The position numbers were made by a program, and so were the translations under genes. The notes under the pieces are model-generated. The model saw only the letters and a list, made by a program, of their open reading frames with translations, ran no database searches and was not told the DNA's origin. A DNA stretch of 64,000 bases from Methanofollis tationis. GTDB lineage: Archaea > Halobacteriota > Methanomicrobia > Methanomicrobiales > Methanofollaceae. Shown here piece by piece: positions 1 to 64,000 of this stretch; within the stretch, counting starts at the first letter, position 1, and every line of letters starts with the position of its first letter. The stretch lies in contig NZ_JABXWR010000001.1 in the NCBI RefSeq assembly GCF_013377755.1, forward strand, positions 1 through 64,000, written 5' to 3'.

Positions 1-3000
1 ATGCATGGAAAGAGAATCTGGTCTGTATCACTATCGGTGATCCTGTTTGCGCTTCTCCTCCTCCCCGCAGCGGTCTCTGCCGACCTCTATGTCGGCGGCA
101 TCCCCCTCTCGACGGTGGAGAGCGGGACGGTCTCGGGCGGGGTGTTCATCGACGCCTATCCTGGCCTTGCCACCGATGCCACAAAGACCTTCACACTCCC
201 TGCGGGGGCGACGGTGCGATGGGCGCGGCTCTATGTCGTGGTCTACTGCGGCCATATGGAGAATAACTATGAGGGGAAGGCGACCGTCTCTATCGACGGG
301 GGCGGCGCCGGCACGCGGGAGTACGCCGAGAACCTCAATGTTCCTTACTCCTTTCCCGGCGAGGGGGGCACCGGCCCGGTCGCCCTGAACGACCACTGCA
401 CCCGTGTGACCAGCGACTACCTGATCTGGTACGATGCCACCCCGCTCCTCTCATCAGGCACGCTGAAGGTGCGTGCCAGGACCGCAAAGGTCTCGCCCTC
501 GTTTGACGGCCGGATCAAGGCGTTCGTCCTGGTCGCCGCATATGACGACGGCGACAACGATACGGTCCATTACTGGGTGAACCATGGGCATGACACCGAT
601 TCGTACAAAGCAGATGCATACGTGGGTGAGACAGAGTTTTCGACGAACGAACTCGAAGAGGGTTTTGAATCGGCCAGTCTCTCGGTGCTCTACCTCGCAT
701 CGGCCGATGCGGAGTACAGGTTTAACGGCGCATCTCTTGACGGGGGCAGCCCCGTGGGAGCCTATTTCGGGAAGAACACCTGGGATGTCGGCGATAGCCT
801 GCAGCCCGGGCGGGATGCCGGCCTCACCTACGACCGTCTGGAGACCGAGACCTTCTATAAGATCTTCGGCGCCGTCCTCTCGGTCAGGTACGCTGAAGAG
901 GAGTCGGGATCGATCGCCGTCTCGTCCTCTCCTGCGGGCGCAACGGTGTACATCGACGACGAGGAGTCGGGTGTGACGAACACGACGGTTACGGGGCTTG
1001 CAGTCGGGGATCATACGGTCCGCGTGGAAAAAGAGGGGTACAAAACTCCGGACGAGCGCACGGTGACGGTCAAAAAGGGATCCACAACAGCGGTCTCTTT
1101 CACCCTGGCGCCCCTTACCGGTTCGATCAGCGTGGTGTCGGAGCCTCAAGGAGCAGCGATCCTCCTCGACGGGATCGATACCGGAAAGACCACCGACGCG
1201 GTGATCGAGCATGTGCCTGTCGGGAGCCATACCCTCACCCTGAACCTGGCCGGCTATACCGCCTATTCGACCACGGTCACGGTTGAGGATGGGGCGGTGG
1301 CCGAGGTGCGGGCCGTCCTCACCACCGGCGGGTCGTCCTCAGACGGGAATGGCGGGAGTGCCGGCGGCAGCGGATATGCCGGAGGGACGCTCACGGTGGC
1401 CAGGCACGCTTCGATCAGGGGCAACCTGAGCATCACTTCGGTGAGCAATTACACCGGCCTGCTGCCGTCCGGGTCGACATCGAGCGCCGTCATTGATCCC
1501 GGTCTCCCTGAGGGGGCGGCGGTGCGGGAGGCCAGGCTCTATCTCTTGAGCACATGGGCCCACGACGAGGGGAAGCGGATCGGGAGCGGGGCAGAGATCG
1601 CCCTCTCGGCCAACGGCACGCTGGTCCAGGCGGGCGCACGCTACAGCGACAGAAAAGGGGAGGGCCCGTACGACTACCCGGTCGAGACCTTCGTCTATGA
1701 TCTGACACCGCATGTCGGCAGGGGGAACCTGACGGTGAAGGCCGCGAACAGCGGGACCGGACGCACCACCTTTGCCCTCTATGGCTGCCTCCTGATGCTG
1801 GCCTACGAGATGCCCGACGCCCCTGAGAGGGAGTACTGGATCGCCGAGGGTTCAGACGCCGTGCTTGCCGGGGATGCTGAGGAGATGACGACGATGCTCT
1901 TTTCCGATCTTCCTGAACCCTCGGGGGTCGCCGGTGCCCGTTTCACGGCGGTCAGCACGGCGGCGACCGGTGAGGAGGGAGAGGCGAACGCCGTCGGGTT
2001 CAACGGCGGGGAGTGGTGGAACCTGCTCCAGGGCGGGTCTTCGGCGATCAGCCTTGCGAGCGTCGACGTCCTCCCCTATCTGACGGGCGGGGAGAACACC
2101 GCCACCATACGGAGTGTCCCTGAGGGAGGCAAAGGGGATTATATGGAGAACAGGCTTGCCGTTCTGCTCCTCACCCTCTCTGCCGACGCCGGTCCTGCCG
2201 CCTCTCTCCAGGCAGGAGAGACGGCTGAGCCCGGACGCACTACCGCCCCCACCCCCACCGTCCAGGAGTCAGAGAGCGACGAGAACGGGCCGGCGGATGG
2301 GCCATTGGCTATCAGCTGGTTCTCCTCTCTCTGGTCCTGGATCCTCTCTCTCTTCGGGATACATTCAACCGCAGATCCCGGGATCCCGGTCGCCGATGCC
2401 ATCCCCTCTGAAGAGAAGCCGATCGCCGCTGTTACGACGCCCGCCCCCCTCAAGCCAGGGGATATCCGGGTGTCCTCGGCACCGGCAGGAGCGTTGATCT
2501 ATCTGGACGGCACCTATACCGGCAGGACAACGCCCTTCACTCTCACGTCGGTTCAGCCGGGCGATCATGAGGTCAGGCTTGAACACGAACTCTACAGCCC
2601 TCTCGTTGCGGCCATTGCTCTCGATGGGAGTGCAACGGTCGCTGCAGACCTCACTGAAAGCACATATGTCGTATCGCCCGGGCTGATCGAGACGGCAGAG
2701 GCAGAGGTGGACACAACCGGGTGCATCTATGTGACCTCAAAACCCGACGGCGCCACGATCGTCCTCGACGGCCGGACGCTCTCGTACACCACGCCGCAGG
2801 TGATCTGCGGCCTCAAACCCGGCATCCATACCGTGAAGATCAAGAATGGCAACGGGAACTTCCCGATCGACAGTATAAAGTGCTCTGTTACGCCCGGCGC
2901 CGTGACTCCGGTCTCTTTTGTCCAGGACCAGGTGAAGGTCAGATCGGTGACGGTTGCCCCTGAATCTTTCAGAGGTGCGGAGTTCTCGGTGAACGGGATG

Positions 3001-3588
3001 CGGCTGAACACGAAGGTCCCGGCACGGGTGGATGTAGCCGGGATTTCGTCGTTTTTCTCGATCAAAAATGCGACGGGCTACTACTCCTTTATGATCTCTG
3101 ACTTCCTCGACGATGGTGCGGAGTGCTGCCCCGGCGAACCTGCGCCGGCAACGGCTGGCGTCCTGGTCAGATCGAGTCCGGCAGGTGCAGCGATCTTTAT
3201 CGACGGTTTCGAGACCGGGTTCGCCACCCCGTCCACGATCGCCAACGTCTCTCCAGGCCGGCACCTCATCTCAGTTTCCCGTGCCGGATATATCCCGCAG
3301 GAGAGGCGGATCCTGCTCGTCGATGATCCGAATCTCTCCGATGACGCCGACCTCTCCTTTGTGCTCGAAGGGTATCCGTACGGCTCGCTGACGGTCGCCA
3401 GCGATCCTCCTGGAGGGAAGATCTATCTCTATGGGAAGGACACCGGCGAGGTGACGCCCCACACCTTCGGGTATATGCGTATCGGGAGGTATGAGGTGAA
3501 GGTGACAGGAAAGACTGGTTCGGCGACCAGAGACGACATCGTCGTGCTGCCGAGGAGGGCGAACACCTATACTTTCACCCTTTCCTGA
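1..3588 (+). CDS. Secreted DUF3344/PEGA multidomain surface protein
   Basis: This encodes a 1,195-residue exported protein. Residues 1-27 form a signal peptide with a hydrophobic core ending VSA. A DUF3344-type beta domain follows (about 28-300), then two PEGA repeats (about 302-445, marked by SSPAGATVYID and SEPQGAAILLDG), a second DUF3344 domain (about 465-735), a Pro/Thr linker with a short Trp-rich hydrophobic stretch (about 770-785), and four more PEGA-like units (about 820-1195). PEGA units are small beta domains common on archaeal and bacterial cell surfaces. I infer a cell-envelope role; no enzymatic motif is seen. The ATG is the first base of the window and leads straight into a good signal peptide, so I take it as the start, but nothing upstream can be checked. 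The next gene encodes a second DUF3344 protein, so this is a surface-protein cluster. Confidence 0.85.
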   Translation: MHGKRIWSVSLSVILFALLLLPAAVSADLYVGGIPLSTVESGTVSGGVFIDAYPGLATDATKTFTLPAGATVRWARLYVVVYCGHMENNYEGKATVSIDGGGAGTREYAENLNVPYSFPGEGGTGPVALNDHCTRVTSDYLIWYDATPLLSSGTLKVRARTAKVSPSFDGRIKAFVLVAAYDDGDNDTVHYWVNHGHDTDSYKADAYVGETEFSTNELEEGFESASLSVLYLASADAEYRFNGASLDGGSPVGAYFGKNTWDVGDSLQPGRDAGLTYDRLETETFYKIFGAVLSVRYAEEESGSIAVSSSPAGATVYIDDEESGVTNTTVTGLAVGDHTVRVEKEGYKTPDERTVTVKKGSTTAVSFTLAPLTGSISVVSEPQGAAILLDGIDTGKTTDAVIEHVPVGSHTLTLNLAGYTAYSTTVTVEDGAVAEVRAVLTTGGSSSDGNGGSAGGSGYAGGTLTVARHASIRGNLSITSVSNYTGLLPSGSTSSAVIDPGLPEGAAVREARLYLLSTWAHDEGKRIGSGAEIALSANGTLVQAGARYSDRKGEGPYDYPVETFVYDLTPHVGRGNLTVKAANSGTGRTTFALYGCLLMLAYEMPDAPEREYWIAEGSDAVLAGDAEEMTTMLFSDLPEPSGVAGARFTAVSTAATGEEGEANAVGFNGGEWWNLLQGGSSAISLASVDVLPYLTGGENTATIRSVPEGGKGDYMENRLAVLLLTLSADAGPAASLQAGETAEPGRTTAPTPTVQESESDENGPADGPLAISWFSSLWSWILSLFGIHSTADPGIPVADAIPSEEKPIAAVTTPAPLKPGDIRVSSAPAGALIYLDGTYTGRTTPFTLTSVQPGDHEVRLEHELYSPLVAAIALDGSATVAADLTESTYVVSPGLIETAEAEVDTTGCIYVTSKPDGATIVLDGRTLSYTTPQVICGLKPGIHTVKIKNGNGNFPIDSIKCSVTPGAVTPVSFVQDQVKVRSVTVAPESFRGAEFSVNGMRLNTKVPARVDVAGISSFFSIKNATGYYSFMISDFLDDGAECCPGEPAPATAGVLVRSSPAGAAIFIDGFETGFATPSTIANVSPGRHLISVSRAGYIPQERRILLVDDPNLSDDADLSFVLEGYPYGSLTVASDPPGGKIYLYGKDTGEVTPHTFGYMRIGRYEVKVTGKTGSATRDDIVVLPRRANTYTFTLS

Positions 3589-3605
3589 AGCAGAGAGGAA
3601 GTTTC

Positions 3606-3624
3606 AGGGGCAACTCCCCTTTTT
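3606..3624 (+). terminator. Hairpin and T-run after the first surface gene
   Basis: AGGGG (3606-3610) and CCCCT (3616-3620) form a five-base stem around CAACT, followed directly by a run of T. It lies 18 bases after the stop codon of the upstream gene and looks like an intrinsic terminator. Confidence 0.5.
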
Positions 3625-3701
3625 CCCGGCGCATTTGCGCTCACCGGATAACATTTTTATCATATCAAATATTAAGGTTCGATCTAATGATCATACATAA
3701 A

Positions 3702-3707
3702 GAGGTG
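3702..3707 (+). promoter_or_regulatory. Ribosome binding site of the giant DUF3344 gene
   Basis: GAGGTG sits five bases before the ATG at 3713 and fixes that start. The preceding stretch (about 3650-3680) is AT-rich in an otherwise GC-rich region and probably holds the promoter. Confidence 0.55.
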
Positions 3708-3712
3708 TTTCT

Positions 3713-6700
3713 ATGAAGAAATGTGCTGTTTTTCATTTAATTTTAGAAAGAAAATCTGAACCTTCAGTGAATGCCGGACGGTATATCCCTCTGGTCCTGG
3801 GTCTGCTCCTCTGCCTCGCCCTGATACCGGCGACGGTCAGCGCCGACGGGATCGATCTGGTCACGGTGGGATCGGGCACCGTCTCAGGCGGACTCTGGAG
3901 CGATCCCGGCATCATGTGGAACACATCATGGCCATCGACCGGCGGCGTCGAGGTGACGAAGGCATATGCCCTGCCGGCGTACACTGACCTCGACTGGGCG
4001 CGCCTGTATGTGGCCGTGTATCTCGGGAGCACGGCGGAGGCAAAGCAGACCACCGTCGAGATCGCCATCGATGGCGACGGAGACGGCACCTTCGACCCCC
4101 TTGCCCTGGAGTCCCTGAATTCGACCGATATCGGCGTTATTCCGGGCAAAGCGCACATCACGCGGGAGAGCAGCAACTACGTCCTCTGGTACGATGTGAA
4201 GGATCTGATCTCTGCACAGAATCCCTCGGTGCTCGTCAATACGACCGGTTCGTTTGATGGGCGGGTGAAGGCTGCCTGCCTGGTGGCGGCATACAACGAC
4301 GGCGATGCCGACCGGGTATATTACCGGGTGAATGGGGGCCATTTCAACGGTCCGGGCAGCACCGATTTCGATCTCTCTGATCTCCCGGCGGCCTTTGAGG
4401 ATGCCGACCTGACCAATCTCTACCTGGCGAGCACCGAGGCGACGGAGTACACCTTCAACGGCGATACGATCGCCGCCTACGATTCTGACAAGGTCACCTA
4501 CAGCGGGTACAACAGGTTTGACGTGAACGCAAGCGTTGTATCGGGCTACAACACCTTTGCGTGGCCCGGTGCCGGGTCCTACTACCGGTCTGTCCTTGCA
4601 CTTCTTTCGGTGAAGGCGCAGCCGGCCAACCTCGAGATCACCGCCATCACGCCAAACGCCAACGAGATCTTTGCGAACGAGCCCAACACGATCGCGGCGA
4701 CGGTGAAAAACAACGGTACCTCTGCCTCGGGCGCCTTCCAGGTCTTGTTCTCGATCAATGGCGCCGTGCAGAACGTGAGCGTCTCTGACCTCGCCGCCGG
4801 GAACACGACGACCGTCTCGGTCGTCGACCCGGCGATCCGCGCCCTTGGCGACGCCGTGACGATCGTCGTCACGACGGACGCCTCCCCTGCAAACAACCTC
4901 ACCCTCACGAAGAGCGTGGTGTACAACGGCTACAAGGGCAAACGCTACACCGGCGGCGATGACATCGTCGAACTGACGAATTTCACGGTGACCGGGGGCC
5001 TTGCGTACTCCACCGGCGACTCGGCGTACATGAGCGGTTCGGCAGGCTGGACAGACTACACGGCGAACTGGACCCCTGCCGACCTCGCCCTTCCGGCCAA
5101 TGCAACAGTCGGGACAGCGTACCTCTGCGCCTTCTACACCTACGATCAGAGCATGGTGATGCCTGACAACATCACGCTCGCCTTCAACGGCGTGGGGGTG
5201 CCCTACCTCGCCCATTACACCGACCGGAAGCTCTACGGGACGTACAACTACCCCTCGGGCATGGTCGTCTACAATGTGACCGATGCCTTTGACCCTGCCG
5301 GCAACGGAGCGGTCTTCACAAACCTCGGCACCGGCAAGTCCTCGTTCAACGGCATGACGCTCTTCGTCGTCTACGAGGATCCCGCGGCGACACAGAAGCA
5401 GATCATCTTCAACGCCGGCTACGACATCCTCTCGGGCAGGGCATCGTATGCCGTCTCGCCCGAGGAGGCGACGGCCTATGCACCCTTCGCCGGGATCGCC
5501 TCCGCCGACAGCGCCCGCCTGATCACGGTCGCCCCGGCGGCGAGCGCCGAAGGGATCCTCCTCTTCGGGAATCAGACCTGGACGCCTGCCTGGAACTACG
5601 CCGGTTCTTCGAACCTCGGCATTGACGACCGCGATGTAACCGCATACCTCAACACAACCCCGGTCGCCGCCTTCAGGAGCGACAACGACTACTTCGATGC
5701 GGCGTGTGCGGTGCTTGTCCTCGACCTGGGCACTCCTGCCGCACAGGACCTCGAGATCACGGCCATCACGCCAAACGCCAACGAGATCTTTGCAAACGAG
5801 CCCAACACGATCGCGGCGACGGTCAAGAACAACGGCACCGCCGCATCGGGCGCCTTCCAGGTCTTGTTCTCGATCAATGGCGCCGTGCAGAACGTGAGCG
5901 TCTCTGACCTCGCCGCCGGGAACACGACGACCGTCTCGGTCGTCGACCCGGCGATCCGCGCCCTTGGCGACGCCGTGACGATCGTCGTCACGACGGACGC
6001 CTCCCCTGCAAACAACCTCACCCTCACGAAGAGCGTGGTGTACAACGGCTACAAGGGCAAACGCTACACCGGCGGCGATGACATCGTCGAACTGACGAAT
6101 TTCACGGTGACCGGGGGCCTTGCGTACTCCACCGGCGACTCGGCGTACATGAGCGGTTCGGCAGGCTGGACAGACTACACGGCGAACTGGACCCCTGCCG
6201 ACCTCGCCCTTCCGGCCAATGCAACAGTCGGGACAGCGTACCTCTGCGCCTTCTACACCTACGATCAGAGCATGGTGATGCCTGACAACATCACGCTCGC
6301 CTTCAACGGCGTGGGGGTGCCCTACCTCGCCCATTACACCGACCGGAAGCTCTACGGGACGTACAACTACCCCTCGGGCATGGTCGTCTACAATGTGACC
6401 GATGCCTTTGACCCTGCCGGCAACGGAGCGGTCTTCACAAACCTCGGCACCGGCAAGTCCTCGTTCAACGGCATGACGCTCTTCGTCGTCTACGAGGATC
6501 CCGCGGCGACACAGAAGCAGATCATCTTCAACGCCGGCTACGACATCCTCTCGGGCAGGGCATCGTATGCCGTCTCGCCCGAGGAGGCGACGGCCTATGC
6601 ACCCTTCGCCGGGATCGCCTCCGCCGACAGCGCCCGCCTGATCACGGTCGCCCCGGCGGCGAGCGCCGAAGGGATCCTCCTCTTCGGGAATCAGACCTGG

Positions 6701-8677
6701 ACGCCTGCCTGGAACTACGCCGGTTCTTCGAACCTCGGCATTGACGACCGCGATGTAACCGCATACCTCAACACAACCCCGGTCGCCGCCTTCAGGAGCG
6801 ACAACGACTACTTCGATGCGGCGTGTGCGGTGCTTGTCCTCGACCTGGGCACTCCTGCCGCACAGGACCTCGAGATCACGGCCATCACGCCAAACGCCAA
6901 CGAGATCTTTGCAAACGAGCCCAACACGATCGCGGCGACGGTCAAGAACAACGGCACCGCCGCATCGGGCGCCTTCCAGGTCTTGTTCTCGATCAATGGC
7001 GCCGTGCAGAACGTGAGCGTCTCTGACCTCGCCGCCGGGAACACGACGACCGTCTCGGTCGTCGACCCGGCGATCCGCGCCCTTGGCGACGCCGTGACGA
7101 TCGTCGTCACGACGGACGCCTCCCCTGCAAACAACCTCACCCTCACGAAGAGCGTGGTGTACAACGGCTACAAGGGCAAACGCTACACCGGCGGCGATGA
7201 CATCGTCGAACTGACGAATTTCACGGTGACCGGGGGCCTTGCGTACTCCACCGGCGACTCGGCGTACATGAGCGGTTCGGCAGGCTGGACAGACTACACG
7301 GCGAACTGGACCCCTGCCGACCTCGCCCTTCCGGCCAATGCAACAGTCGGGACAGCGTACCTCTGCGCCTTCTACACCTACGATCAGAGCATGGTGATGC
7401 CTGACAACATCACGCTCGCCTTCAACGGCGTGGGGGTGCCCTACCTCGCCCATTACACCGACCGGAAGCTCTACGGGACGTACAACTACCCCTCGGGCAT
7501 GGTCGTCTACAATGTGACCGATGCCTTTGACCCTGCCGGCAACGGAGCGGTCTTCACAAACCTCGGCACCGGCAAGTCCTCGTTCAACGGCATGACGCTC
7601 TTCGTCGTCTACGAGGATCCCGCGGCGACACAGAAGCAGATCATCTTCAACGCCGGCTACGACATCCTCTCGGGCAGGGCATCGTATGCCGTCTCGCCCG
7701 AGGAGGCAACGGCCTATGCACCCTTCACCTATCAGCCGCTCCTGGGCGTGAATCTCTCCGCCGCCCGCCTGATCACCGTCGCCCCGGCGGCGAACGCCGA
7801 AGGCACGCTCCTCTTCGGGAACCAGGCCTGGACAACGGCCTGGAGTTATGCGGGCGCCTCGAACCTCGGGATCGATGAGCGCGACGTGACCGCAGACCTC
7901 AACGCCACCCCGGTCGCCGCCTTCCGGAGCGACAACGACTACTTCGATGCGGCGTGCGCGATCCTCGTCCTCGAGTACGGCGGCCCGATCGTACCGCCGA
8001 CACCCGCCCCTGACACCGGAGGGGACGACGACGCCGGAACGATCGCCGCCGCAGGCGACCTCTCAGCCGGTGAAACCATCTCGTTCTCCTATTCGGGAAC
8101 AGTCTCGAGGGTGATGGTCACCGTCTCCAGGCCGACCAGCGGGATCATGCTTGCGGTCACCGAACAGGGGACGATCCCGGTCGACGGACCTTCGGGTGCG
8201 GTCTACCGCTACCTGGAGGCCGACCTCTCCTATACGACCGACGACGGGATCGAGGAGGCAATCTTCGAGTTCTCGGTGCCGCTCTCATGGCTGGCCGAGC
8301 GGGGCCTGACGGTCCGCGACATCGTGCTGATGCGCTATCACAACGGTGCCTGGACCGCCCTGCCGACCGAACTGATCGGCGAGAGCGGCAACGAGGCGCG
8401 TTATCGCGCCACCTCGTCCGGGTTCTCGTACTTCGCCGTCGTGACCGAGAAGAACGGTGCCTCGGTCGCCGGCGAGTCCGCGGGCGAGACACCTGCTGTC
8501 ACCGCCACTCCCACGCAGACCCCCGTAGCGACGACGCCGGCAATCCCCACGACCACCGCGGCTCCGGCCGCGACCGGCACAACGGCGGCCCAGGCTACCA
8601 CGCCGCAGGCCTCCCCGCTCCTGGAGATCCTGCCGTTCGCCGCCCTGGGGATCTTCCTGCTGATGAGGAGGAAATAA
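3713..8677 (+). CDS. Giant repeat surface protein: DUF3344, CARDB, PGF-pre-PGF, C-terminal anchor
   Basis: This 1,654-residue exported protein has a signal peptide whose hydrophobic core lies at about residues 24-44. A first DUF3344 domain (about 48-300) is followed by three copies of a 373-residue unit (about 307-679, 680-1052, 1053-1425). Each unit is a CARDB-like adhesion fold (LEITAITPNANEI, NNLTLTKSVVYNG) plus a DUF3344 domain. A region resembling the PGF-pre-PGF domain follows (about 1440-1590), then a Thr/Pro/Ala-rich linker suited to glycosylation, and a C-terminal hydrophobic helix ending in MRRK, as in proteins processed by archaeosortase. I infer a long, stalk-like cell-surface protein. 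The repeats are almost identical at DNA level, so copy number may vary between strains or be mis-assembled. Confidence 0.85.
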   Translation: MKKCAVFHLILERKSEPSVNAGRYIPLVLGLLLCLALIPATVSADGIDLVTVGSGTVSGGLWSDPGIMWNTSWPSTGGVEVTKAYALPAYTDLDWARLYVAVYLGSTAEAKQTTVEIAIDGDGDGTFDPLALESLNSTDIGVIPGKAHITRESSNYVLWYDVKDLISAQNPSVLVNTTGSFDGRVKAACLVAAYNDGDADRVYYRVNGGHFNGPGSTDFDLSDLPAAFEDADLTNLYLASTEATEYTFNGDTIAAYDSDKVTYSGYNRFDVNASVVSGYNTFAWPGAGSYYRSVLALLSVKAQPANLEITAITPNANEIFANEPNTIAATVKNNGTSASGAFQVLFSINGAVQNVSVSDLAAGNTTTVSVVDPAIRALGDAVTIVVTTDASPANNLTLTKSVVYNGYKGKRYTGGDDIVELTNFTVTGGLAYSTGDSAYMSGSAGWTDYTANWTPADLALPANATVGTAYLCAFYTYDQSMVMPDNITLAFNGVGVPYLAHYTDRKLYGTYNYPSGMVVYNVTDAFDPAGNGAVFTNLGTGKSSFNGMTLFVVYEDPAATQKQIIFNAGYDILSGRASYAVSPEEATAYAPFAGIASADSARLITVAPAASAEGILLFGNQTWTPAWNYAGSSNLGIDDRDVTAYLNTTPVAAFRSDNDYFDAACAVLVLDLGTPAAQDLEITAITPNANEIFANEPNTIAATVKNNGTAASGAFQVLFSINGAVQNVSVSDLAAGNTTTVSVVDPAIRALGDAVTIVVTTDASPANNLTLTKSVVYNGYKGKRYTGGDDIVELTNFTVTGGLAYSTGDSAYMSGSAGWTDYTANWTPADLALPANATVGTAYLCAFYTYDQSMVMPDNITLAFNGVGVPYLAHYTDRKLYGTYNYPSGMVVYNVTDAFDPAGNGAVFTNLGTGKSSFNGMTLFVVYEDPAATQKQIIFNAGYDILSGRASYAVSPEEATAYAPFAGIASADSARLITVAPAASAEGILLFGNQTWTPAWNYAGSSNLGIDDRDVTAYLNTTPVAAFRSDNDYFDAACAVLVLDLGTPAAQDLEITAITPNANEIFANEPNTIAATVKNNGTAASGAFQVLFSINGAVQNVSVSDLAAGNTTTVSVVDPAIRALGDAVTIVVTTDASPANNLTLTKSVVYNGYKGKRYTGGDDIVELTNFTVTGGLAYSTGDSAYMSGSAGWTDYTANWTPADLALPANATVGTAYLCAFYTYDQSMVMPDNITLAFNGVGVPYLAHYTDRKLYGTYNYPSGMVVYNVTDAFDPAGNGAVFTNLGTGKSSFNGMTLFVVYEDPAATQKQIIFNAGYDILSGRASYAVSPEEATAYAPFTYQPLLGVNLSAARLITVAPAANAEGTLLFGNQAWTTAWSYAGASNLGIDERDVTADLNATPVAAFRSDNDYFDAACAILVLEYGGPIVPPTPAPDTGGDDDAGTIAAAGDLSAGETISFSYSGTVSRVMVTVSRPTSGIMLAVTEQGTIPVDGPSGAVYRYLEADLSYTTDDGIEEAIFEFSVPLSWLAERGLTVRDIVLMRYHNGAWTALPTELIGESGNEARYRATSSGFSYFAVVTEKNGASVAGESAGETPAVTATPTQTPVATTPAIPTTTAAPAATGTTAAQATTPQASPLLEILPFAALGIFLLMRRK
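4631..7987 (+). repeat. Three tandem 1,119-bp intragenic repeats
   Basis: Copies begin at 4631, 5750 and 6869, each opening with CTCGAGATCAC. Copy 1 differs from copies 2 and 3 only near its start (for example GGTACCTCTGCC against GGCACCGCCGCA). Copies 2 and 3 look the same over almost all their length, and copy 3 then diverges after about 7,708. The period is an exact multiple of three, so the frame is kept. This pattern fits recent duplication or continuing gene conversion. Confidence 0.95.
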
Positions 8678-8679
8678 TC

Positions 8680-8686
8680 TTTTTTT
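8680..8686 (+). terminator. T-run terminator after the giant surface gene
   Basis: Seven T residues start three bases after the TAA stop. Archaeal RNA polymerase commonly stops on such U-tracts. No convincing hairpin precedes it. Confidence 0.4.
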
Positions 8687-8749
8687 ATGTGTTCGGGTCA
8701 AGATTTTCAGGTTCGTCCAGAAAAAACAGATGATTGGGCTTTTTTGAAA

Positions 8750-8965
8750 TCCTATTCTGGCGTGCCTGCGCCGGGGGACTGCTGCCCCCGGACCCCCGCG
8801 CAGGATAGGTGGGGATATGACCCCCCGCACGTCCTGTTCGCTCTTCCCGGGGCCGATCCGCTCCAATGGGATGAAACCCCCGGCGGCAGTATGGGGAAAG
8901 CGGGGGATCTGCACCCCCTCTCTGCGATTACAGGAGAGATATCAAACCCGGCACGAGGGTTTACC
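8750..8965. repeat. Dispersed intergenic repeat, copy A
   Basis: This GC-rich non-coding block shares long stretches with blocks near 45.3, 48.4 and 57.9 kb. Landmarks are CGCGCAGGATAGG, then CCCCCCGCACGTCC, then TTCGCTCTTCCCGGGGCC (the core GTCCTGTTC...GGCC is at 8831-8854), then ATGAAACCCCCGGCGG, GCAGTATGGGGAA, and GCGATTACAGGAGAGA near the end. It contains a hairpin, CCGGGGG/CCCCCGG, around 8771-8791. The whole interval from 8678 to the insertion sequence at 9082 holds no credible gene. Confidence 0.75.
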
Positions 8966-9081
8966 ATGAAAAACATTTCATGGGGTATGCTTGTGTCCCC
9001 TTCCCGGACTCATGTGCGATTCAACAGCGCCGATGATTGTATTTTTTTCTCTGCATTGTGCTGGGGAACTGGCGTTTGATC

Positions 9082-10339
9082 GGTAGTGTTTCAGATCTTC
9101 TGTAATTCGTCTGAGCCCTGTCTCCTTGTTTGATCATTCCCCCTCCATCGTCAAATATCTTCTGCCGGTCACCCACTCCTCATTGATGTCCATCAGGATG
9201 GATCCTGCCAGCCTGAGGAGTGACTCTTCATTGGGAAAGGCCCCTACAACTTTGGTTCTCCGTTTCAGTTCCTTGTTGACTCTTTCCATCATGTTCGTCG
9301 TTCGGATCCGCTTTGCGTGCTCTTTCGGGAACGCCGTGTAACTCATAAGTCCCGGGATGAATCTCTCGATCGTATTGGCCGCTTTCCGATATCCTCGTTC
9401 GTTCAGATCGTCTGCAAGCTCCTGCAGTCTCTCCTCGTCCCCATATGCCTCCTTCAAGGACTCAGCAACTTCTTTCTGATGTTTCCGTGGAATATTCTTT
9501 AAAACCGCCCGGGTGCAATGGACCGAGCACATCTGCCACGATGCGCCGAGGAAGGTGGCTTCCGCCGCCTTCTGGATCCCGGCATGACCATCTGAGACAA
9601 CCATCTTGACACCCACCAATCCTCGTTCTTTGAGGTCTTCGAACAATCCCGACCAGAACATCTCATTCTCGCAATCAGTGATTCTGGCTCCCAGGATTTC
9701 GCGGTAGCCATCCATTCGAACACCGGCGATCACCAGAAGAGCTTTGGTGATGTACCGTGGTCCCTCTCTGACTTTGTAGTACGAAGCATCCACAAAGAGA
9801 TAGGGAATCTCCTGTTCAATAGGCCTCTGAAGGAATGCATGGACCTGTTCATCGAGGTCCTTTGCTATCCTGGATACTGAAGCAGGAGAGAGTTGTTCGA
9901 TGCCAAAATGAGCAACAATCTCCTGGATCCGGCGGGTTGAGACTCCCTGAAGGTAGGATTCAAAGATAGCATTCTCAAGAGCCTTCTCAACCCGGGAATA
10001 GCGTCCAAATACCTGTGTTTCGAAGGGGAACTCTCGGAATTGTGGTTTCTGGAGGATCGTTTCTCCATATCGGGTTTTTAGAGAGCGCTTCTTGTAGCCG
10101 TTTCGGTGAGCCTTCCGCGCATCGGTTCGTTCATACTGCTCGGCTCCCGCCTGGTGGAGGGCTTCGAGCAGCATCACCTGGTTGAGGAACCAGGTGATGA
10201 GGGTCTTCATGCCATTCTCATTATCGGAAAGATAATCTTCGATTAACGCTAAGGGATCCATGGCCCTGTTTCTCCTTTCTGCAAATCTAGGTTGGATTCA
10301 GGGCCAAATTATTTTTACAGAAGATTCGTTACACTGTCG
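9082..10339 (-). mobile_element. IS256-family insertion sequence, copy 1, with target duplication
   Basis: The element is 1,258 bp with imperfect terminal inverted repeats. The left end reads GGTAGTGTTTCAGATCTTCT; the right end, read inward, is ACAGTGTAACGAATCTTCT. It is flanked by a perfect 9-bp direct repeat CGTTTGATC (9073-9081 and 10340-10348), the size expected for this family, so the insertion was simple and is fairly recent. Compared with the other two copies it has a two-base CT duplication inside its right terminal repeat and two amino acid differences in the transposase. Confidence 0.9.
9134..10261 (-). CDS. IS256-family (mutator type) transposase
   Basis: The 375-residue DDE transposase moves the surrounding element by DNA cleavage and strand transfer. 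Family signatures are visible: the helix region with STRRIQEIVAHFG, the first catalytic Asp in LFVDASYYKV, the second in VVSDGHAGI, the MCSVHCTRAV segment, and the C-terminal catalytic Glu in TTNMMERVNKELKRR. Length and motifs are complete, so it is probably active. It differs from the copies at 17.2 and 43.3 kb at AEATFLG (others AEAAFLG) and RLQELADD (others RLQQLADD). The start ATG is 78 bases from the element end. Confidence 0.92.
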   Translation of the reverse strand: MDPLALIEDYLSDNENGMKTLITWFLNQVMLLEALHQAGAEQYERTDARKAHRNGYKKRSLKTRYGETILQKPQFREFPFETQVFGRYSRVEKALENAIFESYLQGVSTRRIQEIVAHFGIEQLSPASVSRIAKDLDEQVHAFLQRPIEQEIPYLFVDASYYKVREGPRYITKALLVIAGVRMDGYREILGARITDCENEMFWSGLFEDLKERGLVGVKMVVSDGHAGIQKAAEATFLGASWQMCSVHCTRAVLKNIPRKHQKEVAESLKEAYGDEERLQELADDLNERGYRKAANTIERFIPGLMSYTAFPKEHAKRIRTTNMMERVNKELKRRTKVVGAFPNEESLLRLAGSILMDINEEWVTGRRYLTMEGE

Positions 10340-10420
10340 TTTGATCCCGGACCATGGAGTCGAAATGTCTCACTGTCTATGCAAAAATATCTAAAACCTT
10401 AGAACCTCATAAGACAAATA

Positions 10421-10921
10421 ATGCTGACTGTAATACCTCCCCGGACGATCGTAAGACGAACAGCGCTGCTGTTTCTGTGCGTCTCCATCCTCCTCTGCAT
10501 GCCCGTTCTGGCCGCCGGGACCGTTGTGCGGGAGGTGGGCCCTTCCAATGCCGGGGGGCTGATCACCGTGACGCTGTCTTTTAGCGGCATGGAGGTGGGC
10601 GGCCTCACCGAAACGCTTCCAGAAGGGTTCACTTATGTCGACTCCTCCCTGCCGTCGTCCAGGGTGCTGGTCCAGGGCGACCAGATCTGCTTCTGCGTGA
10701 TAAACGAATCGACCGTCACCTATCGCGTGCGCGCCTCTGATGGAGCAGGCGGCGAGATCGCCGGTGCATGGTGGGACTTTACGGCCCGGACGAACGGCAC
10801 CATACCATCGTCCTCGATACCGGCGGGAAGTGTTGAGACACCCGCAGCGCCCGGCCCGGGCGTCTGTCTGAGCCTTATAGGTCTCCTCGCCGTCCCGGCC
10901 CTCAGGAGGTGGCGCCGGTGA
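10421..10921 (+). CDS. Small anchored beta-sandwich protein at the head of the uptake operon
   Basis: This encodes 166 residues: a signal peptide (about 1-32, core ALLFLCVSILLCMPVLA), a roughly 100-residue beta-rich domain containing ETLPEGFTYVDSSLP, a Ser/Thr/Pro linker, and a C-terminal hydrophobic helix followed by RRWRR, which looks like an archaeosortase-type or simple membrane anchor. The LPEGFxY domain resembles small surface-exposed modules of Methanomicrobiales; I cannot name the family. Its last four bases (GTGA) overlap the start of the solute-binding gene, so the two are translated together. I infer that it holds or docks the binding protein at the surface. The ATG at 10421 has no clear ribosome binding site and may be leaderless. 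Confidence 0.75.
   Translation: MLTVIPPRTIVRRTALLFLCVSILLCMPVLAAGTVVREVGPSNAGGLITVTLSFSGMEVGGLTETLPEGFTYVDSSLPSSRVLVQGDQICFCVINESTVTYRVRASDGAGGEIAGAWWDFTARTNGTIPSSSIPAGSVETPAAPGPGVCLSLIGLLAVPALRRWRR
10904..10911 (+). promoter_or_regulatory. Shine-Dalgarno deciding the GTG start of the solute-binding protein
   Basis: AGGAGGTG is a near-perfect anti-16S match seven bases before the GTG at 10918. It favours that GTG over the in-frame GTG at 10909, and the resulting protein begins directly with a signal peptide. Confidence 0.7.
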
Positions 10922-12090
10922 AGCAGATCGCTCTCCTCATCTGCCTCCTCCTTCTTATTGCCCCGGCCATTGCCGCCGGGACCGACGGGGACGGTCAGGT
11001 CAGCGAAGACCACCTCGTCGCCCTGGTCCTCGCTTTCCTCTCGGGCGGCCCTGACGCCCCTGACCTCGCCGCCGTGCAGGACGCCGCTGCCGCGTACCGT
11101 CCTGCCGCAGGGACCATCACCGACTCATCGGGCCGGACACATGCCATCGATGCGGCACCCTCCCGCATCGTCGTCATGAACGGGGAGACCCTGGAGACCC
11201 TGCGCTCTCTCGGGGTCGATCATACGGTCATCGTCGGGATCGACAAATATTCGGCTGACCGGCCCTCTTTCTTCCCGGAGTATGCCGAAACCCCGGTCAT
11301 CGGGAGCATCTGGTCGCCCGACTACGAGGCGATCGTCTCCCTCCGCCCGGACGCCGTCTTCCTGTATGCGACGACGAGCAAGGACGCCTGCGACGAGATC
11401 CAGAAAAAACTGGAGGGCACCATCCCCGGCGTCCAGGTCTTCAGGTTCGACTGCTACCATCCAGGAACGTATGCCTCGGAGATCCGCGCCCTCGGCACCA
11501 TCTTCGATAGGAAGGCCGAAGCAGCAGCGTTTGCGTCATTCTACACCGGCACCCTCGATAGAATCCCGGCGCGGCTCTCAGGGGTTGCAGAGGCAGACCG
11601 GACGCGCGTATACCTGGAGAACTGGAAGGACTACAAGACCGGTTCATCGGGTTCAGGCTACGAAGAGAAGATCAGGATGGCCGGGGGCAGAAACGTCTTC
11701 TCCGCCCTGCCGACCGAGTACCCGGAGATCGATCCCGAGGCGGTGATCGGCGCCAGCCCCGACGTGATCGTCAAACTGATCGGTGCCGGCTCCTACGATG
11801 CCGGCGGCTACGATAACACAGATGTCGGTATGATCCCTGAGTATTATACGCGCCTGACCGAGCGCCCGGGCTGGAAGGCGCTCTCTGCCGTGAAGAACGG
11901 GAACGTGCACCTCCTCCACAACGACATCTTCGGCGGGCCTGAGCACTTCATCGGTGTTGTCTATATGGCGAAATGGTGCTACCCTGAGGTCTTCCCCGAC
12001 ATCGACCCCGCACAGATCCATCAGGTCTACCTGACCGACTACCAGCGCCTTGCAATCGACCTTGCCGACGAGATCTTCGCCTATCCGTGA
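10918..12090 (+). CDS. Metal-chelate ABC transporter solute-binding protein with dockerin-like segment
   Basis: The protein has 390 residues from the GTG start. A signal peptide (KQIALLICLLLLIAPAIAA) is followed by a calcium-loop-like stretch DGDGQVSEDHLVALVLAFL that resembles one half of a dockerin. After a short linker comes a class III periplasmic-binding fold of the FepB/BtuF type (TITDSSGRTHAIDAAPSRIVV, with the helix-rich middle and a C-terminal lobe near EHFIGVVYMAKWCYPE). Such proteins capture iron-siderophore, haem or cobamide and deliver it to the permease encoded just downstream. The substrate cannot be told from sequence. The dockerin-like part is unusual in a binding protein and may attach it to the anchored protein encoded upstream. 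Confidence 0.85.
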   Translation: MKQIALLICLLLLIAPAIAAGTDGDGQVSEDHLVALVLAFLSGGPDAPDLAAVQDAAAAYRPAAGTITDSSGRTHAIDAAPSRIVVMNGETLETLRSLGVDHTVIVGIDKYSADRPSFFPEYAETPVIGSIWSPDYEAIVSLRPDAVFLYATTSKDACDEIQKKLEGTIPGVQVFRFDCYHPGTYASEIRALGTIFDRKAEAAAFASFYTGTLDRIPARLSGVAEADRTRVYLENWKDYKTGSSGSGYEEKIRMAGGRNVFSALPTEYPEIDPEAVIGASPDVIVKLIGAGSYDAGGYDNTDVGMIPEYYTRLTERPGWKALSAVKNGNVHLLHNDIFGGPEHFIGVVYMAKWCYPEVFPDIDPAQIHQVYLTDYQRLAIDLADEIFAYP

Positions 12091-12094
12091 TGCC

Positions 12095-13147
12095 ATGCCT
12101 GACACAGACCTTCGATCGGCGTTTGCGGCGGCACGGAGGAAGAGGGCCCTCTTCCTCGCCGGCATGACGCTGTTCATCGTCCTCCTGGCCGGCGTGGCGG
12201 TCACCCTCGGCAGCGCCGACCTCTCGGTGGTCGAGGTGTACGGGGCGATCCTCGCCGGGCTCTTCCCTGACCTGTTCACGGCGACCGATACGGCGATGAC
12301 CATCGTCTGGGACTACCGCCTCCACCGTGTGCTGATGGGGATCGCCGCCGGGTTCGGTCTGGCTATCGCCGGGGCGGTGATGCAGGGGATCCTCAGAAAC
12401 CCACTGGCAAGTCCCTTTACCCTGGGCATCTCCTCCGCAGCGGCGACCGGCGCCTCGATCGCCATCGTGCTCGGCGTCGGGATCGTCGGCGGGGAGTACC
12501 TCGTTGTCGGCAACGCCTTCCTCTTCGCCCTCCTCGCCGCCGCCATCATCTATGGCATGGCCCGGTTCAGGGGCATGGGGGCCGAATCGATGATCCTCGC
12601 CGGCATCGCCCTCATGTACCTCTTCTCGGCCGTGACCTCCCTCCTCCAGTACGTCGGTTCCTCAGAGCAGGTCCAGGAAGTCGTTTTCTGGATGTTCGGG
12701 TCCCTTGGCCGTTCAGACTGGCCAAAGGTCGGGATCATCGCCGCCATCCTGGCCGTATCCACCGTTTATCTGGTCTACCGCGCCTGGGACCTCAACGCCC
12801 TTGCCGAGGGGGACGATATCGCCGAGAGCCTTGGGATCCCGGTCCGGCGCTCGATGACGATCTTCATGCTCATCGCCTCCCTGATCACCGCCTCGATCAT
12901 CTGCTTCACCGGGACGATCGGGTTTATCGGGCTTGTTGCGCCCCATATCACGCGCATGGTCGTTGGCACCGATCACCGTTTCCTCCTGCCGGCGTCCGGG
13001 CTTGTCGGGGCGCTCCTCCTCCTCGGCGCCGACAGCCTGGCCAGGACCCTCCTCGCCCCGACGATCCTGCCGGTCGGGATCATGACGGCGTTTCTTGGTG
13101 TGCCGTTCTTCATCGCCCTGTTCCTGCGCGGGAGGAGTGAGCGATGA
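12095..13147 (+). CDS. FecCD/BtuC-family ABC transporter permease
   Basis: This is a 350-residue multi-spanning membrane protein (about ten helices) of the iron(III)-chelate/cobamide permease family. Family stretches include GFGLAIAGAVMQGILRNPLASPFT after the first helices and GTIGFIGLVAPHITRM near the ATPase coupling loop; only parts are quoted here for orientation. I place the start at ATG 12095, four bases after the stop of the binding protein, because residues upstream of it are a read-through of the previous gene. Its end overlaps the ATPase start (ATGA), so permease and ATPase are translationally coupled. Together with the neighbours it completes an importer. Confidence 0.9.
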   Translation: MPDTDLRSAFAAARRKRALFLAGMTLFIVLLAGVAVTLGSADLSVVEVYGAILAGLFPDLFTATDTAMTIVWDYRLHRVLMGIAAGFGLAIAGAVMQGILRNPLASPFTLGISSAAATGASIAIVLGVGIVGGEYLVVGNAFLFALLAAAIIYGMARFRGMGAESMILAGIALMYLFSAVTSLLQYVGSSEQVQEVVFWMFGSLGRSDWPKVGIIAAILAVSTVYLVYRAWDLNALAEGDDIAESLGIPVRRSMTIFMLIASLITASIICFTGTIGFIGLVAPHITRMVVGTDHRFLLPASGLVGALLLLGADSLARTLLAPTILPVGIMTAFLGVPFFIALFLRGRSER

Positions 13148-13920
13148 TCAACCTCTCGGTCAGGAACCTCTCCTATATGATCAGGGACCGCCGGATCCTC
13201 TCCGATATCTCGTTCGACGCCGGGGCGCCGGCCCTGGTCGGGCTTGTCGGCCCGAACGGCTCGGGCAAGACCACCCTGATCAGGTGCATCGACGGCATCA
13301 TCAGGCCGGAGGGAAGTGTCCTCCTTGATGACGCCGATCTCTCTCTCCTCCCGCGGATGGAGGTGGCAAAGCGCGTGGCCTATGTCCCGCAGGGGATCAG
13401 GAACAGCTCGTCCGCGACCATCTTCGACACGGTGCTGATGGGCCGCCGCCCCCATCTCTCCTGGAACATCGGGAAAAAAGACGAGGAGGAGGTTGTCCGC
13501 GCACTGGAACTGCTCGGCGTCGAGGACCTCGCCTTCAGGCAGGTGCACACTCTCTCGGGCGGGGAGCGCCAGCGCGTGATGATCGCCCGGGCGCTGGCGC
13601 AGGAGTCGCCGCTCCTCCTCCTCGACGAACCCACGAGCGCCCTGGACCTCAGAAACGCCATGGAGGTGATGGAGGTGATCCGCCGCCTCGCCGTCGATGA
13701 GGGGCGGCTTGCGATCATGGCGATCCACGACCTCAACCTGGCCGCCCGGTACTGCACCGGGATCATCGTGCTCTCCGGCGGGGCGATCGCTGCGCAGGGC
13801 CCGCCGGCCGACGTCCTCACCCCTGAGGTGATCGCACATGTCTACGGGGTGGACGTGGTGATCGAGCACCGCGATGAGATCCCGTACATCTTCCCCCTCA
13901 GGCCGGTGACGAAGGCCTGA
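13144..13920 (+). CDS. ABC transporter ATPase for iron/cobamide import
   Basis: The 258-residue nucleotide-binding subunit energises the permease encoded upstream. The Walker A motif is GPNGSGKTTL (about residues 37-46), the ABC signature is LSGGERQRVMIARAL, Walker B is LLLLDEPTSALD, and the switch His lies in AIHDLNLAARY. The length fits the FecE/BtuD/FhuC group. It is the last gene of the four-gene operon. An A/T-rich stretch just after the stop, shared with the convergent gpmA gene, is the likely terminator. Confidence 0.92.
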   Translation: MINLSVRNLSYMIRDRRILSDISFDAGAPALVGLVGPNGSGKTTLIRCIDGIIRPEGSVLLDDADLSLLPRMEVAKRVAYVPQGIRNSSSATIFDTVLMGRRPHLSWNIGKKDEEEVVRALELLGVEDLAFRQVHTLSGGERQRVMIARALAQESPLLLLDEPTSALDLRNAMEVMEVIRRLAVDEGRLAIMAIHDLNLAARYCTGIIVLSGGAIAAQGPPADVLTPEVIAHVYGVDVVIEHRDEIPYIFPLRPVTKA

Positions 13921-13946
13921 TCCGGCAAAAAAATTATTTTTCCGCT
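13921..13946. terminator. A/T tract between convergent ABC ATPase and gpmA
   Basis: AAAAAAATTATTTTT spans 13927-13941. The A7 run gives a U-tract to leftward gpmA transcripts one base after its stop, and the T5 run serves the rightward operon. Confidence 0.4.
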
Positions 13947-14683
13947 TTCCCCTGCTTTTTTACGCCCTCGATCGCCGCCCGCACCGTTGCCTCGTCCGCA
14001 AGGTAATAATGGCGGATCGGGCGGAGGTCGTCGTCGAGTTCATAGACCAGGGGGATACCGGTCGGGATGTTCACCTCGGCGATGGCGTCGTCAGGGATCT
14101 TATCCAGGTGCTTGACGAGCGCCCTGATGCTGTTGCCGTGGGCGGCGATGAGCACCCGCTTCCCCTCTTTCAAGGCCGGGACGATCGCGCCCTCCCAGTA
14201 GGGCACGAACCGGGCGACGGTGTCCTTCAGGCACTCGGTCCCCGGGAGTTCTTCAGGGGAGAGGACGGCGTAGCGCCGGTCCTTTCCCGGGTGGCGGGGG
14301 TCGTCGGCGTCGAGGGGCGGGGGCGGGACTGTATAACTCCGCCGCCAGACAAACACCTGCTCGTCGCCGTACTTCTCGGCCATCTCGGCCTTGTTCAGGC
14401 CCTGCAGGGCGCCGTAGTGGCGCTCGTTCAGACGCCACGACCGCTCCACCGGGATCCACATCAGGTCCATCTCGTCGAGGGTGATCCAGAGGGTGCGGAT
14501 CGCCCGTTTCAGCACCGAGGTGAAGGCGCAGTCGAAGGTGTATTCCTCGCGCAGGAGGGTTTTTCCTGCTTCGTGCGCCTCGGCGATCCCTTTTTCAGAG
14601 AGGTCGACGTCGGTCCAGCCGGTGAACCGGTTCTCTTTATTCCATACGCTCTCGCCGTGGCGTAAAAGGACGAGTCTGATCAT
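13934..14683 (-). CDS. gpmA: 2,3-bisphosphoglycerate-dependent phosphoglycerate mutase
   Basis: This 249-residue enzyme interconverts 3- and 2-phosphoglycerate in glycolysis and gluconeogenesis. The phospho-histidine motif [10 protein letters not shown] is at residues 5-14, followed by [15 protein letters not shown]; the second catalytic His is in [12 protein letters not shown], and [12 protein letters not shown] is the typical substrate loop. I start it at the ATG before IRLVLLRHG because the length then equals the usual bacterial GpmA; the longer frame adds non-conserved residues. Most archaea use the cofactor-independent type, so a bacterial-type enzyme here suggests transfer. It is divergent from the HPS/RraA gene, 87 bases away. 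Confidence 0.93.
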
Positions 14684-14770
14684 GGTATCTGGAGAGCGTG
14701 TGCCCCCAGGGCTCTTATGCCTGACGCATGGAGGCAAGCCTTAACAGCATTCCTGCCCCATCTCGATCGC

Positions 14771-16057
14771 ATGACGCATGCGACGCTCCAGGTTGCGCTT
14801 GATATTCTTGAACTGCACCGTGCCGTCAGGATCGCAGAGGAAGCGGTCGCCGGCGGCGCCGACTGGATCGAGGTGGGCACCCCGCTGATCAAGAGCGAGG
14901 GGATGGCCGCGGTGCGTCAGATCCGCGAGGCCTTTCCTGGTCGCGTGATCGTCGCCGACATGAAGATCGCCGATACCGGGACGGTCGAGGTGGAGATGGC
15001 GGCGAAGGCCGGGGCGAACGTCGTCTGCGTCCTCGCCGATGCCGACGATACGGTGATCGCCGAGTGCGTCCGGGCGGCCCATCTCTATGGGGTGCGGGTC
15101 ATGGCTGACCTGATCAATGTCGCCGACCCGGTGGCGCGGGCGCGGGACCTGGCGTCTCTCGGCGTCGATATCGTCAATGCCCATGTGGGGATCGACCAGC
15201 AGATGATCGGCAAAAACTCGGTGGACCTTCTGCGCTCCCTTGCGGGCGAGGTCTCGATCCCCCTCGCCGTCGCCGGGGGGCTCGACGCCTCGACGGCGGC
15301 GCAGGCCGTCTCGGTCGGGGCCGATATCGTCATCGTCGGGGGCTGGATCGTGAAGTCGGGTGACGTCGAGGGTTCGGCCCGGCGGATCCGGGAGGCGATC
15401 GACGCTCCGTCCGTCGCCTCCCCTGCGAAGCAGAGCATGGACGAGGAAATCAGGGCCCTGTTCATGCAGGTCTCGGCCCCGAACGTCACCGATGCGATGC
15501 ACCGGAAAGGGGCGATGAACGGGCTCTTTCCCCTCACCTTCGGGGTGAAGGCGGTGGGCCCGGCGGTGACGGTCCAGTCCTTCCCGGGCGACTGGGCAAA
15601 ACCGGTGGAGGCGATCGACGTCTGCAAACCCGGCGACGTCCTGGTGATCTACAACGCCGCCGCCACGCACGTCTCCCCCTGGGGCGAACTGGCGACCAGG
15701 AGCGCGATCAATCGCGGGGTCGCCGGGGTGATCATCGACGGTTCTGCACGGGACGTCGACGATATCAGGGCCCTGAAGTTTCCCCTCTTCGCCCGCGCCT
15801 CTGTCCCGAACGCCGGGGAGCCGAAGGGCTTCGGGGAGATCAACGCCGAGATCCCCTGCTGCGGCCAGACGGTCAGGCCCGGCGACTGGATCGTCGCCGA
15901 CGAGAGCGGCGCCGTCGTTGTTCCCAAGGAGCGGGCCTACGAGGTCGCCCGCCGCGCCCTCGAGGTGAAGAAGAATGAGGAGCGGGTGCGGGCCGAGATC
16001 GCGCGGGGCAGCACCCTCGCCGAGGTGCAGGAGCTCTATAAGTGGGAGAAGAAGTAG
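14771..16057 (+). CDS. 3-hexulose-6-phosphate synthase / RraA-like fusion
   Basis: The protein has 428 residues in two domains. Residues 1-210 are an OMP-decarboxylase-like TIM barrel of the HPS/KGPDC group, with the signature [10 protein letters not shown] and the phosphate-binding end [10 protein letters not shown]. Residues about 225-420 are an RraA-like (formerly demethylmenaquinone methyltransferase-like) domain with [15 protein letters not shown]. In archaea the HPS reaction runs with PHI to make ribulose 5-phosphate from fructose 6-phosphate (reverse RuMP route); the RraA-like half is often an aldolase or of unknown role. The start ATG at 14771 matches the beginning of the barrel. A separate PHI gene is not in the window. 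Confidence 0.88.
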
Positions 16058-16139
16058 GTCTCTTCTCACTGCAGTTCTCTGCCTGAACCAGCCTTCCCTT
16101 TATTTTCCCTTCCCTGCAATACTCTACCAGGTTATTTTC

Positions 16140-16817
16140 ATGAAGATCTGCGCACTACAGGGAAGCCCGCGGGGGATGGGGAGCAGGACGAGAAAACTGG
16201 CGCGCTGGGTGCTCGACGGCGCTGCAGACGCCGGGGCAGAGGTGGACCTCATCGACCTCGCCGACCTGCGGATCACCCCCTGCATTGCCTGTGAGAGCTG
16301 CAGCCTGGACGGCGCCTGCGTCTTTGACGACGATTTCAACGCCGCCTACGCGCGGATGATCGATGCCGACGCCCTGGTCTTCGCCTCGCCGGTGTATATC
16401 GACGGCGTCACCGGCCAGATGAAGGTCTTCATCGACCGCCTGGCCGACGCGATCCACTACCAGACCTGCGCCGGGAAGTACGGCTGCGCCGTCGCTACCA
16501 CCTGGGGCTCGGGCGGCGATGAGGTCGTGGCCTACCTGAACCACGTGCTCAATTACCTGGGGGTAATCGCCGTCGGCGGGATGAGCGCCGCCCTCGGCGA
16601 CGATCCCGGGGCGATCTATGGGGCCGAGGAGGCGGCGCGGGACCTCGGGCGGCGTCTGGTGGAGGCGGTCCGCGCGCGACCGTCGTACCCCGATCAGGAG
16701 GCGGAGATCGCGGAGAACCGCGCCTGCTTCGCCGCGATCGTGCGGGAGAACCGGGACTGGCGGCCTGAGGAGTACGACCGCTGGGTCAGGATGGGGTGGA
16801 TGGGGGAGGAGGAATAG
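16140..16817 (+). CDS. Iron-sulfur flavoprotein (Isf-like, flavodoxin fold)
   Basis: This 225-residue protein has an N-terminal NADPH-dependent FMN reductase fold (QGSPRGMGSRT near the start). The compact cysteine cluster CIACESCSLDGAC matches the CX2CX2CX5C motif that binds a 4Fe-4S cluster in methanogen iron-sulfur flavoproteins. ASPVYIDGVTGQMKVFIDR is the FMN-site and dimer segment. Isf proteins carry electrons from ferredoxin to oxygen or peroxide detoxification. The ATG at 16140 is preceded by a 3' tail of the upstream gene, with about 80 bases between. I am sure of the fold and fairly sure of the cluster; the physiological partner is unknown. Confidence 0.85.
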   Translation: MKICALQGSPRGMGSRTRKLARWVLDGAADAGAEVDLIDLADLRITPCIACESCSLDGACVFDDDFNAAYARMIDADALVFASPVYIDGVTGQMKVFIDRLADAIHYQTCAGKYGCAVATTWGSGGDEVVAYLNHVLNYLGVIAVGGMSAALGDDPGAIYGAEEAARDLGRRLVEAVRARPSYPDQEAEIAENRACFAAIVRENRDWRPEEYDRWVRMGWMGEEE

Positions 16818-17148
16818 GGAGGCCCATGGGACGGTGGAGGGGTTATGCCCTTTCGTTTCTGATCATGGCCGCGACAGCCTCTTCAAGCGGGTCGAGTCTG
16901 GTCTCAGTACTTCACTCATTTTGACATCCGACATCGAGTGATGTGGCCTCGCGCGACGACTCAAAGCGGAGTTAGCAGCACCCGGACACCTGAATTCGCG
17001 GTTTCGCGTTCTATAGCGTGATTTTTTTGTTCTGTTTTTCTGGAAAACTCACGCGAAGTCGCGAAGATACGCGAAGGGAAGTCGATGGTTTGACCTCCGG
17101 ATGAGCGTCTCAAACATTTTAGCGAAGTAATGGGTCTGGATAATATCG
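16818..17148. other. Gene-free gap before IS256 copy 2
   Basis: No credible coding frame is seen. The stretch holds short direct repeats of CGCGAAG around 17,050-17,080 and is more AT-rich than its surroundings. It has no target duplication partner on the far side of the insertion sequence, so it may be a junction left by rearrangement. Confidence 0.5.
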
Positions 17149-18404
17149 ATAGTGTAACGAATTTTCTGTAAAAATAATTTGGCCCTGAATCCAACCTAGA
17201 TTTGGACAAAGGAGAAACAGGGCCATGGATCCCTTAGCGTTAATCGAAGATTATCTTTCCGATAATGAGAATGGCATGAAGACCCTCATCACCTGGTTCC
17301 TCAACCAGGTGATGCTGCTCGAAGCCCTCCACCAGGCGGGAGCCGAGCAGTATGAACGAACCGATGCGCGGAAGGCTCACCGAAACGGCTACAAGAAGCG
17401 CTCTCTAAAAACCCGATATGGAGAAACGATCCTCCAGAAACCACAATTCCGAGAGTTCCCCTTCGAAACACAGGTATTTGGACGCTATTCCCGGGTTGAG
17501 AAGGCTCTTGAGAATGCTATCTTTGAATCCTACCTTCAGGGAGTCTCAACCCGCCGGATCCAGGAGATTGTTGCTCATTTTGGCATCGAACAACTCTCTC
17601 CTGCTTCAGTATCCAGGATAGCAAAGGACCTCGATGAACAGGTCCATGCATTCCTTCAGAGGCCTATTGAACAGGAGATTCCCTATCTCTTTGTGGATGC
17701 TTCGTACTACAAAGTCAGAGAGGGACCACGCTACATCACCAAAGCTCTTCTGGTGATCGCCGGTGTTCGAATGGATGGCTACCGGGAAATCCTGGGAGCT
17801 AGAATCACTGATTGTGAAAATGAGATGTTCTGGTCGGGATTGTTCGAAGACCTCAAAGAACGAGGATTGGTGGGTGTCAAGATGGTTGTCTCAGATGGTC
17901 ATGCCGGGATCCAGAAGGCGGCGGAAGCCGCCTTCCTCGGCGCATCGTGGCAGATGTGCTCGGTCCATTGCACCCGGGCGGTTTTAAAGAATATTCCACG
18001 GAAACATCAGAAAGAAGTTGCTGAGTCCTTGAAGGAGGCATATGGGGACGAGGAAAGACTTCAGCAGCTTGCAGATGATCTGAACGAACGAGGATATCGG
18101 AAAGCGGCCAATACGATCGAGAGATTCATCCCGGGACTTATGAGTTACACGGCGTTCCCGAAAGAGCACGCAAAGCGGATCCGAACGACGAACATGATGG
18201 AAAGAGTCAACAAGGAACTGAAACGGAGAACCAAAGTTGTAGGGGCCTTTCCCAATGAAGAGTCACTCCTCAGGCTGGCAGGATCCATCCTGATGGACAT
18301 CAATGAGGAGTGGGTGACCGGCAGAAGATATTTGACGATGGAGGGGGAATGATCAAACAAGGAGACAGGGCTCAGACGAATTACAGAAGATCTGAAACAC
18401 TACC
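17149..18404 (+). mobile_element. IS256-family insertion sequence, copy 2, abutting the CRISPR array
   Basis: The 1,256-bp element has ends ATAGTGTAACGAATTTTCTG and, on the other side, CTGAAACACTACC. The nine bases left (ATAATATCG) and right (CGCGAGCAC) do not match, so there is no target duplication; the flanks have been rearranged since insertion. The right end lies only 23 bases before the first CRISPR repeat. Confidence 0.88.
17225..18352 (+). CDS. IS256-family transposase, copy 2
   Basis: This 375-residue DDE transposase is complete, with catalytic regions FVDASYYKV, VVSDGHAGI and MMERVNKEL. Its protein matches the copy at 43.3 kb and differs from the copy at 9.1 kb at two positions. 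The DNA of copies 2 and 3 differs at only a few silent bases early in the gene, so these two share the more recent common origin. It reads toward the CRISPR array; transcription from inside the element could therefore enter the array. Confidence 0.92.
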   Translation: MDPLALIEDYLSDNENGMKTLITWFLNQVMLLEALHQAGAEQYERTDARKAHRNGYKKRSLKTRYGETILQKPQFREFPFETQVFGRYSRVEKALENAIFESYLQGVSTRRIQEIVAHFGIEQLSPASVSRIAKDLDEQVHAFLQRPIEQEIPYLFVDASYYKVREGPRYITKALLVIAGVRMDGYREILGARITDCENEMFWSGLFEDLKERGLVGVKMVVSDGHAGIQKAAEAAFLGASWQMCSVHCTRAVLKNIPRKHQKEVAESLKEAYGDEERLQQLADDLNERGYRKAANTIERFIPGLMSYTAFPKEHAKRIRTTNMMERVNKELKRRTKVVGAFPNEESLLRLAGSILMDINEEWVTGRRYLTMEGE

Positions 18405-18427
18405 CGCGAGCACGGTTTCCTGTTCTG
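18405..18427. other. Remnant between insertion sequence and first CRISPR repeat
   Basis: Twenty-three bases, starting CGCGAGCACGG, separate the element end from repeat 1. This is too short for a normal leader or a full spacer, so it is either the last part of a cut spacer or the end of a cut leader. Confidence 0.55.
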
Positions 18428-19055
18428 GTTGCAGAAGGGTTCCACGAAAAAAAGGATTGCAACCATGCACATAGCGCAGGATACCGGGAGACGCACGGTC
18501 TGTTGCAGAAGGGTTCCACGAAAAAAAGGATTGCAACTAATTTCATCGATAAATCTTTTGGATATCTGTGACAATTGTTGCAGAAGGGTTCCACGAAAAA
18601 AAGGATTGCAACAGTTCCCTCTGCATCCATGAATTCATTATAGATATCCGTTGCAGAAGGGTTCCACGAAAAAAAGGATTGCAACGTTCTGGCCTGTGCC
18701 TGTGCCAATTCCGCTTCCAACGGTTGCAGAAGGGTTCCACGAAAAAAAGGATTGCAACCATTACATCATATACATTGTCGATAGTGATCATGTTACAGTT
18801 GCAGAAGGGTTCCACGAAAAAAAGGATTGCAACACTTCGGCGACGGAGCGACGAGCACGGCGCAGAACCGTTGCAGAAGGGTTCCACGAAAAAAAGGATT
18901 GCAACTTTACCGGGATCGAGAGTGTCAGGATCTGTTCGTCTCCCAGTGTTGCAGAAGAATTCCACCAAAACAAGGCTTGCACCCCGAAAAGCCCACCGAA
19001 CAACGTGACGAAGATCAGGGTTGCACATAGCCTCCATGAAAACAAGGCTCACAGC
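18428..19055 (+). CRISPR. CRISPR array, nine 36-bp repeats, last two degenerate, no cas genes adjacent
   Basis: Repeats start at 18428, 18502, 18577, 18650, 18723, 18798, 18870, 18948 and 19020. The first seven are identical, opening GTTGCAGAAGGGTTCCACGA and closing AAAGGATTGCAAC. Their ends form an inverted repeat, GTTGCA against TGCAAC. Repeat 8 has several changes (GAAGAATTCCACCAAAACA) and repeat 9 is strongly degenerate. The spacers are 38, 39, 37, 37, 39, 36, 42 and 36 bases. Decay at the right end marks the trailer, so the leader belongs on the left, where the insertion sequence now sits. The array is read on the plus strand. No cas operon is within the window; a lone cas1 is 16 kb away. 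Confidence 0.97.
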
Positions 19056-19335
19056 GCTCTGGCGCACCTCTCAAATTCGCGCCGATTTCCGCCCTATTTC
19101 CCGCCCCCCTCCTCTCCCGTGCAGATGATCCCCTTCTTCGGGGCCATCATCTCCTCAGGCAGGGCATGTACCTCCAGTAGAATCAGAGGCATTTCCCCTC
19201 AATTAGAGATTTTACCGCCATTTTAGCGTTTTTAAAAACGGAGGCCAAATCATAGAGAAATAACCGCCCAGAATCGAAAATAAGGCCCATAATGGCCGCT
19301 TTCACCACGAGAGAGAGAGGGGGACCACCCCTCCC
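19056..19335. other. Gene-free trailer side of the CRISPR array
   Basis: I see no gene, RNA or further repeat here. A run with TTTTAAAAACGG near 19,225-19,245 is AT-rich. Confidence 0.4.
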
Positions 19336-19536
19336 TCATCTCTCATCCCACGCAGACGCTTCCCGCCCGGCAATCGTATCCCGCGCGAAGTCGAACCGCT
19401 GCGCCTGGTCCATCAGGTCGATGCCGGCGTTCCGGCGGGCCCGGCGGTCCAGGGCGTCGGCAACGGTGGGGATGGCGGCGACCGCCATGCCCACGACCGC
19501 CACCCCGGCGACGATCAGCGTTGTATCAATCGGCAT
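19336..19536 (-). CDS. Small single-span membrane protein
   Basis: This 66-residue protein begins MPIDTTLIVAGVAVVGMAVA, giving one N-terminal transmembrane helix followed by a charged tail rich in Arg and Asp. A GGTGA ribosome binding site lies just before the ATG. I recognise no family. It is followed upstream by a same-strand hypothetical gene 30 bases away, so the two are likely co-transcribed. The size and company resemble the small proteins of integrated archaeal virus remnants, but that is inference only. Confidence 0.55.
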   Translation of the reverse strand: MPIDTTLIVAGVAVVGMAVAAIPTVADALDRRARRNAGIDLMDQAQRFDFARDTIAGREASAWDER

Positions 19537-19566
19537 GATTCACCCAGAAGAGGGGGAAGATCCCCC

Positions 19567-20070
19567 TCAGTTCAGGGCCGCGACCTCGTCCGCCCACGCC
19601 TCGATGGTGGCGAGAACGGCTTCATCCTCGTACGAGGTGATCCGCACGCTCTCGCGCCCGAAGGTGACGTAGTAGGTCTCCCCGCTCGCGTCGTGGCACT
19701 TCAGCTGGCAGCTGAAGGCGTCGGCGTCCGGGTTCCTGACGGCGTCCCCTCCAAGAGCGGTCTCGAGGGCCGCATCGCCCAGGACGGCGGTCGCCGCAGC
19801 GTTGAAGGCCGCCATGTCAGGCGCCTTGACGGTGACGGTCCCGACGACGTTGCCCTCGAGGTCCTCGTAGTTCACCCGCAGGGTGTGGGATTCGCGGTTG
19901 CGCTCGACGCCCGGATGGGTCGAACCGCTCTGCACGTACTCCACGCACCCGAAGGGGTTGTCGGCGATCACGCCGGCGACGATCGCCTCGAAGGTCGCAA
20001 TGTCTGCGATCGGGGCCGGGATCTGCCGCACAGCGGTCCTGGTGTTGCTGGTCTCGACAAAGTCTGCCAT
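19567..20070 (-). CDS. Hypothetical 167-residue protein of the virus-like patch
   Basis: I do not recognise this protein. It begins MADFVETSNTRTAVRQIPAP, has no signal peptide or membrane span, is acidic and rich in Ala, Val and Thr with alternating beta-like segments, and holds two Cys in SCQLKCHDASGE. The start is set by GGAG upstream (GCAGGAGAACCAAGAAATG). It precedes the small membrane protein on the same strand with a 30-base gap and is divergent from the 80-residue XhlA-like gene. The arrangement of a soluble beta-rich protein with two small membrane proteins could be a structural or surface module of a provirus remnant. Confidence 0.6.
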   Translation of the reverse strand: MADFVETSNTRTAVRQIPAPIADIATFEAIVAGVIADNPFGCVEYVQSGSTHPGVERNRESHTLRVNYEDLEGNVVGTVTVKAPDMAAFNAAATAVLGDAALETALGGDAVRNPDADAFSCQLKCHDASGETYYVTFGRESVRITSYEDEAVLATIEAWADEVAALN

Positions 20071-20234
20071 TTCTTGGTTCTCCTGCCCGCATGCTCCCGG
20101 GCACATGAACAGGCACAGGATACTATTACCTGGAGGGATATCTGCCTGCCTTAACATCTGACGGCCGAACGGGCGGGGCGTATGGCAGGGTTAAGAAACG
20201 CTCATCCCCCTTCCCGCCGATCTCCGGGGCAGGT

Positions 20235-20477
20235 ATGAACGAGAAGAGCACCCGCGAGCTGGTCGCCGAGACGGCCCGGGACGTGAAGTGGATCTGCAGG
20301 ACGCTGCAGCGGATGGAGGAGGAGGACGCCTGCCGTGAGGGGCGGCTCCGCACCCTGGAGGGGTGGCGGAGCGAGACGGTGGGGGAGGCCAGACGGGACC
20401 GGCAGATCGCCGCCGGGGCGGGCGGGGTCGTGGGCGGGGCGGTGGCGATCGTGCTGCAGATGATCGGGTGGGGGTGA
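20235..20477 (+). CDS. XhlA-like small coiled-coil/membrane protein
   Basis: This 80-residue protein has an N-terminal charged helix likely to form a coiled coil (MNEKSTRELVAETARDVKWI, RTLQRMEEED, RLRTLEGW) and a C-terminal transmembrane helix (AAGAGGVVGGAVAIVLQMIG). This layout is that of XhlA-type proteins, which act in phage lysis cassettes with a holin and endolysin, and of similar small proteins in archaeal genomes. No holin or lysin gene is nearby. The assignment rests on architecture, not on conserved residues. GGGGCAGGT precedes the ATG. Confidence 0.55.
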   Translation: MNEKSTRELVAETARDVKWICRTLQRMEEEDACREGRLRTLEGWRSETVGEARRDRQIAAGAGGVVGGAVAIVLQMIGWG

Positions 20478-20568
20478 GGGGTTACCCCGTTGCCTCGTCC
20501 CGGCCGGCGGCGGGAAGCCTATAAGAGAATGCCCGTTGATGTAGTATCAGTAGTCACCCGCATCCACC

Positions 20569-21927
20569 ATGATCGAGAGTCAGAACATTGAATTCAAGGA
20601 GTCCTGGAAGGACGAATACCTCAAGACCCTCTGTGCATTTGCAAATACAAGCGGCGGGGTGCTCAAGATCGGTATCGATGACGCCGGAAGACCGGTTGGC
20701 GTTCATCACGTGAAACGGCTTTTGCGGGAACTGCCCAATAAGATCCGAAACAAACTTGGCATAACCCCCTCCGTTGTTGCTGAGACGGTCGCAGAAAACG
20801 ACATTATCAACATCACGGTCTCCCCTTCCTCTGTCCCGGTCTCGTGCGACGGCCGGTACTATCAGCGTAGCGGAAGCAACACGTTCGATCTTGCCGGACA
20901 GGAACTCGTTCATTTTCTGATCCGTAAATCCGGGATTACCTGGGATACGCTCACCGGCGATTACTCCATCGACGATATCGATCCCGAGACCGTCAGAACC
21001 TTCGTTCGTCTGGCAAAGCGATCGAACCGACTCGATGCTGCGGATGAAGAAGAGCCTGTGGAATCGATTCTGCGCCGCCTGGAACTTACGGTCAACGGAA
21101 GATTGACCAATGCCGCCATCATGCTCTTCGGCAAAGAGCCGCAACGGTTCTTTGTCAACACCACCACCCGGGTCGGCCGGTTCAAGGGGAGGGACATCAT
21201 CATCGGTGATGAAGAGTTCTCCGGGAACCTCATCCTGCAGTTCACACGAGCAGAAGAGCGGGTGAAAAGTTTCATCGACGTCCGATACGAGATCTCGGCA
21301 GACACAATGCAGGATTCCTTCCAGCGCAAGGAGGTCTGGGACTACCCGCTCCTGGCAATTCGTGAAGCGCTCCTCAACGCGATTATCCACCGGGACTACT
21401 TCAACACCGACATCCAGACGCAGATCCGTGTCTACGATGACGCCATACGGTTCCACAACCCCGGATCGCTGCCGCAAGGGATTACGATCGAGATGCTCAA
21501 GACCGAACACTACTCGTTCCTGCGAAACCCGCTCATAGCAAAGATATTCTACCTCGCAGGGTTTGTCGAACGGTATGGTTCCGGCATCGGCCGAATCGTG
21601 GATGCACTCGCAGAGGCCGGGCTCCCGGAGCCTGAGTTTCACAGTGACTCGTTTGGGTTCATCGTGCGCATGAGGAAGGATCTGCGGTTTACCGAAGATT
21701 CTCTGCGAGGGGTCGGCCTGAACGAGCGGCAGTTGAAGGCTATGTCCTTTGCCAGAGAAAACGGCGGTATAACTGCTGTGGACTATGCATCGATTGTGCC
21801 GGAGGTATCGGAGAAGACCCGGTACCGCGATCTTCTCGATCTCGTCCATCGCGGCTTGCTGGAAGCAGTCGGTGCGAAAAAGGGTAGAAGATATGTTTTA
21901 GCCCGGCCACATCCCGGGAAAGCCTGA
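20569..21927 (+). CDS. AlbA_2 (Schlafen-like) domain / HATPase_c_4 ATP-binding regulator
   Basis: The 452-residue protein begins with an AlbA_2 domain (residues 1-110: ESQNIEFKES, FANTSGGVLKIGIDDAG), used for nucleic-acid binding, followed by a GHKL-type HATPase_c_4 domain (AIREALLNAIIHRDY, VYDDAIRFHNPGSLP, ERYGSGIGRIVDAL) and a C-terminal winged helix (about 390-450). Such proteins are usually annotated as putative transcriptional regulators and often occur in defence or accessory islands. It is a single gene with its own TATA-like box (CCTATAAGAG about 45 bases upstream). The neighbouring fragment at 22.0-22.26 kb is from a related DUF4062-containing protein, so this patch once held more than one gene of this type. 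Confidence 0.85.
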   Translation: MIESQNIEFKESWKDEYLKTLCAFANTSGGVLKIGIDDAGRPVGVHHVKRLLRELPNKIRNKLGITPSVVAETVAENDIINITVSPSSVPVSCDGRYYQRSGSNTFDLAGQELVHFLIRKSGITWDTLTGDYSIDDIDPETVRTFVRLAKRSNRLDAADEEEPVESILRRLELTVNGRLTNAAIMLFGKEPQRFFVNTTTRVGRFKGRDIIIGDEEFSGNLILQFTRAEERVKSFIDVRYEISADTMQDSFQRKEVWDYPLLAIREALLNAIIHRDYFNTDIQTQIRVYDDAIRFHNPGSLPQGITIEMLKTEHYSFLRNPLIAKIFYLAGFVERYGSGIGRIVDALAEAGLPEPEFHSDSFGFIVRMRKDLRFTEDSLRGVGLNERQLKAMSFARENGGITAVDYASIVPEVSEKTRYRDLLDLVHRGLLEAVGAKKGRRYVLARPHPGKA

Positions 21928-21952
21928 TATGTCGAAGTATACTCTGCAAAAT

Positions 21953-22004
21953 ATCGGACATTTATCGGACATTTATCGGACATTTATCGGACATATCGGA
22001 CATC
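21953..22004 (+). repeat. Short tandem repeat, 11-bp unit ATCGGACATTT
   Basis: Three perfect 11-bp units (21953-21985) are followed by two shortened units (ATCGGACAT, ATCGGACATC). It begins 26 bases after the stop of the AlbA_2 gene and runs into the DUF4062 fragment, so it may mark the breakpoint that truncated that gene. Confidence 0.9.
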
Positions 22005-22257
22005 TTCTGTTTTGAGGGGTGTCCGATATCTGACGATCGGGGATTCTCTCGTCGAGGTACAGGTCTTCGGTGCGGCGGTCGGCGGCCGGGACGTCCTCGA
22101 AGAGGAAGACCTCGAAGAACCGCCGCATCAGTGCGTCGCCCCGCAGGTAGTCGCGGAGGGCCGCCCGTTCCCCGGTGAACTCCTTCTGCACGCTGCTGAT
22201 GAAGATGCGGACGGGAGTCAGGGCGAAGGGAGGCATATCTGGTTTCGGGTGGTGCAT
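21973..22257 (-). pseudogene. DUF4062 N-terminal fragment of a truncated ATP-binding protein
   Basis: The frame encodes about 94 residues. Residues 10-70 (PVRIFISSVQKEFTGERAAL, FEVFLFEDVPAADRRTEDLY) match the start of DUF4062 domains, which normally head proteins of several hundred residues that continue with AlbA_2/HATPase domains. Here the frame leaves the conserved domain at YLDE and ends within the tandem repeat. I therefore read it as a 3'-truncated gene. Confidence 0.6.
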
Positions 22258-22669
22258 GCGTTCATTTATACTATGCGGACGGGGGAGGCGGTGGTGCTGC
22301 GGGTGCTCGGGCGGGGATGAGGTGTCACCCCGTTGCCCGGGGCATCATCACGCACGAGTCACACAGATATCCACGCACTATCCACACCTCTGGAACATTG
22401 GATATTAATCAGGAGGATTAGATGCACTCTTTTCATCAAATCGCCACGATAATATCCACACGTCAGGCATCGGGCACCGGTCCCTGCGCCAGCACATAAT
22501 GCGTCTTCTTCTTTGAAGGGCTCCTGCGTTCCAGGATACCGAGTTCGGCCAGGGCTTTCAGCTCCTTGAGGGCAGTGGTGCTGTAGGTGATCAGGCGGGG
22601 GATGAAGGATCCGCCGGGTTGAAGGTTCAAAGCACCGGCATCGGTTTTCAATATCACCCAGGGGGCTAT
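22258..22669. other. Decayed stretch with a possible winged-helix fragment
   Basis: No intact gene is seen. On the minus strand, 22463-22657 could encode 64 residues with a winged-helix look (STTALKELKALAELGILERR, KKTHYVLA), perhaps the C-terminal tail of a lost regulator. It starts with GTG and lacks a clear ribosome site. Confidence 0.35.
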
Positions 22670-23255
22670 TCAATCCCTGTCGTACAGAGATCGGATACCA
22701 TTCAGGAATGTCTCCACCTCTTCTTCATTCGTGAAAAAGCCTTTAATCCACCGGTCCCCCGGATGCTGACCATCCCTCCATGGTCCGGCCACAGCATTGG
22801 AAGGGACCAAGGCGGTGATTGTTCTCTCGTCAGTATGGAGATGTGTCGCAAGGATGTAGGGGTAAACATAAAATCTGATCCCCTTTTTGCTCCCGTTCGT
22901 AGGTTTAAACAGACATATCAGGTCCAATTCTTCTTTCTTGGGATATCTGATCACGTTCTTCCCGCGGATATCGATCTTCGTCTTGTTGTGTTCTTTGACA
23001 CTGCTGCCTGGAATCTGTTTCAATGCTGAGAAAAGCTGATGATACATTTCTTCTTGAGATGGATCGGGCAGTCGTGATCTGGGTGTGGAAAGCCTCTTTG
23101 GGATCAGGGGTTTTTCTGTATCTATCCCACAAACGGCGTTCGACCACCTCCCCGAGCAGTTCAATTACCGCGACACCCCGATGAGAGACCTCGCCTTTGC
23201 CCTGCGGCCCGCCCCACCACCGGATCAGGTCAGACCGCCCCCATCGATCGCACGC
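22670..23255 (-). pseudogene. Probable frameshifted hypothetical gene
   Basis: The downstream part (22670 to about 23100) reads QEEMYHQLFSALKQIPGSS, then KIDIRGKNVIRYPKKEEL, IRFYVYPYILATHLHTDE and FFTNEEEVETFLNGIRSLYD, which looks like genuine protein. The sensible upstream sequence is in another frame (SHRGVAVIELLGEVVERRLW at about 23115-23195), so a frameshift around 23,080-23,110 seems to split one gene. I do not recognise the family. The region 23256-23541 beyond it holds no gene that I can support. Confidence 0.35.
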
Positions 23256-23541
23256 GAGGAACGATCGCTCCCCTCTTTTTCTGCATCTAATCGGGTCGCG
23301 GTCCCGTACAGGAGAGCACCCGATCCGGGTGTACCGGGATGCACGATCAGAAGGTGGAACAGAAAAACCGTTCACAGAGCGTCAGATCTGCATACTATCG
23401 AATATGCGTTGAGGTGATCCGCCTGTTCCACCTGTACCGGGTAAAAACATGCTCGCACATTTTCGTGCAGACCTCTCCCTCGCGTGCGGTACACCGGCGC
23501 CCACCACCGATCAGAACCCCGACCGAAAAAAAGAGTGTATA

Positions 23542-23976
23542 TTATCCAAACAGTTCCGCACCGAGCAGTTTCCCGCCGGCGTCCAGCACCTTCCTGATCC
23601 CTTCCTCGACCTTGTCCACGCGGAGGATCAGCACCGCCCCTCCCTTCCCGGAATAGGCGTATGAGTACTCGATATTGATCCCGGCCTCGCCCAGGATCCG
23701 TGCGATATCGAAGAGGCCGCCGGGCTCGTCCCGCATGGCAACGGCGATCACGTCGGTGAACGAGACCATGAACCCGAGTTTGGTGAGCGTCTCATAGGCC
23801 CCGTCGGGTTTGTTCACGAGCGCCCGCACCACGCCGAACCCGTTCGCCTCCGCGATCGAGAAGGCGAGAATATTGATCCCGGCCTCTTCGAGGGCATGGG
23901 CGATCGCCGCAAGGCGCCCGGGCTTGTTCTCTGAAAAGATCGAGATCTGCTTGATGATATACTTCTTCTCTGCCAT
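23542..23976 (-). CDS. Tandem ACT-domain protein
   Basis: This 144-residue protein contains two ACT domains. The first is about residues 5-70 (QISIFSENKPGRLAAIAHAL, EAGINILAFSI) and the second about 75-144 (VAMRDEPGGLFDIARILGEA, GINIEYSYAYSG). ACT domains bind amino acids and give allosteric control. It lies three bases after a phenylacetate-CoA ligase gene, and the same trio occurs in other archaea and bacteria next to aryl-CoA ligases, so it probably senses an aromatic amino acid or derivative for that pathway. Confidence 0.88.
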   Translation of the reverse strand: MAEKKYIIKQISIFSENKPGRLAAIAHALEEAGINILAFSIAEANGFGVVRALVNKPDGAYETLTKLGFMVSFTDVIAVAMRDEPGGLFDIARILGEAGINIEYSYAYSGKGGAVLILRVDKVEEGIRKVLDAGGKLLGAELFG

Positions 23977-23979
23977 AAT

Positions 23980-25284
23980 TCAGTACACTCTCCGGTCAAT
24001 CACTCTCTTTGCCTTCCCCTCAAAGCGCGGGAGGGTCCCCGGCGCCACGAGTTCCACGTCCGCCGCCACGTTCAGGGAGTTCCTCAGGTCGTGGGTGACC
24101 TTCGCCTTCACCCGCATGAGATCGGTGATCTTGTCGGAAAAGGCGTCGCGGCTCATCTCCACCCGCACGAGCATCGAGTCCAGCGCACCCCGCCGGTCCA
24201 CCTCGATCTGGAAGGCCGACCCGAGCACCTCGGGAATGCCCATCAGGGTGTGCTCCACCTGCGACGGGAAGACATTGATCCCGCGCACGATGAGCATATC
24301 GTCGACCCGCCCCTGGATCCGCATGATCCGCGGCGAGGTCCGCCCGCAGGCGCAGACCGCATCGTCGAGCATGGTGACGTCCCCGATCCGGTAGCGGATC
24401 ATCGGGAGCGCCTCCTTTTTCAGGACGGTCATCACGAGTTCGCCCTTCTCGCCCGGCGGCAGCTGTTCCCCGGTCTCCGGGTCGATGATCTCGGGGTAGG
24501 CGATGTCGCCCCAGATATGGATCCCCTGCTGCTCGGTGCACTCGGTGAACATCGGGCCCGAGAGTTCTGAGGTGCCGTAGATATCGAAGACCCGGATCCC
24601 GAGCGCCTCCTGGAGCCCGGTGCGCATCCGCTCTGACCAGGGTTCGGCCCCCAGGATCCCGACGCGAAGGTTCGTGTCGTTCCTGATCGAGACCCCCATC
24701 CGCTCGGCCGTCTCGCCCAGGTGGACGAGGTAGGACGGGGTGCAGGCGATCGCCGTCACGTGCAGGTCCTGCATCAGCTCGATCTGCCGCTCGGTGTTCC
24801 CGGTGCCGATCGGCAGCACCGTCGCCCCGATCCGCTCGGCGCCGTAGTGGAGGCCGAGCCCGCCGGTGAACAGTCCGTAGCCGTAGCTCACCTGCATCAC
24901 GTCGCCGCGGCCAAGCCCGCAGGCGGTGAGGGAGCGGGCGAGGGAGGTCGTCCAGATCTCCAGGTCGTTTGCCGTGTAGCCGACGACGGTGGGCTTGCCG
25001 GTCGTCCCGGAAGAGACATGGTAGCGCACCAGCTCGTCCTGCGAGGCCGTGAAGATCCGGTCAGGGTAGTTGTCCCGCAGGTCGCTCTTGTACATGAAGG
25101 GCAGCTTTGCGATATCGTCGAGCGTCTTCACATCGTCGGGGTGGACGCCGGCCGCCCGCATCCGCTCATGGTAAAAGTTCGAGAAACTGTACAGCCGGTA
25201 GACGAGCGTCTTGAGCAGGCGGTACTGGAGGCGCTTCAACTCCTCGGGCGGCATCTCCTCCATACGGGGATCCCACATCCTCAC
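23980..25284 (-). CDS. Phenylacetate-CoA ligase (paralog 2)
   Basis: The 434-residue AMP-forming enzyme couples an aryl acid (phenylacetate or indoleacetate) to CoA with ATP. Motifs include SSGTTGKPTVVGYT (phosphate loop), YGTSELSGPMFTECTEQQG, YRIGDVTMLDD, GRVDDMLIVRGINVFPSQVE, and the C-terminal lysine region LPRFEGKAKRVIDRR. Length fits PaaK. It overlaps the upstream paralog by four bases (ATGA) and is followed by the ACT protein, so the three form one operon. In methanogens these ligases are thought to convert aromatic acids to acyl-CoAs for 2-oxoacid oxidoreductases that make aromatic amino acids. Confidence 0.92.
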   Translation of the reverse strand: MRMWDPRMEEMPPEELKRLQYRLLKTLVYRLYSFSNFYHERMRAAGVHPDDVKTLDDIAKLPFMYKSDLRDNYPDRIFTASQDELVRYHVSSGTTGKPTVVGYTANDLEIWTTSLARSLTACGLGRGDVMQVSYGYGLFTGGLGLHYGAERIGATVLPIGTGNTERQIELMQDLHVTAIACTPSYLVHLGETAERMGVSIRNDTNLRVGILGAEPWSERMRTGLQEALGIRVFDIYGTSELSGPMFTECTEQQGIHIWGDIAYPEIIDPETGEQLPPGEKGELVMTVLKKEALPMIRYRIGDVTMLDDAVCACGRTSPRIMRIQGRVDDMLIVRGINVFPSQVEHTLMGIPEVLGSAFQIEVDRRGALDSMLVRVEMSRDAFSDKITDLMRVKAKVTHDLRNSLNVAADVELVAPGTLPRFEGKAKRVIDRRVY

Positions 25285-26573
25285 CAGATCGCCCCCCGCC
25301 GGTCGACCACGCGCTTTGCCTTGCCCTCGAAGCGCGGGAGGGTGCCGGGCTCCACGAACTTCACCGTCGTCCGCAGGTTCAGCGTCTCCCTGATCGCCCC
25401 GGCCACTTTCTTCTGCAGCCGCTGGAGGTCGGCCAGTTCGCCGGAGAAGTAGCTCTTGTTGATCTCCACCTCGATCGTCATCTCATCAAGATGATTGATC
25501 CTGTCCACATAAACCATATACTGATCCCCTACTTCGGGAAGGGAGAGAAGCGTGTGCTCGATCTGCGAAGGGAAGACGTTGATGCCCCGGATCACGAGCA
25601 TGTCGTCGGCCCGGCCTGAGAGGCGGGCGATGCGCTTGCCGCGCCCGCACGGGCAGTCGTCCGTGAGGAAGCGGGTGATGTCCCCGGTCCGGTAGCGGAT
25701 CAGGGGCATCGCCTCTTTGACCAGGGGGGTGATCACCAGTTCGCCGGTCTCGCCGTCGGGCAGGCGTTCCCCGGTCGCCGGGTCGATGATCTCGGCCAGG
25801 TAACAGTCGTGCCAGATATGGAGCCCGTCCTTCTCCTCGCACTCGAAGGCGACGCCGGGACCGTACATCTCGCTCATCCCGTAGCTGTCATAGGCATCCA
25901 CGCCGAGGCGACGTTCCAGCTCCGCCCGCATGCTCTCGGACCAGGGCTCGGCGCCGAAGGTGGCGATCCGCAGGCTCTCCAGGGACGCCCCCATCTGTTC
26001 GGCCACCTCGACGAGGTGCAGCCCGTATCCGGGCGTGCTGTTGATCGCCGTGACCCCGAAGTCCTCGATCATCTCGATCTGCCGCTTCGTGTTCCCGGTG
26101 GAGCTCGGGATCACGGTCATCCCGACCCGCTCGGCCCCGTAGTGGAAGCCCAGGCCGCCGGTGAAGAGACCGTAGCCGAGGATGTTCTGGAAGACGTCGT
26201 CCTCGGTCAGGCCGACCATCGTGAGGTTCCGCGCCATCAGTTCGGTCCAGGTATCGAGGTCCTGGCGGGTGTAGCCGACGACGGTGGGCTTGCCGGTCGT
26301 CCCCGAGGTCGTGTGGATCCTGACCACCTCGCGCTTTGGCACCGCAAAAAAACCGAACGGGTAACCTTCCCTCAGGTCTTTTTTCGTCGTGAAGGGGAGT
26401 TTCTCGAGATCGTCGAGCGTCTGGATATCGCCGGGTGAGACCCCGGCTTTCTGAAACGCCCTCCGGTAGAACTCGACATTCTGAACCTGGCGCACCGTCC
26501 ATTTCAGCCGGGAGAGCTGCAGCGCCTCAAGGTCGTCCCCCGCGATCGTTTCTATTTCCCTGTTCCAGAACAT
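25281..26573 (-). CDS. Phenylacetate-CoA ligase (paralog 1)
   Basis: This 430-residue AMP-forming aryl-CoA ligase shows TSGTTGKPTVVGYT, YGMSEMYGPGVAFECEEKDG, YRTGDITRFL, GRADDMLVIRGINVFPSQIE and LPRFEGKAKRVVDRR. It is clearly a paralog of the next gene but diverged enough to suggest different substrates or a heteromeric pair. I start at the ATG giving MFWNREIETIAGDD because earlier in-frame residues look like non-coding DNA (HRPWPCRQCQRDRKDC). It heads the operon. Confidence 0.92.
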   Translation of the reverse strand: MFWNREIETIAGDDLEALQLSRLKWTVRQVQNVEFYRRAFQKAGVSPGDIQTLDDLEKLPFTTKKDLREGYPFGFFAVPKREVVRIHTTSGTTGKPTVVGYTRQDLDTWTELMARNLTMVGLTEDDVFQNILGYGLFTGGLGFHYGAERVGMTVIPSSTGNTKRQIEMIEDFGVTAINSTPGYGLHLVEVAEQMGASLESLRIATFGAEPWSESMRAELERRLGVDAYDSYGMSEMYGPGVAFECEEKDGLHIWHDCYLAEIIDPATGERLPDGETGELVITPLVKEAMPLIRYRTGDITRFLTDDCPCGRGKRIARLSGRADDMLVIRGINVFPSQIEHTLLSLPEVGDQYMVYVDRINHLDEMTIEVEINKSYFSGELADLQRLQKKVAGAIRETLNLRTTVKFVEPGTLPRFEGKAKRVVDRRGAIW

Positions 26574-26661
26574 ATCAGCACAATCCTTTCTGTCCCGCTG
26601 GCACTGCCGGCATGGCCACGGGCGATGACATACTCTTTCGTCGCCGCCTGCCAATAACCTT

Positions 26662-26679
26662 GCCATGCTCTGGCATGGC
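26662..26679. terminator. Perfect seven-base hairpin between UvsE and ligase genes
   Basis: GCCATGC and GCATGGC pair around TCTG. It lies just after the UvsE stop (reading leftward, 8-25 bases beyond it) and may end that transcript, though no T-run follows. Confidence 0.35.
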
Positions 26680-26687
26680 GCGCCCGC

Positions 26688-27581
26688 TCACGCCGTCAGG
26701 CGCGGATCGGCGGCGGCCTCTGCCCGGGCCAGGAGGGCGCTCTTCTCCTTGTCCTTGATCTCGAGCATGATGTCGATGTCGCGGGGCCGTGAGGCCGCAA
26801 GGAACGCCCTGAAATGCGCCAGATCGATGGCATGGGTATGAGCCCCTTTTCGTGCACCCGGCTTCTGCGACGAGTAGTCGACCATCGGTATGCCGTCGGA
26901 TCGCCCCCATGTCCGTGCGCAGATCGCCAGCGCCTCAGGCATCTCCTCTCCCGAAGAGTTGCACTCGTGGTGAAAGGTATCGAAGAGCACCGGGATGCCG
27001 CAGGCCTGGTTCAGAGCGCAACATTCGGCCGCGGTATAAAGGCGATCGTCGTTTTCGACGACGAGACGTCGCCTGATCGCAACGGGCAGATCGCGGTAGC
27101 GATCGAGAAAACGCTCCATCGCCGATGCTTTATCTCCATAGACCCCACCGGCGTGGATCTGGATCTTTGCCGTGGTGTCCAGGCCCATGGCGTCAAGGAC
27201 GGCGGCATGGTACGCCAGTTCGGCGATGCTCCGCGCCGTCACGCCCCCGTCGGGCGAGTTGATCAGGGTGAACTGGTCCGGGTGCATCGAGATGCGCATC
27301 CGGCTCTCCCGGATCAGATCGCCGATCTCGGTAAAACTCCCGGAAAACTCCACCTCCCAGTCGATCTCGTTCACCGGGTGGGAGGCGAAGGGAATCAGGT
27401 CAGAGGTGATCCTGAAGAAGAGGAGGCCGTGGTCGATGTTGAACTGGAGGGTGCTGGAGAGGCAGGCGAGGTTCTCCCTGACGGTCGAGCGAAACCGCTC
27501 AGGGCTCCACGAGCGCAGCCTGAAGGTCCGGGCCGAGGTGCACCCGAGCCCGATGTTCACGCAGGGATAGCCGATCCGCAT
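26688..27581 (-). CDS. uvsE: UV DNA damage endonuclease (UvsE/UvdE), apparently active
   Basis: This 297-residue TIM-barrel endonuclease nicks DNA 5' to UV photoproducts in an alternative excision pathway. Metal and catalytic residues are present: His in ASHPVNE, His in RISMHPDQF, His in IQIHAGG, Glu in VVENDD, Asp and His in LFDTFHHE, His residues in GAHTHAID, and Glu in MLEIKDKE. The start at MRIGYPCVN is set by GGAGG upstream (GAAGGAGGAACAGATG). It overlaps the 3' end of a paralog transcribed just before it, so the two are co-expressed. Confidence 0.92.
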   Translation of the reverse strand: MRIGYPCVNIGLGCTSARTFRLRSWSPERFRSTVRENLACLSSTLQFNIDHGLLFFRITSDLIPFASHPVNEIDWEVEFSGSFTEIGDLIRESRMRISMHPDQFTLINSPDGGVTARSIAELAYHAAVLDAMGLDTTAKIQIHAGGVYGDKASAMERFLDRYRDLPVAIRRRLVVENDDRLYTAAECCALNQACGIPVLFDTFHHECNSSGEEMPEALAICARTWGRSDGIPMVDYSSQKPGARKGAHTHAIDLAHFRAFLAASRPRDIDIMLEIKDKEKSALLARAEAAADPRLTA

Positions 27582-27592
27582 CTGTTCCTCCT

Positions 27593-28492
27593 TCAAGCCC
27601 CTCTTTTTCTCAGTTCTTTCCCCGGAATGAGCCGCGGGTCGTCGAAGGCGGCGATCATCGCGATCAGGGCGCTCTGTTCCCGGTCCTGAAAGTCGATGAC
27701 AATATCGGGATCAGCGGGCATGGATGCCGCGAGCACCTCTGCAAATAGGTCTGCGTCGATGGTGTGGGCCGGTCGTCCGTCCGCCTCTGGCGTGGCGAAC
27801 ACGAGGATCGGCGCCCCGTCTCCCTCGTGCCAGGTCGCCGCGCACCGCCGTATCGCTTCGGCGGAGCTGAAAGGCGAAGGGGCGCTGTCGCGGTGAAGAT
27901 GGTCGTACACGACCGGGACGCCGCACTCTTCTGCGACGGCGCAGCAGTCGGCGACCGACAGGGTGTCGTCGTTTCTGATCGCGATCCTCCGCCTGATCCC
28001 GTCGGGCAGCCTGTTCAGCCACTTGAAAGTCCTATCCTGAGCCGATTCCCTGCCCGGGCCGCCTCCTGCCCACGCAATGACCTTTGCATCGGTCCCGAGT
28101 TCCATAGCGTCCAGGATCGTTGCAGCGTGTGCTGCCTCCCTCTCTCCTTTCCCTTCAGGAACGGCAAAACCGTACGAAGGTTGGACAGCGATCCTCATCC
28201 CTGCGTCCCTGATAAAGGCCCCGACGGCAGCGAAATCGGCAGCAAACTCTTCTGCCCAGATGAGCGTGTTTGCCGGGTGGGTGGCATAGGGGATGAGCCC
28301 CGGACCGATGACAAAAAAATACAGCCCTGCCTTCCTGTTGAACTCCAGAATTCTGGCAATACAGGAAAGGTTCTCGGCAATCGTCAGGATCAGGTGATCC
28401 CTGGAAAATACCCTGAGGTCAAAGGTACGGCTCGGCGAGCATCCGATGGATCGGTTTGCGCAGGGATAACCGATTTTCATGTGAGCGGTCAT
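27593..28492 (-). CDS. Degenerate UvdE paralog lacking catalytic residues
   Basis: The 299-residue protein aligns along its whole length with the UvsE encoded next to it (MKIGYPCANRSIGCSPSRTF, LIPYATHPAN, ATILDAMELG, IRRRIAIRNDD, IDFQDREQSALIA). The active site is altered: MHP becomes VQP, IHAG becomes AWAG, VEND becomes IRND, and LEIKDKE becomes IDFQDRE. The first-shell His in ATHPAN and the DHLH Asp/His are kept. The frame is open at full length, so it is not a simple pseudogene. I infer a non-catalytic partner or a changed function. A TATA-like box at 28512-28519 points leftward, about 25 bases from the ATG, suggesting a leaderless transcript. Confidence 0.88.
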   Translation of the reverse strand: MTAHMKIGYPCANRSIGCSPSRTFDLRVFSRDHLILTIAENLSCIARILEFNRKAGLYFFVIGPGLIPYATHPANTLIWAEEFAADFAAVGAFIRDAGMRIAVQPSYGFAVPEGKGEREAAHAATILDAMELGTDAKVIAWAGGGPGRESAQDRTFKWLNRLPDGIRRRIAIRNDDTLSVADCCAVAEECGVPVVYDHLHRDSAPSPFSSAEAIRRCAATWHEGDGAPILVFATPEADGRPAHTIDADLFAEVLAASMPADPDIVIDFQDREQSALIAMIAAFDDPRLIPGKELRKRGA

Positions 28493-28510
28493 GTCATTTC
28501 AGCGGGCTGC

Positions 28511-28520
28511 CTTATAAATG
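28511..28520 (-). promoter_or_regulatory. TATA box of the UvdE-pair operon
   Basis: On the minus strand the sequence reads CATTTATAAGG. It is centred about 25 bases before the ATG at 28492, the usual archaeal spacing to the transcription start, so the message is probably leaderless. Confidence 0.5.
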
Positions 28521-28628
28521 GTTTCTTTTGCTTCATGACCGTCGGCATCGCCTCTCTGCCATTCTATTAGATCCCTCTCTTCCCGGCCCTCCGCCATGCT
28601 CCGGGGTGATACCCTTAATACCCCTGAG

Positions 28629-28640
28629 AAAAAATATAAA
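28629..28640 (+). promoter_or_regulatory. TATA box of lysS
   Basis: GAAAAAATATAAAGC is a good archaeal TATA element about 65 bases before the lysS ATG, predicting a leader of roughly 40 bases. Confidence 0.5.
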
Positions 28641-28702
28641 GCACCATTTCACCCGTCTGGACCACATCGGGTGGATACCCCCGCATCCTGGATGGAAATA
28701 CC

Positions 28703-30208
28703 ATGAGTGATAGCAGCCAGATCACCTTTGACGAGGTAAAACTCACCAAATACCGCGAACTCACCGGCGACGGCAGACCGATCTACCCGGCCCACTATGA
28801 GCGAAAGCACACCCTTGCCGAGATCAGGGAGCGATACGCAGAGATCGGTCACGACCCCTCAGAAGAGGAGGTCTGCACCGCCGGACGGATCTACATCATC
28901 CGCCACCACGGCAAAACGGTCTTTATCGATATCGGCGACGCCTCGGCCCGGATCCAGCTCTATATCAGGAAAAACGACGTCGGCGATGAGGCCTTTGAGT
29001 TCCTCAAGAAATATCTCGACGCCGGCGACATCATCGGGGTGACCGGACGCGTCTTCAGGACGAAGATGGGCGAGATCACCATCTGGGCGAGCGCCTACAC
29101 GCTGCTTGCCAAGTCGGTCTGTGCCATGCCCGAGAAGTTCCACGGCCTGAAGAACACCGAAGCGCGCTACCGCCAGCGCTACCTCGACCTGATCATGAAC
29201 GAAGAGACGAGAGAAACCTTCCGTCTCAGGAGCCGGACGATCGCCGAACTGCGGAACTTCCTGAACAGCCGCGGCTTTATGGAGTTCGAGACCCCCACCC
29301 TCCAGCCGGTCTACGGCGGGGCGAATGCCCGTCCCTTCATCACCTACCACAACGCCCTCGAACAGCAACTGTTCCTGCGCATCGCCCCTGAACTCTACTT
29401 AAAGCGTCTCGTCGTCGGCGGCTTCGAGAAGGTCTACGAGTTCTCGAAGAACTTCAGGAACGAGGATATCGACACAAAGCACAACCCCGAGTTCTCGATG
29501 GTGGAGATCTACGCCGCCTATCACGACTACAGGGACATGATGGACCTCACCGAGGAGATCATCACCGACCTCGTCGTCCACGCCCGCGGCACCACCACCG
29601 TCACCTTCGATGAAACCGAGATCTCCTTCGCCCGTCCGTGGCGCAGGCTTACGATGGAGGACGCCGTGAAGGAGTACGGCGGCATCGACGTCTATGCCAC
29701 CCCGCTCGACGACCTTGCCAGGATCGCCGAGCAGGAGAAAATCGACAAGCGCGAGACCGCACAGACCCACGGCGACTACCTCCCGCTCTTCTTCGATCAC
29801 TACTGCGAGGAGAAACTGGTCCAGCCCACCTTCATCTACGACTTCCCGGTCGAGAACTCGCCGCTCGCAAAACGCCACCGGACAAAACCCGGCTTTACCG
29901 AACGTTTCGAGCTCTTCGTCTACGGCATGGAGCTGGCAAACGGCTTCTCCGAGCTCAACGACCCCATCGACCAGAAGGAACGGTTCGAGGAGCAGGACAA
30001 AAAGCGCCGTCTCGGCGACCTTGAGGCGCAGATGATCGACTACGACTTCATCAACGCCCTCGGCTACGGCATGCCCCCAACCGGCGGTGTCGGGATCGGC
30101 ATGGACCGTCTGATCATGATGATCACCGGGAACGATTCCATTAAAGAAGTGATCCTCTTCCCGTCGATGCGGACCGTCGCCCGCAGCGATGAGAAGGCAG
30201 AAGAATAA
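28703..30208 (+). CDS. lysS: Lysyl-tRNA synthetase, class II
   Basis: The 501-residue enzyme charges tRNA-Lys. The N-terminal OB fold (about 55-160, with GRIYIIRHHGKTVFIDIGD) binds the anticodon. The class II core shows motif 1 region MEFETPTLQP, motif 2 FRNEDIDTKHNPEFSMVE and motif 3 GIGMDRLIMM. Many methanogens use a class I enzyme, whereas this order may carry the bacterial-type class II form. A T7 run follows at 30211-30217. Confidence 0.96.
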   Translation: MSDSSQITFDEVKLTKYRELTGDGRPIYPAHYERKHTLAEIRERYAEIGHDPSEEEVCTAGRIYIIRHHGKTVFIDIGDASARIQLYIRKNDVGDEAFEFLKKYLDAGDIIGVTGRVFRTKMGEITIWASAYTLLAKSVCAMPEKFHGLKNTEARYRQRYLDLIMNEETRETFRLRSRTIAELRNFLNSRGFMEFETPTLQPVYGGANARPFITYHNALEQQLFLRIAPELYLKRLVVGGFEKVYEFSKNFRNEDIDTKHNPEFSMVEIYAAYHDYRDMMDLTEEIITDLVVHARGTTTVTFDETEISFARPWRRLTMEDAVKEYGGIDVYATPLDDLARIAEQEKIDKRETAQTHGDYLPLFFDHYCEEKLVQPTFIYDFPVENSPLAKRHRTKPGFTERFELFVYGMELANGFSELNDPIDQKERFEEQDKKRRLGDLEAQMIDYDFINALGYGMPPTGGVGIGMDRLIMMITGNDSIKEVILFPSMRTVARSDEKAEE

Positions 30209-30210
30209 CC

Positions 30211-30217
30211 TTTTTTT
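30211..30217 (+). terminator. T-run terminator after lysS
   Basis: Seven T residues begin three bases after the stop codon, without a clear hairpin. Confidence 0.4.
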
Positions 30218-30355
30218 CCGGCGCAGTCCCTGGCCGCAAGGCATAAGAACTCCCCCGCCCCCTCAGCGATATAACCGCACGCAATCGGGTGTCCGGTGCG
30301 CCCTGCCCGGGCGAAAGACCTGTACAGGACCCAAAGAGGCGGGGATGTGATCAGA

Positions 30356-32701
30356 ATGGAATGGTACAGCAACCTCGATCTCTCCATCCTCATCGTCGAC
30401 TCAGAGCTCCATGCCGAGACCGCGGGCGGGATCGCCCTCCGCCAGGTCATCGAGATCCTCGGCGACCTCGACTTCAGGGTCATCGAGGCGCTGACGGTGG
30501 AGGACGCCCTCTCCATCTACCGGTCGGTCTACCCGGACATCGCCTGCGTGCTCCTGGACTGGGACCTCCAGCCCGAATCGGCCGCTTCGGCCGGGCCCGT
30601 GGAGATGATCAGGACGATCAGGAAACGCAACAGGGACCTTCCGATATTCCTGTTCACCAGCAAACTCGCCGTCAACGAGATCCCGCTCGAGGTGATCAGG
30701 TCGATAGACGGCTATTTCTGGAAACTGGACAACACGCCGCGTTTCATCGCCGGCCGCATCGAGGACGTCACCGGCGACTACCTGGACAAACTCCTCCCGG
30801 CATTCTTCGGGGAACTGGTCCGCTACACGCAGGAGTACAAATACGCCTGGCACACGCCCGGCCACACCGGCGGCGTCGCCTTCCTGAAGTCGCCGGTGGG
30901 AAAACTCTTTTTCAGGTTCTACGGGGAGAACACCCTCAGGTCAGACCTCTCGGTCTCGGTCCCCGAACTGGGATCGCTCCTCGAACACACCGGCGTGGTC
31001 GGCGCCGCCGAATCCGAGGCCGCCCGGATCTTCGGGGCCGACCGGACCTACTTTCTCACGAACGGCACCTCGACCTCGAACAAGGTCGTCTTCTCCGGGT
31101 GCGTGGGGCCCGGCGATATCGTCCTTGTCGATCGCAACTGCCACAAGTCGGTGATGTATGCGATCATCATGACCGGGGCGGTCCCGGTCTACCTGATCCC
31201 GACCAGGAACACCTACGGGATCATCGGCCCGATCCATGCGGCCGAGTTCGATCCCGCCGTAATACAGAAGAAATGCGCCGACCATCCCCTCATTGCCGAT
31301 GCGGGCCGGACGCCCCGCCTTGCCGTGGTCACGAACTCCACCTATGATGGTCTCTGCTACGATGTGGAGGCGATCATCGAGAAACTCACCGGGACCGCCG
31401 GTGTCCTTCTCTTTGACGAGGCATGGTACGGCTACGCCCGGTTTCACCCGCTGTACCGCGGACGCTATGCGATGACCCCGGTGACGGCCGCACCTGATAG
31501 GCCGGCGATCTTTGCCACCCAGTCGACGCACAAGGTCCTCGCCGCCTTCTCGCAGGGCTCGATGATCCACCTCAGGGACTCGCACTGCCCCGAGGAAGCC
31601 AGGATCGATCCCGATGGGTTCAACGAGGCCTTTATGATGCACACCTCCACCTCGCCCCAGTACAGCATCATCGCCTCTCTCGACGTGGCGGCGAAGATGA
31701 TGGAGGGTGAATCGGGCACCGTTCTCATCACCGATACTCTTGAGGAGGCCCTGATCTTCCGCCAGAAGATGGTCCAGCTGATGGCGCAGGTGCTCGAGGA
31801 CGAAGAGGCCGGGAGCAGGCGCTGGTGGTTTCCTGTCTGGCAGCCCGGCGTGGGGCAGGGCCAGTATGCAGAGCATTTTCTCACCCTCAGGTCGAGGATA
31901 CAGGAGGGGGACGCCGTCGAACTCGGCCGCCACCTCGATTACTGGACCTTAAAGCCCGGTGACGCCTGGCACGGTTTCGACGGGATCGAGGAGAACTACT
32001 GCCTTCTCGATCCCCTGAAGGTCACCGTCCTCACGCCCGGGATCGATCCCGGCGGCCTGGTGGAGGAGCGCGGCATCCCGGCCGCCATCGTCTCCAGGTT
32101 CCTTCAGGAACAGGGGATCGTCGTGGAGAAGACCGGGTTCTACTCGTTTTTCATCCTCTTCACCATGGGGATCTCGAAAGGAAAGTCGGGCACCCTGATC
32201 GCCCAGCTCTTCGAGTTCAAGGACCAGTACGACGCCAATACCCCGCTCGAACAGGTGTTCCCGGAGATCGTGAAGACCTACCCCCGGATCTACGGTGGAA
32301 TGGGGCTTGCCGACCTCTGCGACGCCATGCACGCATACCTGAAGGGGCATGGTATTGCAGAGATCCAGAAGGACGTCTATGCCCGGATCCCGCGCCCCGC
32401 GATGACGCCTGCTGAGGCCTACAGGATGATGATCGCCGGAAAGGCGGAAAAAGTCCGGCTCCAGGACCTCGCCGGCCGGACCGCCGCGGTGATGGTCGTC
32501 CCGTACCCCCCGGGTATTCCGATCTGGATGCCCGGCGAGGTCCTTTCCGCCGATGACCGGGACATCATCGATTTCCTCCTGCTCTACGAGGACTTCGACG
32601 CTGCCTTCCCGGGTTTTGAGACCGAGATCCACGGCGTGATCAGGGACGCCGGCGACGACCGGAAGGTCTATTCAATTCTCTGTCTGAGAGAAGACCGATG
32701 A
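30356..32701 (+). CDS. Orn/Lys/Arg decarboxylase with receiver-like wing domain
   Basis: About 781 residues from the ATG chosen (GTG at 30296 would add 20). Residues about 8-130 form the flavodoxin/receiver-like wing typical of bacterial inducible basic amino acid decarboxylases (LSILIVDSE, CVLLDWDLQ). The fold-I PLP core follows with AWHTPGHTGG, FLTNGTSTSNK, the cofactor Asp in LFDEAWYGYARF and the PLP lysine in QSTHKVLAAFSQG. The C-terminal domain is complete (MTPAEAYRMMIAG, PYPPGIPIWMPGE). It would convert arginine, lysine or ornithine to the amine with CO2 release, consuming a proton. It overlaps carbamate kinase by four bases (ATGA), pointing to arginine or ornithine as substrate. Archaea usually use pyruvoyl enzymes, so transfer from bacteria is likely. 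Confidence 0.9.
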   Translation: MEWYSNLDLSILIVDSELHAETAGGIALRQVIEILGDLDFRVIEALTVEDALSIYRSVYPDIACVLLDWDLQPESAASAGPVEMIRTIRKRNRDLPIFLFTSKLAVNEIPLEVIRSIDGYFWKLDNTPRFIAGRIEDVTGDYLDKLLPAFFGELVRYTQEYKYAWHTPGHTGGVAFLKSPVGKLFFRFYGENTLRSDLSVSVPELGSLLEHTGVVGAAESEAARIFGADRTYFLTNGTSTSNKVVFSGCVGPGDIVLVDRNCHKSVMYAIIMTGAVPVYLIPTRNTYGIIGPIHAAEFDPAVIQKKCADHPLIADAGRTPRLAVVTNSTYDGLCYDVEAIIEKLTGTAGVLLFDEAWYGYARFHPLYRGRYAMTPVTAAPDRPAIFATQSTHKVLAAFSQGSMIHLRDSHCPEEARIDPDGFNEAFMMHTSTSPQYSIIASLDVAAKMMEGESGTVLITDTLEEALIFRQKMVQLMAQVLEDEEAGSRRWWFPVWQPGVGQGQYAEHFLTLRSRIQEGDAVELGRHLDYWTLKPGDAWHGFDGIEENYCLLDPLKVTVLTPGIDPGGLVEERGIPAAIVSRFLQEQGIVVEKTGFYSFFILFTMGISKGKSGTLIAQLFEFKDQYDANTPLEQVFPEIVKTYPRIYGGMGLADLCDAMHAYLKGHGIAEIQKDVYARIPRPAMTPAEAYRMMIAGKAEKVRLQDLAGRTAAVMVVPYPPGIPIWMPGEVLSADDRDIIDFLLLYEDFDAAFPGFETEIHGVIRDAGDDRKVYSILCLREDR

Positions 32702-33621
32702 AGATCGTTGCGGCGCTCGGCGGGAACGCGATCGTCAGGTACCGGGAGAAAGGAACGGCCGAGGAACAGCTCGGCCACATCGACGCGGCGGTTGCTCCCC
32801 TCGCCAGAATGGCGGCGGCCGGTCATGCGGTCATGATCACGCACGGCAACGGTCCGCAGGTCGGCGACATCCTCCTCCAGAACGAGTGTGCCAGGGACGC
32901 CGTCCCCAGGATGCCGCTCGACATCTGCGGGGCCGAGAGCCAGGGGATGATCGGCTACATGATCCAGCAGTGCATGCAGAACCGTCTCGGGCCGGGGGCG
33001 CAGGTGGCGACGGTGCTCAGCCGTACGCTCGTCGATCCCGGCGACCCGGCATTTGCCACTCCTTCCAAGGCGATAGGGCCGTATTATTCCGGACCTGAGG
33101 CCCGGGCCCTTGCGGCGGCAGAGGGATGGGCGATGCGCGAGGAGGAGGGCCGCGGCTGGCGGCGGATCGTCCCGTCCCCCGACCCCCTGGAGGTCCTTGA
33201 GATCGAGACGATCAAAACACTCTTCCATGCGGGAACCGTCGTCGTCGCGGGCGGCGGCGGGGGCGTCCCGGTGGTCAGGCAGGGCGGCCTCCTGCGGGGG
33301 GTTGAGGCGGTCGTCGACAAGGATCTCTCCGCCGAACGCATCGCCGTCGGCATCGGCGCCGATCTCCTCCTGATGCTCACCGATGTCCCGGGCGTCTTCT
33401 CCAGCTTTGGAACACCGGCCCGGACCCTCCTCAACAGCCTGGACGCCGCCACGGCGCGCCGCCTCCTCGCAGAAGGCGAGTTCGGGGAGGGCTCAATGGC
33501 GCCGAAGGTGCTGGCGGCGATCCGTTTTGTCGGATCGGGCGGGAAAAAAGCGATCATCGCCCATCTCGACGACGCCGAGGCCGCCCTTGCCGGAGAGGCC
33601 GGGACGCTTTTCACCGCCTGA
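32698..33621 (+). CDS. arcC: Carbamate kinase
   Basis: This 307-residue amino acid kinase makes ATP from carbamoyl phosphate in the arginine deiminase pathway, or runs in reverse. Signature segments are KIVAALGGNAIVRY at the start, THGNGPQVGDILLQNE, the substrate Lys/Asp region VVAGGGGGVPVVR, AVVDKDLSAERIA, and FGEGSMAPKVLAAIRF. It is translationally coupled to the decarboxylase gene upstream and converges on arcA with an 11-base overlap of the two 3' ends. Confidence 0.95.
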   Translation: MKIVAALGGNAIVRYREKGTAEEQLGHIDAAVAPLARMAAAGHAVMITHGNGPQVGDILLQNECARDAVPRMPLDICGAESQGMIGYMIQQCMQNRLGPGAQVATVLSRTLVDPGDPAFATPSKAIGPYYSGPEARALAAAEGWAMREEEGRGWRRIVPSPDPLEVLEIETIKTLFHAGTVVVAGGGGGVPVVRQGGLLRGVEAVVDKDLSAERIAVGIGADLLLMLTDVPGVFSSFGTPARTLLNSLDAATARRLLAEGEFGEGSMAPKVLAAIRFVGSGGKKAIIAHLDDAEAALAGEAGTLFTA

Positions 33622-34900
33622 GCGGGCAGGTCATGCAGTGCGCCCCGCCGTAGCCGCCGGTCGCATTTTTAAGGCTGACCGGCGTCATCTCAAGCCCCTC
33701 GGCATATACTTCCCTCTTATACGGGAAAAATTCCGCTTCTGCCCTCAGGCGTCGGTAATCGGCCTCGGCCTGCGCGAGCAGGGCGGCGTACATGCCGGGC
33801 TGCACCGCCTCCTTTTCTTTGAGCCTCGCCAGCATCATGGGAGCGATCTGCCCGGTGTCCACGGCGACCGCCTCATGATCCCTGACGCAGAGAAAATTTG
33901 AGGCATAACAGAGCTGTTCGAGGGTCGTGACCGGTATAATCGAATACCCTTTCTCCCCCAGATACCCGGCGAGGGTGGTCTGCGCTCCGTCTTCTGGACG
34001 GTATCTCTCGCCCTCGCGGACGAAGACCTCGACCCGGGCGCGGTCGAGGAGGGCCGGGTTGCCCACGGCGACGCCGTCGCCTGCGATGTTGAAATAGGTG
34101 TCGAGGTGCATGCTCACCATATAGTCCCGGCCCCTGATCAGGGGATGAAGGGGTTCATGGACGACGGCGACCTCGTCGAACCCCATGCCCCCCATCAGTG
34201 CGGCAATGCCCCTCATATCGGTGCGGACACCACAGCCGACGAGGGCGAAATCTCCTGCAGGGATAACGTCCCCGCCCTCCATCTTTCCCTCCGACACCTG
34301 TGCGACCGGGTCGGCGCCGAGTGCAGAGAGGGCGAGGTGCGTCATCTCGACCTCCATCCGGCGCTCCCGCGTCGCCATCCGGCCGGTCACCATCCCCAGA
34401 TCGGTGCAGACCTGCTGATCGCGCATGAAATAGAGGTTGTGCATCGTTTCTGTGAGGGCGGTGCCCCCGTTCCTGCCCTGCGCCCCGAGTATGGCGATCG
34501 AGAGGAGATGGGCACTGTCCCGCGCCGAAGGACGGGGATCGGCCTCCGGGTTCAGGCGTTCGGCCGAGGCTTCGAGCGCACTCCTGATCCCGGACATTTC
34601 TTCCGCCCCGTCGAGGATGCTTTTTTGGAGACGGTGGACCCTGACCCCGAAATCCTCGTGCAGCACCTCACAGAGCCGCCGGTGCTCCCGCTGCGCTGCC
34701 CCGAGATCAAAAAAACGCTCGTAAAGGTGGTTTTTTGGAGACAGGAGGGCGAAAAAAACCTCTAACCCGGGCTCATGAACGAGCACCTCCCGCAACCGGT
34801 GCCATTCAGCCTTTGCCCCTGCCTGCATATCCAGAAGGGTGTGTTCTTGTATCTTCAAACTAACCCGGACGCCCTCCGGCAGAAATATCGATCCTTTCAT
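33611..34900 (-). CDS. arcA: Arginine deiminase
   Basis: The 429-residue guanidino-modifying enzyme hydrolyses arginine to citrulline and ammonia. The catalytic set is visible: LYFMRDQQ (Asp), EGGDVIP (Glu), MHLDTYFNI (His/Asp), and the nucleophile Cys near the C terminus in GGAHCMTCPLRR. Together with arcC and an ornithine carbamoyltransferase that must be encoded elsewhere, it would yield ATP from arginine. It is divergent from cas1, 66 bases away. The opposite strand arrangement with arcC means they are not one operon. Confidence 0.94.
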   Translation of the reverse strand: MKGSIFLPEGVRVSLKIQEHTLLDMQAGAKAEWHRLREVLVHEPGLEVFFALLSPKNHLYERFFDLGAAQREHRRLCEVLHEDFGVRVHRLQKSILDGAEEMSGIRSALEASAERLNPEADPRPSARDSAHLLSIAILGAQGRNGGTALTETMHNLYFMRDQQVCTDLGMVTGRMATRERRMEVEMTHLALSALGADPVAQVSEGKMEGGDVIPAGDFALVGCGVRTDMRGIAALMGGMGFDEVAVVHEPLHPLIRGRDYMVSMHLDTYFNIAGDGVAVGNPALLDRARVEVFVREGERYRPEDGAQTTLAGYLGEKGYSIIPVTTLEQLCYASNFLCVRDHEAVAVDTGQIAPMMLARLKEKEAVQPGMYAALLAQAEADYRRLRAEAEFFPYKREVYAEGLEMTPVSLKNATGGYGGAHCMTCPLRR

Positions 34901-34966
34901 CTATGGGAAAATGCCAGATATGATAGATCAACCGCCGAAACCCGGCGCTGACAGTGTAGTTTAACC

Positions 34967-35902
34967 ATGACCGAACATCTGCGTGAATGGGTGACGGTCG
35001 CCGGTTCTGGTGGGCACATCAGGGCGACCAGGAATACCCTCACGGTCCTGAAGGGAGCGGGTGAGGAGCGCTATGATATCGGCAGGGTCGGTCACCTCAT
35101 CATCGTCGGCGGGCATACCATCCACACCTCCGCTGTCGTCGCCCTCGTCAGGGCCGGAGCAACCATATCATTTTTTGACGCCGACGGGTTCCCGGCCGGC
35201 CAGATCAATCCGCCCCACCCGCAGGACGCTGAAACGATCAGGGCCGCCCAGCAGAAGGTATCGGGTCACTCTGTCGCCCTGATCTTTGCTCAGGCCGGGA
35301 TCGACGCGCGTATCCTTGCGATCGAGCGTTACGGCAACGCTCACGGGTGGGATCTCCTGTACGAAGGAGAACTCGAGCTCCTCCACCGGTCGCGCGAGGA
35401 ACTGCCCTTTCTTATCAGGATGGAGGAGGTCCGCCGGCTTCACAAACTGGTCAGTGACATGTATTACGAGATCATGGCGCGCACCATCCCGGCAGAACTC
35501 GGGTTCAGGCGGCGGGGGAGGAGACCCCATATCGATCCGGTCAATGCCATGCTCTCGTTCGGCTACGCCGTTCTCTATGGTTCGGCAGACGTAGCGCTCT
35601 CGGCCGCAGGACTGGACCCGGATTCCGGCACCCTGCACGAGGGGGCCGGGGGCCTGATCTACGATATCATCGACGGGTTCAAACCATCAATGATCGATCA
35701 AACCGTCTTCTCCCTTGCGCGGGGTGGGATCTCTGCCTGCGACTACGATACCGGCGATCGGCGCTGCTACCTTTCTGAGAATCTTATACAAAACCTGCTC
35801 GGCGGCATCCGCCGCACCCTTGACGACGGTCCGATTAATACCGTGGTGCGCGACTATGCCTGCGCCCTCCTCTCAGGAACAGAATTTTCGCCGGTCTACT
35901 GA
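34967..35902 (+). CDS. cas1: Stand-alone Cas1 integrase
   Basis: This 311-residue protein is a full-length Cas1 by its C-terminal helical domain: RGRRPHIDPVNAMLSFGYAV followed by GLDPDSGTLHE and IYDIIDGFKPSMIDQ. The metal-binding catalytic residues are retained as Glu168 (in YYEIMAR), His224 (TLHEG) and Asp233 (IYDIID). The N-terminal beta domain carries LIIVGGHTIHTSAVVAL. Cas1 inserts new spacers into CRISPR arrays with Cas2. Here no cas2 or other cas gene is adjacent: arginine deiminase lies on one side, acylphosphatase on the other with a 7-base overlap. Stand-alone cas1 genes are known in some methanogens, with unclear roles. It is not within an obvious casposon, as no family B polymerase gene is near. 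Confidence 0.92.
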   Translation: MTEHLREWVTVAGSGGHIRATRNTLTVLKGAGEERYDIGRVGHLIIVGGHTIHTSAVVALVRAGATISFFDADGFPAGQINPPHPQDAETIRAAQQKVSGHSVALIFAQAGIDARILAIERYGNAHGWDLLYEGELELLHRSREELPFLIRMEEVRRLHKLVSDMYYEIMARTIPAELGFRRRGRRPHIDPVNAMLSFGYAVLYGSADVALSAAGLDPDSGTLHEGAGGLIYDIIDGFKPSMIDQTVFSLARGGISACDYDTGDRRCYLSENLIQNLLGGIRRTLDDGPINTVVRDYACALLSGTEFSPVY

Positions 35903-36174
35903 TCGGCATCCCGGCAGATGCTGAACTCGGTGTACCTGGAGAGCGGAAGGTCCTCGACCTCCAGGTCCCGTATCACCACCCTTGGACAGGTATAGATCAT
36001 CCCCAGGAACTTTTCCAGCACCGCATCATCTCCGGTGGCGTCGATCTCGACGGTGCCGTTCTGGAGGTTCCGCACCGCCCCCCCGATCCCCAGGGTCGTG
36101 GCGATCTTTCTGGTGCAGGCCCGAAAGCCGACGTGCTGGACCTTCCCGGTGACCCGCACCCTGATCGTCTTCAT
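35896..36174 (-). CDS. acyP: Acylphosphatase
   Basis: The 92-residue enzyme hydrolyses acyl phosphates such as carbamoyl or acetyl phosphate. It shows RVTGKVQHVGFRACTRKIA near the N terminus, with the catalytic Arg in VGFR, and GGAVRNLQNGTVEI, with the catalytic Asn. Its start overlaps the stop of the long helical-repeat gene (four bases), so the two are co-transcribed. Its nearness to carbamate kinase is suggestive because carbamoyl phosphate is a possible substrate, but this may be chance. Confidence 0.93.
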   Translation of the reverse strand: MKTIRVRVTGKVQHVGFRACTRKIATTLGIGGAVRNLQNGTVEIDATGDDAVLEKFLGMIYTCPRVVIRDLEVEDLPLSRYTEFSICRDADQ

Positions 36175-39100
36175 ACTCTCCCTTCCTGCATCACCCGCAT
36201 GACAACGTCAAGCTCGTTGAATACTTCGTCGCGCAGATCGTCCTGCCTGATATTTGTAGCGGCGTTCACCGCCATTCCGATGATGTCTCTGCTCTTTTTC
36301 TTTTCCCCGATGCTCTGGAGGGAGAGCGCCAGGTCGCAGAGGACATAGACCCTTCTGGAGAGGGGCCTGATGATGCTCGCCTCGTCGAGGCCGAGGAGGA
36401 GGATGTTGTCTGCCGCCCGTTCGCGTCCGGCATCCCTGAAATGCAGGAATAATTCAAAGCAGTAGCGCGCGCGCTGCGCCCGGTCGGAAACCCCTTCTAT
36501 AAGATATTCGAGGGAGGAGATGTCAGGGTGGGCGGAGCCTGCGGCGAGCACCTCCTCTGCCGCTTCCATGAGGCGCCTGAACGCCGGATCCTCGACCTGT
36601 TCAACGGTGCTGATCCCGATCTCCCCGAAGGTCCTTATTCTGAGGATCTCGTCCTCAATGCTCCTGACGACCTCGATTCCCTTCTTTCTATAGGCCTCGT
36701 TCTTTTCTGTGGCGGCCAGCATCAGGTACATCTGGCAGATGCCCTTCTTCACCAGGGCAGAGACAACCGGGATATGTATGTCCGCCGTCAGGGCATCGGC
36801 CTCGACGAGAAGCCGCTCCGCGTCGCCCTTCTCGCCCGACCTCACCGCGATCGGGACAACCGAGAGGAGCATCGACGCCCGGTCGTAGGGGAGAGGAATG
36901 GCGTCGATACCGGCGTAGATGCTTTCCATGACATTTTTTGCCCTGTCGCCCTGGGCAACAAGGGTGAAGGCGGAGATGAGAGCGTTCACGTAATCGGTCG
37001 GATCGTCGATCGCCTCTATCAGTCCGGTGACCGCCGCAATGTTCTCCTCTCGCGGCTCGATGGCGTGGAGGCTTACCAGGGAGAAGACCAGATGTTTCCG
37101 CACGATCCCTCCCATCTCCGGGTCAACCGCCGGCAGAAGGGCCATCGCTTCCTGGAAACAGTCATATGCCTCCTCCGGGTCAACCTTCGCCATGAGCCCT
37201 GCGATGTCTGAGAGGATCAGGGCTTTTTCGTGGGCTACCGTCAGTTCTCCGACACCCTCATGGATCTCCCTGAGGACGCTCCAGCCCCGTTCGAGATCAT
37301 GTACCCTGAGGTAGCCCTCGGCGAGCGTGCACATCCCTGAATATCTGGTATAGGGGTTTGCGATCTGGAGGAGGAGCGACTTCGTCAGGTCCATGACATC
37401 GGGCGAACCGCTGGCATGCTCGAGGCGCTGGAGCAGAAACGCCATCATCTCGTACGGATCGGTGGAGGCGAGATCGTCGATGTACGGCTCGAACTCGGCG
37501 GCGATCCGCGCCACCATGGCGTCCCGCTCGACCTGGCTCCTGATCTCCAGGACAAACATCACGAGGGGTATGGCGTAGTAGGGGTTTCTGGTGCTGGACA
37601 GATATTCTGTGATGATGTCAATGCCGCGGGCGATTCGTATGGAGTAGCGCCGTTCAGTCACGGTATCGCCGAGGATCTTGTTCGCCCGTCTGAACACCGC
37701 AATTCTGTTCTCCAGCAGGTTTCTGCTCTCTGCCGTGAGCGGTTCCTGCATCATCAGGCATCCTACTCTGATCAGCCCTTCAATGATCAGTTCGTTGAGC
37801 TGCTGCCGGAGGGAGGGGTCGTCGATATCGCCGGCCACTTCATAGGCGTTTTCCAGGGCGTGGGGCGCCATCCTGTTGATGCCGTACTTCACCATCCCTT
37901 TGACGATGTTTCCGGTGGTGTAGAGGCCGAATTCTTTTTCGAGCAGGGGATCGGTCCAGCCCCGCATGCGTTTCAGGAGCGTGAGATCGCCCTGGGAGAC
38001 GGCAAGGTCGGCGGCGCGGTCGATGACGCTGCAGAGCGCCTCAGACCTGATCTTCTGCACCCTGATCTCACACGTGAGACCGACGGCCCTCTGGAGGTAG
38101 TCCCGGTTCTGGTGAGAGACGCCGAAATCCGACATGTTTGCAACGATCCGGGAGACGGCCGCACCGCTGATCTCGCGGTTGCTGATCTGGCGGGCGATCT
38201 CCACCAGGTAGGACGGGTCCAGCGAATCGATGAATTTTCGTTCGATCAGGAGATCGATCGCCAGGAGCAGTTGATCGTCGCGGTGGCGGTGGAGGCCGGC
38301 GAGGGCGACGATTGAGGAGATGTGGTGGATGATCTCACCGAAACTGGTGTTTCTGGCGATGTCTGTAATGCTCCGCTGGATCAGGCTTTCTTTCGTCTCG
38401 GTGTCCATCAGTGCGAAGACCCGGTCCCTGATCTGGTCGACCCGGTCCCTCAGCACCCCTGCACTGACGAGCATGACCGAGGTGTCCCAGAACTGCGTTC
38501 CGGTCTGGATGATCTCTGAGAACGAGGTGATCTTCCCGAAGATATCGACGGCGTGAGAAAATGCCCCGCGGTTGAGCATGGTCTGGACAAGCTGGAGGTA
38601 GACGGCAAATGCACGCGGCCCTGAAACCGCCTCTTCGATCAGAGGGACGATATCGAGGAGGAACTTTGCCTCGCCGGTCCGCTCGACCACTGCCGTACCG
38701 GCCCTGACGATCTCTTTGATCTGGACCTCGTCCTCGGGTCTGAGGCGGGTGTTGAACCTGAGCGCAGCCTCGAGAAAATAGGGATCACCGTTTCGTTCTG
38801 CAGCCTGGAGAAGTTCGCCGATGATCGCCTGCAGGGTGAAGGGATAGGTCTTCTCCACGCCTTCGAGCATGGCGATCGCCGCCCCCTTGTCGCTGGCCCG
38901 GCTGATCATCTCGCCGGTGAGGGCGGCTGCAACCTCTGAGAGTTGCGTCTCAGGCAGGTGTTCGAGCGTTTTTAAGACTGCAGGGATGTCTGAGACCTGC
39001 GTGCTCAGCGGAGACTTCCATACCTGTGCCACGATGACGTTGATCGACGCGATACGTCGGATCTTCTGTTTGATCTCTGCAGCGTTCTCCAGCGCAAGAA

Positions 39101-39776
39101 TGATGGTGGGAAAATCCCGTTTTGCGACACCGATCCGTCCTATTGCCCTGGTGACCTCGCTCTGCAGCAGGGAGCGCTTTGAAATATCTCCAATCCCCTC
39201 GATAAGCCTGAGGGCCTCGGTGAGAAGGGATGTGTCCCTGATGGTGATGCTCCAGACGATATGGAGCGGGACGATGTCCATCAGTATGGCCGACCGGTAT
39301 TTCCGGAAACTGATCTGGTGGAAGACCTCCATCCCGGCATCGATCAGTTCGGCCTCTGCCCGGTCCACGCCGGCCTCGATGATCTCTTTTGTCACTTCGG
39401 AGAGGATCATCGACTGTGAACTTTTCCGGTCGAGCGATCCGGAGAGGTCGTAGACCGCCTGGAGCCATGCCCGGTCTTTTGTATCGATAAAGATGCGCGA
39501 GGCGCGGCGTATGTGATCGTAGATCTCATCTTTTGGAAGGACTGCAGGCAGTTTTGTCAGTTCAGGATGGTTTTCCCGAAACGCCATCTCGATGACCGTT
39601 GAGTGGATTGCCTCCAGCAGTTCTTTCTTTTCCTTTCTCTTCGATATCTGAGAAATGTCGTTCAGAAGCAGCTCAATTTCGCTTTGCTCCCCCCGCGCCA
39701 CCACTGTTTGTATTTTCTTTAAAATATCGGCTTCAGTTTCTGGCAAGGTTTTTCCTACCAGAATATAATATAGCAA
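36171..39776 (-). CDS. Giant alpha-helical repeat (TPR/HEAT-like) protein
   Basis: This is an intracellular protein of up to 1,201 residues with no signal peptide, membrane span or enzymatic motif. It is almost wholly predicted helical, made of degenerate 35-45-residue units of the type found in TPR/HEAT solenoids (for example EKALILSDIAGLMAKVDPEE, AYDCFQEAMALLPAVDPEMG). Solenoids of this kind serve as protein-binding scaffolds. The coordinate given uses a TTG that overlaps a TATA-like stretch (ATATTATATT), so the true start may be the TTG at 39746, preceded by TAGG. Its only close partner is acylphosphatase. I do not know the function. Confidence 0.8.
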   Translation of the reverse strand: MLYYILVGKTLPETEADILKKIQTVVARGEQSEIELLLNDISQISKRKEKKELLEAIHSTVIEMAFRENHPELTKLPAVLPKDEIYDHIRRASRIFIDTKDRAWLQAVYDLSGSLDRKSSQSMILSEVTKEIIEAGVDRAEAELIDAGMEVFHQISFRKYRSAILMDIVPLHIVWSITIRDTSLLTEALRLIEGIGDISKRSLLQSEVTRAIGRIGVAKRDFPTIILALENAAEIKQKIRRIASINVIVAQVWKSPLSTQVSDIPAVLKTLEHLPETQLSEVAAALTGEMISRASDKGAAIAMLEGVEKTYPFTLQAIIGELLQAAERNGDPYFLEAALRFNTRLRPEDEVQIKEIVRAGTAVVERTGEAKFLLDIVPLIEEAVSGPRAFAVYLQLVQTMLNRGAFSHAVDIFGKITSFSEIIQTGTQFWDTSVMLVSAGVLRDRVDQIRDRVFALMDTETKESLIQRSITDIARNTSFGEIIHHISSIVALAGLHRHRDDQLLLAIDLLIERKFIDSLDPSYLVEIARQISNREISGAAVSRIVANMSDFGVSHQNRDYLQRAVGLTCEIRVQKIRSEALCSVIDRAADLAVSQGDLTLLKRMRGWTDPLLEKEFGLYTTGNIVKGMVKYGINRMAPHALENAYEVAGDIDDPSLRQQLNELIIEGLIRVGCLMMQEPLTAESRNLLENRIAVFRRANKILGDTVTERRYSIRIARGIDIITEYLSSTRNPYYAIPLVMFVLEIRSQVERDAMVARIAAEFEPYIDDLASTDPYEMMAFLLQRLEHASGSPDVMDLTKSLLLQIANPYTRYSGMCTLAEGYLRVHDLERGWSVLREIHEGVGELTVAHEKALILSDIAGLMAKVDPEEAYDCFQEAMALLPAVDPEMGGIVRKHLVFSLVSLHAIEPREENIAAVTGLIEAIDDPTDYVNALISAFTLVAQGDRAKNVMESIYAGIDAIPLPYDRASMLLSVVPIAVRSGEKGDAERLLVEADALTADIHIPVVSALVKKGICQMYLMLAATEKNEAYRKKGIEVVRSIEDEILRIRTFGEIGISTVEQVEDPAFRRLMEAAEEVLAAGSAHPDISSLEYLIEGVSDRAQRARYCFELFLHFRDAGRERAADNILLLGLDEASIIRPLSRRVYVLCDLALSLQSIGEKKKSRDIIGMAVNAATNIRQDDLRDEVFNELDVVMRVMQEGRV

Positions 39777-39945
39777 TAGTTAAAAAAGTTTCTCTATGGT
39801 GTCTCAGAATATTCTATAAGATAAAATGAATTGAAGGTATTTATATCAATTGAACGGGTTTGGTCAGGGCAATAGGGGAGAGGCCCCTGAAGAGGGCTTT
39901 AATATCCAAAAATAGAGATAAAAATAATTATTGGTTATTTTACTT
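39777..39945. other. AT-rich spacer upstream of the helical-repeat gene
   Basis: This 169-base intergenic stretch is markedly AT-rich. It holds promoter-like sequence for the leftward solenoid gene and the 3' end of the mutase transcript. No gene is seen. Confidence 0.4.
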
Positions 39946-41322
39946 CTAACGGGCGATATCCGGGGCCGATTCTTTGATCTCTGCCATGATGTCGGCAAAG
40001 AATGCGGTGCCGGTTTTTTCATCTTCCGCCTCGACGATGACACGCATCATCGGTTCGGTTCCCGAGGGGCGGACGAGTGCCCAGGCCCCCTGCCGGTTGA
40101 TCCTGATGCCGTCCCGGCAGTCGATATCCTCTCCTGCATGCCGCCTCTTTAAGGAGGCGATGATATCTGCGGCATGTTCTGTCTTGATCTTCTCTTTGAT
40201 GATGTGGTAGGCCGGCATGGCGTCCAGGAGAGCGGCGAGAGGTGCGCCCGCCGCATGGAGCAGCCCGACCATCATCGCGGCGGTCATGCCGCCGTCGCGG
40301 CAGAACTGGTGCTCCGGGTAGATGAGTCCCCCGTTTCCTTCTCCCCCAAAGACGACCGGCTTTCCGGAGGCGATGAGTTTGCGCATCTGCCTGGCGACAT
40401 AGATGCTTCCGACCGGCGTGAACTCCACCGTGCACCCGTTTTCTTCTGCCACCGCCCCGGCGATCAGCGAGGTGGATACCGGGGTGACAACGAGCCCTTT
40501 TGTCTGTTTGCAGATGAAGCCTTCAACAAGGCCGAACTCCCTGTTTTCTTCGACATATCTGCCGAGGTTGTCGATGAACACTGCCCTGTCGGCGTCGCCG
40601 TCGTGGGCCACGCCGAAGGCGGCGCCGGTTTCCCTGACCATCTCGGCAAGGGGCGCAAGCCCTTCAGGGCTCGGTTCAGGGAGGCGGCCCGGGAACCGGC
40701 CGTCCATCTGACCGTTGATCGTGTGGACGGTGCAGCCCAGGCGCGCGAGGATCTGCGGGGTGGTCTGTGCCGCCGGGCCCGAACCGGGGTCGACCACGAC
40801 GGTCATGCCCTGCCCGATGCCGGGAGGGAAATGGCCCACGATGGCATCGATGTAGGCTTCCCTCAGGTTCGGCTCGCTCTTCTTCCCGCCGACCTCGTCC
40901 CATGGCACGGTTTTAAACGATCCCGAGAAGAGGATCTCTTCGAGGTGCAGCGTCTCTTCGTCTCCCATCTCGGTGCCGTCGGGCTCGATGATCTTGACGC
41001 CGTTGTACTCGGGGGGGTTGTGCGAGGCGGTGATCATTGCCCCCGCGTCGAACCCGCCCATCACGATATACTGCAGTGCTGGCGTGGGCAGGATGCCGCA
41101 GTCCACGACGTCGCATCCGGTCGCCATCAGCCCTGCCGAGACGGCGCATGCAAGGGCCTCGCCCGAGGTCCGTGTATCTCTCCCGATGGCGATCCGCCCT
41201 TTGCGCATTGTCCCGAGCGCTTTGCCGATCCGCATCGCAAGGTCCGGCGTCATGTCCTGGCCGATGACGCCCCTGACGCCGTTTGTTCCGAACAATCTTT
41301 TTTGTACTCGTTCGTCGCCCAT
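39946..41322 (-). CDS. glmM: Phosphoglucosamine mutase / phosphomannomutase family
   Basis: The 458-residue alpha-D-phosphohexomutase carries the active-site phosphoserine in MITASHNPPEYNGVKI, the metal-binding loop in VAHDGDADRAVF, the sugar-binding loop GGEGNGG, and the phosphate-binding end VRPSGTEPMMRVIVE. The start RLFGTNGVRG is typical of GlmM-like archaeal enzymes that interconvert glucosamine 6- and 1-phosphate or the mannose equivalents for glycan synthesis. It begins eight bases after the MobB-MoaE gene, in the same operon. Substrate choice cannot be told from motifs. Confidence 0.9.
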   Translation of the reverse strand: MGDERVQKRLFGTNGVRGVIGQDMTPDLAMRIGKALGTMRKGRIAIGRDTRTSGEALACAVSAGLMATGCDVVDCGILPTPALQYIVMGGFDAGAMITASHNPPEYNGVKIIEPDGTEMGDEETLHLEEILFSGSFKTVPWDEVGGKKSEPNLREAYIDAIVGHFPPGIGQGMTVVVDPGSGPAAQTTPQILARLGCTVHTINGQMDGRFPGRLPEPSPEGLAPLAEMVRETGAAFGVAHDGDADRAVFIDNLGRYVEENREFGLVEGFICKQTKGLVVTPVSTSLIAGAVAEENGCTVEFTPVGSIYVARQMRKLIASGKPVVFGGEGNGGLIYPEHQFCRDGGMTAAMMVGLLHAAGAPLAALLDAMPAYHIIKEKIKTEHAADIIASLKRRHAGEDIDCRDGIRINRQGAWALVRPSGTEPMMRVIVEAEDEKTGTAFFADIMAEIKESAPDIAR

Positions 41323-41330
41323 GGTCTTCC

Positions 41331-42086
41331 TCAGTGTTTATTGTGGGCTTCGCTCTTAAGCCGGTCGATTGCCCGGCTCATGGCCAGAAAGGCCTCCTGC
41401 CGGTGCTCTGCAAGGATTGCAAAGTAGGTGATATCCTCGCCGGCGTACAGTCGCCCTTTGCGGTGGTGGAAACGCGCGCCGATGACGCCGGGCGTCTCTG
41501 CGGCCTCGGCCTCGATCTCCCTGATCAGGGGATCGATCGAGGGGGAGAAGTCCATGTAATCGGTCCTCTCCTCGCCGGTGATCTCCCTGACGAGGCCGTT
41601 GAACGAGAGAATGCATCCTGCCCGCTCGGTCGGGCAGGAGCGCCGCAGTTCCCTGATGACGCCCTGCATCGTCTGGAACTCTTCGAACTCTTCGAGGTGT
41701 TCGATCACCTCTCCGGGCGTGGCCGGGTTTTTCAGGACGACCCCCTCTGTTTCGAGGTCGCCGATGACGACCCGCGGGAACGGAATCGTTTTGAACCCCT
41801 CGATGATGCAGTACCCGGTGCCGGCGTCGCAGAGTTCGGTCAGGACGGCGGTCAGTTCTGGCGCGCTGCTGATGGTCACCGCCTTTTCGTCGTCGATCCC
41901 GACCGATCGCCCGGCACCTGCCTCTGCGAACCTGGTGGTGTCCTTCCCCCCTTCGATCGCATATCTCTTATGGCCGAGGTGCTTGACGGCGGCGACGCTT
42001 CCCTTTGCTTTGAGTTCTCTGATCAGGTCCACGATGAACGTGGTCTTGCCGGTGTTGGACCGGCCAACGATCTGGATGATCTTCAT
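41331..42086 (-). CDS. MobB-MoaE fusion for molybdopterin cofactor synthesis
   Basis: The protein has 251 residues. Residues 1-125 are MobB-like, a P-loop GTP-binding adaptor (KIIQIVGRSNTGKTTFIVDL, then VKHLGHKRYAIEGGKDTTRFAEAG shown here in part). Residues about 135-251 are MoaE-like, the large subunit of molybdopterin synthase (CILSFNGLVREITGEERT, IGARFHHRKGRLYAGEDITY). MoaE adds sulfur to precursor Z with MoaD; MobB helps guanylate the cofactor. Methanogens need molybdo- or tungstopterin for formylmethanofuran and formate dehydrogenases. It overlaps the upstream DUF5806 gene by four bases. Confidence 0.88.
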   Translation of the reverse strand: MKIIQIVGRSNTGKTTFIVDLIRELKAKGSVAAVKHLGHKRYAIEGGKDTTRFAEAGAGRSVGIDDEKAVTISSAPELTAVLTELCDAGTGYCIIEGFKTIPFPRVVIGDLETEGVVLKNPATPGEVIEHLEEFEEFQTMQGVIRELRRSCPTERAGCILSFNGLVREITGEERTDYMDFSPSIDPLIREIEAEAAETPGVIGARFHHRKGRLYAGEDITYFAILAEHRQEAFLAMSRAIDRLKSEAHNKH

Positions 42087-42613
42087 TCTTTCTCACTTCC
42101 TGAATTTTTTATTCGCTCTTTGAGGATTTCAGCCGAAGAGCGCGAGACGTTCTTCATCACGGCGGCGACCCGATCTTCGAGGTCGATCTCCTCGTCGATC
42201 TCAAGGGCCGTCCCCTCGATCTCCATCAGGAACCGCGCAACTTCGCTCGACTCGAAGAGGATATCGTCGAGTTCTTCGGGCGTGAAAAAACCGCAGAGGG
42301 CGCCGTAGAAGAACGTCGCCCCTGCCATCTTCACCTTGTTCCGAAAGGCGTTGCGGGCCTGGTTCACTGCCTGCGGCGTGTAGGGCTCGGTCATGAACGG
42401 GACGAGCTCTGGCAGATGCGCCCCGATGAAGGTCATCTCGGCCCCGCTCGTGGTCTGGAAGTCGGCGCAGAGGCGGGCGATCGCCCACTCGCGCGCCGTG
42501 ATGTAGGTGTGTTTGCGGAGAAACTGGTTGACGCGGTGGTAGGTCGAGCCCTCGACCTTCCTGAACTTCCGGTATTTGTTGATCTCGTCGGAGCGGTCTG
42601 CCGGCTGTCCCAT
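42083..42613 (-). CDS. DUF5806 family protein
   Basis: The protein has 176 residues from the ATG of MGQPADRSD. The core RKFRKVEGSTYHRVNQFLRK, TYITAREWAIARLCADF and LPELVPFMTEPYTPQAVNQA matches an archaeal family of unknown function that I recognise as DUF5806. It is soluble, mostly helical, and heads an operon with MobB-MoaE and a sugar-phosphate mutase. The family is widespread in Methanomicrobia and Halobacteria; no role is known to me. Confidence 0.75.
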   Translation of the reverse strand: MGQPADRSDEINKYRKFRKVEGSTYHRVNQFLRKHTYITAREWAIARLCADFQTTSGAEMTFIGAHLPELVPFMTEPYTPQAVNQARNAFRNKVKMAGATFFYGALCGFFTPEELDDILFESSEVARFLMEIEGTALEIDEEIDLEDRVAAVMKNVSRSSAEILKERIKNSGSEKE

Positions 42614-42905
42614 TGTATGCTGACGCATTGGTTTTTGTGGGTATCAACATTACCGGTATGTTTCTGCCGGTCTCGCCCTCTTGCGATGGTAGGTGCGGCA
42701 GGGATCTCTCGTCCGGGGGTTCTGAAGGACTCCGGATCCGCTCACAGTTATATATAGCATCATACGGTTTATGGCTCTCTCCATCTCCTGGTTGATCTGA
42801 TCCTGCCCGGGATTTTTTGGCTCTTCGATGTTCCATAAGGGGGAGAATTTCGAACAACCCCACCTCACCCAAAGTACTTTATAGTCCCGGATCGACCTTT
42901 TTCCC
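42614..42905. other. Intergenic region with TATA-like element
   Basis: No gene is seen. TTATATATAGC at 42748-42758 is a strong TATA-like sequence readable on either strand. It could serve the leftward DUF5806 operon with a long leader, or the IS5-type fragment to the right. Confidence 0.4.
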
Positions 42906-43235
42906 ATGAGCACGTTTACCAATTTCGCGATCCACCACGAATATGCCAGCCTTGCAGCTCTGGGTGATCGGCTGGGTGAGGTCAGCGGTCTGATCGACTG
43001 GGATGCCTTCCGCCCTCTCCTTGCTGACCTCTACACCAACGCCGAGGGGCGAGGCGGCCGTCCGAACTATGACGTCGTTCTGATGATCCGGCTGCTGGTG
43101 CTTCAGCAGTGGTATGGCCTGTCTGACCCCGAACTGGAGCGTCAGGCGACCGACCGGATCTCGTTCCGTCACTTCCTGGGATATCCGGAAACCATTCCGG
43201 ATCGGTCGACGGTCTGGCTGTTCCGGGAACGCTTG
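42906..43235 (+). pseudogene. IS5-type transposase, N-terminal fragment
   Basis: About 110 residues match the N-terminal DUF772 domain of IS5/IS1182-type transposases (RGGRPNYDVVLMIRLLVLQQ, WYGLSDPELERQATDRISFR, LGYPETIPDRSTVWLFRERL). The frame is cut by the left end of the IS256-type element at 43236. The missing DDE part is not found on the far side, where a different transposase fragment begins. Confidence 0.85.
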
Positions 43236-44491
43236 ATAGTGTAACGAATCTTCTGTAAAAATAATTTGGCCCTGAATCCAACCTAGATTTGGACAAAGGA
43301 GAAACAGGGCCATGGATCCCTTAGCGTTAATCGAAGATTATCTTTCCGATAATGAGAATGGCATGAAGACCCTCATCACCTGGTTCCTCAACCAGGTGAT
43401 GCTGCTCGAAGCCCTCCACCAGGCGGGAGCCGAGCAGTATGAACGAACCGATGCGCGGAAGGCTCACCGAAACGGCTACAAGAAGCGATCTCTGAAAACC
43501 CGATATGGAGAAACGATCCTCCAGAAACCGCAGTTCCGAGAATTTCCCTTCGAAACACAGGTATTTGGACGCTATTCCCGGGTTGAGAAGGCTCTTGAGA
43601 ATGCTATCTTTGAATCCTACCTTCAGGGAGTCTCAACCCGCCGGATCCAGGAGATTGTTGCTCATTTTGGCATCGAACAACTCTCTCCTGCTTCAGTATC
43701 CAGGATAGCAAAGGACCTCGATGAACAGGTCCATGCATTCCTTCAGAGGCCGATTGAACAGGAGATTCCCTATCTCTTTGTGGATGCTTCGTACTACAAA
43801 GTCAGAGAGGGACCACGCTACATCACCAAAGCTCTTCTGGTGATCGCCGGTGTTCGAATGGATGGCTACCGGGAAATCCTGGGAGCTAGAATCACTGATT
43901 GTGAAAATGAGATGTTCTGGTCGGGATTGTTCGAAGACCTCAAAGAACGAGGATTGGTGGGTGTCAAGATGGTTGTCTCAGATGGTCATGCCGGGATCCA
44001 GAAGGCGGCGGAAGCCGCCTTCCTCGGCGCATCGTGGCAGATGTGCTCGGTCCATTGCACCCGGGCGGTTTTAAAGAATATTCCACGGAAACATCAGAAA
44101 GAAGTTGCTGAGTCCTTGAAGGAGGCATATGGGGACGAGGAAAGACTTCAGCAGCTTGCAGATGATCTGAACGAACGAGGATATCGGAAAGCGGCCAATA
44201 CGATCGAGAGATTCATCCCGGGACTTATGAGTTACACGGCGTTCCCGAAAGAGCACGCAAAGCGGATCCGAACGACGAACATGATGGAAAGAGTCAACAA
44301 GGAACTGAAACGGAGAACCAAAGTTGTAGGGGCCTTTCCCAATGAAGAGTCACTCCTCAGGCTGGCAGGATCCATCCTGATGGACATCAATGAGGAGTGG
44401 GTGACCGGCAGAAGATATTTGACGATGGAGGGGGAATGATCAAACAAGGAGACAGGGCTCAGACGAATTACAGAAGATCTGAAACACTACC
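43236..44491 (+). mobile_element. IS256-family insertion sequence, copy 3, at a chimeric junction
   Basis: The 1,256-bp element has the same ends as copy 2. Flanking nine-mers GAACGCTTG (left) and CGCCGGGAT (right) do not match, so there is no target duplication. The left flank is an IS5-type transposase cut in mid-gene and the right flank an ISH3-like transposase cut in mid-gene, so this copy sits at a deletion or recombination junction. Confidence 0.9.
43312..44439 (+). CDS. IS256-family transposase, copy 3
   Basis: This 375-residue DDE transposase is complete, and its protein sequence matches copy 2. Silent changes early in the gene (AAGCGATCTCTGAAAACC and CCGCAGTTCCGAGAATTTCC, where copy 2 has AAGCGCTCTCTAAAAACC and CCACAATTCCGAGAGTTCCC) show it is not a very recent duplicate of copy 2. 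Catalytic regions FVDASYYKV, VVSDGHAGI and MMERVNKEL are intact. Confidence 0.92.
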   Translation: MDPLALIEDYLSDNENGMKTLITWFLNQVMLLEALHQAGAEQYERTDARKAHRNGYKKRSLKTRYGETILQKPQFREFPFETQVFGRYSRVEKALENAIFESYLQGVSTRRIQEIVAHFGIEQLSPASVSRIAKDLDEQVHAFLQRPIEQEIPYLFVDASYYKVREGPRYITKALLVIAGVRMDGYREILGARITDCENEMFWSGLFEDLKERGLVGVKMVVSDGHAGIQKAAEAAFLGASWQMCSVHCTRAVLKNIPRKHQKEVAESLKEAYGDEERLQQLADDLNERGYRKAANTIERFIPGLMSYTAFPKEHAKRIRTTNMMERVNKELKRRTKVVGAFPNEESLLRLAGSILMDINEEWVTGRRYLTMEGE

Positions 44492-45148
44492 CGCCGGGAT
44501 ACCTCGAAGGTCGGATACATCGCGCAATGTCTCGATCGGATCGCTGAACTCGGTCTTCGCATCGAAGTTCTCTGCCTGGATCGGGAGTTCTACACCCGGA
44601 AGGTGCTCGGGTTTCTGATGGACGTCCAGGTGCCGTTCATCGTTCCTGTCAGGAAACACGGGAAAAGGATGAAACAAGTCCTCCAGGGAACCCACTCCCG
44701 GTATGCTGAATATCGGATGCACGGAAAACCGGTGCTGGTCCTGAAGATTGCGATTGCCGTGAAGTATGCAAAAGGAAAACGGGGTAAGCGCGGCGTTGAG
44801 AATCTGGGTTACGTCGTGGGAAACCTCCGGTGGAATCCCCATCGGGTCCATCAGACCTATCGGTCCAGGTTCTCGATTGAATCGTCCTATCGGATGCGCA
44901 ACCAGGTGAAACCCCGTACGAGCACAAAAAACCCGGTCATCCGGTATCTCTACGCCATAATATCGTTCCTCCTCAAGAATATCTGGATCGATCTACTCTG
45001 GAAGCACTTTTCCCCCGTGAAACAGGGACCACAAACCATTGAGGTGCGCGGCTTCCGGTTCAGCTCCTTCATGTGCATAATCTGGGAGGCGATCCGCACA
45101 TCGATGAGGGGTGCCAGAGCCATTCCTGTGTTAAGGAATCCTGTTTAG
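44492..45148 (+). pseudogene. ISH3-like transposase, C-terminal fragment
   Basis: An open frame of 218 residues continues directly from the right end of the IS256-type element. It carries the second catalytic Asp region LCLDREFYTRKVLGFLMDVQ, VPFIVPVRKHGKR, and the Glu region YRSRFSIESSYRMRNQVKPR, as in ISH3-type archaeal transposases. The N-terminal half is gone. Its 3' end is intact, with a stop at 45148. Confidence 0.75.
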
Positions 45149-45722
45149 GAAAGGGAGCGAGAAACGCCGTTGAATGAAATGAGAGGGAGGAAGGAATTAG
45201 AGAAGTACTGGGGTCGGCCCCCGGCATGCCGTGTTCAGGTTCGCTCCGCATCAGGGCGTACCGGTCCGCCGCCTTCCTCGCACTGCCTGCCGGGGGTTTC
45301 ACCCGAATTGGAGCGGATTGGCCCGGGAAGGCACCCACGAGATCCCGAAGTGAGTGGCCCTTCTCTCTCCTGATCGCAATAAGCAGGGGGTTTGGCGGGA
45401 CAACTGGCCCCCGGCACCGGGTCGCCTGGGGGGTCAGATGAAGGTGTCGTGGCTATCCACACAAAGGAGCGAAGAGCCCTCTTCAGGGATTACCTGGTTC
45501 TTGCTCTTCTATCTTCCCGGCCCAATCGCGGGATGGATCTGGGGTGTGAATTCCGGTGCCGTGGGTTCGGGGGTGCAGGGTTCATGAAAAAAGCGACCAT
45601 ATGTCCGGTCGGGCGATGAAATCCGGGGCAGGTCATGGCGATCCTACTTTGCGGCAGCGTTCACTTTCTCTCCGCACGGCCCAGCCTTATATGTCCTCAT
45701 TCAGATGTTCTTTCACGGGGCT
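45149..45722. other. Gene-free stretch with dispersed repeat copy B
   Basis: No credible gene is seen between the transposase fragment and the IS21-interrupted gene. It contains an inverted partial copy of the dispersed repeat at about 45275-45345 and possibly the outer end of the ISH3-like element just after 45148. Confidence 0.5.
45275..45345 (-). repeat. Dispersed intergenic repeat, partial inverted copy B
   Basis: Read on the minus strand, CTTCCCGGGCCAATCCGCTC, then CAATTCGGGTGAAACCCCCG and GCAGGCAGTGCGAGGAA match copy A (CTTCCCGGGGCCGATCCGCT, CCAATGGGATGAAACCCCCG, GCGGCAGTATGGGGAA) with few changes. Confidence 0.65.
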
Positions 45723-45884
45723 TCAATCCGCCATTGGATCCCCTGTCTCCTGAACCTTCTTGAATGTGGGTGAGCAGAACATCTGGTGCCCTCCTTTACC
45801 TGGGCTGTTGTCAACGGCGGTGCAAAAGTGTACAGATCGGACGGAATAAAAGTGTACACCTCGATCGCATAATAGTATCGGAAC

Positions 45885-46658
45885 TCATCCTGGCAGGGTG
45901 TGTGAAAGAAGCCCCTGCCTCCGTCGTTCCTTCAAGCGATAACTATCCCCTTTAATGTTCAGGGTGGTGCAGTGGTGAAGAATCCGGTCAAGAACCGCTG
46001 CGGCGATCACATGATCCCCGAAGATCTCGCCCCACTCCCCGTACGACTTATTCGAGGTGAATATCGTCGATGATTTCTCGTATCTTCGTGAAATAAGGCT
46101 GAAGAAACAGTGAGCTCCCTCGCTGTTGAACGGCAAATATCCCATTTCATCGATGATCAGAAGATTGAATTTCGCCAGTGCCTTGATCCTCTCTTCAAGT
46201 TTATTCTCCCGGTTCGCTTTCACCAACCGTTCAATGAGGCTGGACGCATTCGCATAATACACCCGAAATCCGTTCTTCACCGCCTCGTGGCCAAGGGCAA
46301 GAGCAAGATGGGTCTTCCCTACTCCCGGAGGTCCGAGAAACACCACGTTCTCTGCGTGATGGATAAACCGGAGTGAAGAGAGGTCCCGGATCACCGCGGG
46401 ATCCAGCGATGGCTGAAAACTCATATCGAAGTCATCCAACCTCTTCTCCATCGGAAAACTTGCTAACCTCATCCTGAACTCAAGCGCACGCTCCTCCTTG
46501 CTCTTCACCTCCTGATCCAGCAGGTAGTCGAGGACTTCAAGGGTCGATCGTTCCTCCTTTGCAGCAACCTCAAGATAATTGTCGAGAAGTGCTTCAAAGG
46601 TCGTCAATTTCAACCTCTTCAGGTTATCATGAACCCGTTCATAGACCAGAGCGGTCAT
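45885..46658 (-). CDS. istB: IS21 transposition helper ATPase
   Basis: This 257-residue AAA+ protein is related to DnaC. It has the Walker A motif GPPGVGKTHLALAL, Walker B LLIIDEMGYLPF, and VLDRILHHCTTLNIKGDSYR at the C-terminal end, as in all IstB proteins. It loads and licenses the IstA transposase on target DNA and provides target immunity. Its start overlaps the istA stop (ATGA), giving coupled translation. Confidence 0.95.
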   Translation of the reverse strand: MTALVYERVHDNLKRLKLTTFEALLDNYLEVAAKEERSTLEVLDYLLDQEVKSKEERALEFRMRLASFPMEKRLDDFDMSFQPSLDPAVIRDLSSLRFIHHAENVVFLGPPGVGKTHLALALGHEAVKNGFRVYYANASSLIERLVKANRENKLEERIKALAKFNLLIIDEMGYLPFNSEGAHCFFSLISRRYEKSSTIFTSNKSYGEWGEIFGDHVIAAAVLDRILHHCTTLNIKGDSYRLKERRRQGLLSHTLPG

Positions 46659-47914
46659 CGTCGCACCTCCTCGGAGAACTGGTCATAGACTGACAGTGGG
46701 CGCTGCTCCACCTGTGGAGCAACGATCGAAAACAGTGGTTTTGAGGTCTTCCTGCACCGTGCATTGCACTGCATGGCCTCAGCAAGAAGGCCGGAAAAGT
46801 GCTCCTTCTCCCGGATGACCCGGGCATGGCCGGGAACGATCGTATGCGAACATACCGCTTCGGTGCCGACGCGGACTGTCATCTGATTATCCTGCAGTTC
46901 CAGGACGGCCTCCCTCCCGGCATACCGATACGGGACCGAATACCGGTTGCCCCGGTACGACACGTAGGCCTCGCGCGAAATCTTCCGGTGTTCTTCTCTT
47001 CGGAGCGGGTAGGGGGGAACGCCAGTCATGGGTTTCAGGTTCTCCTGGTCCAGGCGGTCGAACGGGATCTCGTTCGTGGTCCCGTGGGGCGTGGCGTTGA
47101 TCCGGTTGAGCCATTGCAGGAGTTGTCGGTTCATGTCGTCGAGGGACGTGAACGTACCTCCCAGCAGGAAATCGCGTTTCAGGTACCCGATGGAGTTCTC
47201 AACCTTTCCCTTGGTCTGGGGACAGTAGGGCCTGCAGAGCCGCGGGATAAAACCGTAGTGCGAGAAAAAGTCTTCGAACTTTGCGTTCCACTGGTGGTCG
47301 CTGGCACGAAGTGCCCGCTTGAGGATCACCGTCTTGATGTTGTCGTAGAGGATCTCTTCAGTGTAGCCGCCAAAGTAGTCGAAGGCATGGAGATGGCACT
47401 GAATGAGGGTGTAGACGTCGGTGGAGAGGGTGAATTCCATGAAGCGCATCCGGGAATACCCGAGGATCATGCTGAAGCAGGAGAGTTTGTGGGAGTGACC
47501 GTCTTCCTCGATGTGATTGCACTCTCCCCAGTCGACCTGGGCCTGGACACCGGGTTTGGTTTCATACCGGAGGACAGCCTGTAACGTTTCGCGGGGGCGG
47601 ATCGTGCTGATATAGTCTTTGACGATGGTACATTTCCCATCAAATCCCATCTCCTGGATTTCACGATAGATCCGGGCTGCACTGAGGGGATACTCGGTGA
47701 TGCGTTGATGGATATATGCCTTGAACGGGTCGAGTTTGCTCTGTCGGGGTCCACGGGATGCAGGTGCCGGCAGGGTTTGTGCGGCAAGATATTTTCGGAC
47801 CGTGTTTCGGTGATAGCCGGTTGTGCGTGAGATCTGGCTGATGTTCAGCCCCTGGTGATGCAAGTCGCGTATCATAAAGAACTCCTCCGCAGTGAACATT
47901 GCCACAACCCTCAA
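46655..47914 (-). CDS. istA: IS21-family transposase
   Basis: The 419-residue DDE transposase has an N-terminal helix-turn-helix (MIRDLHHQGLNISQISRTTG, YHRNTVRKYL) and an integrase catalytic core with QAQVDWGECNHIEEDG (first Asp), EEILYDNIKTVIL (second Asp) and CRPYCPQTKGKVENSIGYLK (Glu). The C-terminal beta domain (SYRGNRYSVPYRYAGREAVL) is present. Length and order are complete, so the element may still be mobile. Confidence 0.95.
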   Translation of the reverse strand: MRVVAMFTAEEFFMIRDLHHQGLNISQISRTTGYHRNTVRKYLAAQTLPAPASRGPRQSKLDPFKAYIHQRITEYPLSAARIYREIQEMGFDGKCTIVKDYISTIRPRETLQAVLRYETKPGVQAQVDWGECNHIEEDGHSHKLSCFSMILGYSRMRFMEFTLSTDVYTLIQCHLHAFDYFGGYTEEILYDNIKTVILKRALRASDHQWNAKFEDFFSHYGFIPRLCRPYCPQTKGKVENSIGYLKRDFLLGGTFTSLDDMNRQLLQWLNRINATPHGTTNEIPFDRLDQENLKPMTGVPPYPLRREEHRKISREAYVSYRGNRYSVPYRYAGREAVLELQDNQMTVRVGTEAVCSHTIVPGHARVIREKEHFSGLLAEAMQCNARCRKTSKPLFSIVAPQVEQRPLSVYDQFSEEVRR

Positions 47915-48157
47915 GAACGTGAATGAGGGTTAGCAGGTGTACACTTTTAGACCGCCGAAAATGCACAAACTTACACCGCCGATGACACTGTCCGTCTCTG
48001 CCGGTTCCCTCTGAGCCGGCAGGTGGCCGCGCCCTTGCGGTCCGGGCTTCGTTTTTTCGGCTTTGTAGAAATCATCACTTTTGCGGATGTGAGCGTGATT
48101 CATTCGCTTTCCGCCATCTTCGTGCCGGGGGTTCTTATCTCCGGACCTCGCGCGCAT

Positions 48158-48911
48158 GATTGCTCCTGACATGTGGAGAAAGGCCAGGCGGAGCATCTAT
48201 CGATGAAAAATTATGGGTGGGCGCGCTGGCGTGTTTTACCGTTCCTGTCCCTATCGTATTTGCGGGGGGACCGGGGGCAGCAGGTCCCCCGGCAGGGGCC
48301 TGCTCGATCTTCAGGGACCCTCACGTTCTCGGTTCGAAGATGCGATAATTACCCGGGGTGGAGAGGACGCCGCGCCGGGGGTTGCACTCCCGGACCTCCG
48401 CGCAGGATAGGGGAGATACGGCCCCCCGCACGTCCTGTTCGCTCTTCCCGGGGCCCATCGCAATGAGGGTTGGTCCGCTGCCTCCCCTTGTCTCCTTCCC
48501 CTGGCAGCGATTGGTCGGTGGCATTTCCTCCCTGTGCGTTTCAGGAAATTTTCTGGAGTGAATCCCCCCGGGATCTTTTCCTCGTGCGGGGAGGGCACGA
48601 TTCGGATCTCTGGTTTTGTGTGCTGCCCTCTGCCTGGCGGGCAGGCTCCGCCCCTTCATATATAAATGGCGTCCGTAGATGTGCCGGGGTGGATTTTTTT
48701 CCGGGATATGATGGAAACCATTGGGGGGTTTGCTCTGGCCGACCGATGTGCTGTTAAATCGCTTGATATGCAGTTCTTTTTTACGGGGCCTTCGCGCAGG
48801 TGTGTTGTTGTTCTGCTGGTGTCCGGGTGGCCGTGGTGGGGATGTCCCGAGGGTGTCCTCGAGATTTTTTGTCCTGCCGACTTCGTGTGTGGGCAGGGTG
48901 TCCAAACTATC
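48158..48911. other. Long gene-free region upstream of xerA with repeat copy C
   Basis: No credible gene is seen. The region contains a hairpin-rich block at about 48265-48300 (GACCGGGGGCAGCAGGTCCC followed by CCGGCAGGGG), dispersed repeat copy C at 48355-48480, and an AT-richer part after 48650. Confidence 0.5.
48355..48480 (+). repeat. Dispersed intergenic repeat, copy C
   Basis: This block shares GCGCCGGGGGTTGCACTCCC, CCGCGCAGGATAGG, CCCCCCGCACGTCC and TTCGCTCTTCCCGGGGCC (the core GTCC...GGCC is at 48432-48455) with copy A near 8.8 kb, in the same order and spacing, then departs after CCATCGCAATG, where it agrees instead with copy D. Confidence 0.8.
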
Positions 48912-48937
48912 TGTCGCCAAATGTATATTCTGCGACA
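48912..48937. promoter_or_regulatory. 26-bp dyad in front of xerA (dif-like or operator)
   Basis: TGTCGC (48912-48917) and GCGACA (48932-48937) form a perfect inverted repeat around CAAATGTATATTCT, which is itself partly symmetric. A TATA-like TTATATGCG begins four bases later and the xerA ATG is 31 bases after the dyad. Size and layout suit either a Xer recombination site or an operator over the promoter. Confidence 0.5.
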
Positions 48938-48968
48938 AAGTTATATGCGTGGCCCGCTGATAAAATAA

Positions 48969-49889
48969 ATGATGAAAAATGGTCATTTTTCAGAGTGCCT
49001 GGATCACTTCGAAATCTACCTCAAAATGCGAAATTACTCCCCCAGAACCATCAAAAGTTATGAAGAGACGGTCCGGCACTTTGCCCGCTATGTGTGGCTC
49101 TGCCGGCATGGCGATCCCGGTTCTTTTGACGAGGGCGCATTCGCGACGGCCGGCCTCGACTCCCCGGCTGAGGTCCCCACCGCGATGGTGAACAACTATC
49201 TCTCCTGGCTTGCCGAACGGCGCTCCTATAAGCCCAGGACCCTGCACCGCATGATCTCCTCCCTCTCGTCGTTCTATTCGTACCTCTATGCGCAGGGGGC
49301 GATCTCTGCCGATCCGATGCCGGCCGTGGAGCGGCCGCGGGTCAAGAACCAGGAACTGAAATATCTCAAGCACAGTCAGGTGGTCCGCCTTCTAAAGTCC
49401 ATAGATGACGATCTTGACCGTTTGATTGTCAGGCTGATCTATGCGACCGGCGTCCGCGTCTCTGAACTCTGCAGCATCGATATCGGGGACATCGATTTTG
49501 AAGAGCACACCATCAGGGTGAAGGGCAAGGGTGACAAAATCCGGACGGTCTTTGTCGACGAGGAGACGCTCGCCGAGATCGAGGGGCATATCGGGAACAA
49601 AATTATGGGTCCGCTCTTTGTCGGCCAGCAGGGCAAGAACCTCTCTGCGCGGACCGTGCAGCGGATCTTTCAGCGGTATGCGCCGCCCGGCATCACGCCG
49701 CATAAGATCCGTCATTCCTATGCCTCTGAGCTCTACCGGCGCTCGAAGAACCTCAGGGTCGTCCAGGAAAACCTCGGCCACTCTTCGATCAAGACGACCG
49801 AGGTCTACCTGCACACCGACCTCGACGAGCGGCAGGCGGTGTACCGGCAGTACTTCCCGCTCTCACAGGGGGGCGGGAAGGGGCGATAA
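48969..49889 (+). CDS. xerA: XerA-type tyrosine recombinase
   Basis: The 306-residue site-specific recombinase has an N-terminal SAM-like core-binding domain (about 5-110: MRNYSPRTIKSYEETVRHFA) and a C-terminal catalytic domain. The catalytic set is visible: Arg in YATGVRVSELCSI, Lys in VKGKGDKIRTV, His and Arg in THAT region ITPHKIRHSYASELYR, His in LGHSSIKTTEVY, and the nucleophile Tyr in EVYLHTDL. Archaeal XerA resolves chromosome dimers at dif. A dyad immediately upstream could be its own site or operator. The GTG/ATG choice is not in doubt because ATGATG follows a TATA box at leaderless spacing. Confidence 0.92.
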   Translation: MMKNGHFSECLDHFEIYLKMRNYSPRTIKSYEETVRHFARYVWLCRHGDPGSFDEGAFATAGLDSPAEVPTAMVNNYLSWLAERRSYKPRTLHRMISSLSSFYSYLYAQGAISADPMPAVERPRVKNQELKYLKHSQVVRLLKSIDDDLDRLIVRLIYATGVRVSELCSIDIGDIDFEEHTIRVKGKGDKIRTVFVDEETLAEIEGHIGNKIMGPLFVGQQGKNLSARTVQRIFQRYAPPGITPHKIRHSYASELYRRSKNLRVVQENLGHSSIKTTEVYLHTDLDERQAVYRQYFPLSQGGGKGR

Positions 49890-49976
49890 ACCGTATGGTG
49901 CTATATCAGTGCGCGCCCCCTGGATCTTTCCTGTGTGGGTGCGGATGACCGGGACAGTCGTTTCTGCCTCCCGCGT

Positions 49977-50822
49977 TTATCGCCCCTGCGTTCCCGACCA
50001 GAGTTCCCGGCGCCCGGCCTCAAGCAGACGGTTCGGCCTCCCCATGAACTCTGCGGCGGAGACAACCGGCCGCCCGCTCGCTCTCCCGAGGTCCCGGATC
50101 CATGCCGGTCCGTTTTCCGACCTCATGAGGTGGTGGTCGAGGATGAGCGGCCCTGCAATCTCTGCACCATGGATCGCCCGCGAAAAAGCCGCTTCTTCTT
50201 CCGCCCGGTCGATCGACGGGAGGTAGAGCGGCGGGCCGGAAGAAAAAACGACCGTCGGCCCCCATGCCTCGATGAGGCGGACCGCCTCATCGGAGCGGAG
50301 CTGGGTATCTGAAGCATGCACAAAACACTGCGCTCCTTCGCGCACCGCCACCATCATCACCGCACCCGCCCTGCCGCCGTGGGGGACCGGCAGGGAACAG
50401 GCGACAACACCGTCGTCGGTGCCTTCCGCGTTCGGGATGGGACCTCCGGTTGCCTTCTCGATATCGCTGCGCCGCCCTGATGAACGGCGGGAAAGCATGT
50501 CCGGCCCCTTCGCAAGGAGGCGGCAGCCCTCAGGGAGGGTGAACCCGGCGAGGGGGATCTGGTGGGGGTCGGACTCCCTGAGCGGCACATGGTCGCCGTG
50601 GTAATGGGTGAAGACCATGTCGGTCGCCCGCGGCAGCCATGCGAGGATCGCCCGGCGTATCCCTGCCGCCGCTTCTCTTTCAGCAGGGTGCGGCGGCAGC
50701 CCGAACCGCCGGGGGGCGAGGGCGACACCGGGATCGATGAGCACCGTCCTCCCCCCTGCCTCGACGACCGTCGCCATGGAGCGGGCGCCGAGAGATTCGG
50801 CACCGAGGATCGTGATCTGCAC
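49977..50822 (-). CDS. UPF0282-family metallo-beta-lactamase-fold protein
   Basis: The 281-residue protein starts at GTG 50822 (VQITILGAESLGARSMATVV). The ESLGARSMAT start, LIDPGVALAPRRFGLPPHP, the metal-binding FTHYHGDHVPL (HxHxDH-like), HASDTQLRS and ILDHHLMRS are features of archaeal UPF0282 proteins, a branch of the metallo-beta-lactamase superfamily. The active site looks complete for two metals. Substrate is unknown; nuclease or hydrolase activity is possible. A TATA-like GGTATAAAGTATG lies about 25 bases before the start. Confidence 0.8.
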   Translation of the reverse strand: MQITILGAESLGARSMATVVEAGGRTVLIDPGVALAPRRFGLPPHPAEREAAAGIRRAILAWLPRATDMVFTHYHGDHVPLRESDPHQIPLAGFTLPEGCRLLAKGPDMLSRRSSGRRSDIEKATGGPIPNAEGTDDGVVACSLPVPHGGRAGAVMMVAVREGAQCFVHASDTQLRSDEAVRLIEAWGPTVVFSSGPPLYLPSIDRAEEEAAFSRAIHGAEIAGPLILDHHLMRSENGPAWIRDLGRASGRPVVSAAEFMGRPNRLLEAGRRELWSGTQGR

Positions 50823-50964
50823 AATGGTGCCGCTTTTCTCCCCCCCATACTTTATACCTCCCCTCGGGTGGCAACAGCTAAATTGATTGCGAATAGCGTT
50901 CAATAGTGTAAGGCGCCATCTCTCTCGGACAGAGAGCAGACCTGGCGGTGTATCCTTCAATCCC

Positions 50965-51037
50965 ACCCCCGTAGTGTAGTGGTCAATCATGCAGGACTTT
51001 GGATCCGGCGACGGCGGTTCGAATCCGCCCGGGGGTA
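50965..51037 (+). tRNA. tRNA-Gln (anticodon TTG)
   Basis: The acceptor stem ACCCCCG pairs with CGGGGGT. The D arm GTGTAGTGGTC and the T arm GGCGGTTCGAATCCGCC are standard. The anticodon arm reads CAGGA-CTTTGGA-TCCGG, giving anticodon TTG; one A-G mismatch interrupts its stem. No CCA is encoded and no intron is seen. Confidence 0.93.
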
Positions 51038-51063
51038 TGCTGACCGAGGGTTCGACACCCTCC

Positions 51064-51070
51064 TTTTTTT
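51064..51070 (+). terminator. T-run after tRNA-Gln
   Basis: Seven or more T residues lie about 26 bases after the tRNA end, as usual for archaeal stable RNA genes. Confidence 0.45.
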
Positions 51071-51184
51071 GTATCTGACGGGGCGGAAAGAAGAGGCTGC
51101 ATCTCATCCCGGTCCGGCCGCGCACCTCTTCTGCGATGCGGCAAACAAATACTCGAAATCAAAAAGAGAATAAAGAGAATAGAA

Positions 51185-51445
51185 TTAGTATCTCTGGAAT
51201 TCCCTTCTCGGACGGGGGGGCTGCGCCTCGTCAATCCTGAGCGTGCGACCGACAAATATCGTCTCGTTCAGGGCCTCTTTTGCCTTTTCCGCCTCTTCAG
51301 GGGTGCCCATCTCTACGAATCCAAAGCCCTTGTCTCCAATAATTTTGACGCTCTTGACATCGCCGTATTGGGAAAACAGTTCTTCCAATTGTTTTTCAGT
51401 AACGGAGTATGTCAGGTTTCCGACATACAATCTGCTGGTTTCCAT
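51185..51445 (-). CDS. Small RRM-type RNA-binding protein
   Basis: This 86-residue protein is a single RNA recognition motif: RNP2 as RLYVGNLTYS near the start and RNP1 as DKGFGFVEM in the middle, then a short basic tail PPRPRREFQRY. Similar glycine-rich RRM proteins are found in cyanobacteria and some methanogens, where they respond to cold. The AT-rich upstream region (51446-51500) probably holds its promoter and possibly a long leader. Confidence 0.9.
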   Translation of the reverse strand: METSRLYVGNLTYSVTEKQLEELFSQYGDVKSVKIIGDKGFGFVEMGTPEEAEKAKEALNETIFVGRTLRIDEAQPPRPRREFQRY

Positions 51446-51904
51446 TTCAGGTATCCTCCATATACTAATTATCTTTATATTGAAATAATTTTTTGATACC
51501 CGCACCCGGGACGAAGCACGACAGATCACCTTTCTGGTGAAAATATGCCTGGTATTTTGCGTTATTTTAACAAAAATACCTGGATAAACGCTCTGATTTT
51601 TTTTATCCTCTTCTGAATCTTTTTTCCCTGAAGATCGCGTGTGGGGAGGCGGGCGCAATGCCGCGCACCCCCCTCTCCGATCGTCGCTGACCCCCGGGAC
51701 GAGACGGTGCGGCCTCTCCCCGGGAAGTGCCGGTTCTTTGCAAACCGGTCGCTGCCGATGCAATGGGAATTTCCGACCGTAAGGGTCCATAGCCGCATCA
51801 ATTCCTGAAAAAAGCGGATATCCTCCTCTTCTGCCGCAGCCATTCATCTGGGGCGGTGTGCTTGAGCACTATTTATCTAAGTCTGGAAGGACAACCTCTG
51901 TGCA
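51446..51904. other. Gene-free region between RRM gene and rfcS
   Basis: No credible gene. It is divergent promoter space: AT-rich near 51460-51500 and around 51550-51610, with a TATTTATCTAAG element (51870-51881) about 25-35 bases before rfcS that is a likely TATA box for it. Confidence 0.45.
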
Positions 51905-52873
51905 ATGGAGGGCCACAGCACCATCTGGATCGAGAAGTACCGGCCGCAGACGCTCGAGGATATGGTCGGGCAGGAGGAGATCGTCGAGCGACTCAGGAGT
52001 TATGTGCGGAGCGGGAGTCTCCCGCATCTCCTCTTCACCGGACCGGCAGGCGTCGGCAAGACCACCGCAGCCGTTGCGCTCGCCCGCGAGTTCTTCGGCG
52101 AGACCTGGCAGATGAACTTCCGGGAACTCAACGCCTCGGACGAGCGCGGGATCGACGTCGTCCGCAACCAGATCAAGCAGTTCGCCCGGACATCGCCCCT
52201 CGGCGGTGCGACCTTCAAGGTGCTCTTCCTCGACGAGGCCGACGCCCTCACCCCGGACGCGCAGGCGGCCCTCCGCAGGACGATGGAAAACTATGCCCAG
52301 ACCTGCCGGTTCATCCTCTCCTGCAACTACTCCTCGAAGATCATCGATCCGATCCAGAGCAGGTGCGCCATCTACCGGTTCAAGGGCCTCGACGAAGCAG
52401 CGGTGGCCGAGCAGGTGCGCCGCGTCGCCGCCGCCGAAGAGATCTCCCTCACCGAAGACGCCGTCCATGCGATCGCCTACATCTCCGAGGGTGATATGCG
52501 AAAGGCCCTCAACGCCCTGCAGGGTGCGGCGATCCTCTCTGACCGGATCGACGCCCGGATGATCTACGAGACCACCTCGACGGCAAAGCCCGAGGAGATC
52601 GCAGACCTGCTCGGCCTCTGCACGAAGGGCGACTTCACCGGTGCCCAGGGGGCGCTTCGCCGTCTGCTCAGGGACCGCGGCATCGCTCCGGGCGAACTGA
52701 TCAACCAGTGCTTCAGGGCCCTCACCTCCTACCAGATGGAGACCGCCCTCAAGGTGGCGTACATCGACCACATCGGCGAGGCCGATTTTAGGATCTCCGA
52801 GGGTGCGGACGCCGAGATCCAGATGGACGCGCTGATCGCCCTCTTCGTCCTTTCGGCACAGAAGCAGGCGTGA
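51905..52873 (+). CDS. rfcS: Replication factor C small subunit
   Basis: The 322-residue AAA+ clamp-loader subunit loads the PCNA sliding clamp. Motifs are [17 protein letters not shown] at the start, Walker [20 protein letters not shown], Walker [15 protein letters not shown], sensor 1 [11 protein letters not shown] and the arginine finger in [10 protein letters not shown]. Length is typical, without inteins. It is followed 59 bases on by the first MCM gene, making a replication cluster. Confidence 0.96.
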
Positions 52874-52932
52874 ACACTTTCACCCTGCACCAGAATACTT
52901 CATAGACCCACGACCCGGAGGTACAGTATACA

Positions 52933-55056
52933 ATGTCAGACCGTCAGCAGACTGAAGTGACCGACGTCGTCAGCGACTGGGAGACATTTCTCAAGCGCCA
53001 GTACAACAAACGGGAGCGGGTGGAACTGGCAAAAGAGTTCCCCCACAAACGTTCCTTTTATATCGACTACCGGAACCTCGAAGCCTTCGGAAAACGCGGT
53101 CTCGCCCTTGCGGACCAGCTCATCGCAAAGCCCGAGAAGGTGATGGGCGACGTGAAGGACGCCCTGGTGCGCCTGGGTGTCATCGAGGAGAAGGACCGGT
53201 CGAGCATCCACATCAGGTTCACCAACCTCACCCGCAAGACGGCGATCAGGGACATCAGGTCGAACCAGATCAACACCTTCGTCTCGGTGGAGGGGATTCT
53301 CAGAAAGACGACCGAGGTGCGGCCCAGGGTCACCTCGGCGGTCTTCAAGTGCCTGGAGTGCGGGCAGATCACGCCCCCGTACCCGCAGAAGTACGGAAAG
53401 TTCCAGGAGCCCTTCCGCCTCTGCGCCACCTGCCAGAAGAAGACCCCGCTCGAACTGGTGCCGGAAAAATCCGATTTCGTGGACGCCCAGAAGCTGCGGA
53501 TCCAGGAGTCGCCCGAGGGGCTCCGCGGCGGCGAACAGCCGCAGACCCTCGACGTGGACGTCACCGACGACCTCACCGGCGATTCCGCCCCCGGCGACCG
53601 CGTGATCATCAACGGCATTCTCAGGTCGTTCCAGAGGGTGAACGCCGGCACCAAGTCCACGCTCTTTGATATTTACCTCGAATGCAACGCCATCGAGGTG
53701 GCCGAGAAGGAGTTTGAGGAGGTGAACATCTCTGAGGAGGACGAGGCGGCGATCCGCGAACTCTCCAGGGACCCGAAGATCTACTCGAAGATCCCCCGTT
53801 CCATCGCCCCGACGATCTACGGCAACGACGACGTCAAGGAGGCGGTCGCCCTCCAGCTCTTCGGCGGGATCCCCAAGGAGATGCCTGACGGTTCGCGCCT
53901 GCGCGGCGATATCCACGTCCTCCTGGTCGGCGACCCGGGTATCGCAAAGTCCCAGCTCCTCAGGTATATCGTGCAGCTCTCGCCGCGGGGGATCTACACC
54001 TCGGGCAAGTCCTCGACCTCGGCCGGTCTGACGGCAACGGCCGTCAAGGACGATTTCGGCGACGGCCGCTGGACGCTCGAAGCCGGCGCCCTGGTGCTCG
54101 CCGATATGGGCATGGCGGCGGTGGACGAACTGGACAAGATGGACAAGGAGGACCGCTCCTCCCTCCACGAAGCGATGGAGCAGCAGTCGATCTCGGTCGC
54201 AAAGGCCGGGATCACGGCGACCCTCCGGTCGCGCTGCGCTCTCCTCGGGGCGGCGAACCCGAAGATGGGTCGTTTCGACGAGTACGCCCCTATCGCCGAG
54301 CAGATCAACATGCCGCCGTCCCTGCTCTCCCGTTTCGACCTGATCTTCATCATGACCGACAAGCCCGACTCGGCCCGCGACATGGCGATCGCCGACCACA
54401 TTCTCAAGGCCCACTCAGTCGGGGAACTGATAGAGAAGCGCAAGCGGATGCCGATGGAAGGGGTGACCGACGAGTACATCCAGCGCGAGCTCAAGCCCGT
54501 CACCCCTGACATCGATCCTCTCCTGTTCCGGAAATATATCGCTTATGCGAAGCGGAACTGCTTCCCGACGATCCAGCCCGCGGCGCGGGAGAAACTCCGC
54601 GACTACTATCTCAGCCTCAGAAACCTTGCAGACACCAACAAGCCGGTGCCGGTGACGGCCCGTCAGCTGGAGGCGCTGGTCCGCCTGGGCGAGGCCTCGG
54701 CCCGCGTCCGTCTCTCGCCGACGATCGAGCTGGAGGACGCCGACCGCGTGATCAAGATCGTCGACACCTGCCTCCGTCAGGTGGCCTACGACGCCGAGTC
54801 GGGGAGTTTCGATATCGATAAGTGGACCACCGGGGTCTCGAAACGGCAGCGGGACATCATCAGGACGGTGAAGGAGATCATCAGGGACGTCGGCGGCGAC
54901 GACGGGTCCGCAAACCTCGAACAGGTGATCGAGGAGATGATCAGGCAGGGCTTTACGAAGGACAAGGTCGAAGGCACCATTAAAATGCTCAAAAACCAGG
55001 GCGAGGTCATCGAGCCGCGGCCCGGCATCATCAGGCTCTTTGAGCGGGAGTTCTAA
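52933..55056 (+). CDS. mcm: MCM replicative helicase (paralog 1)
   Basis: The 707-residue hexameric helicase unwinds DNA at forks. The N-terminal domain (about 10-110) is followed by a zinc-binding OB fold (CLECGQ and CATCQ pairs, about 138-165), then the AAA+ core with Walker A LLVGDPGIAKSQLLRY, Walker B VLADMGMAAVDELDKM, sensor 1 GAANPKMGRFDEY and arginine finger LLSRFDLIFIM, and a C-terminal winged helix (about 630-707). All motifs are intact. It is two bases from a second MCM gene, so the two are surely co-transcribed. Confidence 0.95.
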   Translation: MSDRQQTEVTDVVSDWETFLKRQYNKRERVELAKEFPHKRSFYIDYRNLEAFGKRGLALADQLIAKPEKVMGDVKDALVRLGVIEEKDRSSIHIRFTNLTRKTAIRDIRSNQINTFVSVEGILRKTTEVRPRVTSAVFKCLECGQITPPYPQKYGKFQEPFRLCATCQKKTPLELVPEKSDFVDAQKLRIQESPEGLRGGEQPQTLDVDVTDDLTGDSAPGDRVIINGILRSFQRVNAGTKSTLFDIYLECNAIEVAEKEFEEVNISEEDEAAIRELSRDPKIYSKIPRSIAPTIYGNDDVKEAVALQLFGGIPKEMPDGSRLRGDIHVLLVGDPGIAKSQLLRYIVQLSPRGIYTSGKSSTSAGLTATAVKDDFGDGRWTLEAGALVLADMGMAAVDELDKMDKEDRSSLHEAMEQQSISVAKAGITATLRSRCALLGAANPKMGRFDEYAPIAEQINMPPSLLSRFDLIFIMTDKPDSARDMAIADHILKAHSVGELIEKRKRMPMEGVTDEYIQRELKPVTPDIDPLLFRKYIAYAKRNCFPTIQPAAREKLRDYYLSLRNLADTNKPVPVTARQLEALVRLGEASARVRLSPTIELEDADRVIKIVDTCLRQVAYDAESGSFDIDKWTTGVSKRQRDIIRTVKEIIRDVGGDDGSANLEQVIEEMIRQGFTKDKVEGTIKMLKNQGEVIEPRPGIIRLFEREF

Positions 55057-55058
55057 CG

Positions 55059-57149
55059 ATGGGCGAGGTCACCGATGTGGTCGGGGAGTGGGTGGCCTTC
55101 CTCTCCCGCTACTGCCGGCGGGAACTCGCAGAGATCGAGCGCGAATTTCCCTTCAAACGCTCACTCTATATCGACTATCAGACCCTGCAGGCGTCGGGCC
55201 GGTCGGGCCTGCGCCTTGCCGACGAGATGATCGACCGGCCGGGAAAGGCGACAGGGGACATCAGGGACGCCCTTCGCCAGGTCTCGATCATCGGCGAGGA
55301 GAAGATCGGCCGGATCAACATCCGCTTCCACCACATCGATCGGATCACCGGGATCCGGGACATCAGGGCCTACCACATCACCCGCTTCGTCTCGGTGAAG
55401 GGGATCATCAGGAAGACGACCGAGGTGCGGCCGAGGATCATCGAGGCCGTCTTCCAGTGCCCGGGGTGCGGCGCCACCGTGACGCTCGCGCAGGGCTACG
55501 GCACCTTCGAGGAGCCGGAGAACTGCCCGAACCCCGAGTGCAACCGGCGCAAACTCAAACTCATTCCGGGAAAATCCCGGTTTGTCGATTCCCAGAAGGT
55601 CAGGATACAGGAGTCGCCTGAAGGTCTCAGGGGCGGCGAACGGCCGCAGACCCTGGACGTGGAGATGACCGACGACCTCACCGGCATGATCGCACCCGGC
55701 GACCGGGTGGTGCTCAACGGCGTTCTCCGCTCCAAGCAGCGCATCAACTACGGCACAAAGTCCACGCTGTTTGATATTTATCTCGACTGCTCCTCGGCCG
55801 AGGCGCCTGAGCGCGAGTATGAGGAGGTGAACATTTCGGAGGAGGACGAGGCGGCGATCCGGGCGCTGTCCCGGGAGGCGGATCTCTATTCCCAGATCAC
55901 CGGGTCGATCGCCCCGTCCATCTACGGCAACCTCGAGGTGAAGGAGGCGATCGCCCTCCAGCTCTTCGGCGGCGTGGCAAAGGACCTCCCTGACGGGTCG
56001 CGCCTGCGCGGCGACATCCACATGCTGCTCGTCGGCGATCCCGGCATTGCAAAGTCCCAGATGCTCCGCTACGTGGTGCAGCTCTCGCCGCGGGGCGTCT
56101 ACACCTCGGGCAAGTCCTCGACCTCGGCCGGCCTGACCGCAACGGCCGTCAAGGACGATTTCGGCGACGGGAGCTGGACGCTCGAGGCCGGTGCCCTGGT
56201 GCTCGCCGATATGGGGGTCGCCGCCGTCGACGAGATGGACAAGATGGCGAAAGAGGACCGTTCGGCCCTGCACGAGGCGATGGAACAGCAGACAATCTCG
56301 ATCGCAAAGGCCGGGATGACGGCGACCCTGCGGTCGCGCTGCGCTCTTCTCGGGGCGGCGAACCCGAAACTCGGCCGGTTCGACGCCTTCGTCCCGATCG
56401 CCGAGCAGATCAATATGCCCCCCTCCCTGCTCTCCCGTTTCGACCTGATCTTTATCATGACCGACAAGCCCGACGCGGCGCGGGACACGGCGATCGCCGA
56501 GCATATCGTCAAGGCCCACCGGGTCGGGGAGTTGATCCTGCAGGCGTCGGCCGGCCCCCTCTCAGAGGGGCACGCCGAGCTCCTTGCCTCTGAGAGCGTG
56601 GCCGTGGAACCGCCGATCGCCCCGGAGGTGCTGAGAAAGTACGTCGCCTATGCGAAGCGGAACATCAACCCCCTGATCACCGACGGGGCAAAGGAGATGC
56701 TCATCGCCTATTACCTCCGTCTCAGGGGCCTTGCCGACGACAACAAACCGGTGCCGGTGACGGCCCGCCAGCTGGAGGCATTGATCCGCCTGGGCGAGGC
56801 CTCGGCCCGTATCCGCCTCTCGCCGTTTGTGGAGGCGCGGGACGCCGAACGGGTGATCAAGATCGTGGACACCTGTCTTCGGCAGGTGGCCTACGACGCC
56901 GAGACCGGGACCCTGGACATCGACAAGTGGACCAGCGGGATCACGAAGAAGAAGCGCGATATCATCCGCACCATCAAGGAGACGATCAAGGACCTCGGCG
57001 GCGACGACGGCACGGCACGGATCGCCGAGGTCGTCGAGCGCCTCGCCGGCGAGGGCTACGAGCGCGATGAGGTGCAGGAGCAGATCGAGCGGATGATGCG
57101 TTTCGGCGAGGCGATGCAGCCGCGGCGGGGGATCGTGCGGCTGATCTGA
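55059..57149 (+). CDS. MCM replicative helicase (paralog 2)
   Basis: This 696-residue protein is a full-length MCM parallel to the preceding one. The zinc site is rearranged (CPGCG and CPNPEC, with a longer loop), while Walker A LLVGDPGIAKSQMLRY, Walker B VLADMGVAAVDEMDKM, sensor 1 GAANPKLGRFDAF and the arginine finger LLSRFDLIFIM are intact. The N-terminal domain and the segment before the C-terminal domain (HRVGELILQASAGPLSEGHA) differ most. Several AAA+ stretches are nearly identical at DNA level to paralog 1, suggesting gene conversion. It starts two bases after the stop of paralog 1. Whether the two make homo- or hetero-hexamers is not known. Confidence 0.95.
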   Translation: MGEVTDVVGEWVAFLSRYCRRELAEIEREFPFKRSLYIDYQTLQASGRSGLRLADEMIDRPGKATGDIRDALRQVSIIGEEKIGRINIRFHHIDRITGIRDIRAYHITRFVSVKGIIRKTTEVRPRIIEAVFQCPGCGATVTLAQGYGTFEEPENCPNPECNRRKLKLIPGKSRFVDSQKVRIQESPEGLRGGERPQTLDVEMTDDLTGMIAPGDRVVLNGVLRSKQRINYGTKSTLFDIYLDCSSAEAPEREYEEVNISEEDEAAIRALSREADLYSQITGSIAPSIYGNLEVKEAIALQLFGGVAKDLPDGSRLRGDIHMLLVGDPGIAKSQMLRYVVQLSPRGVYTSGKSSTSAGLTATAVKDDFGDGSWTLEAGALVLADMGVAAVDEMDKMAKEDRSALHEAMEQQTISIAKAGMTATLRSRCALLGAANPKLGRFDAFVPIAEQINMPPSLLSRFDLIFIMTDKPDAARDTAIAEHIVKAHRVGELILQASAGPLSEGHAELLASESVAVEPPIAPEVLRKYVAYAKRNINPLITDGAKEMLIAYYLRLRGLADDNKPVPVTARQLEALIRLGEASARIRLSPFVEARDAERVIKIVDTCLRQVAYDAETGTLDIDKWTSGITKKKRDIIRTIKETIKDLGGDDGTARIAEVVERLAGEGYERDEVQEQIERMMRFGEAMQPRRGIVRLI

Positions 57150-58132
57150 AAGAGACGGCAGGGCAGACCATCTCGTGACCGCCTCATTCGGCACCTCTGG
57201 GAGATGACCGCATATTCCCGGAACGATTGAAAAAGCCAGAGCGCTTCACGAGAAAAGATATTTCTAACAATTCTTTTTCGGACAATGGAGGCGTAGGGGG
57301 ATAATGATCCCGAGTCGTCCTCACTGTCAAAAATTATAGGGATATCTGGGTGTCATTCAAAGGAGGAATCACACAAAATCTCGAAAGTGCGGCAACCCCA
57401 TGACCGGCCGCGTCGTTGCGCAACGGATCGTTCTGGAGAGTTGGAAACAGGTTTTGAGAGGTGAGTTTCTCAGCTATGCCATAGTTAAGGAATCGGTTTA
57501 GCGAAAGGACGATATGTAGTACTCCATCGTTGAGGCAAATGCCCGAATGGCAACTTTCTGGGCAATTGTCGCTAAATTGTGCGTTTTTTCCCGCTACGAA
57601 TCCTGACGACGGCATGAGAGATGCCACATGTACTGTACCATCTGGGCCGTATTTAAGAGTTTATATTCTTGCATATAAATCCCTCATATTTTTTGCCGGA
57701 TCTTAATTCGGAATTGGGGGATTAATATCCGATTAAATGGCTCATATTTTATATTTGCCTGGATACGTTGCATGAAATATTTTTGATCCTGCCCCTGCTC
57801 CCGCCGCAGATGCGCGGATACTTTTCACCAGATGGTGGGGCGTCTCCCGTGCCTGCCCGGTCTCATCCTGATCGCATTCCCCGGATGTCCTGTTCGCTCT
57901 TCCCGGGGCCTATCGCAATGGGGGTCCGGGGGTGCAACCCCCGGCAGGCAGTATGGGGAAGGCTGGGGATCCGCGCGCTCTCCCTGCGATTACAGGAGAG
58001 ACATCAAACCCGGAATGAGGGTTCAACAGAGCCGCAAAAACGCACGATCTCTACGGGAGCCCGCCGATCTCCGGCTCCCCCGGCATCCCGCAAAAGAGAT
58101 CCAATCAGGTGCAGATAACAAAAAAGTGGGGT
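57150..58132. other. Long gene-free region after the MCM pair, with repeat copy D
   Basis: No supportable gene. A 97-codon frame on the minus strand (57334-57627) has no recognisable domain. The stretch GTTAAGGAATCGGTTTAGCG at about 57486 resembles the sequence at the 3' end of the ISH3-like fragment (GTTAAGGAATCCTGTTTAGG), hinting at insertion-sequence debris. 57640-57790 is AT-rich. Dispersed repeat copy D lies at 57868-58018. Confidence 0.5.
57868..58018 (+). repeat. Dispersed intergenic repeat, copy D
   Basis: GTCCTGTTCGCTCTTCCCGG (core 57887-57910) is followed by GGCCTATCGCAATGGGGGTC, GTGCAACCCCCGGCAGGC, AGTATGGGGAAGGCTGGGGA, and TGCGATTACAGGAGAGACAT, then CAAACCCGG and GAGGGTT. The right half matches copy A, ending in the same ACAGGAGAGA...CAAACCCGG...GAGGGTT series. 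Confidence 0.8.
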
Positions 58133-59266
58133 CTAATCGTCCTGCCCCATCACCTTATCGACGAAATCCTTGAAAAAGCCCTTCTTCCCCGGGCCCTTCT
58201 TATTCTCGATCTCAAGGAGTTTCTGGTAGAGTTCCTTCTCCTCGTCGGAGAGGCTCTTTGGCACGACGATCCGCACGCGGACCAGGAGATCGCCCGGGCG
58301 CCCGCGCCGCCGCACGCCCTCGCCGGGTATGCGCAGGGCGGTGCCGTGCTGGATCCCGGCCGGAATCTTTAAGTCCACCGTCCGGTCGTCGATCGTCTTC
58401 ACCTCGACGCTGGACCCGACCGCCGCCTGTGCCGGAGAGATCTGGGCCTCGGTTTCGATGTTGTCTCCCGTTCGAGCGAACCGCGGGTGACTCTCCACGA
58501 TCAGCTCGATATAGAGGTCGCCTACCGGTGCGCCGTAGTCTCCGGCCTCGCCATACCCCTCCATCCGGAGGCGCATCCCGGTATCGGCACCCGGCGGGAT
58601 ATGGACGTTCACCTTCCGCTTCACGCGGGTGTGGCCGCTGCCGCCGCAGGTTTTGCAGGTTTCCTCGGGCTTTTTGCCCCGGCCGCCGCATGCCGGACAG
58701 GTGGACATCCTGACGAACTGGCCGAAGAGGGACTGGCTCACCTGCCTGACCTGGCCGCTCCCGCCGCAGGTCGGGCAGGTATGGACTTTTTTGGTCTTGC
58801 TCCCGGTGCCGTCGCAGTCAGGGCACGATTCCGTGTGGAAGACCTCGACTTCTCGATCGATGCCGAACACGGCATCCTTCAGGTTGATAGAGAGGCGAAG
58901 GAGGAGATCGGCACCCGGCCGCGGACCTCTCGCCCCTCCGCCGCCACCAAAGAAGGTGTCGAATATGTCTCCGAACCCGCTGAAGTCGGACTGGAACCCG
59001 CCGCCGTAGCCGCCGCCACCGGTGTACGACCCCTTCGAGGCGTTCTTGAAGGCGTCGTGGCCGATGTTGTCGTACTGCGCCCGTTTGGTCGCGTCTGAGA
59101 GGACCGAATAAGCCTCGTTGATCTCTTTGAACTTCTCCTCCGCGTCAGGCTCCTTGCAGACATCGGGATGGTATTTGCGTGCAAGGTTGCGGTATGCCTT
59201 CTTGATCTCCTGCTCGCCGGCGTCCCGGGCGACGCCGAGGACATCATAGTAGCTTCCCGCACTCAT
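58133..59266 (-). CDS. dnaJ: Chaperone DnaJ
   Basis: The 377-residue Hsp40 co-chaperone stimulates DnaK ATPase. It has the J domain with HPD ([13 protein letters not shown]), a Gly/Phe-rich linker, four CxxCxGxG zinc repeats ([36 protein letters not shown]) and the C-terminal substrate domains. Full length and conserved. It follows dnaK by six bases and is the last gene of the grpE-dnaK-dnaJ operon. In archaea this operon is a bacterial acquisition. Confidence 0.97.
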
Positions 59267-59272
59267 CGAAAC

Positions 59273-61108
59273 TCACTCTTTCTTCTCGTCCTTGACATCG
59301 AAGTCGGCATCGACAACGTTGTCGTCTGTCTTCTCTGCCCCGGCGGCCCCGGCTTCGGCCTGGGCCTTCTGCGCTTCCTGGTAGAGTTTTGCGGTCACGG
59401 CATAGACTGCTTCGGTGAGATCCTCCATCTTCTTCTTGATCTCCTCGACGTCGTCGCCTTCAAGGGACGTCTTCAGGGCGGCGACCGCATCCTCGATCTT
59501 CTTCTGGTCGTCGGCCGCAATCTTGTCCTTCGACTCCTTGAGGGTCTTTTCGGCGGTGTAGACGGCGGTGTCGGCGGTGTTCCTCACCTCGATCTCCTCC
59601 CGCTTCTTCCGGTCTTCCTCCTCGAATTTCTTTGAGTCTTCGACCATCCGGCTGACTTCGTCCTCGGAAAGGCCCTTGCCGCCCTTGATCGTGATCGTCT
59701 GCTCGTTGCCGGTCCCGAGGTCCTTGGCCGAGACATGAACGATGCCGTTTGCGTCGATGTTGAAGGTGACCTCGATCTGCGGGATGCCGCGGGGCGCCGG
59801 CGGAATGCCGGTGAGCTGGAACTTGCCCAGGGTGAAGTTGTCCTTCGCCAGGGCGCGCTCGCCCTGCATGACGTGGATCTCGACGCTCGTCTGGCCGTCA
59901 GCGGCAGTCGAGAAGATCTGGCTCTTTCTCGTCGGGATGGTGGTGTTCCGGTCGATCAGTTTTGTGGCGATACCGCCCAGCGTCTCGATCCCGAGGGAGA
60001 GCGGGGTGACGTCGAGGAGGAGGACGTCCTTTGCTTCGCCGGTGAGGACGCCGCCCTGGATCGCCGCGCCGACCGCCACGCACTCGTCGGGGTTGATGCC
60101 CTTGTCGGGCTCCTTGCCCAGGAGTTTCCTGACCGTCTCGACGACCATGGGGACGCGGGTCGATCCGCCGACCAGAAGGATGTGGTCGATGTCCTTGGCT
60201 GTCATCTTGGCGTCGGAGAGGGCCTGCTTCACCGGCTCGACGGTCTTCTCGACGAGGTCGCCGACGAGCTGCTCGAACTTCGCACGGGTGAGGTCCATGT
60301 CCAGGAACTTGGGGCCGCTCGCATCGGTGGTGATGTACGGGAGGTTGATGTTCGTCTTCTGGACGCTGGAGAGTTCTTTCTTGGCGTTCTCTGCGGCGTC
60401 ACGGATACGCTGCAGCGCCATCGGGTCCTTTGAGAGATCGATCCCCTCTTTTGCCCTGAACTCGGCCACGATCCAGTCCATGACGCGCTGGTCGAAGTCG
60501 TCGCCGCCGAGGCGGTTGTTCCCGGCCGTCGCCTTCACTTCGAAGACGCCGTCGCCGAGCTGGAGGATGGATACATCGAAGGTGCCGCCGCCGAGATCGT
60601 AGACGAGGACGGTCGCCTCCTCTTCTTTGTCGATGCCGTAGGCAAGGGCGCTCGCCGTCGGTTCGTTGATGATCCGCAGCACTTCAAGCCCGGCGATCTT
60701 GCCGGCGTCCTTTGTCGCCTGCCGCTGGGCGTCGTTGAAGTAGGCCGGGACGGTGATGACCGCCTTCTCGATCTTCTCGCCGAGATAGGCCTCTGCGTCG
60801 ACCTTCATCTTCTGCAGGATCATCGCCGAGATCTCCTGCGGGGTGTACTTCTTCTCGTCGATATCGACGGTCTCGTTGGTGCCCATCTTCCGCTTGATCG
60901 AGATGATCGTGCGTTTCGGGTTGGTTACCGCCTGCCTCTTTGCGACGTTGCCGACCAGCCGCTCGCCGTCCTTGCTGAAGGCGACGACCGACGGGGTTGT
61001 TCTTCCACCTTCGGCATTGGCGATGACAACCGGCTGTCCGCCCTCCATGATCGCCATGCACGAGTTTGTTGTACCAAGGTCAATGCCAAGAACTTTTTCT
61101 GATGCCAT
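59273..61108 (-). CDS. dnaK: Chaperone DnaK (Hsp70)
   Basis: The 611-residue chaperone has the nucleotide-binding domain opening [20 protein letters not shown] in part, [31 protein letters not shown] and [12 protein letters not shown], then the substrate-binding beta domain ([14 protein letters not shown]) and a helical lid ending in an acidic tail ([12 protein letters not shown]). It binds unfolded proteins in an ATP-driven cycle with DnaJ and GrpE. It lies 12 bases after grpE. Confidence 0.98.
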
Positions 61109-61120
61109 TGTTATCCTCCG

Positions 61121-61654
61121 TTATTCTTTTCCTTGCGAGACCGCAACTTTTGCGTGCCTGATCACCCGATCGTGCATGCAGTAGCCGCGCATGAATTCTT
61201 CGACGATCGTGCCTTCCGGGTGATTCGAGGGGACACAGACAACTGCTTCGTGTTTTTGGGGGTCGAATTCGCCGTTCTTACACTCGAAGTGCCTGATCCC
61301 GTAGCGCTCCATGATCCCGGTGAACTGTTTCTGGATGCTCTCAAGCCCCTCGCGCAGGGATGCATCGTCCGCCTTCAGGGCGCGCTCGAAATTGTCGGCG
61401 ACGTCGAGCAGGTCGGCAGCGAACTTTTCCAGGGCGAATTCCCTGATCTCGTCGATCTGCCGGTTCGTACGCCTCCTGAAGTTATCGAAGTCTGCAGCGA
61501 GGCGGAGATGCCGTTCGTTCAACTCTTCGTAAGCCTTTTTCAGGGCTTCGTTCTCTTGTGTGAGTGCCTCCACATCTATCTCAGGCTGCGGAGGGCCGGC
61601 CTGATCCGACACCGGTTGCTCATCCGGTTTTTCTGTCTCTCTATCCGCATCCAT
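61121..61654 (-). CDS. grpE: Nucleotide exchange factor GrpE
   Basis: The 177-residue protein releases ADP from DnaK. It has an acidic low-complexity N terminus, a long coiled coil (about 30-85: LTQENEALKKAYEELNERHL) and the C-terminal beta domain with YGIRHFECKNGEFDPQKHEA and EEFMRGYCMHDRVIRHAKVA. First gene of the chaperone operon; the upstream 61655-61735 stretch is AT-rich (TATATATTATTTTC) and carries the likely promoter. Confidence 0.95.
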   Translation of the reverse strand: MDADRETEKPDEQPVSDQAGPPQPEIDVEALTQENEALKKAYEELNERHLRLAADFDNFRRRTNRQIDEIREFALEKFAADLLDVADNFERALKADDASLREGLESIQKQFTGIMERYGIRHFECKNGEFDPQKHEAVVCVPSNHPEGTIVEEFMRGYCMHDRVIRHAKVAVSQGKE

Positions 61655-61735
61655 GAGTGTCCTCGTAATGGTGTTGCAATAACAATTGCAATGTAGTTCT
61701 ATATATTATTTTCTATCATCCTGATCGATATCTAC

Positions 61736-63193
61736 TTAATTACGCACCTGATTGGGATTTAGAGGAATATTTGTTGCCATTCGGATTTTCAGCCTCGGTT
61801 TTGGGAGACCGATCCCTTCCTGTGCGGCGAGTTCGCGCATCTTCGGCGGCAACTCCTTCCAGCGCCAGAGGCCAAGGTCCACACAGCGCTGCGGGATCTT
61901 CTCCTTCTGTGCCCACGTGCGGAGGTACTCCTCCCATCGGGCGGCGAGGGCCGGGTGCAGTTCCTTTGTGCGCGCCGCCTCGCTCTGGAGCATCGCCGGG
62001 CAGTGCCAGCAGCCGACCCGCTCAAAGCCCATTTCATAGAGGGGGTTGTACGGCACCTTTCTCCACCAGAGGTACAGGAACACCTCAAGCGCCCGCCAGT
62101 TCCTGATCGGTGAGATATTCAACTGCAGGGGGTTGAACGGGTTTTCCACAACCGGCGGGAGGGTCGAGCGCATGAACGACTCGTACCACCGGTTGCCCTG
62201 CACGGTGACGCAGGGGCCCTGCCGGCTGAGCCAGTCCTTTACCGGCTGGAGCTTGAGCCGCTCACAGCACCAGCGGTCGTCCTTTCTTGGCAGATCGTAT
62301 TTTTTAACGTCTCTCCAGAAGTCCCCGCCGCGGATGACCTTCTCGATCCCGGTCTCCTTCACGAACGCCTGCGTCTCCGGGAACTCCATGCCGGTGTCCA
62401 CATAGTAGGCGTCGGTGATCCCGGCCCGTCTGGCGATTTCGAGGACCACGGTGCTGTCCTTGCCGCCGGAGAATGAGACGTTGGCGCGCGGCCGGTCGTC
62501 CATGTGCTGCCTGATGAAGCGGACCGCCGTCCGCTCGAGGTCCTTGAGGGCGCGGACATTCACCCGCACGGCCTCTCCCCACGAGGGGTCGGGGAGGTCC
62601 ACGGTCTCGACCTTCCCGATCTGTTTCACCCTCACCTCACCGTCCCTGAGGATCCCGGTGCCCCACCGCTCCCCGCTCCTGACGATGACCGGGCCGTTTG
62701 AGATGTCGGTCCTGACGGCGACTTTTTTGCCGCCGATGCGCCGGTTCTCCTGTCTCTGCTCGGCCGCCGCTCCGGTGATGTCCACGATGCCCTTCGTAAT
62801 GAAGGGGAGGAGGGAGCGCAGGGCGTCCTGCGAGAGATCGAGGGTATAGGATCCGCTGACCGGATCGTAGGTGAGACGGCCGAAAACGACGCCGTTTGCG
62901 ATGATCATCTCCGTCCGGTCGACGCCGCCGATCTTGTTAAAAAGAATGATCTGAGGGATATGGTCGGTCCCGTAGCGCTCCTGGAGAAGGGACCTGAGCA
63001 GATCCATATCGTGGCCCAGGGCGGGCCTGAGGTCGTAGGGTTTCTGGAGAGGGATCTCCCCACCTTCGGCCCCGCATCTGCAGGTTCTGCCGATAAGTGG
63101 GAGATTGCACTGCCTGCACCAGTACAGGGTCTTTTTGACCGAAGGTTCCCGCATAGGATCAGGTACGATCGAGAGGCGGATAATAGGTTGCAT
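61736..63193 (-). CDS. PP-loop (PAPS reductase-like) protein with zinc ribbon and PUA-like domain
   Basis: About 485 residues from the ATG chosen. The N terminus has a small zinc ribbon (CRQCNLPLIGRTCRCGAEGG). A middle region (about 145-220: GIVDITGAA, VRSGERWGTGIL) resembles a PUA domain, found in RNA-modifying enzymes. The adenylating PP-loop is ANVSFSGGKDSTVVLEIA, followed by YVDTGMEFPET and KDDRWCCERLKLQPVKDW, and a C-terminal Cys pair GCWHCPAML. Such archaeal proteins are annotated as PAPS reductases, but the zinc ribbon and PUA-like part suggest a thiolation or nucleotidyl step on RNA or protein. Starts at 63235, 63193 or 63154 are possible; GGGGAGGGG directly before 63193 and the TATA box beyond it favour that one. 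Confidence 0.8.
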   Translation of the reverse strand: MQPIIRLSIVPDPMREPSVKKTLYWCRQCNLPLIGRTCRCGAEGGEIPLQKPYDLRPALGHDMDLLRSLLQERYGTDHIPQIILFNKIGGVDRTEMIIANGVVFGRLTYDPVSGSYTLDLSQDALRSLLPFITKGIVDITGAAAEQRQENRRIGGKKVAVRTDISNGPVIVRSGERWGTGILRDGEVRVKQIGKVETVDLPDPSWGEAVRVNVRALKDLERTAVRFIRQHMDDRPRANVSFSGGKDSTVVLEIARRAGITDAYYVDTGMEFPETQAFVKETGIEKVIRGGDFWRDVKKYDLPRKDDRWCCERLKLQPVKDWLSRQGPCVTVQGNRWYESFMRSTLPPVVENPFNPLQLNISPIRNWRALEVFLYLWWRKVPYNPLYEMGFERVGCWHCPAMLQSEAARTKELHPALAARWEEYLRTWAQKEKIPQRCVDLGLWRWKELPPKMRELAAQEGIGLPKPRLKIRMATNIPLNPNQVRN

Positions 63194-63204
63194 CCCCTCC
63201 CCTT

Positions 63205-63220
63205 GAAAGATATAAGATAT
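63205..63220. promoter_or_regulatory. Shared TATA element of purH and the PP-loop gene
   Basis: AAAGATATAAGATATTCC is TATA-like in both directions. On the plus strand GATATAAG is 25-32 bases before the purH ATG, predicting a leaderless purH message. Confidence 0.5.
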
Positions 63221-63240
63221 TCCGGCTCCATACATTCATC

Positions 63241-64000
63241 ATGAAATGGGCACTTCTCTCGGTCTGGGACAAGGCCGGCATTGTGGACCTTGCAGCGACC
63301 CTCAGTGAGAACGGCTACCGCATCATCAGCTCGGGAGGGACAGGACGGGCCCTGAAGGAAGCAGGGATCGATTTTGTCGAAGTTTCCGATTATACGGGTT
63401 CGCCCGAGATCATGGACGGCAGGGTGAAGACCCTCCACCCGCGCATCCACGGCGGTCTTCTGGGCCGGCCCGAGATCGACGCTGAGGTGATGAAGGACCT
63501 CGCCATCAACCCGATCGACCTCGTCGTCGTCAACCTCTATCCCTTCGAGAAGATGTCGGGCGAGCACCTCGACCTGGACAGACTCATCGAGTTCATCGAC
63601 ATCGGCGGGCCGGCGATGATCCGGGCCTCGGCGAAGAACTTCAAGTACGTCTCGGTCGTCGTCGACCCTGCCGACTATCCCCTGGTGAAAGCGGCGGTGG
63701 CGAAGGGCGGGTTTACCTACGAGGAACGGCTCGCCCTTGCAAAGAAGGTCTTTGCACGGACCGCCGCGTACGACGCCGCCATCTCGAACTATCTCTCAGG
63801 CCTCGACGGCGGTTTCCCGGAGACCTACTCCTTCCAGTTCAGGAACGGCCGCTCCCTCCGCTACGGCGAGAACCCGCACCAGCAGGCGGCCGTCTATGGC
63901 GAGACCGGGATCGCCGGCCAGACCCCGATGCAGGGCAAGGAGATGTCGTACAACAACTACCTCGACGTGCACGCCGCCGTCTCCCTTCTCAGAGAATTTG
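63241..64000 (+). CDS. purH: Bifunctional PurH (AICAR transformylase / IMP cyclohydrolase), 5' part
   Basis: The reading frame opens MKWALLSVWDKAGIVDLAAT and runs to the window end without a stop (253 codons). The IMP cyclohydrolase domain has ISSGGTGRALKEAG, VKTLHPRIHGGLL and IGGPAMIRASAKNF; the start of the transformylase domain shows LRYGENPHQQAAVYG and SYNNYLDVHAA. PurH performs the last two steps of IMP synthesis. The 3' part lies beyond the window. Many archaea use PurP and PurO instead, so possession of PurH is worth noting. Confidence 0.95.
   Translation, partial: MKWALLSVWDKAGIVDLAATLSENGYRIISSGGTGRALKEAGIDFVEVSDYTGSPEIMDGRVKTLHPRIHGGLLGRPEIDAEVMKDLAINPIDLVVVNLYPFEKMSGEHLDLDRLIEFIDIGGPAMIRASAKNFKYVSVVVDPADYPLVKAAVAKGGFTYEERLALAKKVFARTAAYDAAISNYLSGLDGGFPETYSFQFRNGRSLRYGENPHQQAAVYGETGIAGQTPMQGKEMSYNNYLDVHAAVSLLREF

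What the first reader, a model, noticed from the sequence alone, without database searches (positions are those of the whole stretch)
26688..28492. Live and dead UV-endonuclease paralogs in one operon
Seen: two full-length UvdE proteins overlap head to tail. The first-transcribed one has replaced key residues (His to Gln in the MHP motif, His to Trp in IHAG, Glu to Arg in VEND, Glu to Asp in LEIK) while its frame, length and remaining fold motifs are kept. Known: UvdE needs those His/Glu residues for its metal cluster. Inference: a heteromer in which the dead subunit recognises damage or recruits partners, or an unrelated sugar-phosphate activity.
Basis: partly seen in the sequence, partly recalled or inferred. 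Interest (0 to 1): 0.65.

Follow-up and report, generated by a model that had tools for sequence, protein, structure and literature searches.

The report
Conserved dead twin of UV endonuclease
In the methane-making archaeon Methanofollis, the gene for a DNA-repair enzyme that nicks UV-damaged DNA sits directly behind a duplicate that can no longer cut but has been kept by natural selection in most species of the genus, so the crippled copy probably has a non-cutting job, perhaps as a helper of the working enzyme.

Summary
Window 26691-27581 (-) encodes a normal UV damage endonuclease (UvsE/UvdE). Just upstream, 27596-28480 (-) encodes a full-length paralog with its catalytic site destroyed. 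The paralog has the UVDE fold (AlphaFold pTM 0.84; TM 0.85 to solved UVDEs). It has lost H101, H143, E175, the H/D231 ligand, E269, the Q104-Y105 damage probe and three active-site loops.

Survey: 9 of 12 Methanofollis genomes carry the dead copy, always between lysS and the live copy, in one operon. No other genome of 232 in the order or 393 sampled from the phylum does. The nine form one clade (100/100) and share the same three loop deletions: one tandem duplication, one loss of catalysis. The dead copies are under purifying selection (omega 0.11-0.33; omega=1 rejected in all 8 pairs). They are not pseudogenes.

No alternative metal site is conserved, so a new metal-dependent sugar-phosphate activity is unlikely. 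The canonical damage-probing site is gone too, so damage recognition in the known way is also unlikely. My best reading is a non-catalytic accessory protein, made together with live UvsE and probably its partner. That partnership is inferred. It is not obligatory: three species lack the dead copy, and one MAG keeps it beside a wrecked live gene. I found no published report.

The parts
27593..28492 (-). dead uvsE paralog (pseudo-UvdE); ORF 28492..27593. Conserved start ATG 28478-28480 (MKIGYPC), 295 aa, stop TGA 27593-27595; the ATG at 28492 adds MTAH
26688..27581 (-). live UvsE/UvdE UV damage endonuclease, 297 aa, ATG 27579-27581, all ligands present
   Evidence: (TIGR00629 183 bits, above its 124.45 cut-off)
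27582..27592 (-). 11-nt junction AGGAGGAACAG holding the Shine-Dalgarno of the live gene, directly after the dead gene's TGA; no room for a separate promoter
28493..28702 (.). intergenic region between the divergent lysS and the pair; expected to hold the operon's promoter (inferred)
28703..30208 (+). lysS (lysyl-tRNA synthetase), divergent neighbour; syntenic anchor on one side in every Methanofollis species whose contig reaches it
25284..26573 (-). phenylacetate-CoA-ligase-like gene, syntenic anchor on the other side

Best explanation
A single tandem duplication of uvsE in the stem of Methanofollis gave an upstream copy that lost its metal cluster, damage probe and three active-site loops, but kept the UVDE TIM-barrel fold and its place at the head of the uvsE operon. 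It persists as a non-catalytic accessory protein (pseudoenzyme), made from the same transcript just before live UvsE. Its most likely job is to bind live UvsE, or the same repair assembly, through a conserved outer surface (lead: helix 27-51 with the dead-specific R43-E46-K50 stripe) and so modulate the nuclease's stability, loading or activity. Shown: homology, predicted fold, loss of catalytic residues, synteny, single origin, purifying selection. Inferred: co-transcription, physical partnership, and what it does to the live enzyme.
For: Fold kept: AlphaFold pLDDT 83, pTM 0.84; Foldseek best hits are all solved UVDEs (3tc3, TM 0.85/0.87), far above other TIM barrels. Catalysis lost: H101, H143, E175, H/D231 and E269 all replaced in 9 of 9 dead copies, Q104-Y105 lost; all retained in 10 of 10 live copies. 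Adjacency: dead copy always directly upstream of the live one between lysS and PaaK, gap -1 to 41 nt, TGATG in 4 species. Single origin: clade support 100/100, three shared loop deletions, own-species live copy not the nearest. Selection: omega 0.11-0.33, 2dlnL 7.9-136 against omega=1, 9 of 9 ORFs intact; in three of four comparable species pairs dead dN is no higher than live dN. Six of 15 dead-specific invariant sites lie in helix 27-51 (p 0.0006, post hoc).
Against: The dead copy is missing in three species that keep the live gene (G085, G091, G092), at least two losses if G088's copy is vertical. One MAG (G094) keeps an intact dead gene next to a truncated, frameshifted live remnant. The known UVDEs are, to my knowledge, monomers. 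No interaction, expression or phenotype data exist. Even the live archaeal UVDE has uncertain importance: the S. acidocaldarius knock-out had no repair phenotype (PMC3139894).
Confidence: 0.5

Rival explanations
1. The dead copy is a selected non-catalytic protein with its own job that does not need live UvsE, for example binding DNA or another ligand or protein. The shared operon is only a legacy of the tandem duplication.
For: G094 keeps an intact dead copy while its live copy is wrecked. The dead gene has its own turnover: G094's dead gene groups with G087's although the genome is closest to G000/G089 (AU p 0.0018; dS 2.0 against 0.37 genome-wide). Tyr6 (9 of 9) and Asn10 (8 of 9) at the N-terminal DNA-facing strand are kept.
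Against: The dead copy was never found away from the uvsE locus. The live remnant in G094 is still recognisable, so that loss may be recent. The dead proteins are not more basic than the live ones (net charge -1 to -10), which does not suggest a new strong DNA binder.
Confidence: 0.3
2. The dead copy is a slowly dying relic with no function.
For: At least two losses in 12 genomes; omega usually 2-4 times that of the live copy; catalytic residues replaced differently in different lineages.
Against: Omega is well below 1 in every pair (2dlnL 7.9-136), 9 of 9 reading frames are intact at 35-50% identity between types, the fold is kept, and 53 columns are invariant among the nine, 15 of them dead-specific.
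Confidence: 0.1
3. The dead copy acquired a different enzymatic activity, such as a sugar-phosphate isomerase or another AP-endonuclease-superfamily reaction.
For: The xylose-isomerase-like TIM-barrel superfamily holds many activities; Foldseek lists ketose epimerases as distant hits.
Against: No His is conserved among dead copies, and the ligand positions carry unrelated residues in the different types (Q/C/R, W/R/G, R/M/L, V/F/R). Conserved Asp, Glu and Cys are shared with the live enzyme except E46, which is on an outer helix. The other TIM barrels score TM below about 0.61.
Confidence: 0.06
4. The upstream frame is only a leader cistron that couples translation of live UvsE.
For: TGATG junctions and the Shine-Dalgarno placed at the stop codon.
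Against: That would need an open frame but no amino-acid constraint; omega 0.11-0.33 and the retained fold contradict it. Three species do without it.
Confidence: 0.03

Closest known systems
UV damage endonuclease UVDE/UvsE (PF03851; Thermus thermophilus 2j6v, Sulfolobus acidocaldarius 3tc3/4gle)
   Same: Homologous over the full length, same predicted TIM-barrel fold (TM 0.85), GYPC-N start motif and ND/DR(K)E motifs kept
   Different: Metal ligands, damage probe and three active-site loops lost; below the NCBIfam equivalog cut-off (61 against 124 bits)
XPF-family catalytic/non-catalytic pairs (XPF-ERCC1, MUS81-EME1; FANCM-FAAP24 in PMC3905867)
   Same: A repair nuclease family in which a paralog lost catalysis and is kept alongside its relatives (the family is divided into catalytic and non-catalytic members)
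   Different: Different fold. There heterodimers and DNA-binding HhH domains are proven; here no partner or DNA binding is shown and the pair is dispensable in some species
Endonuclease IV (Nfo) and xylose-isomerase-like TIM barrels (PF01261)
   Same: Same superfamily fold, distant Foldseek hits
   Different: No PF01261 match for the dead copy; no shared metal site

Membership tests
UvdE/UvsE family (PF03851) by descent | sequence match above the Pfam cut-off over the whole domain | tested here: met
   dead copy 76.1 bits, cut-off 24, profile 16-271 of 275
UvdE/UvsE family (PF03851) by descent | UVDE TIM-barrel fold | tested here: met
   AlphaFold pTM 0.84; best Foldseek hits 3tc3, 4gle, 2j6v with TM 0.81-0.87; predicted, not solved
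Functional UV damage endonuclease (TIGR00629 equivalog) | score above the equivalog cut-off 124.45 | tested here: not met
   dead 61.2 bits; live 183.1 bits meets it
Functional UV damage endonuclease (TIGR00629 equivalog) | metal ligands H101, H143, E175, D200, H203, H/D231, H244, E269 (Thermus numbering; list from own knowledge, E175 supported by the PDB entry title 'UVDE E175A') | tested here: not met
   H101, H143, E175, 231 and E269 replaced in 9 of 9 dead copies; only D200 is mostly kept (8 of 9); the live copy keeps all
Functional UV damage endonuclease (TIGR00629 equivalog) | Gln104-Tyr105 damage probe | tested here: not met
   lost in 9 of 9 dead copies; Q-F in all live Methanofollis copies, Q-Y in solved UVDEs
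Functional UV damage endonuclease (TIGR00629 equivalog) | incision 5' of CPD/6-4PP | not testable with these tools
   needs biochemistry
Catalytic/non-catalytic nuclease pair (XPF-ERCC1 type) | paralogous dead subunit kept under selection beside a live one | tested here: met
Catalytic/non-catalytic nuclease pair (XPF-ERCC1 type) | physical heterodimer | not testable with these tools
   only single chains can be modelled here
Catalytic/non-catalytic nuclease pair (XPF-ERCC1 type) | the two subunits co-occur obligatorily | tested here: not met
   live alone in G085, G091, G092; dead with a wrecked live gene in G094
Pseudogene | omega near 1 or a broken reading frame | tested here: not met
   omega 0.11-0.33, omega=1 rejected in 8 of 8 pairs; 9 of 9 frames intact
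AP_endonuc_2 / xylose isomerase-like enzymes (PF01261) | profile match and conserved metal-binding residues | tested here: not met
   no PF01261 match for the dead copy at 0.001; no conserved His among the nine

The most novel reading that the evidence does not exclude
Methanofollis uses a two-subunit UV damage endonuclease: a catalytic UvsE plus a co-produced pseudo-UvsE that binds it through the outer helix 27-51 and controls substrate loading or range. This would be the first heteromeric UVDE and a prokaryotic parallel to XPF-ERCC1, with three deeply diverged partner types exchanged or sorted among species.
Probability: 0.3. Interest if true: 0.7.

Novelty: new variant of a known kind. Interest (0 to 1): 0.5.

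Why it matters
Dead paralogs that work beside live nucleases are well known in the eukaryotic XPF family, but I found none described for the UV damage endonuclease family. Here nature supplies the comparison set for testing what the dead subunit does: species with both copies, species with the live copy only, and one with the live copy wrecked, all at the same locus. The role of archaeal UvdE itself is unsettled (no phenotype in Sulfolobus, PMC3139894), so a conserved partner would be a handle on what these proteins do in methanogens.

Tried and rejected
Pseudogene: rejected by omega and intact frames. Independent duplications in each lineage: rejected by the 100/100 clade, the shared deletions at live residues 110-115, 180 and 245-246, and own-species live copies not being the nearest. 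Alternative metal ligands: none conserved. Spread across Methanomicrobiales: rejected, Methanofollis only. Link with photolyase or UvrA content: none. UvrA is in all 12 genomes; photolyase in 5, three with and two without the dead copy. Mobile-element or viral origin: only ordinary distant UvsEs on plasmids and phages, none in viral contigs. Transfer of the dead copy into G088: not needed, its synonymous divergence from G086 fits vertical descent. A first genome-contig scan with the single dead protein found nothing; the profile scan named Methanofollis MAGs. The primary UVDE structure paper PMC3553973 is not held, so the ligand list rests on my knowledge plus PDB titles. A heterodimer model could not be run, since the tool takes single chains only.

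Full report
What is there. On the minus strand of the window, lysS (28703-30208, +) is followed by two UvdE-family genes and then two PaaK-like genes. The first-transcribed gene (28480..27593; 295 aa from the conserved ATG) is the dead copy; the second (27581..26688; 297 aa) is the live copy. Both match PF03851 (76 and 204 bits, cut-off 24), but only the live one passes the UvsE equivalog cut-off of TIGR00629 (183 against 61 bits, cut-off 124). These are the only two UvdE genes in the genome. The ATG of the live gene lies 11 nt behind the dead gene's stop, with AGGAGG between. In four relatives the junction is TGATG. There is no room for a separate promoter between the genes, so co-transcription is likely (inference).

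Loss of the active site. In Thermus UVDE numbering (ligand list from my own knowledge; PDB titles 'UVDE E175A', 'UVDE K229L' and 'UVDE 3 metals' confirm part of it), the dead copy of the window has H101Q, H143W, E175R, H/D231V and E269D. It also lacks the Q104-Y105 probe and keeps D200 and H203. In all nine dead copies found, positions 101, 143, 175, 231 and 269 are replaced, but by different residues: Q/C/R, W/R/G, R/M/L, V/F/R, D/L. All ten complete live copies keep the canonical residues, with the archaeal Asp at 231 and Q-F for the probe. All nine dead copies share three deletions, at live residues 110-115 (loop after MHPDQF), 180 (after VENDD) and 245-246 (before the H244-equivalent), each beside an active-site motif. 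No His is conserved among the dead copies; the conserved acidic and Cys residues are those of the live family, except E46 on an outer helix. So an alternative metal site is not supported.

The fold is kept. AlphaFold2 with seven sequences gave pLDDT 83 and pTM 0.84 for the dead copy, and 87.8 and 0.88 for the live one. The nine best Foldseek hits of the dead model are all solved UVDE structures (TM 0.80-0.87), and the next TIM barrels fall to TM of about 0.61 or less.

Distribution and origin. PF03851 and a dead-copy profile were run over 232 genomes of the order, and PF03851 over 393 sampled from the phylum. The dead copy occurs in 9 of the 12 genomes of the window's genus, which is Methanofollis by the record titles of the same contigs, and nowhere else. 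Every instance lies at the same locus, lysS | dead | live | PaaK, where contigs allow it to be seen. G085, G091 and G092 have lysS directly next to live uvsE. In the tree the dead copies form one clade (100/100) that joins the Methanofollis live copies (100/95), so one tandem duplication in the genus stem is the simplest account. The dead clade has long branches, so its exact attachment to the live clade is less certain than its unity. The shared deletions support the unity independently. At least two losses of the dead copy follow if inheritance in G088 was vertical, which its synonymous divergence allows.

Selection. A codon model (GY94, pairwise ML) gives omega 0.11-0.33 for eight dead pairs, with omega=1 rejected each time (2dlnL 7.9-136), and 0.04-0.17 for live pairs. 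All nine frames are intact. Dead dN equals live dN in two of the comparable pairs (G000-G089, G086-G088), is lower in one (G086-G090) and is 2.5 times higher in G086-G095. This is a constrained protein, not a relic.

Two complications. First, G094 (Methanofollis sp. DJKA126_ANT-KO_bin.43) has an intact dead gene followed by a live gene that is frameshifted near its start and has lost most of its length, with no other UvdE in that 88%-complete MAG. The remnant is still recognisable, so the loss may be recent. Second, the dead gene's history departs from the species'. UvrA and PaaK place G094 beside G000/G089 (dS about 0.37), but its dead gene is far from theirs (dS 2.0) and groups with G087's. 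The tree with G000, G089 and G094 held together is rejected (AU p 0.0018, though the group was named after seeing the trees). Three deeply diverged dead types thus exist, with replacement or sorting between lineages.

How it most likely works. The damage probe, the flanking loop and the metal cluster are lost together. So neither cutting nor the known way of reading photoproducts (dual dinucleotide flipping, described in PMC8307549) can be assumed for the dead copy. What is kept is the barrel, the operon position and a dead-specific set of fixed residues. Six of these 15 sites are in helix 27-51, including a R43-E46-K50 stripe (p 0.0006, chosen after looking). The best reading is a pseudoenzyme that acts as an accessory or partner protein of UvsE. 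The step from 'selected non-catalytic protein' (shown by sequence, about 0.85) to 'partner of UvsE' (inferred, about 0.5) is the weak one, and G094 and the live-only species show it cannot be an obligatory partnership.

Relation to known systems. By descent it is a UvdE family member; by function it fails the defining tests of a UV damage endonuclease. It resembles the catalytic/non-catalytic pairing in the XPF family (PMC3905867), but heterodimerisation is untested here. Searches of open papers for Methanoculleus or Methanofollis with UVDE/UvsE, and for inactive UVDE paralogs, found nothing; that library lacks most subscription journals. The UVDE of Sulfolobus acidocaldarius had no detectable repair phenotype when disrupted (PMC3139894), so the biological role even of the live archaeal protein is open.

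Noticed in passing
L043:2962-3300 (G094, contig JASGMW010000007.1): Live uvsE is a truncated, frameshifted remnant behind an intact dead copy: the reverse of the live-only species.
   Followed up: partly
dead gene in L043, L035, window, L037: The dead-gene tree conflicts with the UvrA and PaaK trees (G094 with G087 instead of G000/G089; AU p 0.0018), which suggests allele replacement or sorting of ancient dead types.
   Followed up: partly
23542-26573: Two tandem PaaK-like genes (53% identical) followed by an ORF resembling an ACT-domain protein, next to uvsE; the two PaaK genes recur beside uvsE in all Methanofollis loci whose contig reaches them.
   Followed up: no
30296-33621: An 801-aa ORF resembling an Orn/Lys/Arg decarboxylase with an extra N-terminal domain, overlapping by 4 nt a carbamate-kinase-like ORF; named by eye, not searched.
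   Followed up: no
L036, between live uvsE and PaaK (reverse-complement positions 5301-5940): Three copies of a stretch of about 62 nt in G088, each matching the same place in G085: a possible short repeat array.
   Followed up: no
G173:C134:1003-1755: A second, very divergent full-length UvdE in one order member with 4% contamination; probably a contaminant contig.
   Followed up: no
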